Positions 1 through 37,917 of a stretch of DNA of 37,917 bases are shown here, piece after piece. The stretch is from a virus. The position numbers were made by a program, and so were the translations under genes. Every line of letters begins with the position of its first letter. The first letter of the stretch is position 1. The stretch is from positions 1-37,917 of IMG/VR virus record IMGVR_UViG_3300044984_001777; one strand, 5' to 3'. The notes below the pieces were generated by a model. It was not told the origin of the DNA and searched no databases. It was given only the letters and a program-made list of their open reading frames with translations.

Positions 1-127
1 GAAACGAATGGCGGCAGTTATAGCCGCCGCCGGTCAGGAAGGCATTCGGCAACTGGCCGTTGTCCATGGCTTCAATCTCGCGGCGTGTATAGACCTTGCC
101 CACGCGGTCGAGGCACCATGTCCGCGT
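1..127. repeat. Left copy of 127-bp terminal direct repeat (circular contig overlap)
   Basis: These 127 bases are identical to 37791-37917. Reading frames continue correctly across the join: the minor head protein gene starting at 742 continues in frame into 37790-37642. The length is typical of a k-mer overlap left by an assembler on a circular or circularly permuted molecule. It is therefore better read as an assembly overlap than as a biological terminal repeat, and the unique genome is 37,790 bp. Confidence 0.95.
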
Positions 128-742
128 TCGGCCGTCGACGGGGCCGGTATACAGGAAGGCCTGCTCCGGCCCGAGTGGCTCCGTGGCAATCGCTTCCACC
201 TGCCGCCCCATGATGGACACCTGCGTGTCGAACAGCGTCTGCACCTGGCCGAGTTCCTTGCTCATCACCTCGGCCAGCGTATCGAGAATGCGCGGGCTGG
301 GCGTCGTCGTCAAAATGAACTGCGACACGGCGCGCATCAGGGCCGTTGTCACGTCTTCGGCGGTCCCGAGCAGGTTGCTCTCTGACAGCACCGCCAAGGC
401 CCGCAAGCGTGCGGCGCTGGGGCGCACGAGCTTGGCGGCCCCACGGGCCAGACGAGTCCGCATGACCTCAGCCGCCATCGCTTCAATGGCCGTATTAGAG
501 GCCTCGGTGGCGAAGTCGTCGAACCCGGCGTCCGTCAGCGCTTGCCGAATCTGCCGCCGCAGGGCGATGCCGCGTGCGGCCTGCACGGTGGCCGTGCGGT
601 CACCGGCAATGGCGCGCGCCAGAATCGGTTTCAGCGCCGCGTCAGCCTTCCGCATGATGTCGGCCAGGCTCTGCGCGAAGCCAGCCGAGAGGCGCTCAGC
701 CCGCGCGGCGATGCTGACTCCCGCGCTTTCAGGCGTTGCCAT
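1..742 (-). CDS. Minor head protein, Mu gpF / SPP1 gp7-like (N-terminal part, continues across the join)
   Basis: Head morphogenesis protein of the portal-associated gpF/gp7 class, which sits inside or at the neck of the capsid. I translated the minus frame from the ATG at 742: it is open to base 1 and continues in frame from 37790 to the stop at 37642, about 296 residues in all. The diagnostic region spans the join: YTGPVDGRTRTWC, then VGKVYTRREIE, then a glycine-rich LTGGGYNCRHSF motif, typical of this family (paired Cys and His near the C-terminus). The ATG overlaps the portal stop by 14 nt, giving the usual portal-gpF coupling. The N-terminal two thirds is alanine-rich and helical. Family assignment is firm; the exact role is inferred from family and position. 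Confidence 0.9.
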   Translation of the reverse strand, partial: MATPESAGVSIAARAERLSAGFAQSLADIMRKADAALKPILARAIAGDRTATVQAARGIALRRQIRQALTDAGFDDFATEASNTAIEAMAAEVMRTRLARGAAKLVRPSAARLRALAVLSESNLLGTAEDVTTALMRAVSQFILTTTPSPRILDTLAEVMSKELGQVQTLFDTQVSIMGRQVEAIATEPLGPEQAFLYTGPVDGRTRTWCLDRVGKVYTRREIEAMDNGQLPNAFLTGGGYNCRHSF

Positions 743-2378
743 CGGGCGGCGTCATCTCCTCGTCGTCTTCGTCCTCGATGTCGGTGTCTTGCGTGTCGAG
801 CCGCGCCGTCAGCGCCGTCATGGCGGCAGTGCGACGCTGCGCGGGTGTCTCCACGGGCGTGGCCGTGATGTCGTCATCAATCTGCTGGAGCGTGTCCATA
901 TGGACGTCTGGCAGCACCGCCCGGGCGGCGCGCTTGCGGATTTCGCCGGTGGCCGTCTGGCCGAGGTCCAGCGCCATGGCATCGGCAAACTGCTTGATGA
1001 CCTTTTCCAGATTCAGCGTGTCGAACTGGTCAGGCCAGCGGATGGTCAGTTCGTCGGCCGCTTCCCACCGGTCAGCTGCGTCACCGTAGGCGGCACGATA
1101 GACCAGCCGAGTCACAAACTCGTCTACGCGCTGGAGTTCGTCCGCGAATCCGGCCAACTGCTGGTTGAGGTCTTCGCGTTTGATTTGCCGAGAGTCCGCA
1201 GACTCAGCCCCGCGTCCGTCCGACTCCCACGGCAGCACGCTCAGCCGGTAAATCGTGCGCTGGAGCCGGTCCATGTGGTCGTGGTAGGACTGGACGTTCG
1301 TATTGTCCGGCGACAGCATCTGCGCCGAGTTCGTCGTGAACAGGATATTGCCCGTGCCAGACTGCTGGCCGATGAGTTCCTGCTCCTTCTGCACCCCGCC
1401 AGGCGTCTCGCCAATCGGCACGTTCAGGATTGAGAACGTCTGCTTGCGGAGCAGTTCGCGCGTCTCGCTGATGAGGTTGTAGAGGTCGATGTAGAGTTGC
1501 GGGTCACCCAGCACCGAGCGCCCCACAAACGGCGTCAGCGCGCGGCGGCGGGCATACATCACAAACGCAGGCACCACGCCGAAGTCGTGCGTGCCAGAGG
1601 CAATCTCCTTGCCCGACCGGTTCAGCAGTTTCCAGCCTTCGGCGTCCACTACGCGCACTCGGACGTCCACGCTGTAGGCCGTCGAGGTCTTCGCGTAGCT
1701 TTCTCGCGGCACGGCTTCCAGAAACTTGACGCTCACCAACCGGTTGTTATCGTCCACCAGCCAGTCAATGACGTCGATGGGCGTATACCAGCGCACATAC
1801 GCGCGGCGCGGGTCATCCGGCTGCACGTCGACGTAGCCCCAGAGATGGCCAAACGCGGCGCACGGCCCCCACGCCTCTTTGAGCAGGTCGTTCCAGTTCG
1901 TGCCGTTGCCGTCCGCGTCATTCCAGAACAGCTCAATGGGGCGCTGCACGGCCACCGTCGGCGCGTTCGGCCCGAAAGACCGCTGCGGTTTATTGCGGAA
2001 CAGTGCCCCGCTCAGTTGCTCAATGAGCGTCGACGCGATGTTCTCGTAACGCGCCAGCTTGCGCCGTTCCTTAAGTTTCGGGGACGGCTTCGACGGGTTG
2101 GCGTTGACCTCAAACCGCAGGAGCTGCCCGCCGTCGCCAAACACCGGCGAGGAGTGGTCGAGCCACTCGCGCGGATGGGCAATCAGGTAGGGCTTGGTGT
2201 CGTCGAGAAAGCCCCCCGCGCCTTCGTAGACGTCGAGGAGTTTGACCCAGACGTCGCGCCACCGCAGGTAGAGCGGATGCACGACACCGATAACAGAGGA
2301 CGGCGCACCAAGCGGCGCTGATGCTGGGATAGCCACGGGTTCATTGTGCGTGGCGCAGTGGCCAGAATCAAGGCGCAA
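729..2378 (-). CDS. Portal protein
   Basis: About 549 residues, usual for a portal, the dodecameric ring through which DNA is packaged and the neck attached. It looks like the DUF4055/SPP1-gp6-like portals: an N-terminal HPLYLRWRDVWVKLLDVYEG segment, a central SVLGDPQLYIDLYNLISETR region, a long helical segment and an acidic C-terminus. It is followed immediately by the gpF-like gene. The start is uncertain. The longest frame begins with TTG at 2378, inside the 3' arm of an inverted repeat and without a good ribosome binding site. An in-frame GTG 14 codons later, or one just before HPLY, is also possible. The methyltransferase and HTH genes separate the portal from the terminase, which is not the usual direct adjacency. 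Confidence 0.88.
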   Translation of the reverse strand: MRLDSGHCATHNEPVAIPASAPLGAPSSVIGVVHPLYLRWRDVWVKLLDVYEGAGGFLDDTKPYLIAHPREWLDHSSPVFGDGGQLLRFEVNANPSKPSPKLKERRKLARYENIASTLIEQLSGALFRNKPQRSFGPNAPTVAVQRPIELFWNDADGNGTNWNDLLKEAWGPCAAFGHLWGYVDVQPDDPRRAYVRWYTPIDVIDWLVDDNNRLVSVKFLEAVPRESYAKTSTAYSVDVRVRVVDAEGWKLLNRSGKEIASGTHDFGVVPAFVMYARRRALTPFVGRSVLGDPQLYIDLYNLISETRELLRKQTFSILNVPIGETPGGVQKEQELIGQQSGTGNILFTTNSAQMLSPDNTNVQSYHDHMDRLQRTIYRLSVLPWESDGRGAESADSRQIKREDLNQQLAGFADELQRVDEFVTRLVYRAAYGDAADRWEAADELTIRWPDQFDTLNLEKVIKQFADAMALDLGQTATGEIRKRAARAVLPDVHMDTLQQIDDDITATPVETPAQRRTAAMTALTARLDTQDTDIEDEDDEEMTPPDGNA

Positions 2379-2399
2379 CCCCTAGATTATGGGTTGCGC
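2373..2399 (-). promoter_or_regulatory. Perfect 9-bp inverted repeat at HTH-portal junction
   Basis: GCGCAACCC and GGGTTGCGC (2373-2381 and 2391-2399) form a perfect 9-bp stem with a 9-nt loop. The loop holds the TAA stop of the small HTH gene, and one arm holds the possible TTG start of the portal gene. No T-run follows, so it is a poor intrinsic terminator. A translational hairpin or an operator for the adjacent HTH protein are both possible. Confidence 0.6.
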
Positions 2400-2623
2400 G
2401 GCGTCAATGTGACCACAAACTGACAGCCTAGCCCTTCTGCAATCTGCACCAGCACCGACAGGCGCGTGTTTTTGAGGGTCATGACGCGCCCGACTGTGTT
2501 CTCGCAGACCCCGGCCAACGCGGCCACTTGCGCGTAGGACATCCGTCGTTCGCGGATGATGGCGTCAATCTGCGAGGCAATCGACTCGCAGACTTCTTCC
2601 GTGGCGCGCTGCATCAGTGGCAT
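2387..2623 (-). CDS. Small XRE/Cro-type helix-turn-helix regulator
   Basis: A 78-residue protein, about the size of one Cro/CI-type DNA-binding domain. The HTH is visible as SYAQVAALAGVCENTVGRVM (about residues 29-48), followed by a helix and the usual VLVQIAEGLGCQF segment. The ATG at 2623 has GAGG about 10 nt upstream and overlaps the methyltransferase stop by 10 nt; an ATG at 2614 in a TGATG overlap is an alternative. Its position just after a DNA methyltransferase recalls controller proteins of restriction-modification loci, but no restriction enzyme is seen here. It could instead regulate packaging or head genes. The perfect inverted repeat at its 3' end is a candidate binding site. Confidence 0.8.
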   Translation of the reverse strand: MPLMQRATEEVCESIASQIDAIIRERRMSYAQVAALAGVCENTVGRVMTLKNTRLSVLVQIAEGLGCQFVVTLTPRNP

Positions 2624-3957
2624 GGTGTAGTGGCCTCATTTGGCCAGAGGGTCGGTTGTGCGGGCGGGTCGTTTTGCGTGGGCGTCGTGCCATCAATCCG
2701 CGCCTGCGCCAGCGCGGCATATCCGGCGTCCTGTTCAATGCCGAGAAACCGAATCCGTTCGAGCTTCGCGGCGACGCCAGTGGAGCCGCTGCCAGCAAAT
2801 GGGTCAAGCACCAGCCCTCCCGGTGGCGTCACCAGCCGCACCAGATGCCGCATCAGCGCGATCGGTTTCACGGTCGGGTGGTGATTCCGCCCGGCCGCAG
2901 TGCGCCCGGCTCCGGCCCTTGGATTGTCCATCCCTGCGCTTCCGGCCGCGCGGCCGACGCGATCCTCGGCAGAGACTTCCGGAGCGTCGTCCGACAGGCC
3001 GAACTCGCGATCGGCCCTGCTCGCCTTTGCACAGTAGAAAAACCGCGCCGCGCTCTCAGATGTTCCCGAATCTGACTGCGGGAACATCGCCGTCACAGCC
3101 TCGCTGCCGTCGTGGATCAGATTGGCGGGCCAGCGGTTGCCATCGACGCGCCCTGCGTCGATGTTGATCCCACCAGTCCCATACGCAAGCACGGTCTCGG
3201 CCACCGTCCCGACGATCGGCTTCCGCGCCAGCACTGCCGGTTCGTGTGCGGGCTTCAGCGCCGTCCCCCATCCGGCCCACTGGCGAGCCTCGTCGGTCGC
3301 AGGGGCTGTCAGGTCATATACTCCCGTTGGAGTGCCTCCACCGTAATTCACTACGCCTTCCTTGCGATCCAGTCGCCAGTTTTGCCCGACCACCTCGCGC
3401 GCGGCTTCGTTCATGCTCTCAAACGGAAGCCCAAATGCGTCCTTGATCGTATTAAATTGATCGACCGTAGGAAGATTAAATCCAAGCTCCCAATTAGCTA
3501 CACACCCAGTAAGCCCGCCAGATCGACTTGGAAATAATGCAGCGACTGCCTTCTGCGTGATACCACGAGATTCTCTCCAAGCGCGGAACCACGGCCCAAA
3601 CCATGCAATCTGCGATCCGCCCCGTCGGTCAATTGCCTTACTGATATCCAGCGATTTCGGGAACCCTGAACCATACAGCCACAACACCTGGTCGCGGATC
3701 TGGAAGCCCACATCCTCGACCGCGCACGCCAGCCGGTGATACGTGCGGCTCCCGCCGAAGGCGATCAGGTGCCCGCCCGGTTTCAGCACGCGCAGGCACT
3801 CGCGCCAGACGGTCACATCGTAGGCAATGCCGGATGAATCCCACGCCTTGCCCATGAAGCCCAGCTCATAGGGCGGGTCGCAGATTACCGCGTCCACTGA
3901 TGCGTCTGCAATGCCGCGCAGCACCTCCCGGCAATCGCCGTGCGTCACTGACCACAT
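2614..3957 (-). CDS. DNA methyltransferase (N4-cytosine/N6-adenine, beta-type order) with internal HTH domain
   Basis: S-adenosylmethionine-dependent DNA methyltransferase of about 447 residues, acting on DNA bases. The catalytic DPPY motif is at about 27-30 and the SAM-binding DPFAGSGSTG motif at about 385-394, so the order is catalytic, target-recognition, SAM (beta group). The middle region carries an apparent XRE-type HTH (about residues 120-178; RESRGITQKAVAALF, then WELGFNLPTVDQF), encoded by DNA clearly poorer in GC than its flanks. I chose the ATG at 3957, which begins MWSVTHGD, 2 nt after the preceding stop; a GTG at 3966 is possible. No cognate restriction gene is nearby, so it is probably an orphan methylase protecting phage DNA or altering host regulation. 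Base and site specificity cannot be read from the sequence. Confidence 0.9.
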   Translation of the reverse strand: MWSVTHGDCREVLRGIADASVDAVICDPPYELGFMGKAWDSSGIAYDVTVWRECLRVLKPGGHLIAFGGSRTYHRLACAVEDVGFQIRDQVLWLYGSGFPKSLDISKAIDRRGGSQIAWFGPWFRAWRESRGITQKAVAALFPSRSGGLTGCVANWELGFNLPTVDQFNTIKDAFGLPFESMNEAAREVVGQNWRLDRKEGVVNYGGGTPTGVYDLTAPATDEARQWAGWGTALKPAHEPAVLARKPIVGTVAETVLAYGTGGINIDAGRVDGNRWPANLIHDGSEAVTAMFPQSDSGTSESAARFFYCAKASRADREFGLSDDAPEVSAEDRVGRAAGSAGMDNPRAGAGRTAAGRNHHPTVKPIALMRHLVRLVTPPGGLVLDPFAGSGSTGVAAKLERIRFLGIEQDAGYAALAQARIDGTTPTQNDPPAQPTLWPNEATTPCH

Positions 3958-3959
3958 AC

Positions 3960-4250
3960 TCACCACTTCACACGGTTAGACCAGTACGCCGCGCTCATTT
4001 TCCCTTTGGCGATGTTCTCGGCATGGCGCGCGCGGAAGGCCTCACGACGCTCACGGTCTGCGGCCGACTCGCCTTCGCGGCGCGGTGACCCTTTCACGCC
4101 CTGTTGGCCGAAGCGGATCGTTTTGACCTCGCCGTCTTCCTTGGCCACCACCACGTGAGACTTCGTCGGATGCGACGGCGTGCGCTTCGGCTGGTTGTAG
4201 TCTTCCAGCCCCAATCGGGTCAGGCGCGGGTCTTTCGCTTTCTTGGCCAT
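3960..4250 (-). CDS. Conserved phage protein with RFG...SAAYWSNRVKW C-terminus
   Basis: A 96-residue, highly charged protein. The ATG at 4250 has a strong AGGTGA ribosome binding site 5-6 nt upstream, so I rejected the longer in-frame extension. A basic N-terminus (MAKKAKDPR) is followed by VKTIRFGQQGVKGSPRR and the end segment REAFRARHAENIAKGKMSAA, then YWSNRVKW. I recall this pattern (RFG, then SR..F.ARH, then ARYWS..W) from small proteins of unknown function in many phages. In those relatives the region often carries cysteines, which are absent here. It lies between the terminase operon and the methyltransferase, so a packaging-related role is possible but unproven. Confidence 0.75.
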   Translation of the reverse strand: MAKKAKDPRLTRLGLEDYNQPKRTPSHPTKSHVVVAKEDGEVKTIRFGQQGVKGSPRREGESAADRERREAFRARHAENIAKGKMSAAYWSNRVKW

Positions 4251-4254
4251 TGGT

Positions 4255-4479
4255 TCACCTCTGCGTCGTGGTCGTGCGTTGAAACGGCACCACGTTGTCT
4301 GGCACGTGGCGTGTGGCCCAGTAGGTCTGCAAGACAATCCCCGCGTTCATGCCGTAGAACGTGGCCACCGCCCACGCCCACCACGGCCCGAGGCCCAGCC
4401 CGACAATAAAGCCGACGCCGAGCGCCAGATAGGCGGCCATCTGCGCCAGCACGGCCCAGCCGCTGCGCCTCACAGCCAT
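4255..4479 (-). CDS. Small membrane protein
   Basis: A 74-residue protein with two likely transmembrane segments: AVLAQMAAYLALGVGFIVGL, and WWAWAVATFYGMNAGIVLQT. The basic N-terminus (MAVRRSG) suggests the start lies on the cytoplasmic side. The ATG at 4479 overlaps the TerL stop by 10 nt and has a G-rich stretch upstream. It could be an accessory lysis or superinfection-exclusion protein, but nothing in the sequence proves either. Its position between TerL and the RFG protein is unusual for a holin, and a holin-like gene is present elsewhere (22209-22571). Confidence 0.65.
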   Translation of the reverse strand: MAVRRSGWAVLAQMAAYLALGVGFIVGLGLGPWWAWAVATFYGMNAGIVLQTYWATRHVPDNVVPFQRTTTTQR

Positions 4480-5741
4480 GACACGTGCCCCATGCCCACG
4501 CCGCCACGGGCCACGGGAGGCCATGCCTGGTGAATCCAGTAGCCGAGCGCGTCTGAGATGTGGGTCAGCATGGGGTTGCTCCGCTTGTCAAGGTCACCCG
4601 CGTCAGTATAAACCACTTGCTCTAGGTCGCTGATGAGATGCTCGCAGGACGGGTCCACCGTCAGCCGTGCCGCCCCGCTGGCCGTCTGGCACCGCGCGTT
4701 GACGGCCTCCACGCGGTCTTTCACGTGCGGGGCCACCTTGGGAATGTAGAAGCTGCCCCCGCCGAAGACCTCACGCAGCACCGCATGGTCAGACGGGCCA
4801 GTCGTCTTCCCTGCCCGTCCCGCCGGATCGCCGTAGACCTGCACGGCCCCGCGGTAGCCCGCCTCGGCCAGCAGGTCACGCGCACGGGACGCCGCCGCGC
4901 GGGTCGCCTCGCCCCCGGCACTCGTAATCCAGACTTCTCTCCAGACGCGGGCCTCGTCACCGATGCGCTGGCAGATGAGCGCGGTGGCAGGCTGGATGTT
5001 GAAGTCGAACGTGACCGCCACGGGTGCCCCAGGCTCCAGCGTGACTGGGCGCACGTGCTGGCCCCGCACGAAGGCATAGTAGGCGCGGCCAGACAGCGCC
5101 TCAAACGAGGCTTCGAACTCCTGCCGGAACGCGCGCGCGTCCATCTGCTGGCGCATCTCTTCAAGCAATTCGCGCGGGATGTGCGGCGCATCGGCCGTGC
5201 GGAACTGCCACGAGGCCCAGCTGGCCCACCGCTGGTCGGTGGACTGGCCCCGCGCGTAGAGCTGGTAGAGATGGTTGAAGTGCTTCGGCGTGCCCGTAAA
5301 CAGCGCCGTGCCGCGCGTGGTCAGCAGCATGGGCTGCACCACCTCTTCCCAGATGGCCAGCCCGTCGCGCCAGTCTTGGAACTCGTCCATGATGGCCTTC
5401 CGCAAGCCCCTGCCACGCAACCGGTCGGGATGCTCGGCCGACTTGCACGCCACGCGGCAGCCCCAGTGCGTCCACAGTTCCATACGCGATTCGTTCGGGT
5501 CACGCGCCAACCAGTGCCGCGGCACAATGGCCCGTAGCGGCTCCCACATGAGGTCACGCGCCATGTCGTAGGTGGGCGCGATATACCAGAGGGTGCCCGG
5601 TGTGCCCATCTCGCGGAGCGTCTCAGCCTTGCACAGTTCCGTCTTGCCCCAACGTCGGCCGCTGACCAGCACGCGGTAAGCGGCGTCGGAGTCGAAGACC
5701 TGCGCCTGCCCCGGATGCAGGCTGAGGTCAGCCGTCGCCAC
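4470..5741 (-). CDS. terL: Terminase large subunit
   Basis: ATPase-nuclease motor that packages phage DNA through the portal. With the GTG start at 5741 it is 423 residues, normal for TerL. Walker A is GRRWGKTE (about 28-35), Walker B IMDE (about 117-120), and the coupling motif LFTGTPK is at about 147-153. The RNase H-like nuclease shows VTFDFN (Asp about 246), YGDPAG (Asp about 305) and HISDALGYW (Asp about 397). The frame is open further upstream but overlaps TerS almost completely, so that extension is spurious. The GTG overlaps the TerS stop by 14 nt, the same length as the portal-gpF overlap. It belongs to the Terminase_6-like group; the packaging type (cos or headful) cannot be decided here. 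Confidence 0.95.
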   Translation of the reverse strand: MATADLSLHPGQAQVFDSDAAYRVLVSGRRWGKTELCKAETLREMGTPGTLWYIAPTYDMARDLMWEPLRAIVPRHWLARDPNESRMELWTHWGCRVACKSAEHPDRLRGRGLRKAIMDEFQDWRDGLAIWEEVVQPMLLTTRGTALFTGTPKHFNHLYQLYARGQSTDQRWASWASWQFRTADAPHIPRELLEEMRQQMDARAFRQEFEASFEALSGRAYYAFVRGQHVRPVTLEPGAPVAVTFDFNIQPATALICQRIGDEARVWREVWITSAGGEATRAAASRARDLLAEAGYRGAVQVYGDPAGRAGKTTGPSDHAVLREVFGGGSFYIPKVAPHVKDRVEAVNARCQTASGAARLTVDPSCEHLISDLEQVVYTDAGDLDKRSNPMLTHISDALGYWIHQAWPPVARGGVGMGHVSWL

Positions 5742-6183
5742 GGTCAATGCGGAGCGTGAAGACTGGCGCGTCTCCGAGGATTTCCTGCTTGTCCGGGGCG
5801 TCAAGGCCCAGATACTTGGCGCGGCGCTCCTGCACGCGCAGCAGCGTGGCAATCGCGGCCGTATCGCCCTCAGCCGCCTTCGGCCATAGCGCGGAGACGT
5901 AGTCGTCCAGCCGCCGCAGTTCAAGGTCGCGCACGGCTTCGGCGTCCTCCGCGGTGATGGTGCGGAGGGCCGAGAGTTCCGCTTGCACGTCGGCATACGC
6001 CACTTCGACCGAGACACCGAGCCGTTTGCCAATCTGCCGATACGTCAGCCCTTCGCGCCGCAAGCTCAGAGCCTGCGCGCGGCGCTCGACAATCTGCGTC
6101 TCCTCGGCCGTGTGCGGCGGGCGGCGCTTGTCGCTTTTCGTTTTCGCCTTGCGATACGGCGCGATGGGCTTGGTCACCGGCAT
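5728..6183 (-). CDS. terS: Terminase small subunit
   Basis: 151-residue DNA-recognition subunit of the packaging terminase, directly upstream of and overlapping TerL. A basic N-terminus (KPIAPYRKAKTKSDKRRPP) precedes a helix-turn-helix, EGLTYRQIGKRLGVSVEVAY (about 44-63), then helical oligomerisation segments and a short C-terminal DKQEILGDAPVFTLRID tail of the kind seen in many small terminases. The ATG at 6183 has only a weak GAG upstream and lies 5 nt after the previous stop. Function is assigned from the HTH, size and place before TerL. Confidence 0.85.
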   Translation of the reverse strand: MPVTKPIAPYRKAKTKSDKRRPPHTAEETQIVERRAQALSLRREGLTYRQIGKRLGVSVEVAYADVQAELSALRTITAEDAEAVRDLELRRLDDYVSALWPKAAEGDTAAIATLLRVQERRAKYLGLDAPDKQEILGDAPVFTLRIDRGDG

Positions 6184-6188
6184 GCGGT

Positions 6189-6392
6189 CTACTCGGCGGG
6201 GGCCGTCTCCGTCTCCACCACCGTCTCGGTGGCGTCATCCATCGTGTAGGTCTTGGCCGGGTCCAGCCCCGCCTCACGTAGCGCGGTGTCGAAGGCGTGC
6301 TTTGTCTGCGCGGCCAGCACTTCCAGCTTCATCTGGGCGTTCTGATGCTGCACGACCGCCGCCTTGAGTTTCCAGTAATTCGTGACGCGCAT
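6189..6392 (-). CDS. Small hypothetical protein downstream of tail fibre
   Basis: 67 residues. A helical N-terminal half (KLKAAVVQHQNAQMKLEVLA) is followed by an acidic, threonine-rich tail (TMDDATETVVETETAPAE). The ATG at 6392 overlaps the previous stop as TAATG. No known family is recognised. Its place between the fibre companion and TerS and the coiled-coil look suggest a fibre-assembly helper, but this is only a guess. Confidence 0.6.
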   Translation of the reverse strand: MRVTNYWKLKAAVVQHQNAQMKLEVLAAQTKHAFDTALREAGLDPAKTYTMDDATETVVETETAPAE

Positions 6393-6649
6393 TATTCCTC
6401 CACGTCCGGCGGGGCAGGCGGGGCCACGGGCAGGGCCACCGGGATGCCCGTCTGGGCCTCAATCATGGGCAACATCTGGTTCACGTAGGCCAGCACGTTG
6501 GCGACCACCGCCGGGTCGTCGACCGTGTAGCCACGGCTGCCCACGACGCCCAGCACGTCGTCTTCAATGTTGATGGTGTAGTTCAGAACCGTCGTGCCAT
6601 CCAGCCGAAACTGGGCCGCGGCCTGGAGCAAGGTGCCTGTGAGTGCCAT
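6392..6649 (-). CDS. Small hypothetical protein next to tail fibre
   Basis: 85 residues, starting at the ATG at 6649, 11 nt after the fibre stop. The N-terminal part looks like a short beta-rich domain (GTTVLNYTINIEDDVLG), then a helical segment (ANVLAYVNQMLPMIEAQTG) and a proline-rich acidic end (PVALPVAPPAPPDVEE). No family is recognised. Translational coupling with the neighbours on both sides suggests one transcription unit with the fibre genes. Confidence 0.6.
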   Translation of the reverse strand: MALTGTLLQAAAQFRLDGTTVLNYTINIEDDVLGVVGSRGYTVDDPAVVANVLAYVNQMLPMIEAQTGIPVALPVAPPAPPDVEE

Positions 6650-6660
6650 GGGTCTCTCCG

Positions 6661-9600
6661 TTAGGTGGCGTTCGTCGTCGCCAGTAAGTAGTATACCGTG
6701 CCGTTCACTTTGAGTGCGATTTTGTGGGTCACCGTCGTGCTGGTAATTCCGGCATTGGTGACGCCACTCCCCTCACAGTAGATGGCCGGGATCGTATTGC
6801 CCGCGCTGCGGTCGACGCTATAGACCTGTACCGTATCGGCCGGGCCGCTGCTCGGCTCCGTGCCATTCTTCAGGCCCAGCACGCCTGCCGCCGAGGTGCC
6901 AAAGGTCGTGACGTTGACGCCCACGTTTCCGCTGCCATCGAGGCGCAGGCGCTCGGAGCCGCCCGTAAAGATCGCGATGTTGTTGGCTGACGTTTCGGTG
7001 ATGTAGGTATCGCCACTGCCGTCGACATTATCGAGCAGGAGTTTAGCCGCCGCACCCATCGCCACATCGCCTGCGGCGGTAATCCTCAGACGCTCCGTGC
7101 TGGCCGTGCTGGCATTGGTGGTAGAAAACCGCAGATTGGCCGACATGTTCGTGTCGGACACGTAGGCAGAAACAACAGCGCCGATTACCGCCAGCGTGCG
7201 GTAATTGGTACCGCCATAGGCTTGGAACGTAAAATTTCCCATCGTGTCTGCGGCGGCGACCGCCGATGGCGACGCTTGCGTGCCTCGTGCCTTGCGGATG
7301 GTGTTGAGTCCCCCGCTGGCATCGGTGCTATACCGCGTTTGACGGGCCGTGACCGCGCCGTCACGCATAATGTCGAATACCTGCAAGGCTGTGCCTGCGG
7401 CCACCCCAATGCCGAGGTTGCCGTTCGAATCGATGCGGACGCGCTCACTGCCGCCAGTGGCAATGGCAATTTCATCAGCCACTGGGAAAAACACACCGGT
7501 ATTCAAGTCGCCGCTAGTCGTGATTGCTGGCGCACTGGCGCTGCCCGCCGTGACCGTTACTGGCCCATCGCTGAACACGTAGCCAGTCGTGGCCCCACCA
7601 AACGTGAGCGTATTGGCCGCGTGCGTGATGGTGACATCGCCTGCGTTGAAGTTCACGACCGCGCCAGACGCGAGGAACAGGTCAGACCATGCCGTGCCAG
7701 ACGCTCCCAGCGCGGCCCCGTCATTCGCCGTCGGACGCACGGTGGCCGTGCCAAATGTGGTCAGCGTGCCCGTCGTGGAAATTGCCGTGACGCCACCGGC
7801 CACGAGGTCGAGCGTGTTCGCGGCTGATTCGACGAGGTAGGTGTCTCCGGTTCCGGCTACGCCATCTAGGCAGATGCGCGAAGTTGATGGAATCGCCGCG
7901 TGCCCGCTATTATTGACAGTAAATCGAATATTCCCAGCGCCGTCAGACAGTACAAGATAATTACTGGCGGTTCGGATATCCAGCGCGGCAGTATTACCGC
8001 TGTAGCGTCCAATAATTACGTTATTCGATCCTGTGGTAATGGCTTGTCCTGATAGATAGCCGATGGCGATGTTTTGATCACCCGTGCAGTTCCTCAGGGC
8101 CGTATCCCCAATTGCAATATTGCTGACAAATATTGTGCCCGCGCGTAGCGCATCTGCGCCGATGCCAATATTGTATTGACCACTGGTATTGCCAGACAGC
8201 GCCAATGCGCCAAGCGCAACATTTTGAATGCCACTAGTATTGGCGAGCAATGCACTGCGCCCAAGCGCCACGTTATATGTGCCGCTGCTATTGGCATTCA
8301 GCGCATTCCAGCCTACTGCGGTGTTATGGCTACCAGTCGTCACTGCGCTCAAGGCGCTCACACCCACGCAGGTGTTTTCGGCAAGCGCATTGACGCCCTT
8401 ACCCACTCGGACCGACTGAATCATCACATCGCCGTTGCTAAACGTATACCCGGCCGATGCACCAGCGAAGGTCAGGCCTCCACTGCTGGCGGCACTATGG
8501 GTGATGGTGACGTCACCGGCATTGAAGTCCACCACCGCACCACTGGCCAGATACACATCGCTGTAGGCCGTGCCAGACACGCCCAGCGCTGCGCCGTCAT
8601 CAGCCGTGGGGCGAATCGTGCCTGTGGTCGTCAGATTGCCAGACCCCGCCCACGTGGATAGCGCGGTGTTCTCCACGTTCGACAGGCCCACGTCGGTCTT
8701 GGTCACCGTGTCCCACGCCGGAGCGGCTGAGAGACTGCCCGTGCCCGTCTGCCGCAGGAAGTTGCGCGTGGTCGTCGTCTGCCCAGCCAGCCGCACATTG
8801 TCGGTGCCGTCGTGGTAGATGACGTCGCCCAGTGTCGTCGTCGGAGCCAGCGCATCAAAGGCGTTGCCCGCTGTGGTCTGCCCAGTGCCACCATTGGCAA
8901 TGCCGAGCGTGCCGGTAAAGCTAATATCCGGTGTGGCCCCTCCAGACGAGGCCAGCGGCGCAGAAGCGGTGACAGCCGAGACGCCACCGCCGCCGCCAGT
9001 GGCCGACAGCGTGCCGCCCGTAAAGGACAAGTTCGCGCCGATGCTGACCGCGCTGAAGCCGCCCGAGCCGTTGCCGTAGAGAATGGCCGTGCCCGAGGTA
9101 GCAGGCGCGTAGTCAACGCCAGAGGTCGCGGCGGTAAAGGCCGAGGTGCCGTTGCCCTTGACCAGCCCCGTCAGACTGCCCACGCCGGTGCCGCCATTGG
9201 TGACGGCCACCAGCCCGGTCACGTTTGCGGCATTGCCAGCGATGTTGCCTGAGATGGCCGAGCCGGGAATGCTCGATACAGCCGTAAAGGCCGACGACCC
9301 GTTGCCCACCAGGTAACCGGTCAACGAGGTCGTGCCCGTGCCGCCGCTGCTGACGGCCAGCGTCTGGGACAGGCCCGCCGCCGTGCCCGTGGTGTTCTGG
9401 TTCAGCGTGGGCACATCGGCCGCTTGGATGGCCGACATGACGACGTTGGAGCCATTGCCGCGCAGATACTGCCCGGAGGTCACTGCCCCAGCGAACGTGT
9501 TCATGGCGGCCTGCGCGGTCGACGCCCCGGTGCCGCCGTCCGCGACGGCCAAGTCCGCAATGCCGGAGATGGTGCCGCCCGTAATGGCCACGCTCGTGGC

Positions 9601-11112
9601 GTTCTGCGCCGACATCGTGCCCAGCCCGGTAATGTCGCTGCTGGGAATCGTGGACGCCGCGGTCATGGCAGACACGCCGTTGCCCTTGACATAGCCAGTC
9701 AGCGTCGCCGTCCCAGTGCCGCCACGCGCCACGCCCAGTTGCCCTGTCCATCCGAGCGTCAGGTTCTGCGTGTTGATACTGCCGGTCACGTTCGTATCAT
9801 TCGTGACGCTCTGCACCACGCTGGCATTGAGCCGCGAGGCAGGCAGCGTGCCCGTCCAGCCCAGCGTCAAGCGCTGCGACGCAATGCTGCCCGTGACGTT
9901 GCTGTCATTCGTCACGCTCTGCACGACGTTGGCGTTCAGTCTCGACGCGGCCAGCGTGCCCGTCCAACCCAGCGTGAGCGAGGCATCGTTCACGAGCGCG
10001 GCCGATGGGCTTCCACCAAGCGTCAGCGTCACGTTGGCGTCGTCGGTCTTGGTCAGCGCACCAGGTGTGGCATTGACCCACAACGTGTTGCCTGCGTTGC
10101 GCTTGAAGAGCTGTCCAGCCGTGGGGCTGGTAATCAGCACGTCGTGCAGCTCGTCCAGTTCCTGCCCATTGACGACCGAGACGTATAGGATGCCAGCGTC
10201 GCCCGGAGCCTGCCGCACGCATAGCCCCATAAAGACGCCGTGCAATGGCTGCGTGGGGCGCGTGTTGGTCAGTTCTCCAGCCGTCTGAGACAGCCAGACC
10301 AGCGCGCCTTCAGTTAGCGCGTTCGTATTGATACCACGCAGCATGCCCGTGATACAGACGAACCCTTCGGCTGTATGGTCGATGCTTTCTGCGGTGATGC
10401 CAAGGGTCGTAGCGGCGGTCAGTTCTCCGGATGCATCAGCTAGCGCCACTTCTGGCCGGTCGCCATGTGCGCCGAGGATATAGACCGCTTTCCCTTTGGC
10501 GATTGTCGTGCCGGTGCGGTTCATGACACGCACTAGCTCTTGCGCGCCCAGTCGGTAACTCACATTCGCGTTGAGCGCCAGCGTCAGCGTGCTATCTGTG
10601 GTGTCCCATGCCATTGGCGCTGCACCGCCGTCCCAGTTGATGGCCCCTGCACTTGGCACGGCTACGCCGGTAACCGTGCCTCCGGTGATGGCTACACTGG
10701 TAGCGTTTTGCAGGGCCATCGTGCCAAGGCCAGAGACGGCACTATTCGGGATTGTCAGTGACGCGGTGAACGGGCTACTTCCATTGCCGTAAACGTATCC
10801 CGTCAGGCTCGACGCGCCGGTGCCACCATTAGCGACACCGACAATTCCGCTGAGGCTGATATTGGGGCTGAGACTGCCCACCACCGACAGCGGTGACGAC
10901 GCCGTAATGGACTGCACCGCGCCTGGCACTCCCTGCGGCCCCTGTGGGCCTTCTGGTCCCTGCGGGCCAATGGCCCCGACGGACGCCACAACCGTGACGG
11001 TAGTGCCGTTGTCGATAACCTCAACGACGTTTGGCTGGTCGACGTTTTCGACGCTGCGCTGGTCCTCGTCGACGTTGACCGTGTTGGGCCGGTCATGATA
11101 CTCCACGCTCAT
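6661..11112 (-). CDS. Giant modular tail fibre / adhesin-like protein
   Basis: 1483 residues, almost wholly low-complexity beta-repeat sequence typical of trimeric receptor-binding fibres. An N-terminal attachment segment (about 1-46) is followed by six collagen Gly-X-Y triplets (about 49-66, GPQGPEGPQGPQ). Next come many GGTG(A)xxLTGYVxGNGxS units, three tandem 36-residue units (TLGWTGTL...ASRLNA), paired SDVYLASGAVV / SDLFLASGAVV modules and a YadA-head-like stretch (about 910-1041; HNTAVGWNALNANSSGTYNV). The C-terminal part has fibre modules such as GGSERVRIDSNGNLGIG. No S74 chaperone signature is seen at its C-terminus; that domain is on a different protein (23926-24759). The ATG overlaps the preceding stop as ATGA. 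Role: host adsorption, inferred. Confidence 0.88.
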   Translation of the reverse strand: MSVEYHDRPNTVNVDEDQRSVENVDQPNVVEVIDNGTTVTVVASVGAIGPQGPEGPQGPQGVPGAVQSITASSPLSVVGSLSPNISLSGIVGVANGGTGASSLTGYVYGNGSSPFTASLTIPNSAVSGLGTMALQNATSVAITGGTVTGVAVPSAGAINWDGGAAPMAWDTTDSTLTLALNANVSYRLGAQELVRVMNRTGTTIAKGKAVYILGAHGDRPEVALADASGELTAATTLGITAESIDHTAEGFVCITGMLRGINTNALTEGALVWLSQTAGELTNTRPTQPLHGVFMGLCVRQAPGDAGILYVSVVNGQELDELHDVLITSPTAGQLFKRNAGNTLWVNATPGALTKTDDANVTLTLGGSPSAALVNDASLTLGWTGTLAASRLNANVVQSVTNDSNVTGSIASQRLTLGWTGTLPASRLNASVVQSVTNDTNVTGSINTQNLTLGWTGQLGVARGGTGTATLTGYVKGNGVSAMTAASTIPSSDITGLGTMSAQNATSVAITGGTISGIADLAVADGGTGASTAQAAMNTFAGAVTSGQYLRGNGSNVVMSAIQAADVPTLNQNTTGTAAGLSQTLAVSSGGTGTTSLTGYLVGNGSSAFTAVSSIPGSAISGNIAGNAANVTGLVAVTNGGTGVGSLTGLVKGNGTSAFTAATSGVDYAPATSGTAILYGNGSGGFSAVSIGANLSFTGGTLSATGGGGGVSAVTASAPLASSGGATPDISFTGTLGIANGGTGQTTAGNAFDALAPTTTLGDVIYHDGTDNVRLAGQTTTTRNFLRQTGTGSLSAAPAWDTVTKTDVGLSNVENTALSTWAGSGNLTTTGTIRPTADDGAALGVSGTAYSDVYLASGAVVDFNAGDVTITHSAASSGGLTFAGASAGYTFSNGDVMIQSVRVGKGVNALAENTCVGVSALSAVTTGSHNTAVGWNALNANSSGTYNVALGRSALLANTSGIQNVALGALALSGNTSGQYNIGIGADALRAGTIFVSNIAIGDTALRNCTGDQNIAIGYLSGQAITTGSNNVIIGRYSGNTAALDIRTASNYLVLSDGAGNIRFTVNNSGHAAIPSTSRICLDGVAGTGDTYLVESAANTLDLVAGGVTAISTTGTLTTFGTATVRPTANDGAALGASGTAWSDLFLASGAVVNFNAGDVTITHAANTLTFGGATTGYVFSDGPVTVTAGSASAPAITTSGDLNTGVFFPVADEIAIATGGSERVRIDSNGNLGIGVAAGTALQVFDIMRDGAVTARQTRYSTDASGGLNTIRKARGTQASPSAVAAADTMGNFTFQAYGGTNYRTLAVIGAVVSAYVSDTNMSANLRFSTTNASTASTERLRITAAGDVAMGAAAKLLLDNVDGSGDTYITETSANNIAIFTGGSERLRLDGSGNVGVNVTTFGTSAAGVLGLKNGTEPSSGPADTVQVYSVDRSAGNTIPAIYCEGSGVTNAGITSTTVTHKIALKVNGTVYYLLATTNAT
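7990..8385 (-). other. YadA-head-like repeat domain within the tail fibre
   Basis: This part of the fibre gene encodes successive ~14-residue units of the pattern NTAVGxxAL / YNVALGRSAL / QNVALGALAL / YNIGIGADAL / NIAIGxxAL. These match the repeat of the left-handed parallel beta-roll head of trimeric autotransporter adhesins (YadA/Hep_Hag type). The DNA here is visibly richer in A and T than the surrounding fibre gene. Boundaries are approximate. Confidence 0.7.
9746..9985. repeat. Tandem 108-bp repeat in fibre gene
   Basis: Near-identical segments begin at 9746, 9854 and 9962 (each near gtcca..c.agcgt), exactly 108 bp apart. They encode 36-residue units reading LGWTGTLxASRLNAxVVQSV. The third unit merges into non-repeat sequence. 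Such in-frame repeats can change fibre length by recombination. Confidence 0.85.
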
Positions 11113-11462
11113 CGCGTCACCTCGGCTCTCACCGTGAAGGTGCCCTGCACTAAGCGCGTGACCACCGCTCCGTTCACCAGCTCCAGATCATAGACATACT
11201 TCTGCGGCGGCAGCGTCGTCATGTCCGCGGCCGTGACAGTCAGCGTGATCGTGCCTGCCATGCCGCCGAGGGCAATCCGGCCGTTGCTGTCGGTCAGTTC
11301 AAGGACCACAGAATCGTTAGCCACCGACGTCCGGAGTTGCATCCGAGCGGTGTAGCCCGTCAAGTTGACGGCCGCGCCGGTGTCGTCTTTCCACGTGAGC
11401 TGGCGCGTGAACGTCGCGCCTTGGTCGGTGATGATGTGATACTGCCCTGCTGGTGCGGCCAT
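11109..11462 (-). CDS. Baseplate/fibre-associated beta-sandwich protein
   Basis: 117 residues, coupled to the giant fibre by an ATGA overlap. The pattern starts with YHIITDQGATFTRQLTWKDD, then LTGYTARMQLRTS, ITLTVTAADMTTLPPQKYVY and LVQGTFTVRAEVTR. It matches a widespread small phage protein resembling the N-terminal domain of BppU-type baseplate proteins: a short beta sandwich sitting just before fibre genes. The likely role is to join the fibre to the tail tip. Family resemblance is by pattern only. Confidence 0.7.
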   Translation of the reverse strand: MAAPAGQYHIITDQGATFTRQLTWKDDTGAAVNLTGYTARMQLRTSVANDSVVLELTDSNGRIALGGMAGTITLTVTAADMTTLPPQKYVYDLELVNGAVVTRLVQGTFTVRAEVTR

Positions 11463-11465
11463 GGG

Positions 11466-11897
11466 TTAACCCTCAAATCTTGGGGACGTTTGGAGTCCAT
11501 CCAATATTTTGGATTGGATGGCGGCGCGCACCCACGCATGGGCCACGCCACTGGTCACGTGCTGGGGGGTCACGCGAAGAAAGCGCCACCCGGCAATGGC
11601 CAAGGCGGCAATTTTCTCGCAGTCGCCCATGACGCCGAGACCGCGCACGTGTCGGCCGCCGTTCCAGATGCCGCCGTCGATTTCCACGGCGAGTTTGTGG
11701 CCAGGGAAGGCGATATCGACGCGCCAGAGTCTGACGGGATGGAACCGGTATTCGGGCACCGCGCCGAGGTCAGCCGTGAGGGCCAGCAAGGTCGCTTGCG
11801 CCTTCGTCAGCTTCGGGCTAGTTGCCGTAGGTCTGCGTGGACGGCGTCCAGCCCGTTTTCCGGAGGGTGCCGTAAACGTAGGCGTCGGCTCTGGCAC
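11466..11897 (-). CDS. Endonuclease-like protein (DUF559/Vsr-type PD-(D/E)XK fold)
   Basis: 143 residues. The core YRFHPVRLWRVDIAFPGHKL, followed by AVEIDGGIW, gives the D...ExxG pattern of very-short-patch-repair-like nucleases. RGLGVMGDCEKIAALAIAGW and RFLRVTPQHV follow, as in phage DUF559-type endonucleases. It could be a nicking or homing-like enzyme or a structure-specific nuclease. The start is unclear: the GTG at 11897 has AAAGGG 7 nt upstream but overlaps the neighbouring 45-residue gene by 80 nt; a later TTG (about 11789) would remove the overlap. A stand-alone nuclease at the edge of the fibre module is a typical place for mobile nucleases. Confidence 0.72.
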   Translation of the reverse strand: MPEPTPTFTAPSGKRAGRRPRRPTATSPKLTKAQATLLALTADLGAVPEYRFHPVRLWRVDIAFPGHKLAVEIDGGIWNGGRHVRGLGVMGDCEKIAALAIAGWRFLRVTPQHVTSGVAHAWVRAAIQSKILDGLQTSPRFEG

Positions 11898-11955
11898 CGG
11901 TCAACCCTTTCTTTTTGGCTTCTTTCCGCAGTTCGGCTTCGAGTTTCTTGGGCAT
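11818..11955 (-). CDS. Conserved 45-residue phage protein (MPKKLE...YVYGTLRKTGW)
   Basis: Very small basic protein of 45 residues starting at the ATG at 11955, with GGGGA about 8 nt upstream. The sequence MPKKLEAELRKEAKKKGLTG, then ARADAYVYGTLRKTGW, is a pattern I recognise from many phage and metagenomic genomes, with no known function. An upstream in-frame ATG at 11988 forms an ATGA overlap with the preceding 25-codon ORF and would add 11 residues. Two predicted helices with many Lys and Arg suggest nucleic-acid or protein binding. Confidence 0.8.
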   Translation of the reverse strand: MPKKLEAELRKEAKKKGLTGARADAYVYGTLRKTGWTPSTQTYGN

Positions 11956-11984
11956 AGGTGGTCCCCGTCGTGATGGTAGCACGG

Positions 11985-12062
11985 TCATCGGTCCAGGTAA
12001 CCGTCTGCCCAGAGCACCACGACGAGGACCGCCCCAAGAATAAGGGCTGCGCCAACCGTCAA
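11985..12062 (-). CDS. 25-residue single-pass membrane peptide (TTG start)
   Basis: Too short for ordinary gene callers. A TTG overlapping the preceding stop as TTGA opens a 25-codon frame: one hydrophobic helix (VGAALILGAVLVVVLWA) and a charged DGYLDR end. Its stop overlaps the next possible ATG as ATGA. The double coupling and the clean membrane helix are the only support. Function unknown. Confidence 0.4.
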   Translation of the reverse strand: MTVGAALILGAVLVVVLWADGYLDR

Positions 12063-12403
12063 GACTGCGCCAGTGCCCGCCGATAGCGAATATCGGCCCG
12101 CGCCTGCGCAATCAGCCGTTCGATTTCGCTGCTCGGAATGTCGCCAATGGCTGGCGTCCGGAGCTGCTTCTGGAGGTCGTCCAGGCTTCTGGCGTGGACG
12201 AGTTGCCCCGGCCGTCGCAGGTTGGCGGGACGCACCTGCTTGCGCTCCCTGCGGAAGTAGGCGGCGCGATGCTCGCTATTGACGTAAAGGCGCTGCTTGA
12301 GTCCTGGCGAGCCGTCGCGCCACGGGATGGTTTGCCCGCAGCCGCACTTGCAGCGTGGGCGGGCCTTGCCGCTATGCGTCGGGGCGAGGGTCTTCTGTGG
12401 CAT
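12059..12403 (-). CDS. Small zinc-binding-like protein
   Basis: 114 residues from the ATG at 12403, chosen because GGAGG lies 5 nt upstream; the longer frame only overlaps the neighbouring gene. The N-terminal RCKCGCGQTIPW and the following YVNSEHRAAYFRRERK give Cys and His residues in an arrangement resembling short zinc ribbons. The rest is basic and helical (RSLDDLQKQL, EIERLIAQARADIRYRR). It probably binds DNA or RNA, but no family is recognised. Confidence 0.7.
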   Translation of the reverse strand: MPQKTLAPTHSGKARPRCKCGCGQTIPWRDGSPGLKQRLYVNSEHRAAYFRRERKQVRPANLRRPGQLVHARSLDDLQKQLRTPAIGDIPSSEIERLIAQARADIRYRRALAQS

Positions 12404-12596
12404 CGGGGCCTCCATGCAGGACCAGGTGTAAGGCGTCGTAGAGTTCTCGAATGCTGTAGAGCGGTTCAACAATCCAGTGCTGGCTCCCCCAGTCGCGCGG
12501 GTCGTGCGCGGCAAGGTGCCAGTCCGCGTCAAGGCCGGTGCGGTAGCGCCACGCGGCTGGTGGACATGGGTAGTAGGTGTCACGCGGTGTGGTCAT
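12372..12596 (-). CDS. Small hypothetical protein
   Basis: 74 residues rich in aromatic residues (MTTPRDTYYPCPPAAWRYRT, then DADWHLAAHDPRDWGSQHWI) with an acidic tail. The ATG at 12596 has GGAGA 6 nt upstream and overlaps the preceding 23-codon ORF as ATGA; its end overlaps the zinc-binding-like gene by 32 nt. No family recognised. Confidence 0.65.
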   Translation of the reverse strand: MTTPRDTYYPCPPAAWRYRTGLDADWHLAAHDPRDWGSQHWIVEPLYSIRELYDALHLVLHGGPDATEDPRPDA

Positions 12597-12664
12597 CGTC
12601 GTCTCCGGTGTTGCGCGTAGGGTCTAATTGTTGCGCCGATGCGGTCATTGTTGCGCGGAGTCAT
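12593..12664 (-). CDS. 23-residue basic mini-protein or leader peptide
   Basis: A 23-codon ORF starting at the ATG at 12664 with a strong GGAGGG 5 nt upstream. Its stop overlaps the next start as ATGA, so it is very likely translated. The peptide is basic (MTPRNNDRIGATIRPYAQHR, then RRR). It is the first ORF after the predicted promoter at 12690 and its DNA contains three TTGCGC repeats at 20-bp spacing. It may be a leader peptide controlling the operon or a functional small protein. Confidence 0.5.
   Translation of the reverse strand: MTPRNNDRIGATIRPYAQHRRRR
12609..12656. repeat. Three iteron-like repeats, tgttgcgc at 20-bp spacing
   Basis: TGTTGCGC occurs at 12609, 12629 and 12649, exactly 20 bp apart, about two helical turns. 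Because 20 is not a multiple of three, the repeats fall in different codon phases of the mini-ORF, so a DNA- or RNA-level constraint is more likely than a peptide repeat. They lie just downstream of a predicted promoter. Confidence 0.65.
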
Positions 12665-12689
12665 CGCGTCCCTCCGTTCATTTCGCTCA

Positions 12690-12720
12690 ACTATACAGAT
12701 CGCTCAGATACACCAAGCAA
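12690..12720 (-). promoter_or_regulatory. Predicted extended -10 sigma70-type promoter
   Basis: On the minus strand TGTATAGT gives an extended -10 (hexamer 12690-12695). A recognisable -35 is weak: TTGCTT at 12715-12720 is 19 bp away, and TTGGTG at 12711-12716 is 15 bp away. Predicted transcription would start near 12683, about 19 nt before the mini-ORF start, and could feed the small-protein and fibre genes downstream. The same TGTATAGT occurs in the promoter at 19240. Confidence 0.45.
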
Positions 12721-12760
12721 ACCGCCATTTGCTATACACATACGCCGCCGCTGTGGCTGT

Positions 12761-12949
12761 TCATCGCGCGTCATGGCGTTTCCCAGTTTCCACGAGCCTA
12801 ACCAGCACTTGCCACATGCCCGCCAATTCTCGCCACTCGTCATCGGTTTGCCAGTAGGCCATCTGGTCAGCCAACAACTGGCCAATGCGTTCCCGTTCGG
12901 CCTTGACTGCCGCGTCAATACGCTGCTGGATGGCCTGTTCGTCAGTCAT
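12761..12949 (-). CDS. Small helical hypothetical protein
   Basis: 62 residues, charged and helical (MTDEQAIQQRIDAAVKAERE, then GQLLADQMAYWQTDDEWREL), probably a coiled coil. The ATG at 12949 has an excellent CGGAGGA upstream. It overlaps the end of the preceding membrane peptide by 8 nt. It is the last clear gene of the operon that starts at 15044; the next ~95 nt hold the promoter at 12690. Function unknown. Confidence 0.65.
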   Translation of the reverse strand: MTDEQAIQQRIDAAVKAERERIGQLLADQMAYWQTDDEWRELAGMWQVLVRLVETGKRHDAR

Positions 12950-13064
12950 CGCGTCCTCCGGGCTCGTCCACCAGATAGTCAAAACACACCGACAGCAGCG
13001 CCACCAGCACCACCACCAGCAGGCAGGCGGCGGCAATGACAATGCCCCAGAGCAGTGCCGTCAT
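12942..13064 (-). CDS. 40-residue single-pass membrane peptide
   Basis: A 40-codon ORF. A hydrophobic helix (GIVIAAACLLVVVLVALLSV) is followed by the polar end CFDYLVDEPGGRDD. The ATG at 13064 overlaps the preceding stop as ATGA and has CGGAGGA upstream. Coupling on both sides and a good ribosome binding site support real translation. It could be a small lysis modifier or membrane-acting early peptide; nothing specific is seen. Confidence 0.6.
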   Translation of the reverse strand: MTALLWGIVIAAACLLVVVLVALLSVCFDYLVDEPGGRDD

Positions 13065-13336
13065 TGCATCCTCCGCAGGGCTTCGCGGTAGCCACTGTCG
13101 GCCGCATGGTGCGTGATGCCTTCGTCATGCACTTGGAACCGCTTGGCGCGTTCGTAGCGGATGAGCCTCGCCAGACTGGCATACACGTTGGCGCTGGTCT
13201 CGTCGCCGTGCCGCGCGGCGTAGCTGCTGCCGCACACGGCGTGGTATAGCAGCTGGTCCATGATGTCCCGGCTGGTCGCCTCGCGGATGTTGCGGCCCCA
13301 GCGGTCAAGGTCAATGGTTGGCGTGTGCGGCATCAT
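13061..13336 (-). CDS. Hypothetical protein, coupled small-protein operon
   Basis: 91 residues from the ATG at 13336, which overlaps the previous stop as ATGA. Helical, with a central stretch reading DIMDQLLYHAVCGSSYAARH, then NVYASLARLIRYERAKRFQV. The C-terminus ends REALRRMQ. No family recognised. An upstream extension of the frame lies inside the preceding gene and was rejected. Confidence 0.6.
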   Translation of the reverse strand: MMPHTPTIDLDRWGRNIREATSRDIMDQLLYHAVCGSSYAARHGDETSANVYASLARLIRYERAKRFQVHDEGITHHAADSGYREALRRMQ

Positions 13337-13644
13337 CGCGTCACCGCCTCGAAACTCATCCACCTGGACGGGTAGACGATGGTGTCGTCGTCGCAATACC
13401 AGGTGCCACCGATGCGGCGCGCCCGGTAGATTTCTTCGCCGTCCTGCACCAGCACGTAACCCGGACGAGGCGTGTAGACGTCCATGTCCTGCCAGCCGTG
13501 CGGGTCGCGCTGGGACTGCTGGAGCGCCTCGATGGTGTCAGCCGCCCAGACCATCAGGTCGGCCGTATAGCGCTGCGCGTGGGCAATGCGGTCGGCTTGG
13601 AGGCGCAGGCAGCGGAGGTTCACTTCACCGGGCGTGCAGCTCAT
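13333..13644 (-). CDS. Hypothetical protein, coupled small-protein operon
   Basis: 103 residues. A helical first half (LQADRIAHAQRYTADLMVWA) is followed by a beta-rich second half (PGYVLVQDGEEIYRARRIGG, then TWYCDDDTIVYPSRWMSFEA). It starts at the ATG at 13644, which overlaps the stop of the ParB-like gene as ATGA and has AGGTGA upstream. No family recognised; a small two-domain early protein. Confidence 0.62.
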   Translation of the reverse strand: MSCTPGEVNLRCLRLQADRIAHAQRYTADLMVWAADTIEALQQSQRDPHGWQDMDVYTPRPGYVLVQDGEEIYRARRIGGTWYCDDDTIVYPSRWMSFEAVTR

Positions 13645-14513
13645 CGCTCACCTGCAACGCGCCTTCCAGCCGTCGACTGCGATGCACATGACCGCACAGG
13701 ATCAATCAGCGGCCACGGGTAATGCACCGAGGTGCCGTACAGCTTCCCGATGGAGTGATACTCCATGAACGCCACGATTGCCCGCTGCGTCTTACGAAAC
13801 GCCTCATGGTACGTCGACTGTCGTACACCCGTCCGCAGCAGCCATTCCCGCAACAGCACCGCGGGCTTGTCTCCGTCGCCGCTAGGCAGTTCCTGCCCAC
13901 AGAGAATCCGGCAGAAGTCGCCCAGCCTGTCGAGGTCACGCACATAAAACCACGCAAGTACCACCGCGCTCCACACACACGCCGCCGTGACCCCACGCTG
14001 CTTCACCGCAATAAACGGCGCAATGAACTCAAGCGGCGATCGCAGCGTGTCGATCATCTGCGCAACTTCCTGTTTGGACACCTGCCGATTATCGCCTTTG
14101 GCATACCGCATTACGCTCCTCGCAATGGCGACCGTCGTCTGTGTCACTACTTCCCCGCGATCCAAGGAAATCGAGTCAGAGGCCGTTCGCTTCGCGTGGT
14201 CGTCCATCGCAATCTGCGAGGACGACGGTACCCCCCGTGTCACCACCATCCGTTGCGGCATACCGCTCTCCACGATGGCTGCGAGCCGATGCTGGCCGTC
14301 CAGCAGCGTCCCGTCGCAGTTCAGCGCGATGCCCTGATGCGTCAGCAGCCAACGCCCGGTCTTCATCTCGCTTGCGTAGTGCGAGACGACCGTGCTGCGC
14401 AGCGGTCGGTTGTTGGTGTTTGCGGTTAGCAGTTCAGCCGCACGCGCTGGCGTAATAGTCTCAATCGTGACATGCATCGTTGTCTCCTCCGACGTGTTCT
14501 GTTCACCACTCAT
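13641..14513 (-). CDS. ParB/Srx-fold-like protein with DGQHRL motif
   Basis: 290 residues from the ATG at 14513 (ATGA overlap). An internal ATG at 14477 has a stronger GGAGGAG ribosome binding site and would give 278 residues, so two starts may be used. The N-terminal domain has NNRPLRSTVVSHYASEM, WLLTHQGIAL and LLDGQHRLAAIVESG (about 71-85), like the conserved core of ParB-type nuclease/CTPase-like domains found in many phages. The C-terminal part is helical and unrecognised. Such proteins are thought to act on nucleic acids; no partner ParA is present, so plasmid-type partition is unlikely. It is the largest member of the small-protein operon. Confidence 0.7.
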   Translation of the reverse strand: MSGEQNTSEETTMHVTIETITPARAAELLTANTNNRPLRSTVVSHYASEMKTGRWLLTHQGIALNCDGTLLDGQHRLAAIVESGMPQRMVVTRGVPSSSQIAMDDHAKRTASDSISLDRGEVVTQTTVAIARSVMRYAKGDNRQVSKQEVAQMIDTLRSPLEFIAPFIAVKQRGVTAACVWSAVVLAWFYVRDLDRLGDFCRILCGQELPSGDGDKPAVLLREWLLRTGVRQSTYHEAFRKTQRAIVAFMEYHSIGKLYGTSVHYPWPLIDPVRSCASQSTAGRRVAGER

Positions 14514-14707
14514 CGCTCACCTGCCACGCGGCGCAGGCGTGTCGTGGCCACTTCCTGCCGCTGCTGCCAGTCGTCTTCGTCCCACTTGGCGAGGCTCACG
14601 GCGTGGAACTCCAGCTTCCGCGCCAGACGCCACGCGGCCGTGAATCCGACCGCCATGCCGACCATTACGCCGAGCATCAAACTTACCCACAGTGTGTCCG
14701 GTGTCAT
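14510..14707 (-). CDS. Small membrane protein with cytoplasmic tail
   Basis: 65 residues: one transmembrane helix (LWVSLMLGVMVGMAVGFTAA) followed by a charged tail (RLARKLEFHAVSLAKWDEDD). The ATG at 14707 overlaps the stop of the preceding 23-codon ORF as ATGA and has CGGAGGA upstream. The C-terminal RRVAGER and the next start are repeated at 13641, where the ParB-like protein also ends RRVAGER. Function unknown. Confidence 0.6.
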   Translation of the reverse strand: MTPDTLWVSLMLGVMVGMAVGFTAAWRLARKLEFHAVSLAKWDEDDWQQRQEVATTRLRRVAGER

Positions 14708-14775
14708 CGCATCATCCTCCGTATGGCGATCCGCGCCAGCCGCCATCGCAGCCAGCGCGGAAGCCAGGCCCACAT
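14704..14775 (-). CDS. 23-residue cationic Trp/Arg-rich peptide
   Basis: A 23-codon ORF opening as TAATG on the stop of the preceding gene and closing as ATGA on the next start. The peptide is strongly cationic and amphipathic-looking (MWAWLPRWLRWRLARI, then AIRRMMR), resembling membrane-active peptides. It has no good ribosome binding site of its own and would depend on coupled translation. It could also be only a bridge that carries ribosomes to the next gene. Confidence 0.4.
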   Translation of the reverse strand: MWAWLPRWLRWRLARIAIRRMMR

Positions 14776-15044
14776 TAGAACGACCGTCCTGTCAGCATCC
14801 GCTCGATGGATGCGCCAGTCATGAGCGACGCCGCGGTGGGCGAGGCATGGCGACGGCCCTGCCCGTCGACGTAATAGCGCGTCGTGGCACCTCGCCCAGC
14901 ATACGGGCGCACCGTGATGCGCTGCACCCCTGGATAGGCTGAGTTGATTTCATAAATGGCCAATGCTCCGGTGCCGGTATCCTGCACGCCGGGGTTGGTT
15001 GCGTTGCCAATCGTGGTGTTCCGTGTCCAGTCCGTATTCGTCAT
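14775..15044 (-). CDS. First gene of small-protein operon, hypothetical
   Basis: 89 residues from the ATG at 15044 with CGGAGGACACC upstream. Mostly beta-type sequence (ALAIYEINSAYPGVQRITVR, then GATTRYYVDGQGRRH) and a serine/threonine-rich end. It lies just downstream of the best promoter in the window (15091-15119), so it should be strongly and probably early expressed. The upstream extension of the frame would run through the promoter and was rejected. No family recognised. Confidence 0.68.
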   Translation of the reverse strand: MTNTDWTRNTTIGNATNPGVQDTGTGALAIYEINSAYPGVQRITVRPYAGRGATTRYYVDGQGRRHASPTAASLMTGASIERMLTGRSF

Positions 15045-15063
15045 GGTGTCCTCCGTTGGTTGT

Positions 15064-15084
15064 TGTCGGCACCGCCCGCCGACA
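15064..15084 (-). promoter_or_regulatory. 5'-leader inverted repeat at transcription start
   Basis: TGTCGGC and GCCGACA form a perfect 7-bp stem around a 7-nt loop. The repeat begins about 6-7 nt after the -10 element, so the RNA would start with a hairpin. It could protect the 5' end from decay or be an operator. Confidence 0.6.
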
Positions 15085-15090
15085 GAAACC

Positions 15091-15119
15091 ACTTTACATG
15101 CCTACTTTCAGCGTGTCAA
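15091..15119 (-). promoter_or_regulatory. Strong sigma70-type promoter
   Basis: Minus strand: -35 TTGACA (15114-15119), a 17-bp spacer, and -10 TAAAGT (15091-15096). The -35 is a perfect consensus and the spacing optimal. Predicted start near 15084, with a 40-nt leader before the ATG at 15044. The region is also unusually AT-rich for this genome. Confidence 0.85.
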
Positions 15120-15163
15120 TAGATTTATTCAGCCCCCGAAAGATTTAACATCCTTAACAATTT

Positions 15164-15385
15164 TCACCACTTCCGCACCGTGCCGCAGACCGTGCAGGCC
15201 CATGCGGACGTGAAGAACGGCCCCCGCTGCTCGGCATGGAGCGTGTGCCTGAGCTGCCGGTGAGCGGCAAACCACACGGCGTCTGGCATCCGCAGGTGGG
15301 CCGTGGCGTCTCGGCGTGCGGCGTCCAGTTCGGCCAGCCCGGGATTGCAGCGGCCTTCGCAGATTAGTCGAGCGGTTCGGTCCAT
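15164..15385 (-). CDS. Small zinc-finger-like protein
   Basis: 73 residues starting at the ATG at 15385 and overlapping the previous gene by 22 nt. Two Cys pairs, ICEGRCNPG (near 9-17) and CTVCG (near 65-69), bracket a helical segment (AVWFAAHRQLRHTLHAEQRG), which suggests one zinc site. It ends the replication-side operon; the promoter at 15091-15119 follows 45-70 nt further on. No family recognised. Confidence 0.6.
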   Translation of the reverse strand: MDRTARLICEGRCNPGLAELDAARRDATAHLRMPDAVWFAAHRQLRHTLHAEQRGPFFTSAWACTVCGTVRKW

Positions 15386-15714
15386 AGTCCATGCTCCTTG
15401 AGGGCGGCTTCGTAGCCTTTGGTGTAGCCGCGGTTGTATCCCGTAGTGGCTCCGGCATGATAGCCCTTCCGGTAGGCCTTCGCGTAGGCCGTGGGCGCGT
15501 CAATCTCGCCAATCATCGCCCGGACACGCTCAAAGTGCTTGCGCTTCGTGGCCAGTGCCCCGCGTTTGCCGGCGGCTTCGGCCCACGCGCGTAGCCTGGC
15601 TTTCTCTTCCGGGCCAATCGTGCGCTTCCGGCACTTGCGCGAGCAGGCCTTCTGCACGGCGCGTGGCGCGTCGAAGGCCTTCTTGCAGGTGATACAGATT
15701 TTCTTCACTGGCAT
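15364..15714 (-). CDS. Zinc-finger protein with Gly-Tyr repeats
   Basis: 116 residues. The N-terminal CITCKKAFDAP, followed by KACSRKCRKRTIG, is a C4-type zinc finger (about residues 7-30). A basic helical middle and a C-terminal tract with KGYHAGATTGYNRGYTKGYE (four Gly-Tyr units about 4-8 residues apart) follow. The ATG at 15714 has GAGG upstream and overlaps the stop of the previous gene by 10 nt. It probably binds nucleic acid. It follows the replication genes, so a replication accessory role is plausible. Confidence 0.7.
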   Translation of the reverse strand: MPVKKICITCKKAFDAPRAVQKACSRKCRKRTIGPEEKARLRAWAEAAGKRGALATKRKHFERVRAMIGEIDAPTAYAKAYRKGYHAGATTGYNRGYTKGYEAALKEHGLWTEPLD

Positions 15715-16247
15715 GATGCCTCCGGACCTGCGATACGTGCCGCCAAGCTGTGCTGTCCCATCGCCTGCAGGCGCGCCAGAAACTCCGCTTCGGTCATGGT
15801 CACCGCCGTGGGCATGAGCTTCGCCCGTGCGCGCTGCTCGGCGGCGCTGATTGGCATCTGCGACTTCGCGAGGTGGCTAGTATCAGGCGGCGGCACTCGG
15901 CAGTCTGGGCAGCGCCTGACGCCTTCGTAGACGGTCTCGCCAAGCCCGTAGCCGCGGAATGGCACGGCGTCGATCCACGTCGACCCCGCGCAGGTCGGGC
16001 ACTTGCGCGAGACCACCTGGTCCGGCGCTTTGAGGGCCGTGACTTCCGCGAGCAGCTCGGCCAGCGTCGGCCACCAGCGGTCGGTCTTCTTGGCCATGAG
16101 GTTGTCCACCGCGCGCGTCAGCCGCTCGGCGTCAATATGCTCCAAGGCCTTGTGCCACTCCTGCCCCATCGACTCGATGCTGTGGGGCACGTAGTAGCCC
16201 GCCAGCGCGAGCCGGTTCATTTCCTCAAAGACGTCGTGTATCCTCAT
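15705..16247 (-). CDS. Replication-associated CxxC protein (helicase-loader position)
   Basis: 180 residues, coupled by ATGA to the initiator-like gene. The N-terminal helical half includes HSIESMGQEWHKALEHIDAE and KKTDRWWPTLAELLAEV, a pattern I associate with proteins placed after phage initiators. A zinc motif follows: CPTCAGSTW, then RRCPDCRVPPP. The order initiator, then this protein, resembles the lambda O-P or DnaD/loader arrangement. It may recruit or load the host DnaB helicase, since no helicase, primase or polymerase is encoded. This is inference from position and general look. Confidence 0.6.
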   Translation of the reverse strand: MRIHDVFEEMNRLALAGYYVPHSIESMGQEWHKALEHIDAERLTRAVDNLMAKKTDRWWPTLAELLAEVTALKAPDQVVSRKCPTCAGSTWIDAVPFRGYGLGETVYEGVRRCPDCRVPPPDTSHLAKSQMPISAAEQRARAKLMPTAVTMTEAEFLARLQAMGQHSLAARIAGPEASCQ

Positions 16248-17092
16248 CGGCCCTCCTGCATGCGTGCCCTGCGTTCAGCGTTCAGTCGAATGATGCGCGT
16301 GACCGGCCCCTCATTGGGGTAGAGGTCGCGGTCCCCGTCGTCCATCTTCTCCGTCCACCGAGCGTTCCAGAACTCCCACATCGACCCTGTAGGCACCCGC
16401 CCAGAAGCCTCCCAGCGCTCCCGCACGGACTGCGCCCAGGCCAGCACCTGCGCGGGCGTCATCTTCGCCCGTCGCGCAAACTGGTTGGCCATGTCTTCCG
16501 GTAGGCAGACCCAGTCGCACAGTTCGCTGACGTGACCTCCGTGGCGCTTGTGGAAATGCAATGGGCTTTCAACCAGAGAACCTCTTCTCTCTGGTTGTAC
16601 TGACTCTGGTTCAACTACCTCTGGTTTTTGCACAAATCCTTGGGGGTATCCTTGCACAAATCCTTGGGGGGGTATCCCCCCACCAATTTGTGCAGCAGCA
16701 CTCTGTGAGGGCATGTCCTGCTGGTGTGCATGGCTGGGCGACTGAGCGCCATCTGTCGTGCGCGCGGCCATCTGCGGTGGGGCCACGAAGACCAGCGTAT
16801 AGTGATTCGTCATGACCTTGCCGTCCTTGGTCATGCGCCGATCCTTGGTCAACGCGCCGATGCTGACCAGCTCGCGTAAGGCGTTGGTGACGGTGTTGCG
16901 ATGCCAGCCAAGGTCATCGGCCAGACGCTGCTGTCCGGGCCAGCATTGCCAGGTCTCGCGGTTGGCATACCGGCATGCCATCCAGCCAAATAACACCTTG
17001 GCGTTGGATTGAATCGGCGCGGTTAACACCCACGCGGGTGTCATGCCAAACGGCCCAAGTTGTGTGCGAAATCGAGCGGGCGATTCGTCCAT
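16244..17092 (-). CDS. Replication initiator-like winged-helix protein
   Basis: 282 residues from the ATG at 17092, with AAGGA 6-7 nt upstream; the longer frame would run into the leader. The N-terminal domain is a HTH_36-type winged helix: SNAKVLFGWMACRYANRETW, CWPGQQRLADDLGWHRNTVT, then NALRELVSIGALTKDR. A glutamine/proline-rich linker holds two near-identical repeats (QGFVQGYPQGFVQ). The C-terminal domain (LPEDMANQFARRAKMTPAQV, then ARWTEKMDDGDRDLY) resembles DnaD-like initiators. It likely binds the origin and recruits host replication proteins. The repeat-rich region at 17170-17381 just upstream is a natural candidate target. Confidence 0.78.
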   Translation of the reverse strand: MDESPARFRTQLGPFGMTPAWVLTAPIQSNAKVLFGWMACRYANRETWQCWPGQQRLADDLGWHRNTVTNALRELVSIGALTKDRRMTKDGKVMTNHYTLVFVAPPQMAARTTDGAQSPSHAHQQDMPSQSAAAQIGGGIPPQGFVQGYPQGFVQKPEVVEPESVQPERRGSLVESPLHFHKRHGGHVSELCDWVCLPEDMANQFARRAKMTPAQVLAWAQSVRERWEASGRVPTGSMWEFWNARWTEKMDDGDRDLYPNEGPVTRIIRLNAERRARMQEGR

Positions 17093-17169
17093 CTCTGTCC
17101 TTTCATGCAGGACAGCACCCACGGTACAATGGCGGGAGCCTGTCGCTGCGGATTCCAGCGTCACGGTCA

Positions 17170-17204
17170 GGGCACGGGCGAGGCCTCATACCTCGGTCGT
17201 GCCC
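17170..17204 (-). promoter_or_regulatory. Long leader hairpin upstream of initiator gene
   Basis: GGGCACG/CGTGCCC (7 bp) encloses a 2x2 internal loop and CGAGG/CCTCG (5 bp), closing a 7-nt loop. In the minus-strand RNA it begins about 6 nt after the -10 at 17211, so it would be the very 5' end of the initiator mRNA. No T-run follows, so it is not an intrinsic terminator. Confidence 0.65.
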
Positions 17205-17210
17205 GTCTAG

Positions 17211-17239
17211 TTTATACCAGACCGACGCCCCGGCGTCTC
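17211..17239 (-). promoter_or_regulatory. Predicted promoter of initiator gene with palindrome in the spacer
   Basis: Minus strand -10 TATAAA (17211-17216). The -35 is poor: GAGACG at 17234-17239 with a 17-bp spacer. The palindrome GACGCC-GG-GGCGTC (17224-17237) sits exactly in the spacer, a usual repressor site. A weak -35 with an overlapping dyad suggests a regulated promoter. Confidence 0.5.
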
Positions 17240-17290
17240 TCCTTCCACCTCAATTAAGTGAAAGCACCGAAGCGTCGGCCCAGATGCAGG

Positions 17291-17381
17291 GCCGGTTGTG
17301 CCGCCTCCCAGCGCCGCACACAGCGTGCGGTGGTTTCCGCTCAGGGTTCGGGCTGAAGCGGGGGCACCGAGCACAACCGGC
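17291..17381 (-). ncRNA. Candidate structured RNA or origin element: three-way junction
   Basis: A closing stem of 11 perfect base pairs (GCCGGTTGTGC / GCACAACCGGC, 17291-17301 with 17371-17381) encloses two hairpins. One is CCGCAC/GTGCGG with a 5-nt loop (17314-17330). The other is CCGCTCAG/CTG(A)AGCGG with an 8-nt loop and one bulge (17337-17361). It begins 6 nt after the SSB-like stop. There is no T-run, so a simple terminator is unlikely. It may be a regulatory RNA, a processed 3' end or a dyad-rich replication origin. Confidence 0.55.
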
Positions 17382-17387
17382 ACCACC

Positions 17388-17636
17388 TTAGAACGGAATG
17401 TCGTCGCTCGTCACCGCCCGACGGCCGGACGGTGCGGCCGCAGGCGCGGCCTGCTGCCCCATCGGCGTCTGTTCGTAGATGCGGTAGTCCGGCGTCTTTT
17501 CCCCGTCCTGTTTCTTGCTATTCGGAAACACCACAATGCGCTGCCCGTTCACCGTGCCGCTCAGATAGGGCATTCCGCTCTTGCTGGTCTGCTTCCACAG
17601 ACCGCCAATGTCTTTCTTCTGCTGCTGGTCGCTCAC
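17388..17636 (-). CDS. SSB-like single-strand-binding protein candidate
   Basis: 82 residues from the GTG at 17636, which overlaps the exonuclease stop as GTGA and has AAGGAG 7 nt upstream. A short beta-type core, KDIGGLWKQTSKSGMPYLSG, then TVNGQRIVVFPNSKK and DYRIYEQTP, resembles small OB-like/DUF736-type proteins. After a Gln/Ala/Pro-rich linker it ends DDIPF, exactly like the acidic tip of bacterial SSB. It is third in the order annealing protein, exonuclease, SSB-like, so a role in single-strand handling and docking of host SSB partners is likely. Confidence 0.7.
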   Translation of the reverse strand: MSDQQQKKDIGGLWKQTSKSGMPYLSGTVNGQRIVVFPNSKKQDGEKTPDYRIYEQTPMGQQAAPAAAPSGRRAVTSDDIPF

Positions 17637-18289
17637 GCTGTCACTCCTTCTGGTTGCCGCCACGTCTGCACGGCCGCGTTGACCTCGGCCAGGAACGGCT
17701 CAAGGTAGTCCATCCGATACATCTCCACTCGAATCCTCGATACCACCTCCACCACGAGCTGCATGTGGGGCGGCATCGCGGGGCAATAGCTGGCGAGCCA
17801 GCAGGCATCAGCCCCCGTCACCAGCAGATTGTGCGTGCATTGATCGAGGTAGTCGCGCACCATCGCCGTGGGTGCGTTCAGGTAGCGCCAGTGCGTCTTC
17901 GGCTTTGGCACCTTCAGTTCCACGATGTCGCCCTGGCTGGTGTAGCCGTCGATGCTGCACCCGACCCACGGCACCTGCGTCGATTGCAGGAAGCCAGACT
18001 CAAAGATCAGCGTGTCCAGCCGCGTCTCCAAAGCCGACCGCGCCGCGCATTCCAGTTCACTGCCGCGGACCATCCACGGCGTGACCACGGCATCCTCGGC
18101 ACTCTGGCCCGTCAGCCGCTCCACCACCACCTGCGTCAGGTAGTCCTCACGAGCCGCGCTGGGCTTGCCGTCCTTCCGCGTCGCGGTGATGTCTGAGGCT
18201 CTCGACCCGGTCACGTAACCCACACGGGCCTGCAACCACTCCGGCGTGCCCTGCGCCGCCGGATGCACCGTATACCGGTCGGGCCTCAT
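17633..18289 (-). CDS. YqaJ / lambda-exonuclease-like recombination nuclease
   Basis: 218 residues from the ATG at 18289, which overlaps the ERF stop as ATGA; the longer frame is a shadow. Expected role: processive 5'-3' degradation of double-strand ends to make single strands for the annealing partner. Visible motifs: RYTVHPAAQGTPEWLQARVG, then VTGSRASDI at the N-terminus, and the PD-(D/E)XK core CSIDGY (Asp about 114) and DIVELKVPKPKTHW (Glu about 124, Lys about 126). Placement directly after an annealing protein fits a two-component phage recombinase. Confidence 0.88.
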   Translation of the reverse strand: MRPDRYTVHPAAQGTPEWLQARVGYVTGSRASDITATRKDGKPSAAREDYLTQVVVERLTGQSAEDAVVTPWMVRGSELECAARSALETRLDTLIFESGFLQSTQVPWVGCSIDGYTSQGDIVELKVPKPKTHWRYLNAPTAMVRDYLDQCTHNLLVTGADACWLASYCPAMPPHMQLVVEVVSRIRVEMYRMDYLEPFLAEVNAAVQTWRQPEGVTA

Positions 18290-18897
18290 GCCTGCACCTG
18301 TGCCGCACGGGCCTTGATGCCAGACAAGTGCTGGTCGTAGTGTGTCTTGGCGAAGGTCTTGTATTCCGGCTTGCTCGTCTTCCAGCACTCGGCCACCGCC
18401 GCGGACCCATTTTCTGCCAGCACTTCGAGGTCCAGCAGCCACTGCGAGAAGCCTTCCGGCTCGGTCACCACCACTTCGTGCGTCGTGGCGTCCGCATCCG
18501 GCGTGCCGTCGACGGGCACGCAGAACGCCTGAAACATCGCATACTTGTAGGCGGCAGACATCGCCTTGTTCGTGGCCTTGTCTCCAGAGTCCATCGCCTC
18601 GCCCATCACGCGGACGGTATGCTTGGACCCATCTTCTGCGGCCACGATGTCGTATTCCACATCCAAAACCACATAAAACAGGGCCGTGCCACGCGCATTC
18701 GCCCGTTCAACTACCGTGCGTGACAGCACCCGTGGCAGGAGCATCAGCCCGTGCCGCGCCATGACCGGCGATAGCGCGTTCATGACGTCGTCAATGCCCC
18801 GGAACCGGAAGCCTTGCGACTCGTTCTTCTGGCGCTTGCCCACGCCCACTTGCGCCAACTCTGCGGCCACCGCCGCAATTGCCTTGTAGACCTGCAT
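18286..18897 (-). CDS. erf: ERF-family single-strand annealing protein
   Basis: 203 residues. ERF-type recombinase that coats and anneals complementary single strands. The hallmark is at the N-terminus: VYKAIAAVAAELAQVGVGKR, then NESQGFRFRGIDDVMNAL and MARHGLMLLPRV. The conserved GEAMDSGDKATNKAMSAAYK, then YAMFQAFCVP segment follows (about 97-126). It forms a recombination operon with the YqaJ exonuclease and SSB-like protein. Such proteins also help circularise or repair infecting DNA. Confidence 0.93.
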   Translation of the reverse strand: MQVYKAIAAVAAELAQVGVGKRQKNESQGFRFRGIDDVMNALSPVMARHGLMLLPRVLSRTVVERANARGTALFYVVLDVEYDIVAAEDGSKHTVRVMGEAMDSGDKATNKAMSAAYKYAMFQAFCVPVDGTPDADATTHEVVVTEPEGFSQWLLDLEVLAENGSAAVAECWKTSKPEYKTFAKTHYDQHLSGIKARAAQVQA

Positions 18898-18915
18898 ATG
18901 CCCTCCGCTGTCGTT

Positions 18916-19020
18916 TTAGAATGCGCCCAATGCCACCAGTGTCCAGAAGGCCATGATGGGTCCAACCACCACGCCAAACACCAGCGCCTCGCCCCACGTC
19001 GGTTCTTTCGGTGTCCTCAT
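18916..19020 (-). CDS. 34-residue membrane peptide
   Basis: 34 codons from the ATG at 19020, which overlaps the HTH gene stop as ATGA and has a strong AGGAGG 4-5 nt upstream. One transmembrane helix (ALVFGVVVGPIMAFWTLVAL) follows a charged N-terminus (MRTPKEPTWGE). It precedes the ERF gene. Function unknown; early, possibly membrane-directed. Confidence 0.6.
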   Translation of the reverse strand: MRTPKEPTWGEALVFGVVVGPIMAFWTLVALGAF

Positions 19021-19232
19021 TGTGCCTCCTGCACTTTGCGCGGCCGTCCCGTCTTGCGGCGCGGCCGGTTCTGGATGGCCTCGCGGTCGGCAGGCGTCAG
19101 GATGCAGACGCCGCCAAACTTGGCCAGCGTCAGCCCCGTGGCCTGCACGAGCTGATGCACCCGCGCGCGGGTCACCCCCAGCTCGGCCGCATACTCTTTC
19201 ATGGTCATTGCCCCGTCTGGTCGATTGTCCAT
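19017..19232 (-). CDS. Small MerR/excisionase-like HTH protein
   Basis: Up to 71 residues. The HTH is MTMKEYAAELGVTRARVHQL, with KFGGVCILTPADREAIQ as the wing. The basic tail (NRPRRKTGRPRKVQ) contains an AT-hook-like GRPRK. This is the layout of small Xis/MerR-type regulators. The start is ambiguous: the predicted transcript begins at or next to the ATG at 19232 (leaderless), while ATGs at 19208 and 19202 follow a GGGG stretch. As first gene after a good promoter it is a candidate early regulator of the recombination operon. Confidence 0.72.
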   Translation of the reverse strand: MDNRPDGAMTMKEYAAELGVTRARVHQLVQATGLTLAKFGGVCILTPADREAIQNRPRRKTGRPRKVQEAQ

Positions 19233-19239
19233 GCGAATT

Positions 19240-19268
19240 ACTATACACCATGCAAGACATCAGTGCAA
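19240..19268 (-). promoter_or_regulatory. Predicted early promoter
   Basis: Minus strand: -35 TTGCAC (19263-19268), a 17-bp spacer, and extended -10 TGTATAGT (hexamer 19240-19245). It lies directly after the intrinsic terminator at 19273-19311, so it insulates and restarts transcription for the HTH and recombination genes. Predicted start near 19233, adjacent to an ATG. Confidence 0.78.
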
Positions 19269-19272
19269 GCGA

Positions 19273-19311
19273 TAAAAAAGCCCCGGCACCGTTGGGCGGC
19301 AGTGCCGGGGC
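19273..19311 (-). terminator. Intrinsic (rho-independent) terminator
   Basis: GCCCCGGCAC and GTGCCGGGGC form a perfect 10-bp GC-rich stem (19302-19311 with 19280-19289) around a 12-nt loop. Six T residues follow on the minus strand (19274-19279). It ends the long late transcript that includes head, tail, lysis and nucleotide genes, and separates it from the early promoter. Confidence 0.95.
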
Positions 19312-19350
19312 AGGCGTGCGGAGGACACGCGCATTCGCGGAGGGCGAATG
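19274..19350 (-). ncRNA. Candidate 77-nt small RNA with two anti-Shine-Dalgarno loops
   Basis: Three hairpins follow each other with only 1-2 nt between them: CATTCGC-CCTCC-GCGAATG (19332-19350), GCGTG-TCCTCCG-CACGC (19314-19330), and the terminator. Both first loops expose CCTCC, the anti-Shine-Dalgarno core. A -10-like GTATAGT (hexamer 19356-19361) lies 5 nt upstream of hairpin 1; no good -35 is seen, so the RNA could also be cut from the 3' end of the late transcript. The 7-nt loop of hairpin 2 is exactly complementary to CGGAGGA, the ribosome binding site of five starts between 15044 and 12949. The design recalls anti-SD small RNAs of Alphaproteobacteria. Confidence 0.55.
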
Positions 19351-19373
19351 TCTCGACTATACCAAAGTTTGCG

Positions 19374-19715
19374 TTAATGCACCACGCCAGACGTCGGCGG
19401 CGCAATGGCTGGCGGCTCGGCCTGCATCGGGGCCACAAAGACCGGCAACCCGAGGCACAGGGCCAGCCAGAGTTCCCAGCGCGCGCCCCGTGAGGCTTCC
19501 CAGCTGGGCAGCAGCACGATGGCGTCTGCCAAGCGCAGATGCCACAGGCAGACCAGCAGGCACCGCCACCACGGCCGTGTGATGGGATTCAGCGTTGCTG
19601 GGTTGATGGCCGTAATGCCCCGCTGCCGCAGGCATTCTTCCATGGCATAGAACGCTGGGTGGTTCCAGCTCGGCAGGCCCGTCATGGGTCCCGCGATATA
19701 GACCAGCGGCGTCAC
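19374..19715 (-). CDS. DUF4406 (nucleoside deoxyribosyltransferase-like fold) protein
   Basis: 113 residues from a GTG at 19715, with GGAGG upstream and a GTGA overlap with the kinase-like gene. The N-terminus VYIAGPMTGLPSWNHPAFYA is the DUF4406 signature, followed by NPATLN, LRLADAIVLLPSWEASRGAR and ELWLALCLGLPVF. Relatives share the fold of nucleoside 2-deoxyribosyltransferases, so a role in nucleotide salvage is plausible, and the neighbouring nucleotide-kinase-like gene fits. It is the last gene before the small RNA/terminator. Confidence 0.8.
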   Translation of the reverse strand: MTPLVYIAGPMTGLPSWNHPAFYAMEECLRQRGITAINPATLNPITRPWWRCLLVCLWHLRLADAIVLLPSWEASRGARWELWLALCLGLPVFVAPMQAEPPAIAPPTSGVVH

Positions 19716-20293
19716 TGGAACCTCCGTCGCGCGCGGTCTGGGTCAAACGCTCGGTCGACGAGCCGAATCAGCCGGTCGCGCGCCTCGTCCTGGCGCGCCT
19801 CGATGTTGTCGATGATGGCGTCAAACGTGAAGCCGTTCAGCGAGGTCTCGCTGGCGTGGCCCGCATCTCGGTCGGTCGTGATGACCCGCGAGCCGTCCGC
19901 ATGCCACCGCCGCACGTCCACGCAGATGCCCCCGTAGGCGCGAATGAACGCGGCCTCGTTAGGGAACCGGAGATCCGGAATCACGACCAGCAGCCCCTCC
20001 GGCGCGCTCTCCAGCCACTCATGGATCGTCCACGCCACAATGCGCACCCACGTGTCCGGGTCATGCGCGCGGCCCTCCATGCCGAGCCGTTGCAGGAGTG
20101 GCCCGTCCTTGGTCGTCATGCCGTAGTCGGCCCGTGCCAGCACCTTCACCGCGTCGGCAAAGCCCAAGCGGCGGCTGTTGCCGTAGTGGTTGAGCAGGGC
20201 ATCGGTCAGCATGTCCTTGCCCTGCCGCGCTTTGTGTCCGAGGCCCACGAGGGCCACGCCGTCAAGATCCGGCCAAGTCGTCGTCGTCATCAT
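19712..20293 (-). CDS. Deoxynucleoside monophosphate kinase-like protein
   Basis: 193 residues. A P-loop-like GLGHKARQGKDMLTDAL (about 17-33) and the VVIPDLRFPNEAAFI segment are typical of phage dNMP kinases (T4 gp1-like), which phosphorylate deoxynucleotides for phage DNA synthesis. The later segment ASETSLNGFTFDAIIDN also matches these proteins. The P-loop is atypical (HKARQGKD). The ATG at 20293 overlaps the preceding membrane protein by 32 nt. The next gene is DUF4406, suggesting a nucleotide-metabolism pair. Confidence 0.75.
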   Translation of the reverse strand: MMTTTTWPDLDGVALVGLGHKARQGKDMLTDALLNHYGNSRRLGFADAVKVLARADYGMTTKDGPLLQRLGMEGRAHDPDTWVRIVAWTIHEWLESAPEGLLVVIPDLRFPNEAAFIRAYGGICVDVRRWHADGSRVITTDRDAGHASETSLNGFTFDAIIDNIEARQDEARDRLIRLVDRAFDPDRARRRFQ

Positions 20294-20459
20294 CCGTGAG
20301 TCCGTCAGCCCGTCGTGCGACGGCCATAATGCCCGGGTAGAGCTGGAGCGTCACCCAATCCAGTGCCCGCAGGATGCCCACGGCCAGCGCATGCAGCAGG
20401 CAGATGCCCACCCACACCACGGCCATCGGCGCATACAGCATAGCCCAGAGCAGGCGCAT
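20262..20459 (-). CDS. Small membrane protein with poly-Asp tail
   Basis: 65 residues from the ATG at 20459, immediately after the peptidase stop. One or two hydrophobic helices (LLWAMLYAPMAVVWVGICLL, then HALAVGILRALDWVTLQLY) are followed by a cytoplasmic-type tail with six Asp in a row (DGLTDDDDDDLAGS). It overlaps the kinase-like gene. Function unknown; possibly membrane anchoring or lysis-related. Confidence 0.6.
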   Translation of the reverse strand: MRLLWAMLYAPMAVVWVGICLLHALAVGILRALDWVTLQLYPGIMAVARRADGLTDDDDDDLAGS

Positions 20460-20461
20460 GG

Positions 20462-20881
20462 TTAGGCCCGCATCAGCAGGGAATGCGACCTGAACTGCCG
20501 CAGCCGCAGATAGTCTGGCACGAAGAGGTAGCACCGCCCGTCGCCGTCGATGATGCGCCCCGCCCACAGGAAGGCAGCATGCCCGTCAGGCCCGTCAATG
20601 TCCGTGCAATAGAGGATGCCTGTGTCCGCGTGCAGGTCCGGTCGGCGTTTCACGCGCGTCTTGATGCCCAGCCGAGACGCCGCGTGGCGAAACTCGGCCC
20701 ACGGGGCCACGCCTTGCGCCAGCACGCTGGCTGGGTCGTCGAAGGCGGCAAAGGCCGTGGGCCAGTCGACGCCGCACAGCATGGCCAGTGAGGCCACCGC
20801 GCAGTCGCCATGCCCCTGCTGCTGCGGCACAAACCGCACCAGATGCGGGGGACTGCCTACCAGCGTGCTGGGTCGAGCCAT
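20462..20881 (-). CDS. C39-like / papain-fold cysteine peptidase
   Basis: 139 residues. The N-terminal QQQGHGDCAVASLAMLCGVD places a catalytic-type Cys at about 27 with a preceding Gln, as in C39 peptidases. DGHAAFLWAGRIIDGDG supplies His (about 101) and Asp (about 112). So the Q-C-H-D set of a papain-like enzyme is complete. Relatives are bacteriocin-processing peptidases and phage proteins of unknown target. Being late and next to lysis genes, it might process a virion or peptide substrate. No Gly-Gly leader substrate was found. Confidence 0.72.
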   Translation of the reverse strand: MARPSTLVGSPPHLVRFVPQQQGHGDCAVASLAMLCGVDWPTAFAAFDDPASVLAQGVAPWAEFRHAASRLGIKTRVKRRPDLHADTGILYCTDIDGPDGHAAFLWAGRIIDGDGRCYLFVPDYLRLRQFRSHSLLMRA

Positions 20882-22002
20882 ACCATCCGCACCGAGTGCA
20901 TGTCCGTCCGGCCCTTATGCTGTGTCAGGGTGCAGTAGCCCCGGCGCTGCGGGCGTCCGCGCACCTGGGCCGAGAGCTGGTAGCCGTGCGTCTCCGTCAT
21001 GCAGCCGAGTTCGATGAGGAGTTTGTCGGCGCGCCACGGAATCCACGCCAGCTGGTGCGTGTGGGCTTGGCAGAGGATGCGCCACGGGTCGAGCTGCATG
21101 GCCTGTTCCTGGTCGCTCAGCCATTCCTCCACGCCGCGCATGGCCGACCCCGGCACGCGCGAGAACTTCTCCGCGTGGCTGACGATGATGTCGCCCACCT
21201 GCGTACACCACTTTACGTCGAACCGACCCACCTGCACCGGGTTGAACCGCACACTCGGATAGCGGCGGCACATGGCGCGCAGCACCGAGAGGTCGCCGCC
21301 CGCAAGATATTGCAGCGCCGCCACCATCTCTTCGGGCAGGAGCGCCCGCACGCGGCGGTCAAGCCGTTGGTCGTGGTTGCCTTCAATCAGGAGGATGTCC
21401 GAAAACGCCCCGGCCAGCGTGCCGAGCAGAGCTTCGGCCCCCGCCAGTTCCGTCTCGATGCCGACGCGTTCGTGTTTGCTATAGGACGAGATGCTGTAGA
21501 GGTCGAGGAAATCGCCCGCAATGATGAGTGTCGTATCGGGCTTGCCCCCCTCCTGCGCGATGAGATGCGCCACGGCCTCCGGGTCATGGAAGGGCGCGTG
21601 AAAGTCTGACGCCACCACATATCGGCGCGTCTCTCCGGCCTGATAGGGCGGCGCGGTGACCTGCACACGGGCGCGGCCGATGAACGCATCCAGAATCGCC
21701 CAGGCTTCCTCGGCGGTGGACGGCAAGCGCGACGGCGTCTCCTCGTAGGCGGCGCGCGGCTGCGCCACCATCGTGGGCGGTAGCGGCGGGGGCGGCGGCG
21801 GCTCCGGCGTCGGCGGGGCCAGCCCGACCGCAGGCACGGGCAAGCCACGGCTCCGCGCCCAGCTCCGCGCCATCAGCCAGCGGGCGCTAAAAGTCTTCCG
21901 GTTGATACCCACCGCCTCGGCAGCACGCGTGACGTTCTGGTAGCGGCAGACCAGTTCGTAGGTGTCTTGGAGGTCGGCTTCTGACAAGGAGGGCTGCGGC
22001 AC
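20857..22002 (-). CDS. Calcineurin-like metallophosphoesterase with N-terminal HTH
   Basis: 381 residues from a GTG at 22002 (TAGTG overlap). The N-terminal HTH-like segment (YELVCRYQNVTRAAEAVGIN, then RKTFSARW; about 15-42) is followed by a proline-rich linker (about 60-76). The metallophosphoesterase domain shows SDFHAPFHDP (Asp 133, His 135), AGDFLDL (Asp 164), EGNHDQR (about 207-213), VSHAEKF and CQAHTHQL, the full two-metal site. It could act on phosphodiesters such as nucleic-acid ends, cyclic nucleotides or NAD-type signals. The HTH suggests DNA targeting. Late gene. Confidence 0.88.
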   Translation of the reverse strand: MPQPSLSEADLQDTYELVCRYQNVTRAAEAVGINRKTFSARWLMARSWARSRGLPVPAVGLAPPTPEPPPPPPLPPTMVAQPRAAYEETPSRLPSTAEEAWAILDAFIGRARVQVTAPPYQAGETRRYVVASDFHAPFHDPEAVAHLIAQEGGKPDTTLIIAGDFLDLYSISSYSKHERVGIETELAGAEALLGTLAGAFSDILLIEGNHDQRLDRRVRALLPEEMVAALQYLAGGDLSVLRAMCRRYPSVRFNPVQVGRFDVKWCTQVGDIIVSHAEKFSRVPGSAMRGVEEWLSDQEQAMQLDPWRILCQAHTHQLAWIPWRADKLLIELGCMTETHGYQLSAQVRGRPQRRGYCTLTQHKGRTDMHSVRMVWLDPARW

Positions 22003-22112
22003 TAGTCGTCCTCCGGGCCGTCAGGGTCGTCGGGCAGAAACACCACCGCCGCCACGACCATCAGCACATACGTCACCAGCACAAACCCGAGCGCAATCGT
22101 CAGCCACACCAT
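22002..22112 (-). CDS. 36-residue single-pass membrane protein
   Basis: 36 codons from the ATG at 22112 with GGAGGG 4-5 nt upstream. One transmembrane helix (LGFVLVTYVLMVVAAVVFLP) and an acidic tail (DDPDGPEDD). The stop overlaps the phosphoesterase start. It sits at the end of the lysis cluster, so a lysis-accessory or antiholin role is possible. Confidence 0.6.
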   Translation of the reverse strand: MVWLTIALGFVLVTYVLMVVAAVVFLPDDPDGPEDD

Positions 22113-22203
22113 GATGCCCTCCGAGTGCCACAAACCAGCGCCCGCACGCCGCGCACACCAGATAGCCTGGCGCGCGTGACGTGGTCGGGCACTGGTCACA
22201 CAT
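22021..22203 (-). CDS. Possible zinc-ribbon small protein
   Basis: 60 residues opening 5 nt after the holin-like stop. CDQCPTTSRAPGYLVCAACG gives two CxxC pairs as in a zinc ribbon. The rest overlaps the 36-residue membrane gene in another frame and reads like a shadow (Cys/Gly-rich). No ribosome binding site is visible. Only the first ~33 residues look protein-like. Confidence 0.35.
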   Translation of the reverse strand: MCDQCPTTSRAPGYLVCAACGRWFVALGGHHGVADDCARVCAGDVCADGRGGGGVSARRP

Positions 22204-22208
22204 ACCGG

Positions 22209-22571
22209 TTAGTTGCTCGCGTCTTTCGCCGTAATCAGGCCGATGCCTGCCAGCACCGCAGGCCCATCGGTCTGCCAGTCAATCTGGCCCGTCGCAATAA
22301 TCTTGGACACCACTGCCAGAATCGCGGCCACACCCGACAACGTCGTCTTCCAGTTCTTCATCGTCAGTCCTTTCTTGACCTCATCCGGGACCGGCATGCC
22401 GAGCGCGAGGTCACGCGCGGCATGCAGCACGGCGTCCCACCAGGACGCCGAGAGATACTTCGTGCGCATCCGGTCACGCGCCGTCTGCCAATCCGCGCGG
22501 CCCTGCTCCAGCAGGTCATATAGCCGCGACGCGGCCCCAGAGAGCCGCAGCAGGCGCAAGGCGCGGCGCAT
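22209..22571 (-). CDS. Holin-like membrane protein with possible dual start
   Basis: 120 residues from the ATG at 22571 (TGATG overlap), or 50 residues from an internal ATG at 22361 that has AAGGA 7-8 nt upstream. The short form MKNWKTTLSGVAAILAVVSK, then a hydrophobic VLAGIGLITAKDASN end, matches small phage holin-like proteins. The long form adds an amphipathic N-terminal ~70 residues (SWWDAVLHAARDLALGMPVP). Two products of opposing function, as in known dual-start holins, are possible. Close linkage with the lysozyme supports a lysis role. Confidence 0.65.
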   Translation of the reverse strand: MRRALRLLRLSGAASRLYDLLEQGRADWQTARDRMRTKYLSASWWDAVLHAARDLALGMPVPDEVKKGLTMKNWKTTLSGVAAILAVVSKIIATGQIDWQTDGPAVLAGIGLITAKDASN

Positions 22572-23089
22572 CAGTCGCGCCCGACCGTGCCAGTGAGCGT
22601 GCCGAGAAAGCCAGCCTTGACCCGCAACGGCAAGCCAGCGTCCAAGCGCGCATGGAGCCGCTGCACCTCGGCGCGCAAGGCGGCAACCGCGTCCAGCACC
22701 TCAGCGACGCTCGGCCCTGCGGGAACCGTAGGCACCACCACCGGCGGCGCAGGCGGCGCGCTCCACGTGGCAGGGTCCACTGGGGCCACCCACGTGCGGT
22801 CGGCGCTCTGCGGCGGTCCCACAGGCGTCCACGTGGGCTGCGACTCGGCCCCAGCGGCCGTTAGAATGTCCACCAACTCATTGCTGGGCGCATAGTGCAG
22901 GATGTCGTGGGCAATCTCCTGCCCATTCGGCAGACGGCCACGCGTGCCAGACACCTTGCGCGAGGTGCCCCAGCCTTCGCCCCGATGCCGCCACGCCACC
23001 GCGTTGCACAGCTCGGCACACTGGTCATCAGTCATCCGTGCGCCATACTTGGCGCGTTCAGTTTTCACGCTCTCCAGTAGATTCTGCAT
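22571..23089 (-). CDS. Lysis-region hypothetical protein
   Basis: 172 residues from the ATG at 23089 with GGGAGG 6-7 nt upstream. The N-terminal domain reads LESVKTERAKYGARMTDDQC, then AELCNAVAWRHRGEGWG and SRKVSGTRG. A proline/valine-rich linker (APPAPPVVVPTVPAGP) follows, then a predicted coiled coil (AEVLDAVAALRAEVQRLHAR). The first domain resembles proteins found in phage lysis or tail-tip regions, with no known function. It might be virion- or wall-associated. Confidence 0.6.
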   Translation of the reverse strand: MQNLLESVKTERAKYGARMTDDQCAELCNAVAWRHRGEGWGTSRKVSGTRGRLPNGQEIAHDILHYAPSNELVDILTAAGAESQPTWTPVGPPQSADRTWVAPVDPATWSAPPAPPVVVPTVPAGPSVAEVLDAVAALRAEVQRLHARLDAGLPLRVKAGFLGTLTGTVGRD

Positions 23090-23267
23090 GTCGTTCCTCC
23101 CAGCGGCCCAGCCGCGCGGTAATCTGCCCGTCACGTGACGCCGTGATGATGAGTGCCCCCGGCTGACGCTGTCCCGTGGCCTCAGAGGTCACCGGAATCA
23201 TGATGCGGACGCGGTCGTCGTCCAGCGTATCCCGTCGCACCGACGGGCCGGGGCGCGCATCCGTCAT
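23058..23267 (-). CDS. Small hypothetical protein after lysozyme
   Basis: 69 residues from the ATG at 23267, which overlaps the lysozyme stop as ATGA. Beta-type core VRIMIPVTSEATGQRQPGAL, then IITASRDGQITARLGRWE. No membrane helix. It overlaps the next gene by 32 nt. No family recognised. Confidence 0.55.
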   Translation of the reverse strand: MTDARPGPSVRRDTLDDDRVRIMIPVTSEATGQRQPGALIITASRDGQITARLGRWEERHAESTGEREN

Positions 23268-23707
23268 GGCTCCGCTCCGGTGCGCAACATGTTCACCAGC
23301 CGATTGCCACGAATCGGTCCCACCTGCACATACCAGCGCGAGTCCTTCAGTTCGTCCGCGGCGCGGGCATAGTCCTTCGCGGCCAGTGCCGCCAGCATCT
23401 TGCGAAAGCCCAGCACACGCGGTCGGCCCAGGTTGAAACACAGTTCCACGATGACCCGCTGCCGCACTTCGTCGAGCGTCTCAAACCACGGGAACGAGGT
23501 CGCGTCATGCAGGGCGTCGGCAATGTCCACGTCCAGCGCCTTGTTCGCCTGCGCCCGCGTCCACTTCATGTGTTGCACTTCGTGCGCCATGCGGCCGTGC
23601 AGCGCGTGTCCAAACCCAATCGTCCACACGCCGACGGTGTCCTGATACGGCCGCGAGCGGAACCCCTCGGCCTCGCGTAGGTGACGCTTGAGTTTGGTGA
23701 GGTTCAT
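23264..23707 (-). CDS. Endolysin, T4-type lysozyme (GH24)
   Basis: 147 residues, muramidase that cleaves peptidoglycan at lysis. The catalytic triad keeps the exact T4 lysozyme spacing: Glu14 (REAEGFR), Asp23 (YQDTVG) and Thr29 (WTIGFGH). The C-terminal part has VELCFNLGRPRVLGFRKMLA, as in the family. No signal peptide is seen, so it needs a holin. The ATG at 23707 overlaps the stop of the TM/coiled-coil protein as ATGA. A GH24 lysozyme suggests, but does not prove, a Gram-negative host. Confidence 0.95.
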   Translation of the reverse strand: MNLTKLKRHLREAEGFRSRPYQDTVGVWTIGFGHALHGRMAHEVQHMKWTRAQANKALDVDIADALHDATSFPWFETLDEVRQRVIVELCFNLGRPRVLGFRKMLAALAAKDYARAADELKDSRWYVQVGPIRGNRLVNMLRTGAEP

Positions 23708-23907
23708 TTCCGGTCCTCTAAGACTCGGTCAATGCGGTCGCGCAGATATCGAATGTCTGCCAAAATCTGATTCATCTTCGAGTCTTGGTCGGCTTCGATG
23801 CGCGCCAAGTCACGCTCCGTGGACAGCACTTTCCCTTCAATCCGCACGAGCCACGCAATGCCCATCACGATGGCCAGTGCGAGGGTGATGGTTGCTTCGT
23901 CAGACAT
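23704..23907 (-). CDS. Membrane protein with coiled coil (holin or spanin candidate)
   Basis: 67 residues. N-terminal transmembrane helix (ATITLALAIVMGIAWLVRIE) followed by a long helical/coiled-coil tail (STERDLARIEADQDSKMNQI, then ADIRYLRDRIDRVLEDRK). This N-in helix plus coiled coil is the layout of i-spanin-like or small holin-type proteins. It is coupled to the lysozyme by ATGA. No lipoprotein partner was seen. Confidence 0.7.
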   Translation of the reverse strand: MSDEATITLALAIVMGIAWLVRIEGKVLSTERDLARIEADQDSKMNQILADIRYLRDRIDRVLEDRK

Positions 23908-23925
23908 GGCAGAGACTCTCGGGCA

Positions 23926-24759
23926 TTATGCCCCGAGACCCTCCAGCGCCGCCACGCGCGCCCTCAAATCTTGCACCTCCGCAATCAGGAGCGGCACAAA
24001 CGCGCTGACGTCCATTTGCTGATAGCGCGGGGTGCCGTTGCCATCCACCGCATCTTTGCTGCCAGTCACGGCATACGGGGCCACCGTTGCCGCCTCATGG
24101 GCAATCAGCATGGGCCGTTCCATCGTGGCCCCTTTCATCAACCCTCGATAGACTTTCAGCGCATCAATCGCGCTGCCCGCATCGGTCACTGGCCCGAGAA
24201 TGTCTTTGGCACGGTAGTCCGAGGTCGTGTTGTAGGCCGTCAAGACGCTGGCGCGATTGAACGTAATGGAGCCGCGCACACTGGGTGACGCCTCTGTCGC
24301 AAACGCCACAAAGCTATTGTCGCCAGCCGTTGCGCCGTTCCACACTTCGCCAGTCGCGGTTGCCGCCGTCGTGCTGTAGAGCGTCAAGGCGTGGCCACTG
24401 CCTCCGGAGACGTTCAGCCGTCGCGCGCTGCCGCCGCTGACCAGCTCGGTGGTCACGCCGATACACACGTTACGCGACGAATTGACGCGCAGCGCCTCAG
24501 AGCCACCACAGCTTAGGCCGACGTTGTCACCGGCTGGAAACCACAGGCCCGTGTTGGTGTCTCCTGTCGGGTAGAACGATGGCGCGGCCGCCGTCCCCGC
24601 CACAATCGCCACCTTGCCGCCAAACTCAAACGTGGCATACGACCCGGCCCCGCCGAACATCTGGTCGATTTTGTCGTAGACGCTGCTACTAATCTGCGCG
24701 GCATTCCATGCCGTGGTGCCATCCGTAAATGTCGAGCGGGTAATGGTGGAAGCAGCCAT
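23926..24759 (-). CDS. Short tail fibre with C-terminal S74 intramolecular chaperone
   Basis: 277 residues. The central fibre module (PSFYPTGDTNTGLWFPAGDN, then GGSEALRVNSSRN) resembles one in the giant fibre. The C-terminus is a peptidase S74 domain: TTSDYRAKDILGPV with the cleavage Ser-Asp at 180-181, then DALKVYRGLMKG, LIAHEAATVAPYAV and a closing coiled coil (LIAEVQDLRARVAALEGL). The domain trimerises the fibre and cuts itself off. A tail-tip receptor-binding role is likely. Confidence 0.88.
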   Translation of the reverse strand: MAASTITRSTFTDGTTAWNAAQISSSVYDKIDQMFGGAGSYATFEFGGKVAIVAGTAAAPSFYPTGDTNTGLWFPAGDNVGLSCGGSEALRVNSSRNVCIGVTTELVSGGSARRLNVSGGSGHALTLYSTTAATATGEVWNGATAGDNSFVAFATEASPSVRGSITFNRASVLTAYNTTSDYRAKDILGPVTDAGSAIDALKVYRGLMKGATMERPMLIAHEAATVAPYAVTGSKDAVDGNGTPRYQQMDVSAFVPLLIAEVQDLRARVAALEGLGA

Positions 24760-24768
24760 GCAATATCC

Positions 24769-26205
24769 TTACGAGGTTTTAGTCTGGGCCAGCACTTGGT
24801 CGAGCGTCTGCGTCCGCACCGACGGCGCGGCCTTCACCTGTCGGCTGATGTCGACGGTGGAATTAGCCACCGTGCCCTTGACGGAAATGGTCACATCCTG
24901 CGCCACTGGCGCAGGGCTGGTGATGGAGACGTTCGTGGGCGAGGTAATCGCCGTGTAGATGCGCGCCCCCGGATAGACCTGTCGGGCCACGTCGTGCCGG
25001 ATGTCATCCGCGACAAACGTAATCTCCTGATACCCGCCAGAAATCTTAGAGGCCAATGCGGCCGCGCGCGGAGCCACCTCATTACGTGCCAGCGCCGTAT
25101 TGTCATCCAGCACAATACGCGCCGCGCGGACCACCGAGTCATTGATGTCGCGCAGCGTCAGGCTCGCCGTCGCGTTCGTCGCGCGACCAAACCAGCGCAC
25201 CGCGGTGCCCGCAGGCCACGCCGTGGTGAGCGACGAAATCAATTCCAGATAGCCTTCAGTCGCCGCCAGATAGGTGCGCCCCGCAAAATACACAGACGCC
25301 ACCTCTGTGCCTACTTGGATCGCATTGTTCACGGCGATGCCACCAGGAAAGCCGGGAATCAATCCATCATTGGGCAGGTAGTCTGGCGCGATGAACGACA
25401 CCATATCTTGCAGGTAGATGCGCGTGCTGTTGACATCCGTGGCCAGTGTCGTGCCTTTGCCTAGGACGCGCGCTTCGGTCGCCGTATTTGTGTAATCACG
25501 GTAGACGTTGACATCGGCCACATTGCGGCTGGTCGTCGTGATGGTGTTGACCTGCGAGAGGTGGTCCGCGTTCTGGAACACATGCACATGCCGGTCTGGC
25601 GTCACGCTCAGATACGCGCTGGCCGTGTCGGCTACTCGTTGCAAGGCCTCCAGTAGCGTGGCGTTGTCAAACGTCAACTGCGGCGCATCGCCCAGCCCCT
25701 GCGAGATATACCCAGGCACGAACACGCTGTTGTATTGGTTTAGCAGTTGCCCGACGAGCGTATTGAAGCCCACGCTGCCGTACGTGCCCGTGACGCCGCC
25801 CGTCTGGTTGAGCTGCCACGTGAGGTCCTGCGCGGCAATCTCGCTCACCACCGTCTGCGACACATGCCGCAGCACGTCGCGCCGCTCCAGCATGTTGCCC
25901 TCGAACAGCACATCGCCAAAGTCTGTCGGGCTGGTCGTGGTCGTCAGCGACGAGGGCGGCACCTGCGTCACCCGAACGAGGCCTGCATTCAGGAGCGCCG
26001 TGTCATTCACGAGCGTGAAATTGAGCGTTGACGGCTCGCCCAGTTTCTGCGCGATTTGCCAATCATTGGCGACGTAGGGCGTGATGTCGCGACGCACATA
26101 CGTGGACCCGGCCACCGTGCTACTGACCCAGAATTGCAGCCGCCGAGGATACACCCCCAGCGTCATGCTGCCCACGGTGCCCGAGCCGACAATGCCGTGG
26201 CTCAT
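24769..26205 (-). CDS. Tail hub / distal tail protein
   Basis: 478 residues, coupled to the tape measure by ATGA. N-terminal beta segments (LQFWVSSTVAGSTYVRRDIT, then GEPSTLNFTLVN) and a central DVLFEGNMLERRDVLRHVSQ, TVVSEIAAQDLTWQLNQ region resemble tail proteins that follow the tape measure in siphophages. ATLLEALQRVADTASAYLSV, as in gp27-like hub domains, also fits. A baseplate or tail-tip ring protein is the best reading. Exact class not decided. Confidence 0.72.
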   Translation of the reverse strand: MSHGIVGSGTVGSMTLGVYPRRLQFWVSSTVAGSTYVRRDITPYVANDWQIAQKLGEPSTLNFTLVNDTALLNAGLVRVTQVPPSSLTTTTSPTDFGDVLFEGNMLERRDVLRHVSQTVVSEIAAQDLTWQLNQTGGVTGTYGSVGFNTLVGQLLNQYNSVFVPGYISQGLGDAPQLTFDNATLLEALQRVADTASAYLSVTPDRHVHVFQNADHLSQVNTITTTSRNVADVNVYRDYTNTATEARVLGKGTTLATDVNSTRIYLQDMVSFIAPDYLPNDGLIPGFPGGIAVNNAIQVGTEVASVYFAGRTYLAATEGYLELISSLTTAWPAGTAVRWFGRATNATASLTLRDINDSVVRAARIVLDDNTALARNEVAPRAAALASKISGGYQEITFVADDIRHDVARQVYPGARIYTAITSPTNVSITSPAPVAQDVTISVKGTVANSTVDISRQVKAAPSVRTQTLDQVLAQTKTS

Positions 26206-28895
26206 GCGGCCCGTCCCACCCGGCGCAGATTCTTGCTCAGTTCATCGCGCACGATATCGGCCAGCCCAGAGCGCGCCGTCGGGCTGTCAAGGTAGCCTGC
26301 CACGTTAATCACGACGTTGACCGCAGGGCCACGTGCCCCACCCATGCGCGCCTGTTCTGGTGTCAACACGACCTCACCTGGGCGCAGCAGGGCCGGGATG
26401 ATATCGCGGCTTGACGGTGGTCGATAGTCTCGACCGACCACGCCACCGCGGTCAAAACCCGGAGGCTCCGTATCAGGATAGCCTCTATAGCGGAAATCAA
26501 TTTCTCGCGGCACACGATTGACGGCATCTGTGGCTTTGCGCGAGAAATTGTCGGCCTGCTGTGCCGCAGTTTTAAATGAACTCGTAAACCCGTCAGTGAT
26601 TTTGTCCACGAGTTCGGTAATTTTGGCAATCAACTTATCGACAGCAGTCTCAACCGGCGCGCCAAACTTAATGCCGCCCAAGTCCGTCAGTTTTTTGCCG
26701 TTGGCATCGGTCAACTTGCCCTGCTGTATCATGGCCTCCAAAATGGGGCGCATGTTTTCTGGCACGGTTGACCCGGTCTTCATCGCATTCTCAAGAAACT
26801 TATTGATTTCGTCAGACATGCCAGCAATAACGCCATTAAGGTCAGCGCCTCCCTTAATCATCGTGTCAAATGACCCAATGATGTCAGACGCCGTTTCATT
26901 GACTTTGTTCTGGTTGAATGCTGGGCCAAGTGCCGTGAGTTCGACGCCATATTTCTTTGCGGCCTCTTCCATGGCTTTAAACTCGCTTTGGCTCCCACGA
27001 CCAAGCCCTTCTAGGAGTTTTTTGTTTTCTTCAGTCAATTGCCCAGACTCAATGAGTTTATCAATGGACAATTGCAGCGACTCTGGCAGTACCAGCCCTA
27101 GGGTATCGGCTTCTTTTAGCAGCGTGCCCATCTCGGTGTTCATCTTGGCCAGTTCTTCTTTGGCTTTTTCCGCAGCTTCTTCGGCGGCTTCTAATTCTTT
27201 GTTGAACGCATTAATCGCCGCTTCCATATCTTTCGGTTTTTGCGCGCTGAACAATTTGTCCATCGATACGCCAGCCGCATTTGCCCGGTCTCTGACGGCA
27301 TCAATGCCGCCTCCAGCCGCCAGGAACTTGTCGCGCATGTCTGACGCAAGCTTCTGCTGTGATGGGCCAAACAGCTTCCCAAACAACTTTCCGGCCAGTT
27401 CCCCACCAAGTTGCCCGACGATGGCTCCTAGCGGCCCGCCCAGACTGCCGAGCGCCTTGCCGAGCGTCGGGCCAAGGCTTTTGCCAATGACCGCGCCAAA
27501 CTGCTGCCCGAGGTCCGCGCCCAGCCCTTGCCCCAGCATCGAGCCAATCGTCTTGGTGACCGACCCGCCGCCCTGCACCGCGCCCACCACGGCAGGGCCA
27601 AGGTTCTGAAATGCCGTGGCCAACCCTTCGAATGACGGCTTGAACCGTTCCGTGTCGCGCTGCACGGTTTGCGCGAACGTCGACCACGCCTTTGACCCTT
27701 GGCTGCTGAAATAGCTAATGCTGCCCTGAAACTTCAGCAGGGCCGCTGTGGCGTTGTCCACGGGCTGGCGGTCAAACTCAAAGATATCGGTAATTTTCTT
27801 GCCGCCAGACGCATTGAGCCGCAGAATCTCCGCGTCAAGCCGTTGCACCCACTGGCTGGCGTATTCGATGCCTGTGCCCATCACAATAGACGCCTCGCGC
27901 GCTTTTTTCTGCTCGGCAGCAAGCCGCAAGATCTGCTTTTCTGCGGCCTCTGCGGCGCGCCGTTGGTCGTCGAGCGCTTTGCTGGCTTTATTGAAATCGT
28001 CGACCGCGACGCTGCCCAATCCGGGCGGTATCAGCTTGCCTGTGATATCAGGCACTTTGGGCAATTCGTTGGCCAGCGCCGCAATGTCATCGCCCAAGCC
28101 CATGGTGACCTGTCGCGCCAGCGTAAACGGCTCCACCATCATCCGATACGTTTCCACGCCGACGGCGACAATCATGCCGATGAGCACCTTCCCGGCCTGC
28201 GTGACGTAGTTCATGGCGTCACCAGCGGCGTCAAGATTGCTAATGACTTCCTGACTCATGACCAGACTGACATCTTCCGCGCCTTTGGCCACCTCTTCGA
28301 ACATCGGAATGAGTTCCGCGCCACTGCGGCCAAACAATGCCACGGCCGCTTGCGCCTGCTCAGAGTCGTTGCCAATTTGCCCAATGGCCGAGGCCACGGC
28401 CCTGAATCGGTCTTCCGGGCTGAGCGTTAAGAGTTCGCTGGTGCTGAGGCCCAATCCACGAATGGCATCGGTAGCCTTCTTCCCGCCGCCTTCCAAGGTT
28501 TTGTCGAGGAACGTGACGGCTCGCGCCATCGTTTCCATCGAACTGCCAGTCTGCTCAGCTACAAACCCCAGAGATTGCAGGGCGTCCGTTCCGATGCCGG
28601 TCCGTATGGATAAGTCATTGACGGCTGAGCCAAACTCAATAGACCTATCAATAGCCGCACCAATGGCGGCATATGAAACATACCGCCTCATGGATTCCAT
28701 TAGGATATCCATGTCGGTTTTAACTTGTTTCGTTTTTTTCCCGGCTTTTTCTGTCTTTTCTCCTAAATCGTCTGTTTTATTGCCAGCATCTTTTGCTGCG
28801 TCGCCCATCTCGCCCAGCGCGCGTTCGGCGTTTCTCAGCGCCTCGATTGCCTGAGCAATGTCCGCAGTGATTTTGATATCAATTTCACGTGCCAT
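26202..28895 (-). CDS. Tape measure protein
   Basis: 897 residues, the longest tail-module protein apart from the fibre, and the ruler that sets tail length. A coiled-coil start (IAQAIEALRNAERALGEMGD, then lysine-rich) is followed by a tape-measure core (SAVNDLSIRTGIGTDALQSL, then GFVAEQTGSSMETMARAVTF). Hydrophobic glycine-rich segments occur near the middle (VGAVQGGGSVTKTIGSMLGQ), then more coiled coil. A siphovirus tail of roughly 130 nm would follow from ~0.15 nm per residue (general rule, inference). It starts by a TAATG overlap. DNA at both ends of the gene is AT-richer than its neighbours. Confidence 0.9.
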   Translation of the reverse strand: MAREIDIKITADIAQAIEALRNAERALGEMGDAAKDAGNKTDDLGEKTEKAGKKTKQVKTDMDILMESMRRYVSYAAIGAAIDRSIEFGSAVNDLSIRTGIGTDALQSLGFVAEQTGSSMETMARAVTFLDKTLEGGGKKATDAIRGLGLSTSELLTLSPEDRFRAVASAIGQIGNDSEQAQAAVALFGRSGAELIPMFEEVAKGAEDVSLVMSQEVISNLDAAGDAMNYVTQAGKVLIGMIVAVGVETYRMMVEPFTLARQVTMGLGDDIAALANELPKVPDITGKLIPPGLGSVAVDDFNKASKALDDQRRAAEAAEKQILRLAAEQKKAREASIVMGTGIEYASQWVQRLDAEILRLNASGGKKITDIFEFDRQPVDNATAALLKFQGSISYFSSQGSKAWSTFAQTVQRDTERFKPSFEGLATAFQNLGPAVVGAVQGGGSVTKTIGSMLGQGLGADLGQQFGAVIGKSLGPTLGKALGSLGGPLGAIVGQLGGELAGKLFGKLFGPSQQKLASDMRDKFLAAGGGIDAVRDRANAAGVSMDKLFSAQKPKDMEAAINAFNKELEAAEEAAEKAKEELAKMNTEMGTLLKEADTLGLVLPESLQLSIDKLIESGQLTEENKKLLEGLGRGSQSEFKAMEEAAKKYGVELTALGPAFNQNKVNETASDIIGSFDTMIKGGADLNGVIAGMSDEINKFLENAMKTGSTVPENMRPILEAMIQQGKLTDANGKKLTDLGGIKFGAPVETAVDKLIAKITELVDKITDGFTSSFKTAAQQADNFSRKATDAVNRVPREIDFRYRGYPDTEPPGFDRGGVVGRDYRPPSSRDIIPALLRPGEVVLTPEQARMGGARGPAVNVVINVAGYLDSPTARSGLADIVRDELSKNLRRVGRAA

Positions 28896-29200
28896 TAGCG
28901 CGGCGTCTCCTTCCGGGGCGGTGAGACTACATCGTAGATGATGCGGAGCCGCTCAGACATGTCACGGAACTCGTCCGCACTCAGATGTTGGGTGAGTCGG
29001 TCCAGCACGACCGCGCCCGCCTGCAAGTCTTGCGTAAACCGATTGCAGCACGAGCGATACAGCGCCCATGCCTCTTTGTTGTCCTCGTCGAGCGCGTCGA
29101 CCTGCTGTTGGAGCAAGCAGGCCGAACAGTCATACTGCTCGGCCTCCTGCTCTAGTAGTTCATCCGGCGCGACCTGGCAGCAGATAACCTGCCCGGTCAT
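28895..29200 (-). CDS. Tail assembly chaperone, second ORF (gpT-like)
   Basis: 101 residues from the ATG at 29200. Acidic, helical and Cys-rich in the middle (EAEQYDCSACLLQQQVDALD, then WALYRSCCNRFTQDL), ending VVSPPRKETPR. Its position directly before the tape measure is that of the T part of G/GT tail chaperones. The frame stays open to 29383, fully overlapping the end of the upstream ORF, so it could also be made by ribosomal frameshifting. No strong ribosome binding site is seen for the ATG. Confidence 0.6.
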   Translation of the reverse strand: MTGQVICCQVAPDELLEQEAEQYDCSACLLQQQVDALDEDNKEAWALYRSCCNRFTQDLQAGAVVLDRLTQHLSADEFRDMSERLRIIYDVVSPPRKETPR

Positions 29201-29219
29201 GACCGAATCAGCCCAGAAC

Positions 29220-29633
29220 TCAGCCCACCGGGTCAGTCCGGCGAAAGGAGTTCTCGCGCACGGCGTCGGCCTGCACAATCTGCGTGAGGCCTGCCCGCCC
29301 GACCAGCGCCGCCTTGACCACGCTGTCAAGACGCAGCTTGTTCTCAGTGGTGCAGGGCGCAGGTGCGCCGCCCCGCTCCACAATGCCGCTCCAGCCCACC
29401 AGCACGTAGTCTACGAGGGCATCCGCAAACGCTTCCGCATCCGTCTCGGACTCCATCGCCTTGGTGGCCTTATTCGGCACTCGCTTGGTATGGGCCTTGT
29501 GAATGCGTCGCCACGTGTTGGTCGTCAGTTCGCGGAGTTCGTAGCGCACCTCAGGGTCGGCTTCGCTGATATCGTCCAGGTCAGTCTCGGCCACCCAGAA
29601 GGTGAGGTCATCGGTCTGTAGCTGTCGCGGCAT
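29220..29633 (-). CDS. Tail assembly chaperone, first ORF (gpG-like)
   Basis: 137 residues between tail tube and tape measure, where siphophages encode the chaperone that coats the tape measure. Acidic start (ETDLDDISEADPEVRYELRE) and a helical core (TDAEAFADALVDYVLVGWSG, then KLRLDSVVKAALVGRAGLTQ). It ends RRTDPVG, and the next ORF is open in the +1 (-2) frame across its last 160 nt. Assignment is mainly by position. Confidence 0.7.
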   Translation of the reverse strand: MPRQLQTDDLTFWVAETDLDDISEADPEVRYELRELTTNTWRRIHKAHTKRVPNKATKAMESETDAEAFADALVDYVLVGWSGIVERGGAPAPCTTENKLRLDSVVKAALVGRAGLTQIVQADAVRENSFRRTDPVG

Positions 29634-29663
29634 GCTCGGTGCGCTCCCTGAAAAGTCCCGCCG

Positions 29664-30728
29664 CTAGAAGGCGACGAGAGACTGCGTCGTGATACGGGTA
29701 ATGCGGAACGGATTGACGAAGGCCATGCCGTTCGGTGAGGTTGCGGCCGACTTGGCGAGGAACACCACCTGCGGCTTCACCTGATTGGCACCGCTCTCGG
29801 TCGCCGTGAAGCCGTCCGTGTCCAGTTCCAATGCGGGCCACTCGATGCGCTCGGTGAACCGGTCGGTGGAGTTGATGAACGAGCCAAGGAACTCCATATC
29901 AGCCTTAAACACGGTATCTGCGCGCAGGGCCGCGTAGACGCTGTTGGCCGACACGGTGTTCATGCGCGGGAACGTGATGGTCAGCTTCGTCTCTGGGAAC
30001 CCAGCATCGGCCGGTTCGAAGATGAAGTCCTGACCCGTGACGTTCGGGGCGTCCTGCGGCCGCGAGAACTCGAACGTGAAGCCTTCGAGGTTGACCGCGT
30101 TGGTCGCCGCCAGTGACCCCGCCGACTGCGGGTTGAGACGGAACGTGCCCTGCCGACGGAAGACGCGATTGTCAAGCGCCGGATAGGTGGCCCCGTTGAC
30201 GGTGCTGCGCGTGTTGACCGAGGAAATGTCGGTCATCTGCGCGGCCATCAGGTTGAACGTCGTGTCCATCACGCCGGAATCGCCCACGGTCTTGCTCATG
30301 CCGTAGACCTTGGCCGAGGTCATCTCGTCCACAAACGTCACCTTGTCGTAGGCCATCGTGACGCCCAGCCCGTCAATCGACGGGGCAAGGTCAATCACGT
30401 GACGCCATGAGGTTGGCGCACTGGCCGTCGACGTGCTGAGGGTCACGGCGGCTGGGGATCCCATCGCCAGTGCCTCATAGACATACTGAAAGTCCGCGTA
30501 GCGGTCCTGCTTCGTCAGCGTGATGTCCTGCGCCTGCGTGTCGCCAAAGTCGCCGCGGCCCAGAAACGTCTGGCCGAGCGCCTCGTCATTGACACGCAGC
30601 CGCGAGAGCTTCGCGCCGCCGTCCGAGGTGAAGTGAATGCCGCGCGTGACCGAGGCCGCGACGCCCCATGAGTTCGTCGCAAACTTCGCAAACGCGGCTT
30701 TAATTTCTCTGCCGGTCAATCCTGCCAT
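29664..30728 (-). CDS. Major tail (tube) protein
   Basis: 354 residues. Predicted to form the tail tube. The features fit: N-terminal TGREIKAAFAKFATNSWGVA, then TRGIHFTSDGG, a DITLTKQDRYADFQYVYEAL segment, a middle KVTFVDEMTSAKVYGMSKTV and a C-terminal ELDTDGFTATESGANQVKPQ. The sequence is mostly beta-type and soluble. It lies between the neck protein and the chaperone/tape-measure genes. Its size is larger than single-domain tube proteins, suggesting an extra surface domain. Confidence 0.8.
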   Translation of the reverse strand: MAGLTGREIKAAFAKFATNSWGVAASVTRGIHFTSDGGAKLSRLRVNDEALGQTFLGRGDFGDTQAQDITLTKQDRYADFQYVYEALAMGSPAAVTLSTSTASAPTSWRHVIDLAPSIDGLGVTMAYDKVTFVDEMTSAKVYGMSKTVGDSGVMDTTFNLMAAQMTDISSVNTRSTVNGATYPALDNRVFRRQGTFRLNPQSAGSLAATNAVNLEGFTFEFSRPQDAPNVTGQDFIFEPADAGFPETKLTITFPRMNTVSANSVYAALRADTVFKADMEFLGSFINSTDRFTERIEWPALELDTDGFTATESGANQVKPQVVFLAKSAATSPNGMAFVNPFRITRITTQSLVAF

Positions 30729-30740
30729 GTGTGGACTCTC

Positions 30741-31169
30741 CTACACTTGTGCTTCGTAGTTGAGCGGCATCGTCAAGCGCAACGTGAGATACGACGCGCC
30801 AATCGGTGCCGCCACTTCCCAGGCTCGACCAGTATCCGGGACGGTGTATTCACCTGAGGTGACGTGCCCGTCCTGAATAATCGCTGCGGTGAGACTGGAA
30901 CAATCTCTGACCAAGGCCGCATGCGTCGCCACGTAGTCCGCGGCAATCTGCCGCGCCACTTCGATGTCCAGCGTGTCGACCCGGTCTTCTGAATACCCAA
31001 ACCCTCCGAGACTGTTCCCGCCCCGAATCTTGCACCGGAACACGGCGTCGCTGCTGCCAGTTCCCTGCAAGGCGAAGTCCTCGCTGCTGACAGCCTCGCG
31101 CCAGTAGAACGGCGCATCGACCATCAAGGATCGCACTCGGTTCAGAAGCACATCTGGAGTCGTTGCCAT
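30741..31169 (-). CDS. Tail terminator / tail completion-like protein
   Basis: 142 residues from the ATG at 31169, which overlaps the preceding stop as TAATG; GAGGG lies about 4 nt upstream. N-terminal helical MATTPDVLLNRVRSLMVDAP, a beta-rich middle with VFRCKIRGGNSLGGFGYSED, and the end YLTLRLTMPLNYEAQV. Size and place just before the tail tube match tail terminator proteins. Assignment by position and general fold look. Confidence 0.6.
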   Translation of the reverse strand: MATTPDVLLNRVRSLMVDAPFYWREAVSSEDFALQGTGSSDAVFRCKIRGGNSLGGFGYSEDRVDTLDIEVARQIAADYVATHAALVRDCSSLTAAIIQDGHVTSGEYTVPDTGRAWEVAAPIGASYLTLRLTMPLNYEAQV

Positions 31170-32041
31170 TACGCCCTCGTCCACTGGAAGGACGCGCCGC
31201 CGCCGGTCACATCGTCAGCGGTCTGCGTGGTTTCCGTGGTATCCACTTGGTCATCCACCGTCACGGTGTCAAAGTCGCGCGCGACCAGTGCCAGCGCGCC
31301 CTGCATGGCCTCTTCGGCCTCGCGGAAGTAGGCGTCGGCCTTCTCCTGCCACGGCCCGCCCTGCATCGTCTGCGCCTCGCGGAAAATGAGGCCCAGCGTT
31401 CTCAGCGTCACCGGCCCCGTCAGCGCCGTGCCGCGGATGCAGCCAATCTGCCCGCAATACGCGCCCGTGGGCGTGGCACTGACCTTGATGCGTGCCCAGT
31501 AGAGCGGCGCGGAGCCATTGACGGCGCGCGTCACCCAGTCCTGCGGCATCTCCCAGCGCACATCCCCGCCGCGGGAGAACGGCTTCACGTTGAGGAACTG
31601 CGTCTCGTTCAGCGTGCCCACGCTCGTCCAGGCATCCGACCACACCTGCACGGTCAGCGTGCCCGCCGCCGTCGCCACTCGGTCGAGCATGCGAATGGAC
31701 AGCCCGCGGAACTGCTCCTGCGAGCCGATGTAGAGGAAGTCGCTTGACGGCGCGGCAAAGACGGTGCCTAGCGGCAGGCCGTCGACGCCAGCCGTCGTGG
31801 CGGCGCTGGTGTAGTCCACGTAGCTGCCGCCAGTGTAGCCCCACACCTGGGCAGGCGCACGGCGCGTCCGCAGGCGCTCGGGCACGTAGCCCGCCTTGGC
31901 CAGCGTCGGAAACGCCCAGTCCTCTAGCGCCTTCCGGCGCTTGGCCTGCCAATCCGTCTTGCCAAACTGCGTCAGGATGCTCTGCTCGTAGTCCTGCAAG
32001 TCCGAGTCAAATACCACGTCGTTCGGAAACCAGACGCTCAT
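31169..32041 (-). CDS. Neck / head-tail connector-associated protein
   Basis: 290 residues. It starts ATGA-coupled to the glycosyltransferase fusion. The N- and C-terminal parts are helical, as in adaptor proteins (DLQDYEQSILTQFGKTDWQA; FREAEEAMQGALALVARDFD). A central beta-rich insertion (GYTGGSYVDYTSAATTAGVD to ARIKVSATPTGAYCGQIGCI) looks like a carbohydrate-binding or jelly-roll domain. Likely a connector with a surface-exposed decoration domain. Confidence 0.6.
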   Translation of the reverse strand: MSVWFPNDVVFDSDLQDYEQSILTQFGKTDWQAKRRKALEDWAFPTLAKAGYVPERLRTRRAPAQVWGYTGGSYVDYTSAATTAGVDGLPLGTVFAAPSSDFLYIGSQEQFRGLSIRMLDRVATAAGTLTVQVWSDAWTSVGTLNETQFLNVKPFSRGGDVRWEMPQDWVTRAVNGSAPLYWARIKVSATPTGAYCGQIGCIRGTALTGPVTLRTLGLIFREAQTMQGGPWQEKADAYFREAEEAMQGALALVARDFDTVTVDDQVDTTETTQTADDVTGGGASFQWTRA

Positions 32042-34959
32042 ACGGCCTCCAGCGGTTCCACGTCAATCGGCGGCTCGGGCGTGAAGTGCCCCAGCCATTC
32101 GGCCTGTTTCGCGGCCAGCAGCGCGGGAATCTGCCCCGCATGCCGCACCCAGACCCGCGTGGGAGCCGCGCGGCCCTGCAAGCCCTGCTGCCCTGCGGCA
32201 AAGGCCAACTCCACCTCAAACGCGCCTGTGACGCGCTTGACGGCCTGCTCGTAGAACGGCCGCGCCAACTGGTGATACTTGTCGGCGTAGTCGGGGAAGT
32301 GCGTCTCGAAGAGTTCGATGCACTTCCGCAGATGCTCGCGGCTCTGGTCGGTCGGCCCGTGCGATTCCATAATCCACGTGGCGAGGTTCAGGTGGTCGCG
32401 CAGTAACAGCAGGTAGTGCAGTCGGCGTTCCGGGAACACCTGCCCGTCGCGCTGCAAAAGCGGCAGGTTCCGATGCACGGCCTTCGTGCGCCGGATGGCT
32501 TCGTTCAGGTAGCCGGTGTGGGCAATGTCCGTGTCGTGCAGTTGCAGGGCGGGCACGATGTCGCCGTTGCAGTCGCCCATCTGCGGCTGCTCATGCACGC
32601 ACCCGTAGAACTGGATGTCCGGCCGCTTGCGGAACACGCGGATGGGCGTATCGAACGTGACGGGCATGTCCAATTGCAGGTGCTGCTGCTTCAGCCCGAA
32701 GCCCACAAAGACCGTCGAGTCGAGATACTTCCGCAGGCACTCCGGCTGCATCAGGCGTTCGTCGGTGTCAATCCACATGAACCAATCGCCCGTCGCCGCC
32801 TGAAGCGTCGTGTTACGCGCCTCGGCAAAGCCACCGTGCAGGCCATGCACCGGGCCGACCTCGATGATGCGGGTCCGCGGATACTCGTCGGCAATCGCGG
32901 CCAGCGTGTCAGGATTCACGCCGGTATTGGCTAGGATGATGTCGTCCGCAATGTGCCAGATGGAACTCAGGCAGCGCCGGATGTCGATGGTTTCCCCGGC
33001 CAGAATTCCCACCGACAGCGTCGGCTTCGGCCGCGTCAGCGCCACGATACGGTCAAGGTCACGCGCGCCAAACGCCTTCCGCGAGAACGTGCACGAGACA
33101 ATCCAGTGCCCGATGCGGTTCCCGCGCGGCGTGACGCCCATATCGAGCAGCGAGACGTTCAGGGCATCCTGCCCGCCGAAGATGGCCTCCAAGTCACGCG
33201 GCGTGAAGCAGTGGACGTGCCCGCGTTTGATGACCATGTCTTGACTGGCGAGTTCCAGGAACGGCCCCATCGGCATGGTAGCCACCATGCGAGCGCCCGA
33301 TGAGCATCGCTTCCGCACCGCTGTGAGGAACCCCGGCACGTTCGCAATGTGTTCGAGGAACTCGCCAATGAAGACCCCGTCAAACGGGCCGTAGGGCTTG
33401 AGGCTGTCCAGCGTGGCCTCATGGGCCGTGTGCGTCGTGTAGTCATACGCAGGCCCGACGAGGAACGTGCAGCGGTCAGCCACGCCCTGTTCCGCGGCGA
33501 ACTCCTGCGCCACGCGGATATTCTCGGCCGCGTAGTCGAGGCCCACCACGCGCCGCGTGGGAGACGCCAGTGCCAGTGCCACGGCAAACGACCCGTTACC
33601 GCAGGCGAGGTCCAGCACGCATTCACTGCCCGCGAGCGCCTCGATGACTGGCGCGATGCGGCGGTTGTTGGCCATTTCCAGCCGCGGGTCCATCGCACGG
33701 GCGCTGTAATCCTCAGAGACCTGCTCCAGCCCGTCAATGACTCGCGTGGCGTCTTCCACTACATCTGGCCAGCCCTGCTCGGCCGCGAAGTGACGCACGG
33801 CCACGTAGTCGTCCCGCTGCTGAAGCTGCGCCAGAATGCCGCGCGGATTCGACCGCACCCGCGCCGTCAGACGCTGGGCCACCATCTGTTCCCACTCAGC
33901 GGCCACCTCGTTGAACCGGTAGTGGTCGACGTGCAGGAGGCCTTTCTCCACGCGGTCCATCACGGGCGTCTGGCCCGTCAGGATGCCCTCCACAATGCCG
34001 ATGCTCTCGGCCTGGTAGGCAGGGCTGTCGGCGTCGCCTTTGACCAGCCAGCCATGCGGCACGGTCTCCGGCAGCGCGCCCTTCCACGACCCGACGAACG
34101 GTGTGCCGCAGGCTTGCGCCTCAATCGCGGCGACGCAGGATGTCTCGGCAAAGTCTGCAATGCCCGGATACCACATGACCGCCGACGAGCGGATGGCCTC
34201 ATACAGGGCAGACTTGCCCAGTTCGCCCAGCCACGTAATGCCGCCCACGGCGCGGTTGACGGCCTCCACCTGTTCGTCGTAGGCGGCGCACACGCGGCCC
34301 CAGCCTGAGGCGTCATACATGCTGTTATAGCGGCAGAGGTGCAACTCGGCGTCTGGCACGCGGCGCTTCAGTTCGGGCCACATGGCCAGCAGCGGCCGCA
34401 GGCCACGTTCCGGGCGGGTGATGTGAATCACCTTTTTGAGATTGCGAGTGCCTTCGAGCGGCACATAGGACGGGTCGAAGCCGTTCTTGCAGACCCAGCC
34501 AATCGGGGCCAGTTCCGGGGCCACGCCTTCCCACTGCTTGCGGTGGTAGTGCGACACGTAGGCCGACACGTCATAGGCCCACGCCAGCGCCATCGTCATA
34601 TTCTTGGCGGCGCTGCCTGTCATCAAATCCTGATTCCACAGCACCCGCAGCGCGGCGTCGATGTTCGCGCCGAAAATGTGCGGCATGCGAAGGGCCACGA
34701 AGACATCCCACGCGGTGAACCGTGAGACATCGGCCAGCGCGTTCGTGGGGTGCCACGTCACGCCCCAGCGGTCAATCGGGCGCGCGTCCTTGTGGAGTTT
34801 CGTGGTGAAGATATGCACGCGGTGCCCACGCGCCTGAAGCGCACGGGCCAGCCCAAGGCAGGCCGACTCTGACCCGCCCAGCGATTCCGTGCCCGCCTGC
34901 ACGCCGGGCGTGAACTCAACCGAGTCGATATGGAAGGCCCACGTGAGACTAGCGCGCAT
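32038..34959 (-). CDS. Three-domain glycosyltransferase-methyltransferase-glycosyltransferase
   Basis: 973 residues from the ATG at 34959 (GGAG 8 nt upstream). Domain 1 (about 1-365) is GT-B/GT4-like: LGGSESACLGLARALQARGH near the N-terminus, HITRPERGLRPLLAMWPELK, and an E-x7-E motif in FAETSCVAAIEAQACGTPFV (Glu about 272 and 280). Domain 2 is a SAM-dependent methyltransferase with VLDLACGNGSFAVALALA (about 448-465) and GVFIGEFLEHI. Domain 3 (from about 648) is GT-A/GT2: LSVGILAGETIDIRRCLSSI, AEARNTTLQAATGDWFMWID and an IDTDE (about 730-734) DXD-like site. It lies between capsid and neck genes, so it probably glycosylates and methylates the virion or a host glycan. Substrate unknown. Confidence 0.9.
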   Translation of the reverse strand: MRASLTWAFHIDSVEFTPGVQAGTESLGGSESACLGLARALQARGHRVHIFTTKLHKDARPIDRWGVTWHPTNALADVSRFTAWDVFVALRMPHIFGANIDAALRVLWNQDLMTGSAAKNMTMALAWAYDVSAYVSHYHRKQWEGVAPELAPIGWVCKNGFDPSYVPLEGTRNLKKVIHITRPERGLRPLLAMWPELKRRVPDAELHLCRYNSMYDASGWGRVCAAYDEQVEAVNRAVGGITWLGELGKSALYEAIRSSAVMWYPGIADFAETSCVAAIEAQACGTPFVGSWKGALPETVPHGWLVKGDADSPAYQAESIGIVEGILTGQTPVMDRVEKGLLHVDHYRFNEVAAEWEQMVAQRLTARVRSNPRGILAQLQQRDDYVAVRHFAAEQGWPDVVEDATRVIDGLEQVSEDYSARAMDPRLEMANNRRIAPVIEALAGSECVLDLACGNGSFAVALALASPTRRVVGLDYAAENIRVAQEFAAEQGVADRCTFLVGPAYDYTTHTAHEATLDSLKPYGPFDGVFIGEFLEHIANVPGFLTAVRKRCSSGARMVATMPMGPFLELASQDMVIKRGHVHCFTPRDLEAIFGGQDALNVSLLDMGVTPRGNRIGHWIVSCTFSRKAFGARDLDRIVALTRPKPTLSVGILAGETIDIRRCLSSIWHIADDIILANTGVNPDTLAAIADEYPRTRIIEVGPVHGLHGGFAEARNTTLQAATGDWFMWIDTDERLMQPECLRKYLDSTVFVGFGLKQQHLQLDMPVTFDTPIRVFRKRPDIQFYGCVHEQPQMGDCNGDIVPALQLHDTDIAHTGYLNEAIRRTKAVHRNLPLLQRDGQVFPERRLHYLLLLRDHLNLATWIMESHGPTDQSREHLRKCIELFETHFPDYADKYHQLARPFYEQAVKRVTGAFEVELAFAAGQQGLQGRAAPTRVWVRHAGQIPALLAAKQAEWLGHFTPEPPIDVEPLEAV

Positions 34960-35137
34960 CGGCCATCTCCTTGCGCGGGCGTCCGGGGCCACGGCGCAGC
35001 GGTTCGTCGACGGCGTCCATCACCTCAAGGCGCGGCCCAATCACGTCGGCCAGATACCGCTGCCACCGCTTAAACACATCCGGCCGCACATCCTGCGGCC
35101 CTCGCGCTCGGCAAATCTCTTCCAGAATTGGGTCCAT
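34949..35137 (-). CDS. Small protein with AT-hook-like end
   Basis: 62 residues between capsid and glycosyltransferase genes. Helical N-terminal part (ILEEICRARGPQDVRPDVFK, then RWQRYLADVI) and the C-terminal RRGPGRPRKEMADAR with the GRPRK AT-hook core. The ATG at 35137 follows a GAGGAGTGACG stretch. It overlaps the downstream gene start by 11 nt. It could be a DNA-binding head protein; no family recognised. Confidence 0.65.
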   Translation of the reverse strand: MDPILEEICRARGPQDVRPDVFKRWQRYLADVIGPRLEVMDAVDEPLRRGPGRPRKEMADAR

Positions 35138-35176
35138 ACGTCACTCCTCACAGGGCGTTGCTCAGACGCCAGAAAC

Positions 35177-35210
35177 CGGCCGGAGCGGCTCACAGGAACC
35201 GCCCCGGCCG
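35177..35210 (-). terminator. Strong hairpin after major capsid gene (attenuator-like)
   Basis: A 12-bp GC-rich stem (35177-35188 with 35199-35210) and 10-nt loop begins 7 nt after the capsid stop. The only non-Watson-Crick pair is G-U in the minus-strand RNA (A-C on the other strand), so the RNA copy that counts is the minus one. Only a short T-run follows (GGTTTCTGG). It probably reduces read-through or stabilises capsid mRNA. Confidence 0.6.
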
Positions 35211-35216
35211 AGGGTG

Positions 35217-36359
35217 TTAGCTCTTGATGCGGGCCATGGCGTTCGGGTGATGCACCTCGATGGTGTATTCCCCGGTCAGCAGACCCTTCTTGTTGTCGCC
35301 GGTCTTGCCCATCTCGTCATACGAGAACGAGCGACCCTGGAGCGGCACGACCTTGACGCGCTCACGCGGGACCAGCAGCAGTTCCGTGCCCGACAGGACG
35401 CGCGACAGGATGACGGTCGCGGTGCCCAGCGGCCCGGTGTAGGTGCGAATCACGCGCTTGAAGAGTTCGGACTGCTGCGAGTCCTCCACCTTCGTGTCGT
35501 TCAGGTTGCTGATATCGCGGAAGTAGGTCGGCCCCGCGACAATCGCCCAGTTCTCCGTGTCAGGCGACCCGCCCTGCTCGTAAATCTGCTGCCAGACGTT
35601 GCCGATGTAGAGGTGCGGGTTGGTCGAGAACGAGGACGCGGTGACGGTGCTGTTCACGGTGGTCAGCCAGTTCCGCAGGCCCTGCATGGTGCGGGTCTGC
35701 GAGGACGAGCCGAGCGAGTTGGTGCTGTTCAGCACGCCACGCACCACGCTCTTCTCCAGCTGGTGCATCATGTCCACCACGCCCTTGGCCACGGCCTGAT
35801 CGTAGCTGTCGTTGCCGTAGATGTTGATGGCCAGTTCGGTGCCAGACGCGGCCACGGGCATCTCGAAGAGGCCCACGGTGTTGGCCTTGCGCTCACCGAG
35901 ACGGCGCGTGTGGCGTCCGTCGTGGTCAGCGCCTTCAAGGCCCGCCATCTCACGGACGTAGAGCTGACCGCCAGCGGCCAGCGACCCCACCGCGCCGCCA
36001 CCGTAGGCGCGCGTGACCACGATGCTGTTGGCCCCGACAATCGAGGACACCTGCATCACTTCGGTCTGGGTTTCGTTCTCCAGAATCGTGCCGACCGTCA
36101 GCGCCTCGCCCAGACCATTAATCTGGATGCCAGTCGCGGCCGTGGCCGAGTTGATGGCCGTCGACGCGGTGATGAAGTTGGGCAGCATGTAGTCCTGCAC
36201 CCACTCATGCTTCGTCGACACGGCGAACACCGACGAATCGCCCAACCAGTTCAGGAACGGCGTTTCCTTCGGGCTGAGGGTCGCAATCAGGCGCGACACA
36301 TCCTCCTGCACCAGTGATGCGGTGAACAGGTCATTGGTAGACAGACCAGTAAATGCCAT
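35217..36359 (-). CDS. Major capsid protein, SU10-type (DUF5309)
   Basis: 380 residues, HK97-fold shell subunit. The SU10-type pattern is clear: VSRLIATLSPKETPFLNWLG at the N-terminus, KHEWVQDYMLPNFITASTAI, then TEVMQVSSIVGANSIVVTRA, the LLLVPRERVKVVPLQGRSFS segment and the C-terminal LTGEYTIEVHHPNAMARIKS. It follows the scaffold by 15 nt. A strong hairpin follows the stop, fitting high expression of this gene alone. No separate decoration protein was identified. Confidence 0.93.
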   Translation of the reverse strand: MAFTGLSTNDLFTASLVQEDVSRLIATLSPKETPFLNWLGDSSVFAVSTKHEWVQDYMLPNFITASTAINSATAATGIQINGLGEALTVGTILENETQTEVMQVSSIVGANSIVVTRAYGGGAVGSLAAGGQLYVREMAGLEGADHDGRHTRRLGERKANTVGLFEMPVAASGTELAINIYGNDSYDQAVAKGVVDMMHQLEKSVVRGVLNSTNSLGSSSQTRTMQGLRNWLTTVNSTVTASSFSTNPHLYIGNVWQQIYEQGGSPDTENWAIVAGPTYFRDISNLNDTKVEDSQQSELFKRVIRTYTGPLGTATVILSRVLSGTELLLVPRERVKVVPLQGRSFSYDEMGKTGDNKKGLLTGEYTIEVHHPNAMARIKS

Positions 36360-36374
36360 GTACGGACTCTCCTC

Positions 36375-37124
36375 TTAGCGGCCAGCCCCCGCCGCGCGTG
36401 TGCGAATGGAGCGCACCGCCTGCGTCAGGTTCTTGGCCGATGGGTTAGCAGCCACCGCCGCCAGCGCATCCTCGTGCGCGGCATCAGCCGGTGTCTGCGT
36501 CTGACGGAATGCCGCCCCGCCCTGTGCGCGTCCGGGAATGGATTTCCCGCCGCGCAGGTGGTGAGGATGCGATCCCAGGTATTCAGCCACCAACCCCTCA
36601 ATACTCATCGGCTTGCCGTCCACCAGGCGGGGCGCGTTGTCGGCCCCCTTAACGAACGGGTCCAGATGGTCATCGAGGTCAATATCCGCTCCGAGGAGCT
36701 TGACCAGCTCAGGCAGGCTTTCATCACGCGCACCGGCAGCGACGGCGGCGGCGCGAATCTCGGCCCCGAGCATGGAGCGCAGTCGTGCGTCACGACGCCC
36801 GATCTCCGCATCTTTAAGCCGCGCGGTCTCTTCACGCTCGGCAATCTGTTTGGTAAACCGCTCTTCGCGCAGGCGGGCGGCTTCTTCGTAGTTCTTGTCA
36901 CGAGTGGCAATCTCTTCACGCAGGAGCTGGGCGTCGGCTTCGACCTGCTTGAGCCGTTCCCGCTCGGCGGGGTCCACGATGCGCGGCTGCATCTCGCGTT
37001 CGACCTTCTGCGCCCCGCGCTTGTAGGCCTCGTTAATCGCGCGGTCCAAGAAGGACTGCAAGGGCGCTGGCAGCGTGCCGATATTGCCCTGCTCGTCGAG
37101 TTCTACGGTAATCGGTTCCGGCAT
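36375..37124 (-). CDS. Capsid scaffold protein
   Basis: 249 residues from the ATG at 37124; a GTG at 37136 is possible. It is highly charged and coiled coil throughout the middle (AERERLKQVEADAQLLREEI, then REETARLKDAEIGRRDARLR), as scaffolds are. The C-terminus (NLTQAVRSIRTRAAGAGR) is basic and helical, the usual capsid-binding end. It lies directly before the major capsid gene. No protease signature is present, so it is probably released rather than cut. Confidence 0.82.
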   Translation of the reverse strand: MPEPITVELDEQGNIGTLPAPLQSFLDRAINEAYKRGAQKVEREMQPRIVDPAERERLKQVEADAQLLREEIATRDKNYEEAARLREERFTKQIAEREETARLKDAEIGRRDARLRSMLGAEIRAAAVAAGARDESLPELVKLLGADIDLDDHLDPFVKGADNAPRLVDGKPMSIEGLVAEYLGSHPHHLRGGKSIPGRAQGGAAFRQTQTPADAAHEDALAAVAANPSAKNLTQAVRSIRTRAAGAGR

Positions 37125-37143
37125 ATGCCTCGTCACTCCCGCG

Positions 37144-37353
37144 TTAGAGAAGCTGAGAACGCTGGCTCAGTCGGCGCTCCAACAGCACCGAGATGTCGTC
37201 CATATCTTGGGGCGTCAGGCCAAAGAACTCGCGCTTGATACGGCTTTTCCCGGCCCCGGCTATCTGATGATACACGGCTTTTTCTGCGGCGGGCACTTTC
37301 CGTGACCGCTGAACCATCGACATCCGACGTCCTGACCCTTTACGGCGTCCCAT
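37144..37353 (-). CDS. gpG-like morphogenesis fragment (C-terminal half of a split domain?)
   Basis: 69 residues. A basic start (MGRRKGSGRRMSMVQRSRKV) is followed by VYHQIAGAG, then REFFGLTPQDMDDISVLLER, which resembles the C-terminal end of Mu gpG-type virion morphogenesis proteins. The N-terminal half of such a protein is the next gene upstream (37355-37642), in another frame. It opens 1 nt after that stop. Either a split gene or two cooperating proteins. Confidence 0.65.
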   Translation of the reverse strand: MGRRKGSGRRMSMVQRSRKVPAAEKAVYHQIAGAGKSRIKREFFGLTPQDMDDISVLLERRLSQRSQLL

Positions 37354-37354
37354 G

Positions 37355-37642
37355 TCAGAAGGTCAACGTGACTTGCGTGTCCGTGGCAATAATCTGAATC
37401 GACCGCAACATCTCGCCCGACAATTCCAGTTTGACGGTATTGCGTGCCAGGCCTTCTTTGGTGCGCGCGTCGATATAGCCCTGTGAGTAGGGCGTAAAGG
37501 GCTTGTTGTATTGGTCCTGCCCACTGCGCGTGCGCTGCAAGATGCGCTCGCGGGCCAGCAACCCAATCTGATACCAGTCGTCCTTCGTGGTTTTCAGCGT
37601 CTCGGTGAGCGGGCCGAAGTTGCGCGTGACGTAGACAGCCAT
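37355..37642 (-). CDS. Mu gpG-like virion morphogenesis protein (N-terminal half)
   Basis: 95 residues, starting as TAATG on the gpF-like stop. ERILQRTRSGQDQYNKPFTP, then YSQGYIDARTKEG and LELSGEMLRSIQIIATDTQV, then TLTF, is the typical gpG/tail-completion pattern. It stops at 37355, and the expected C-terminal segment appears in the next ORF (37144-37353). Its partner gpF-like protein precedes it, the usual gpF-gpG order. Confidence 0.8.
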   Translation of the reverse strand: MAVYVTRNFGPLTETLKTTKDDWYQIGLLARERILQRTRSGQDQYNKPFTPYSQGYIDARTKEGLARNTVKLELSGEMLRSIQIIATDTQVTLTF

Positions 37643-37917
37643 TATGTGGTGACTCCTCGGGCGCGACGCTGCCGGTCACTCCGTCGCGCCTGCCGCTGCT
37701 GGGCCTTGGCCGAGGCAATCTCTTCTTCAAACCCCGGCGCGCGCAGATTCATTCCCGCGAGGCTGACCAGTTCATCGGACGCCACCGCCAGAAACGAATG
37801 GCGGCAGTTATAGCCGCCGCCGGTCAGGAAGGCATTCGGCAACTGGCCGTTGTCCATGGCTTCAATCTCGCGGCGTGTATAGACCTTGCCCACGCGGTCG
37901 AGGCACCATGTCCGCGT
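37642..37917 (-). CDS. Minor head protein, Mu gpF-like (C-terminal part, continues at base 1-742)
   Basis: C-terminal part of the gene described at 1-742; bases 37791-37917 duplicate 1-127. The region reads GKVYTRREIEAMDNGQLPNA, FLTGGGYNCRHSFLAV, and a charged end with AKAQQRQARRSDRQRRARG. The stop overlaps the gpG-like start as TAATG. The ATG at 37893 seen when this end is read alone is not a real start. Confidence 0.88.
   Translation of the reverse strand, partial: TRTWCLDRVGKVYTRREIEAMDNGQLPNAFLTGGGYNCRHSFLAVASDELVSLAGMNLRAPGFEEEIASAKAQQRQARRSDRQRRARGVTT
37791..37917. repeat. Right copy of 127-bp terminal direct repeat
   Basis: Identical to 1-127, base for base. It proves that the contig closes on itself. 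See the left copy for interpretation. Confidence 0.95.

Follow-up and report, generated by a model that had tools for sequence, protein, structure and literature searches.

A GT4–methyltransferase–GT2 fusion encoded after the capsid gene of uncultured phages, a probable virion-decoration enzyme

The fusion gene and its neighbours

The window, which is the whole 37,917-nucleotide stretch of viral DNA analysed here (IMG/VR record IMGVR_UViG_3300044984_001777), encodes on its minus strand a 973-residue GT4–methyltransferase–GT2 protein (positions 32038–34959). The reading frame of this fusion is unbroken from the ATG at 34959 to the TGA at 32038. A Shine–Dalgarno-like AAGGAG (34967–34972) lies about 7 nt 5′ of the ATG, and a GTG at 34992 is in frame. 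All of these features, and the head and tail genes described next, lie on the minus strand.

Upstream of the fusion are genes for a probable scaffolding protein (36375–37136), assigned from its position and a PF06810 match under the curated cut-off (2.5e-4), and for the major capsid protein (35217–36359), the candidate substrate. The capsid assignment made in the earlier note is borne out by matches to PF17236 SU10_MCP (5.6e-51) and phrog_1328 (3.4e-43), which identify the SU10 type. The C-terminus of the capsid protein has no Ser/Thr-rich tail that would be an obvious glycosylation site. A small conserved charged protein of 62 residues (34949–35137), with equivalents in most relatives inspected, is encoded between the capsid gene and the fusion, and its gene overlaps the fusion start. 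It has no Pfam match; its C-terminal GPGRPRK is AT-hook-like.

Downstream, the TGA of the fusion and the ATG of the next gene (31169–32041) overlap as ATGA, an arrangement found in many relatives. The earlier note placed the fusion between the capsid gene and a neck gene to which it is coupled in this way. The capsid neighbour and the overlap both stand, whereas the neck label does not, since the product of 31169–32041 has no PHROG or PDB relative even with its family as query. It is a conserved protein translationally coupled to the fusion, its function not identified. One more gene separates it from the tail tube gene (29664–30728), an alternative substrate whose identity had also been called correctly: its AF2 model is T5 pb6-like and matches T5 tail proteins (1.3e-12) and the P74-26 tail tube (5.5e-11) in Foldseek.

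Elsewhere, the scanned ORFs of the window (the main ORFs, not every short one) encode portal, terminase, tape measure, recombination genes, lysozyme and a DNA methylase of the N6_N4 type (2614–3966). They contain no gene for sugar-nucleotide biosynthesis, as the earlier note had stated, and none for a flippase or for base hypermodification. Sugar donors are therefore likely to come from the host. Neither a DNA search of positions 31000–37900 nor searches with the 31169–32041 protein and the tail tube found a match among cultured phages.

Domains and folds of the fusion protein

Pfam recovers three domains with significant scores, in the order GT-B (PF13692/PF13579), methyltransferase (PF13847/PF13489, 4.8e-12) and GT2 (PF00535, 1.8e-8), so that the single protein of about 973 residues with GT-B, SAM methyltransferase and GT-A parts originally read from the sequence is present in an intact ORF. 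All of the motifs quoted for it are there as well: E272-x7-E280, VLDLACGNG (448–456) and IDTDE (730–734). Structure prediction, which the earlier note had proposed as a check, gave an AF2 model that is confident over all domains (pLDDT 89, pTM 0.86), and Foldseek agrees for each of the three.

The N-terminal domain (residues 1–365; 33865–34959) is a GT4-like, retaining glycosyltransferase, with the GT-B fold and the E-x7-E motif (34120–34146) that define GT4. Its Foldseek matches include MshA (3c4q; E 1e-15) and, lower-ranked, SdgB, a glycosyltransferase of protein SD repeats. A helical linker (residues 366–437; 33649–33864) leads to a class I SAM methyltransferase (residues 438–636; 33052–33648), which carries VLDLACGNG and GEFLEH and has the Rossmann fold, glycine-rich motif I and acidic motif II of that class. 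Several O-methyltransferases match it by fold, AtmM and RebM among them. With the family profile as query against the PDB, its best match is AtmM, a D-glucose O-methyltransferase, and the sugar O-methyltransferases AtmM (6uv6) and RebM (3bus) are among its best solved relatives.

The GT2 domain (residues 643–850; 32410–33033) carries DTDE at 731–734 and GCVHEQ at 786–791, and shares its DxD and GxVHE motifs with SunS and ThuS. These two are the top fold matches of the GT2 region (7e-16, over an alignment of about 290 columns), and the best profile matches are GmaR (5.1e-26), SunS (2.4e-18) and ThuS (1.9e-17). The alignment extends into a mainly helical C-terminal extension (residues 851–973; 32041–32409), and with it the region has all the marks of a SunS/GmaR-like GT2 enzyme: GT-A fold, DxD, GxVHE and helical extension. 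The extension is a possible substrate-docking part, a role that is inferred. No membrane-helix-like segment was found in the fusion, the maximum 19-residue mean hydropathy being 1.67, within the SAM-binding strand.

Relatives, conservation and inteins

Two scans of viral contigs with the fusion as query gave 13 and 31 loci, partly on the same contigs, most of them 45–100% identical at full length; the capsid profile, also used in two scans, found 59 and 60. In all 53 testable viral contigs, the fusion lies 241–1081 nt after a related capsid gene, and gene order around it is the same. Testable contigs are those analysed that have enough readable downstream sequence; seven more end too early. 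The 53 are separate contigs but some are near-identical, and they hold 28 fusion proteins at <90% identity, the window's included. The second capsid-profile scan, run for relatives without the fusion, gained a single contig, L088, on which the capsid gene is cut off by the contig end. Sporosarcina phage Lietuvens, which is more distant and has a 30% identical capsid, has no annotated glycosyltransferase at that place; hence the enzyme is not needed for SU10-type capsids in general.

Some of these loci carry additional genes. Between capsid and fusion there is an extra methyltransferase gene (Methyltransf_24) in L071 (9147–10227) and L084 (810–1703), and a gene similar to it by eye in L075 (9155–10076). 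The same interval in L072 and L077 encodes a predicted protein of about 176 residues that is repeat-like at its N-terminal end and has a weak helix-turn-helix match after it. By family HMM, three further viral contigs (L174, L175 and L176) show other domain orders, as GT2-MT and GT2-GTB fusions.

A second branch was found with a 30%-identical three-domain homologue as query. Its source genome shares its class with the Xanthobacteraceae MAG taken as the centre and is thus probably alphaproteobacterial. This query gave 69 loci, 52 of which (on viral contigs) have all three domains in one frame and reduce to 42 non-redundant loci at <85% identity. None contains a relative of the window's capsid, coupled gene or tail tube. 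Instead, 32 of the 42 have a second capsid-like family upstream of the fusion, at gaps of about 110–1770 nt; 25 of the scanned neighbours are matches to phrog_1005 ('major head protein'), and the capsid gene is itself preceded by one for a head maturation protease. No profile–profile similarity between the two capsid families was detected (hhalign probability 0.5%), both profiles being shallow. The genes downstream differ between the two head modules, and the neighbour common to both is the upstream capsid gene. A phage glycosyltransferase gene among virion structural genes, one criterion for a virion glycosylation system, is thus present at 53/53 loci of the first branch and 32/42 of the second. 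In five second-branch loci, similar genes (L128:7409–8095 and its counterparts) lie near the fusion, mostly downstream; some match radical SAM families (phrog_1802, QueE-like) and perhaps add a further modification.

Full three-domain matches are scarce in bacterial genomes: a scan of 142 from one class and 299 from one phylum gave only three. Two of these (G054 and G311) are near capsid genes, in G311 a distant SU10-type capsid, and the third (G001) is in a phage contig. A plasmid search returned single-domain matches only.

Catalytic residues were examined in an alignment of 70 non-redundant sequences from both branches. E272, C275, E280, G456, E533, E536 and H537 are invariant (70/70), D475 is kept in 69/70, D731, D733 and E734 in 69/69 aligned sequences and H789 and E790 in 68/68, and H814 is invariant wherever aligned. 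Methyltransferase motif I is variable in the second branch, where G454 is mostly Ala; D450 is replaced by Glu in 5/70. The fusion is under purifying selection, with dN/dS of 0.03–0.38 in the catalytic domains and the C-terminus; the linker, its fastest-evolving part, is looser (up to 0.6). Such selection, together with full-length homologues down to about 30% identity, places the fusion beyond chance. Judged by their near-invariant catalytic residues, all three domains look active, although catalysis itself is inferred, without an enzyme assay.

Inteins typically occupy constrained sites of important proteins. Three divergent homologues (L059:4329–6551, L154:7899–11822 and L115:2446–5937) carry insertions of different sizes at one place, after residue 274 (Ser in the window's protein), within E-x7-E and ahead of the invariant C275. 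The L059 insert matches an HNH domain and the Pfam intein splicing domain (1.5e-8), the latter just under the curated cut-off (35.0 versus 35.8 bits); a frameshift suspected in this homologue was rejected, the insert being an in-frame intein. The L154 insert matches DnaB inteins in the PDB, and that of L115 is called an intein from its ends only, beginning with C and ending with HN. On the basis of a limited literature search, we are aware of no previous description of inteins in a glycosyltransferase of this kind.

Proposed function and comparison with known systems

We propose that the fusion, with its three activities, probably decorates a virion protein with a short, methylated glycan, and that the capsid is the most likely target; for no member of the family are there data from enzyme assays or from mass spectrometry of virions. 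Virion decoration, the function suggested in the earlier note, is the best-supported reading. Three intact domains with near-invariant catalytic residues, under purifying selection, follow the capsid gene in two phage groups with capsids that lack detectable similarity. The GT2 domain is closest to protein and peptide glycosyltransferases, and the best solved relatives of the methyltransferase include sugar O-methyltransferases. A protein acceptor is inferred because the GT2 domain resembles GmaR and SunS, a virion protein as target because of gene position, and a methylated sugar because of the methyltransferase domain. Further points in favour of the proposal are the lack of a membrane-helix-like segment, the extra methyltransferase genes of L071 and L084, the comparable gene cluster of podovirus ctxSa4 and the inteins at the GT4 active site. 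Several observations tell against it: some annotations of such GT2 domains name polysaccharide enzymes, motif I of the methyltransferase varies in the second branch, the capsid protein offers no Ser/Thr-rich tail, and phage Lietuvens has no annotated glycosyltransferase at the corresponding place.

The proposed enzyme would be soluble and produced together with head and tail proteins. Its inverting, SunS/GmaR-like GT2 domain would start the glycan by moving a sugar from a nucleotide sugar of the host to side chains of a virion protein; the likeliest acceptor is the major capsid protein, whose gene is the one just upstream. The retaining GT4 domain would add the second sugar, and the middle methyltransferase would O-methylate the glycan and may cap it, the single chain allowing the acceptor to pass from one active site to the next. 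This order, with GT2 first, GT4 second and methylation at some later point, is inferred, as are the identity of the sugars and any role in shielding or adsorption.

The glycan may instead be placed on another virion protein, either the tail tube or the product of 31169–32041, a variant of the same reading that we regard as possible but doubtful. The ATGA coupling to 31169–32041, kept in many relatives, is in its favour, as is the fact that both the capsid and the tail tube of mycobacteriophages bear glycans (Freeman 2023, cited in PMC12619734). However, the neighbour kept in both unrelated modules is the upstream capsid gene, whereas the downstream genes differ.

Alternatively, the enzyme might alter a glycan on the host surface (lipopolysaccharide or capsule) in the course of infection or lysogeny, for instance to block superinfection. 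Bacterial polysaccharide loci commonly encode GT4, GT2 and methyltransferase domains. Homologues in contigs of three bacterial assemblies fit this view, and some phage glycosyltransferases change host serotype (PMC12619734). We nevertheless consider it unlikely and rank serotype conversion low: no membrane partner (flippase or anchored glycosyltransferase) is encoded in the scanned ORFs and the fusion itself lacks a membrane-helix-like segment, its gene sits among head genes and is coupled to a gene of the structural region, its GT2 domain is nearest to protein glycosyltransferases, and the post-capsid position is kept even with a different head module. Ranked low too, and highly improbable, is glycosylation or hypermodification of phage DNA against restriction: although modification of DNA bases by phage glycosyltransferases is well known (Pyle 2024, as cited in PMC12619734) and a gene for an N6_N4-type DNA methylase is present in the window, the scanned ORFs include none for base hypermodification (a hydroxymethylase, for example), the fusion is located among structural rather than replication genes, and the relatives of its GT2 and methyltransferase domains act on proteins, peptides or small glycosides.

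Virion glycosylation by phages is already known; what is new is a single-chain, near-universal version in uncultured phages. A search of 50,697 phage records found no full-length homologue of the fusion, and searches limited to open-access papers found none that describes a GT4–methyltransferase–GT2 fusion. On balance, we favour the view that a large set of uncultured phages, in which two or more unrelated capsid modules occur, decorates its virions by glycosylation and methylation through one such post-capsid enzyme. If true, virion glycosylation, of which tailed phages offer few experimental examples, would belong to the basic make-up of these phages rather than being a peculiarity of actinobacteriophages. 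As a single recognisable enzyme, the fusion marks dozens of environmental phages, including some with unrelated heads, as probably glycosylated, and makes the role of a sugar coat in nature testable, whether protection against proteases, grazers or antibodies, or changed adsorption. Bacterial glycoprotein production could also profit from a single chain able to initiate, extend and methylate a glycan on a protein from cytosolic donors.

Mycobacteriophages encode their virion-glycosylation enzymes in separate genes. Their capsid and tail tube proteins are glycosylated by phage-encoded glycosyltransferases (Freeman 2023, through PMC12619734 and PMC13313380). They are tailed like the phage of the window, but are actinobacteriophages, whereas the one trifunctional chain belongs to uncultured phages. 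Podovirus ctxSa4 (MW202718) is similar in that a SU10-type capsid gene is followed by glycosyltransferase and methyltransferase genes, including a GT2-TPR-GT4 fusion, between the capsid and a 'phage stabilization' gene; it differs in being a podovirus, in the GT2–GT4 order and in its separate glycosyltransferase and methyltransferase genes.

The glycocin glycosyltransferases SunS and ThuS resemble the GT2 domain in fold and in the DxD and GxVHE motifs, but each is a single glycosyltransferase that acts on a secreted peptide. GmaR, the flagellin O-GlcNAc transferase and best GT2 profile match, likewise has a GT2 domain followed by a helical part, whose repeats are proposed to dock flagellin (PMC9638930) and so provide a model for the C-terminal part of the fusion; it has an antirepressor part but neither a GT4 nor a methyltransferase domain. 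Among systems whose workings are established, the closest analogue is A064R of chlorovirus PBCV-1, compared here in domain logic only, with no claim of homology. A064R is unlike the fusion in coming from an algal virus, in its GT-GT-MT order and in having rhamnosyltransferases that extend an N-glycan core laid by other proteins. Like the fusion, it joins two glycosyltransferase domains and a methyltransferase in one viral polypeptide; its activities have been verified, and it extends and methyl-caps the glycan of the major capsid protein (PMC7019647).
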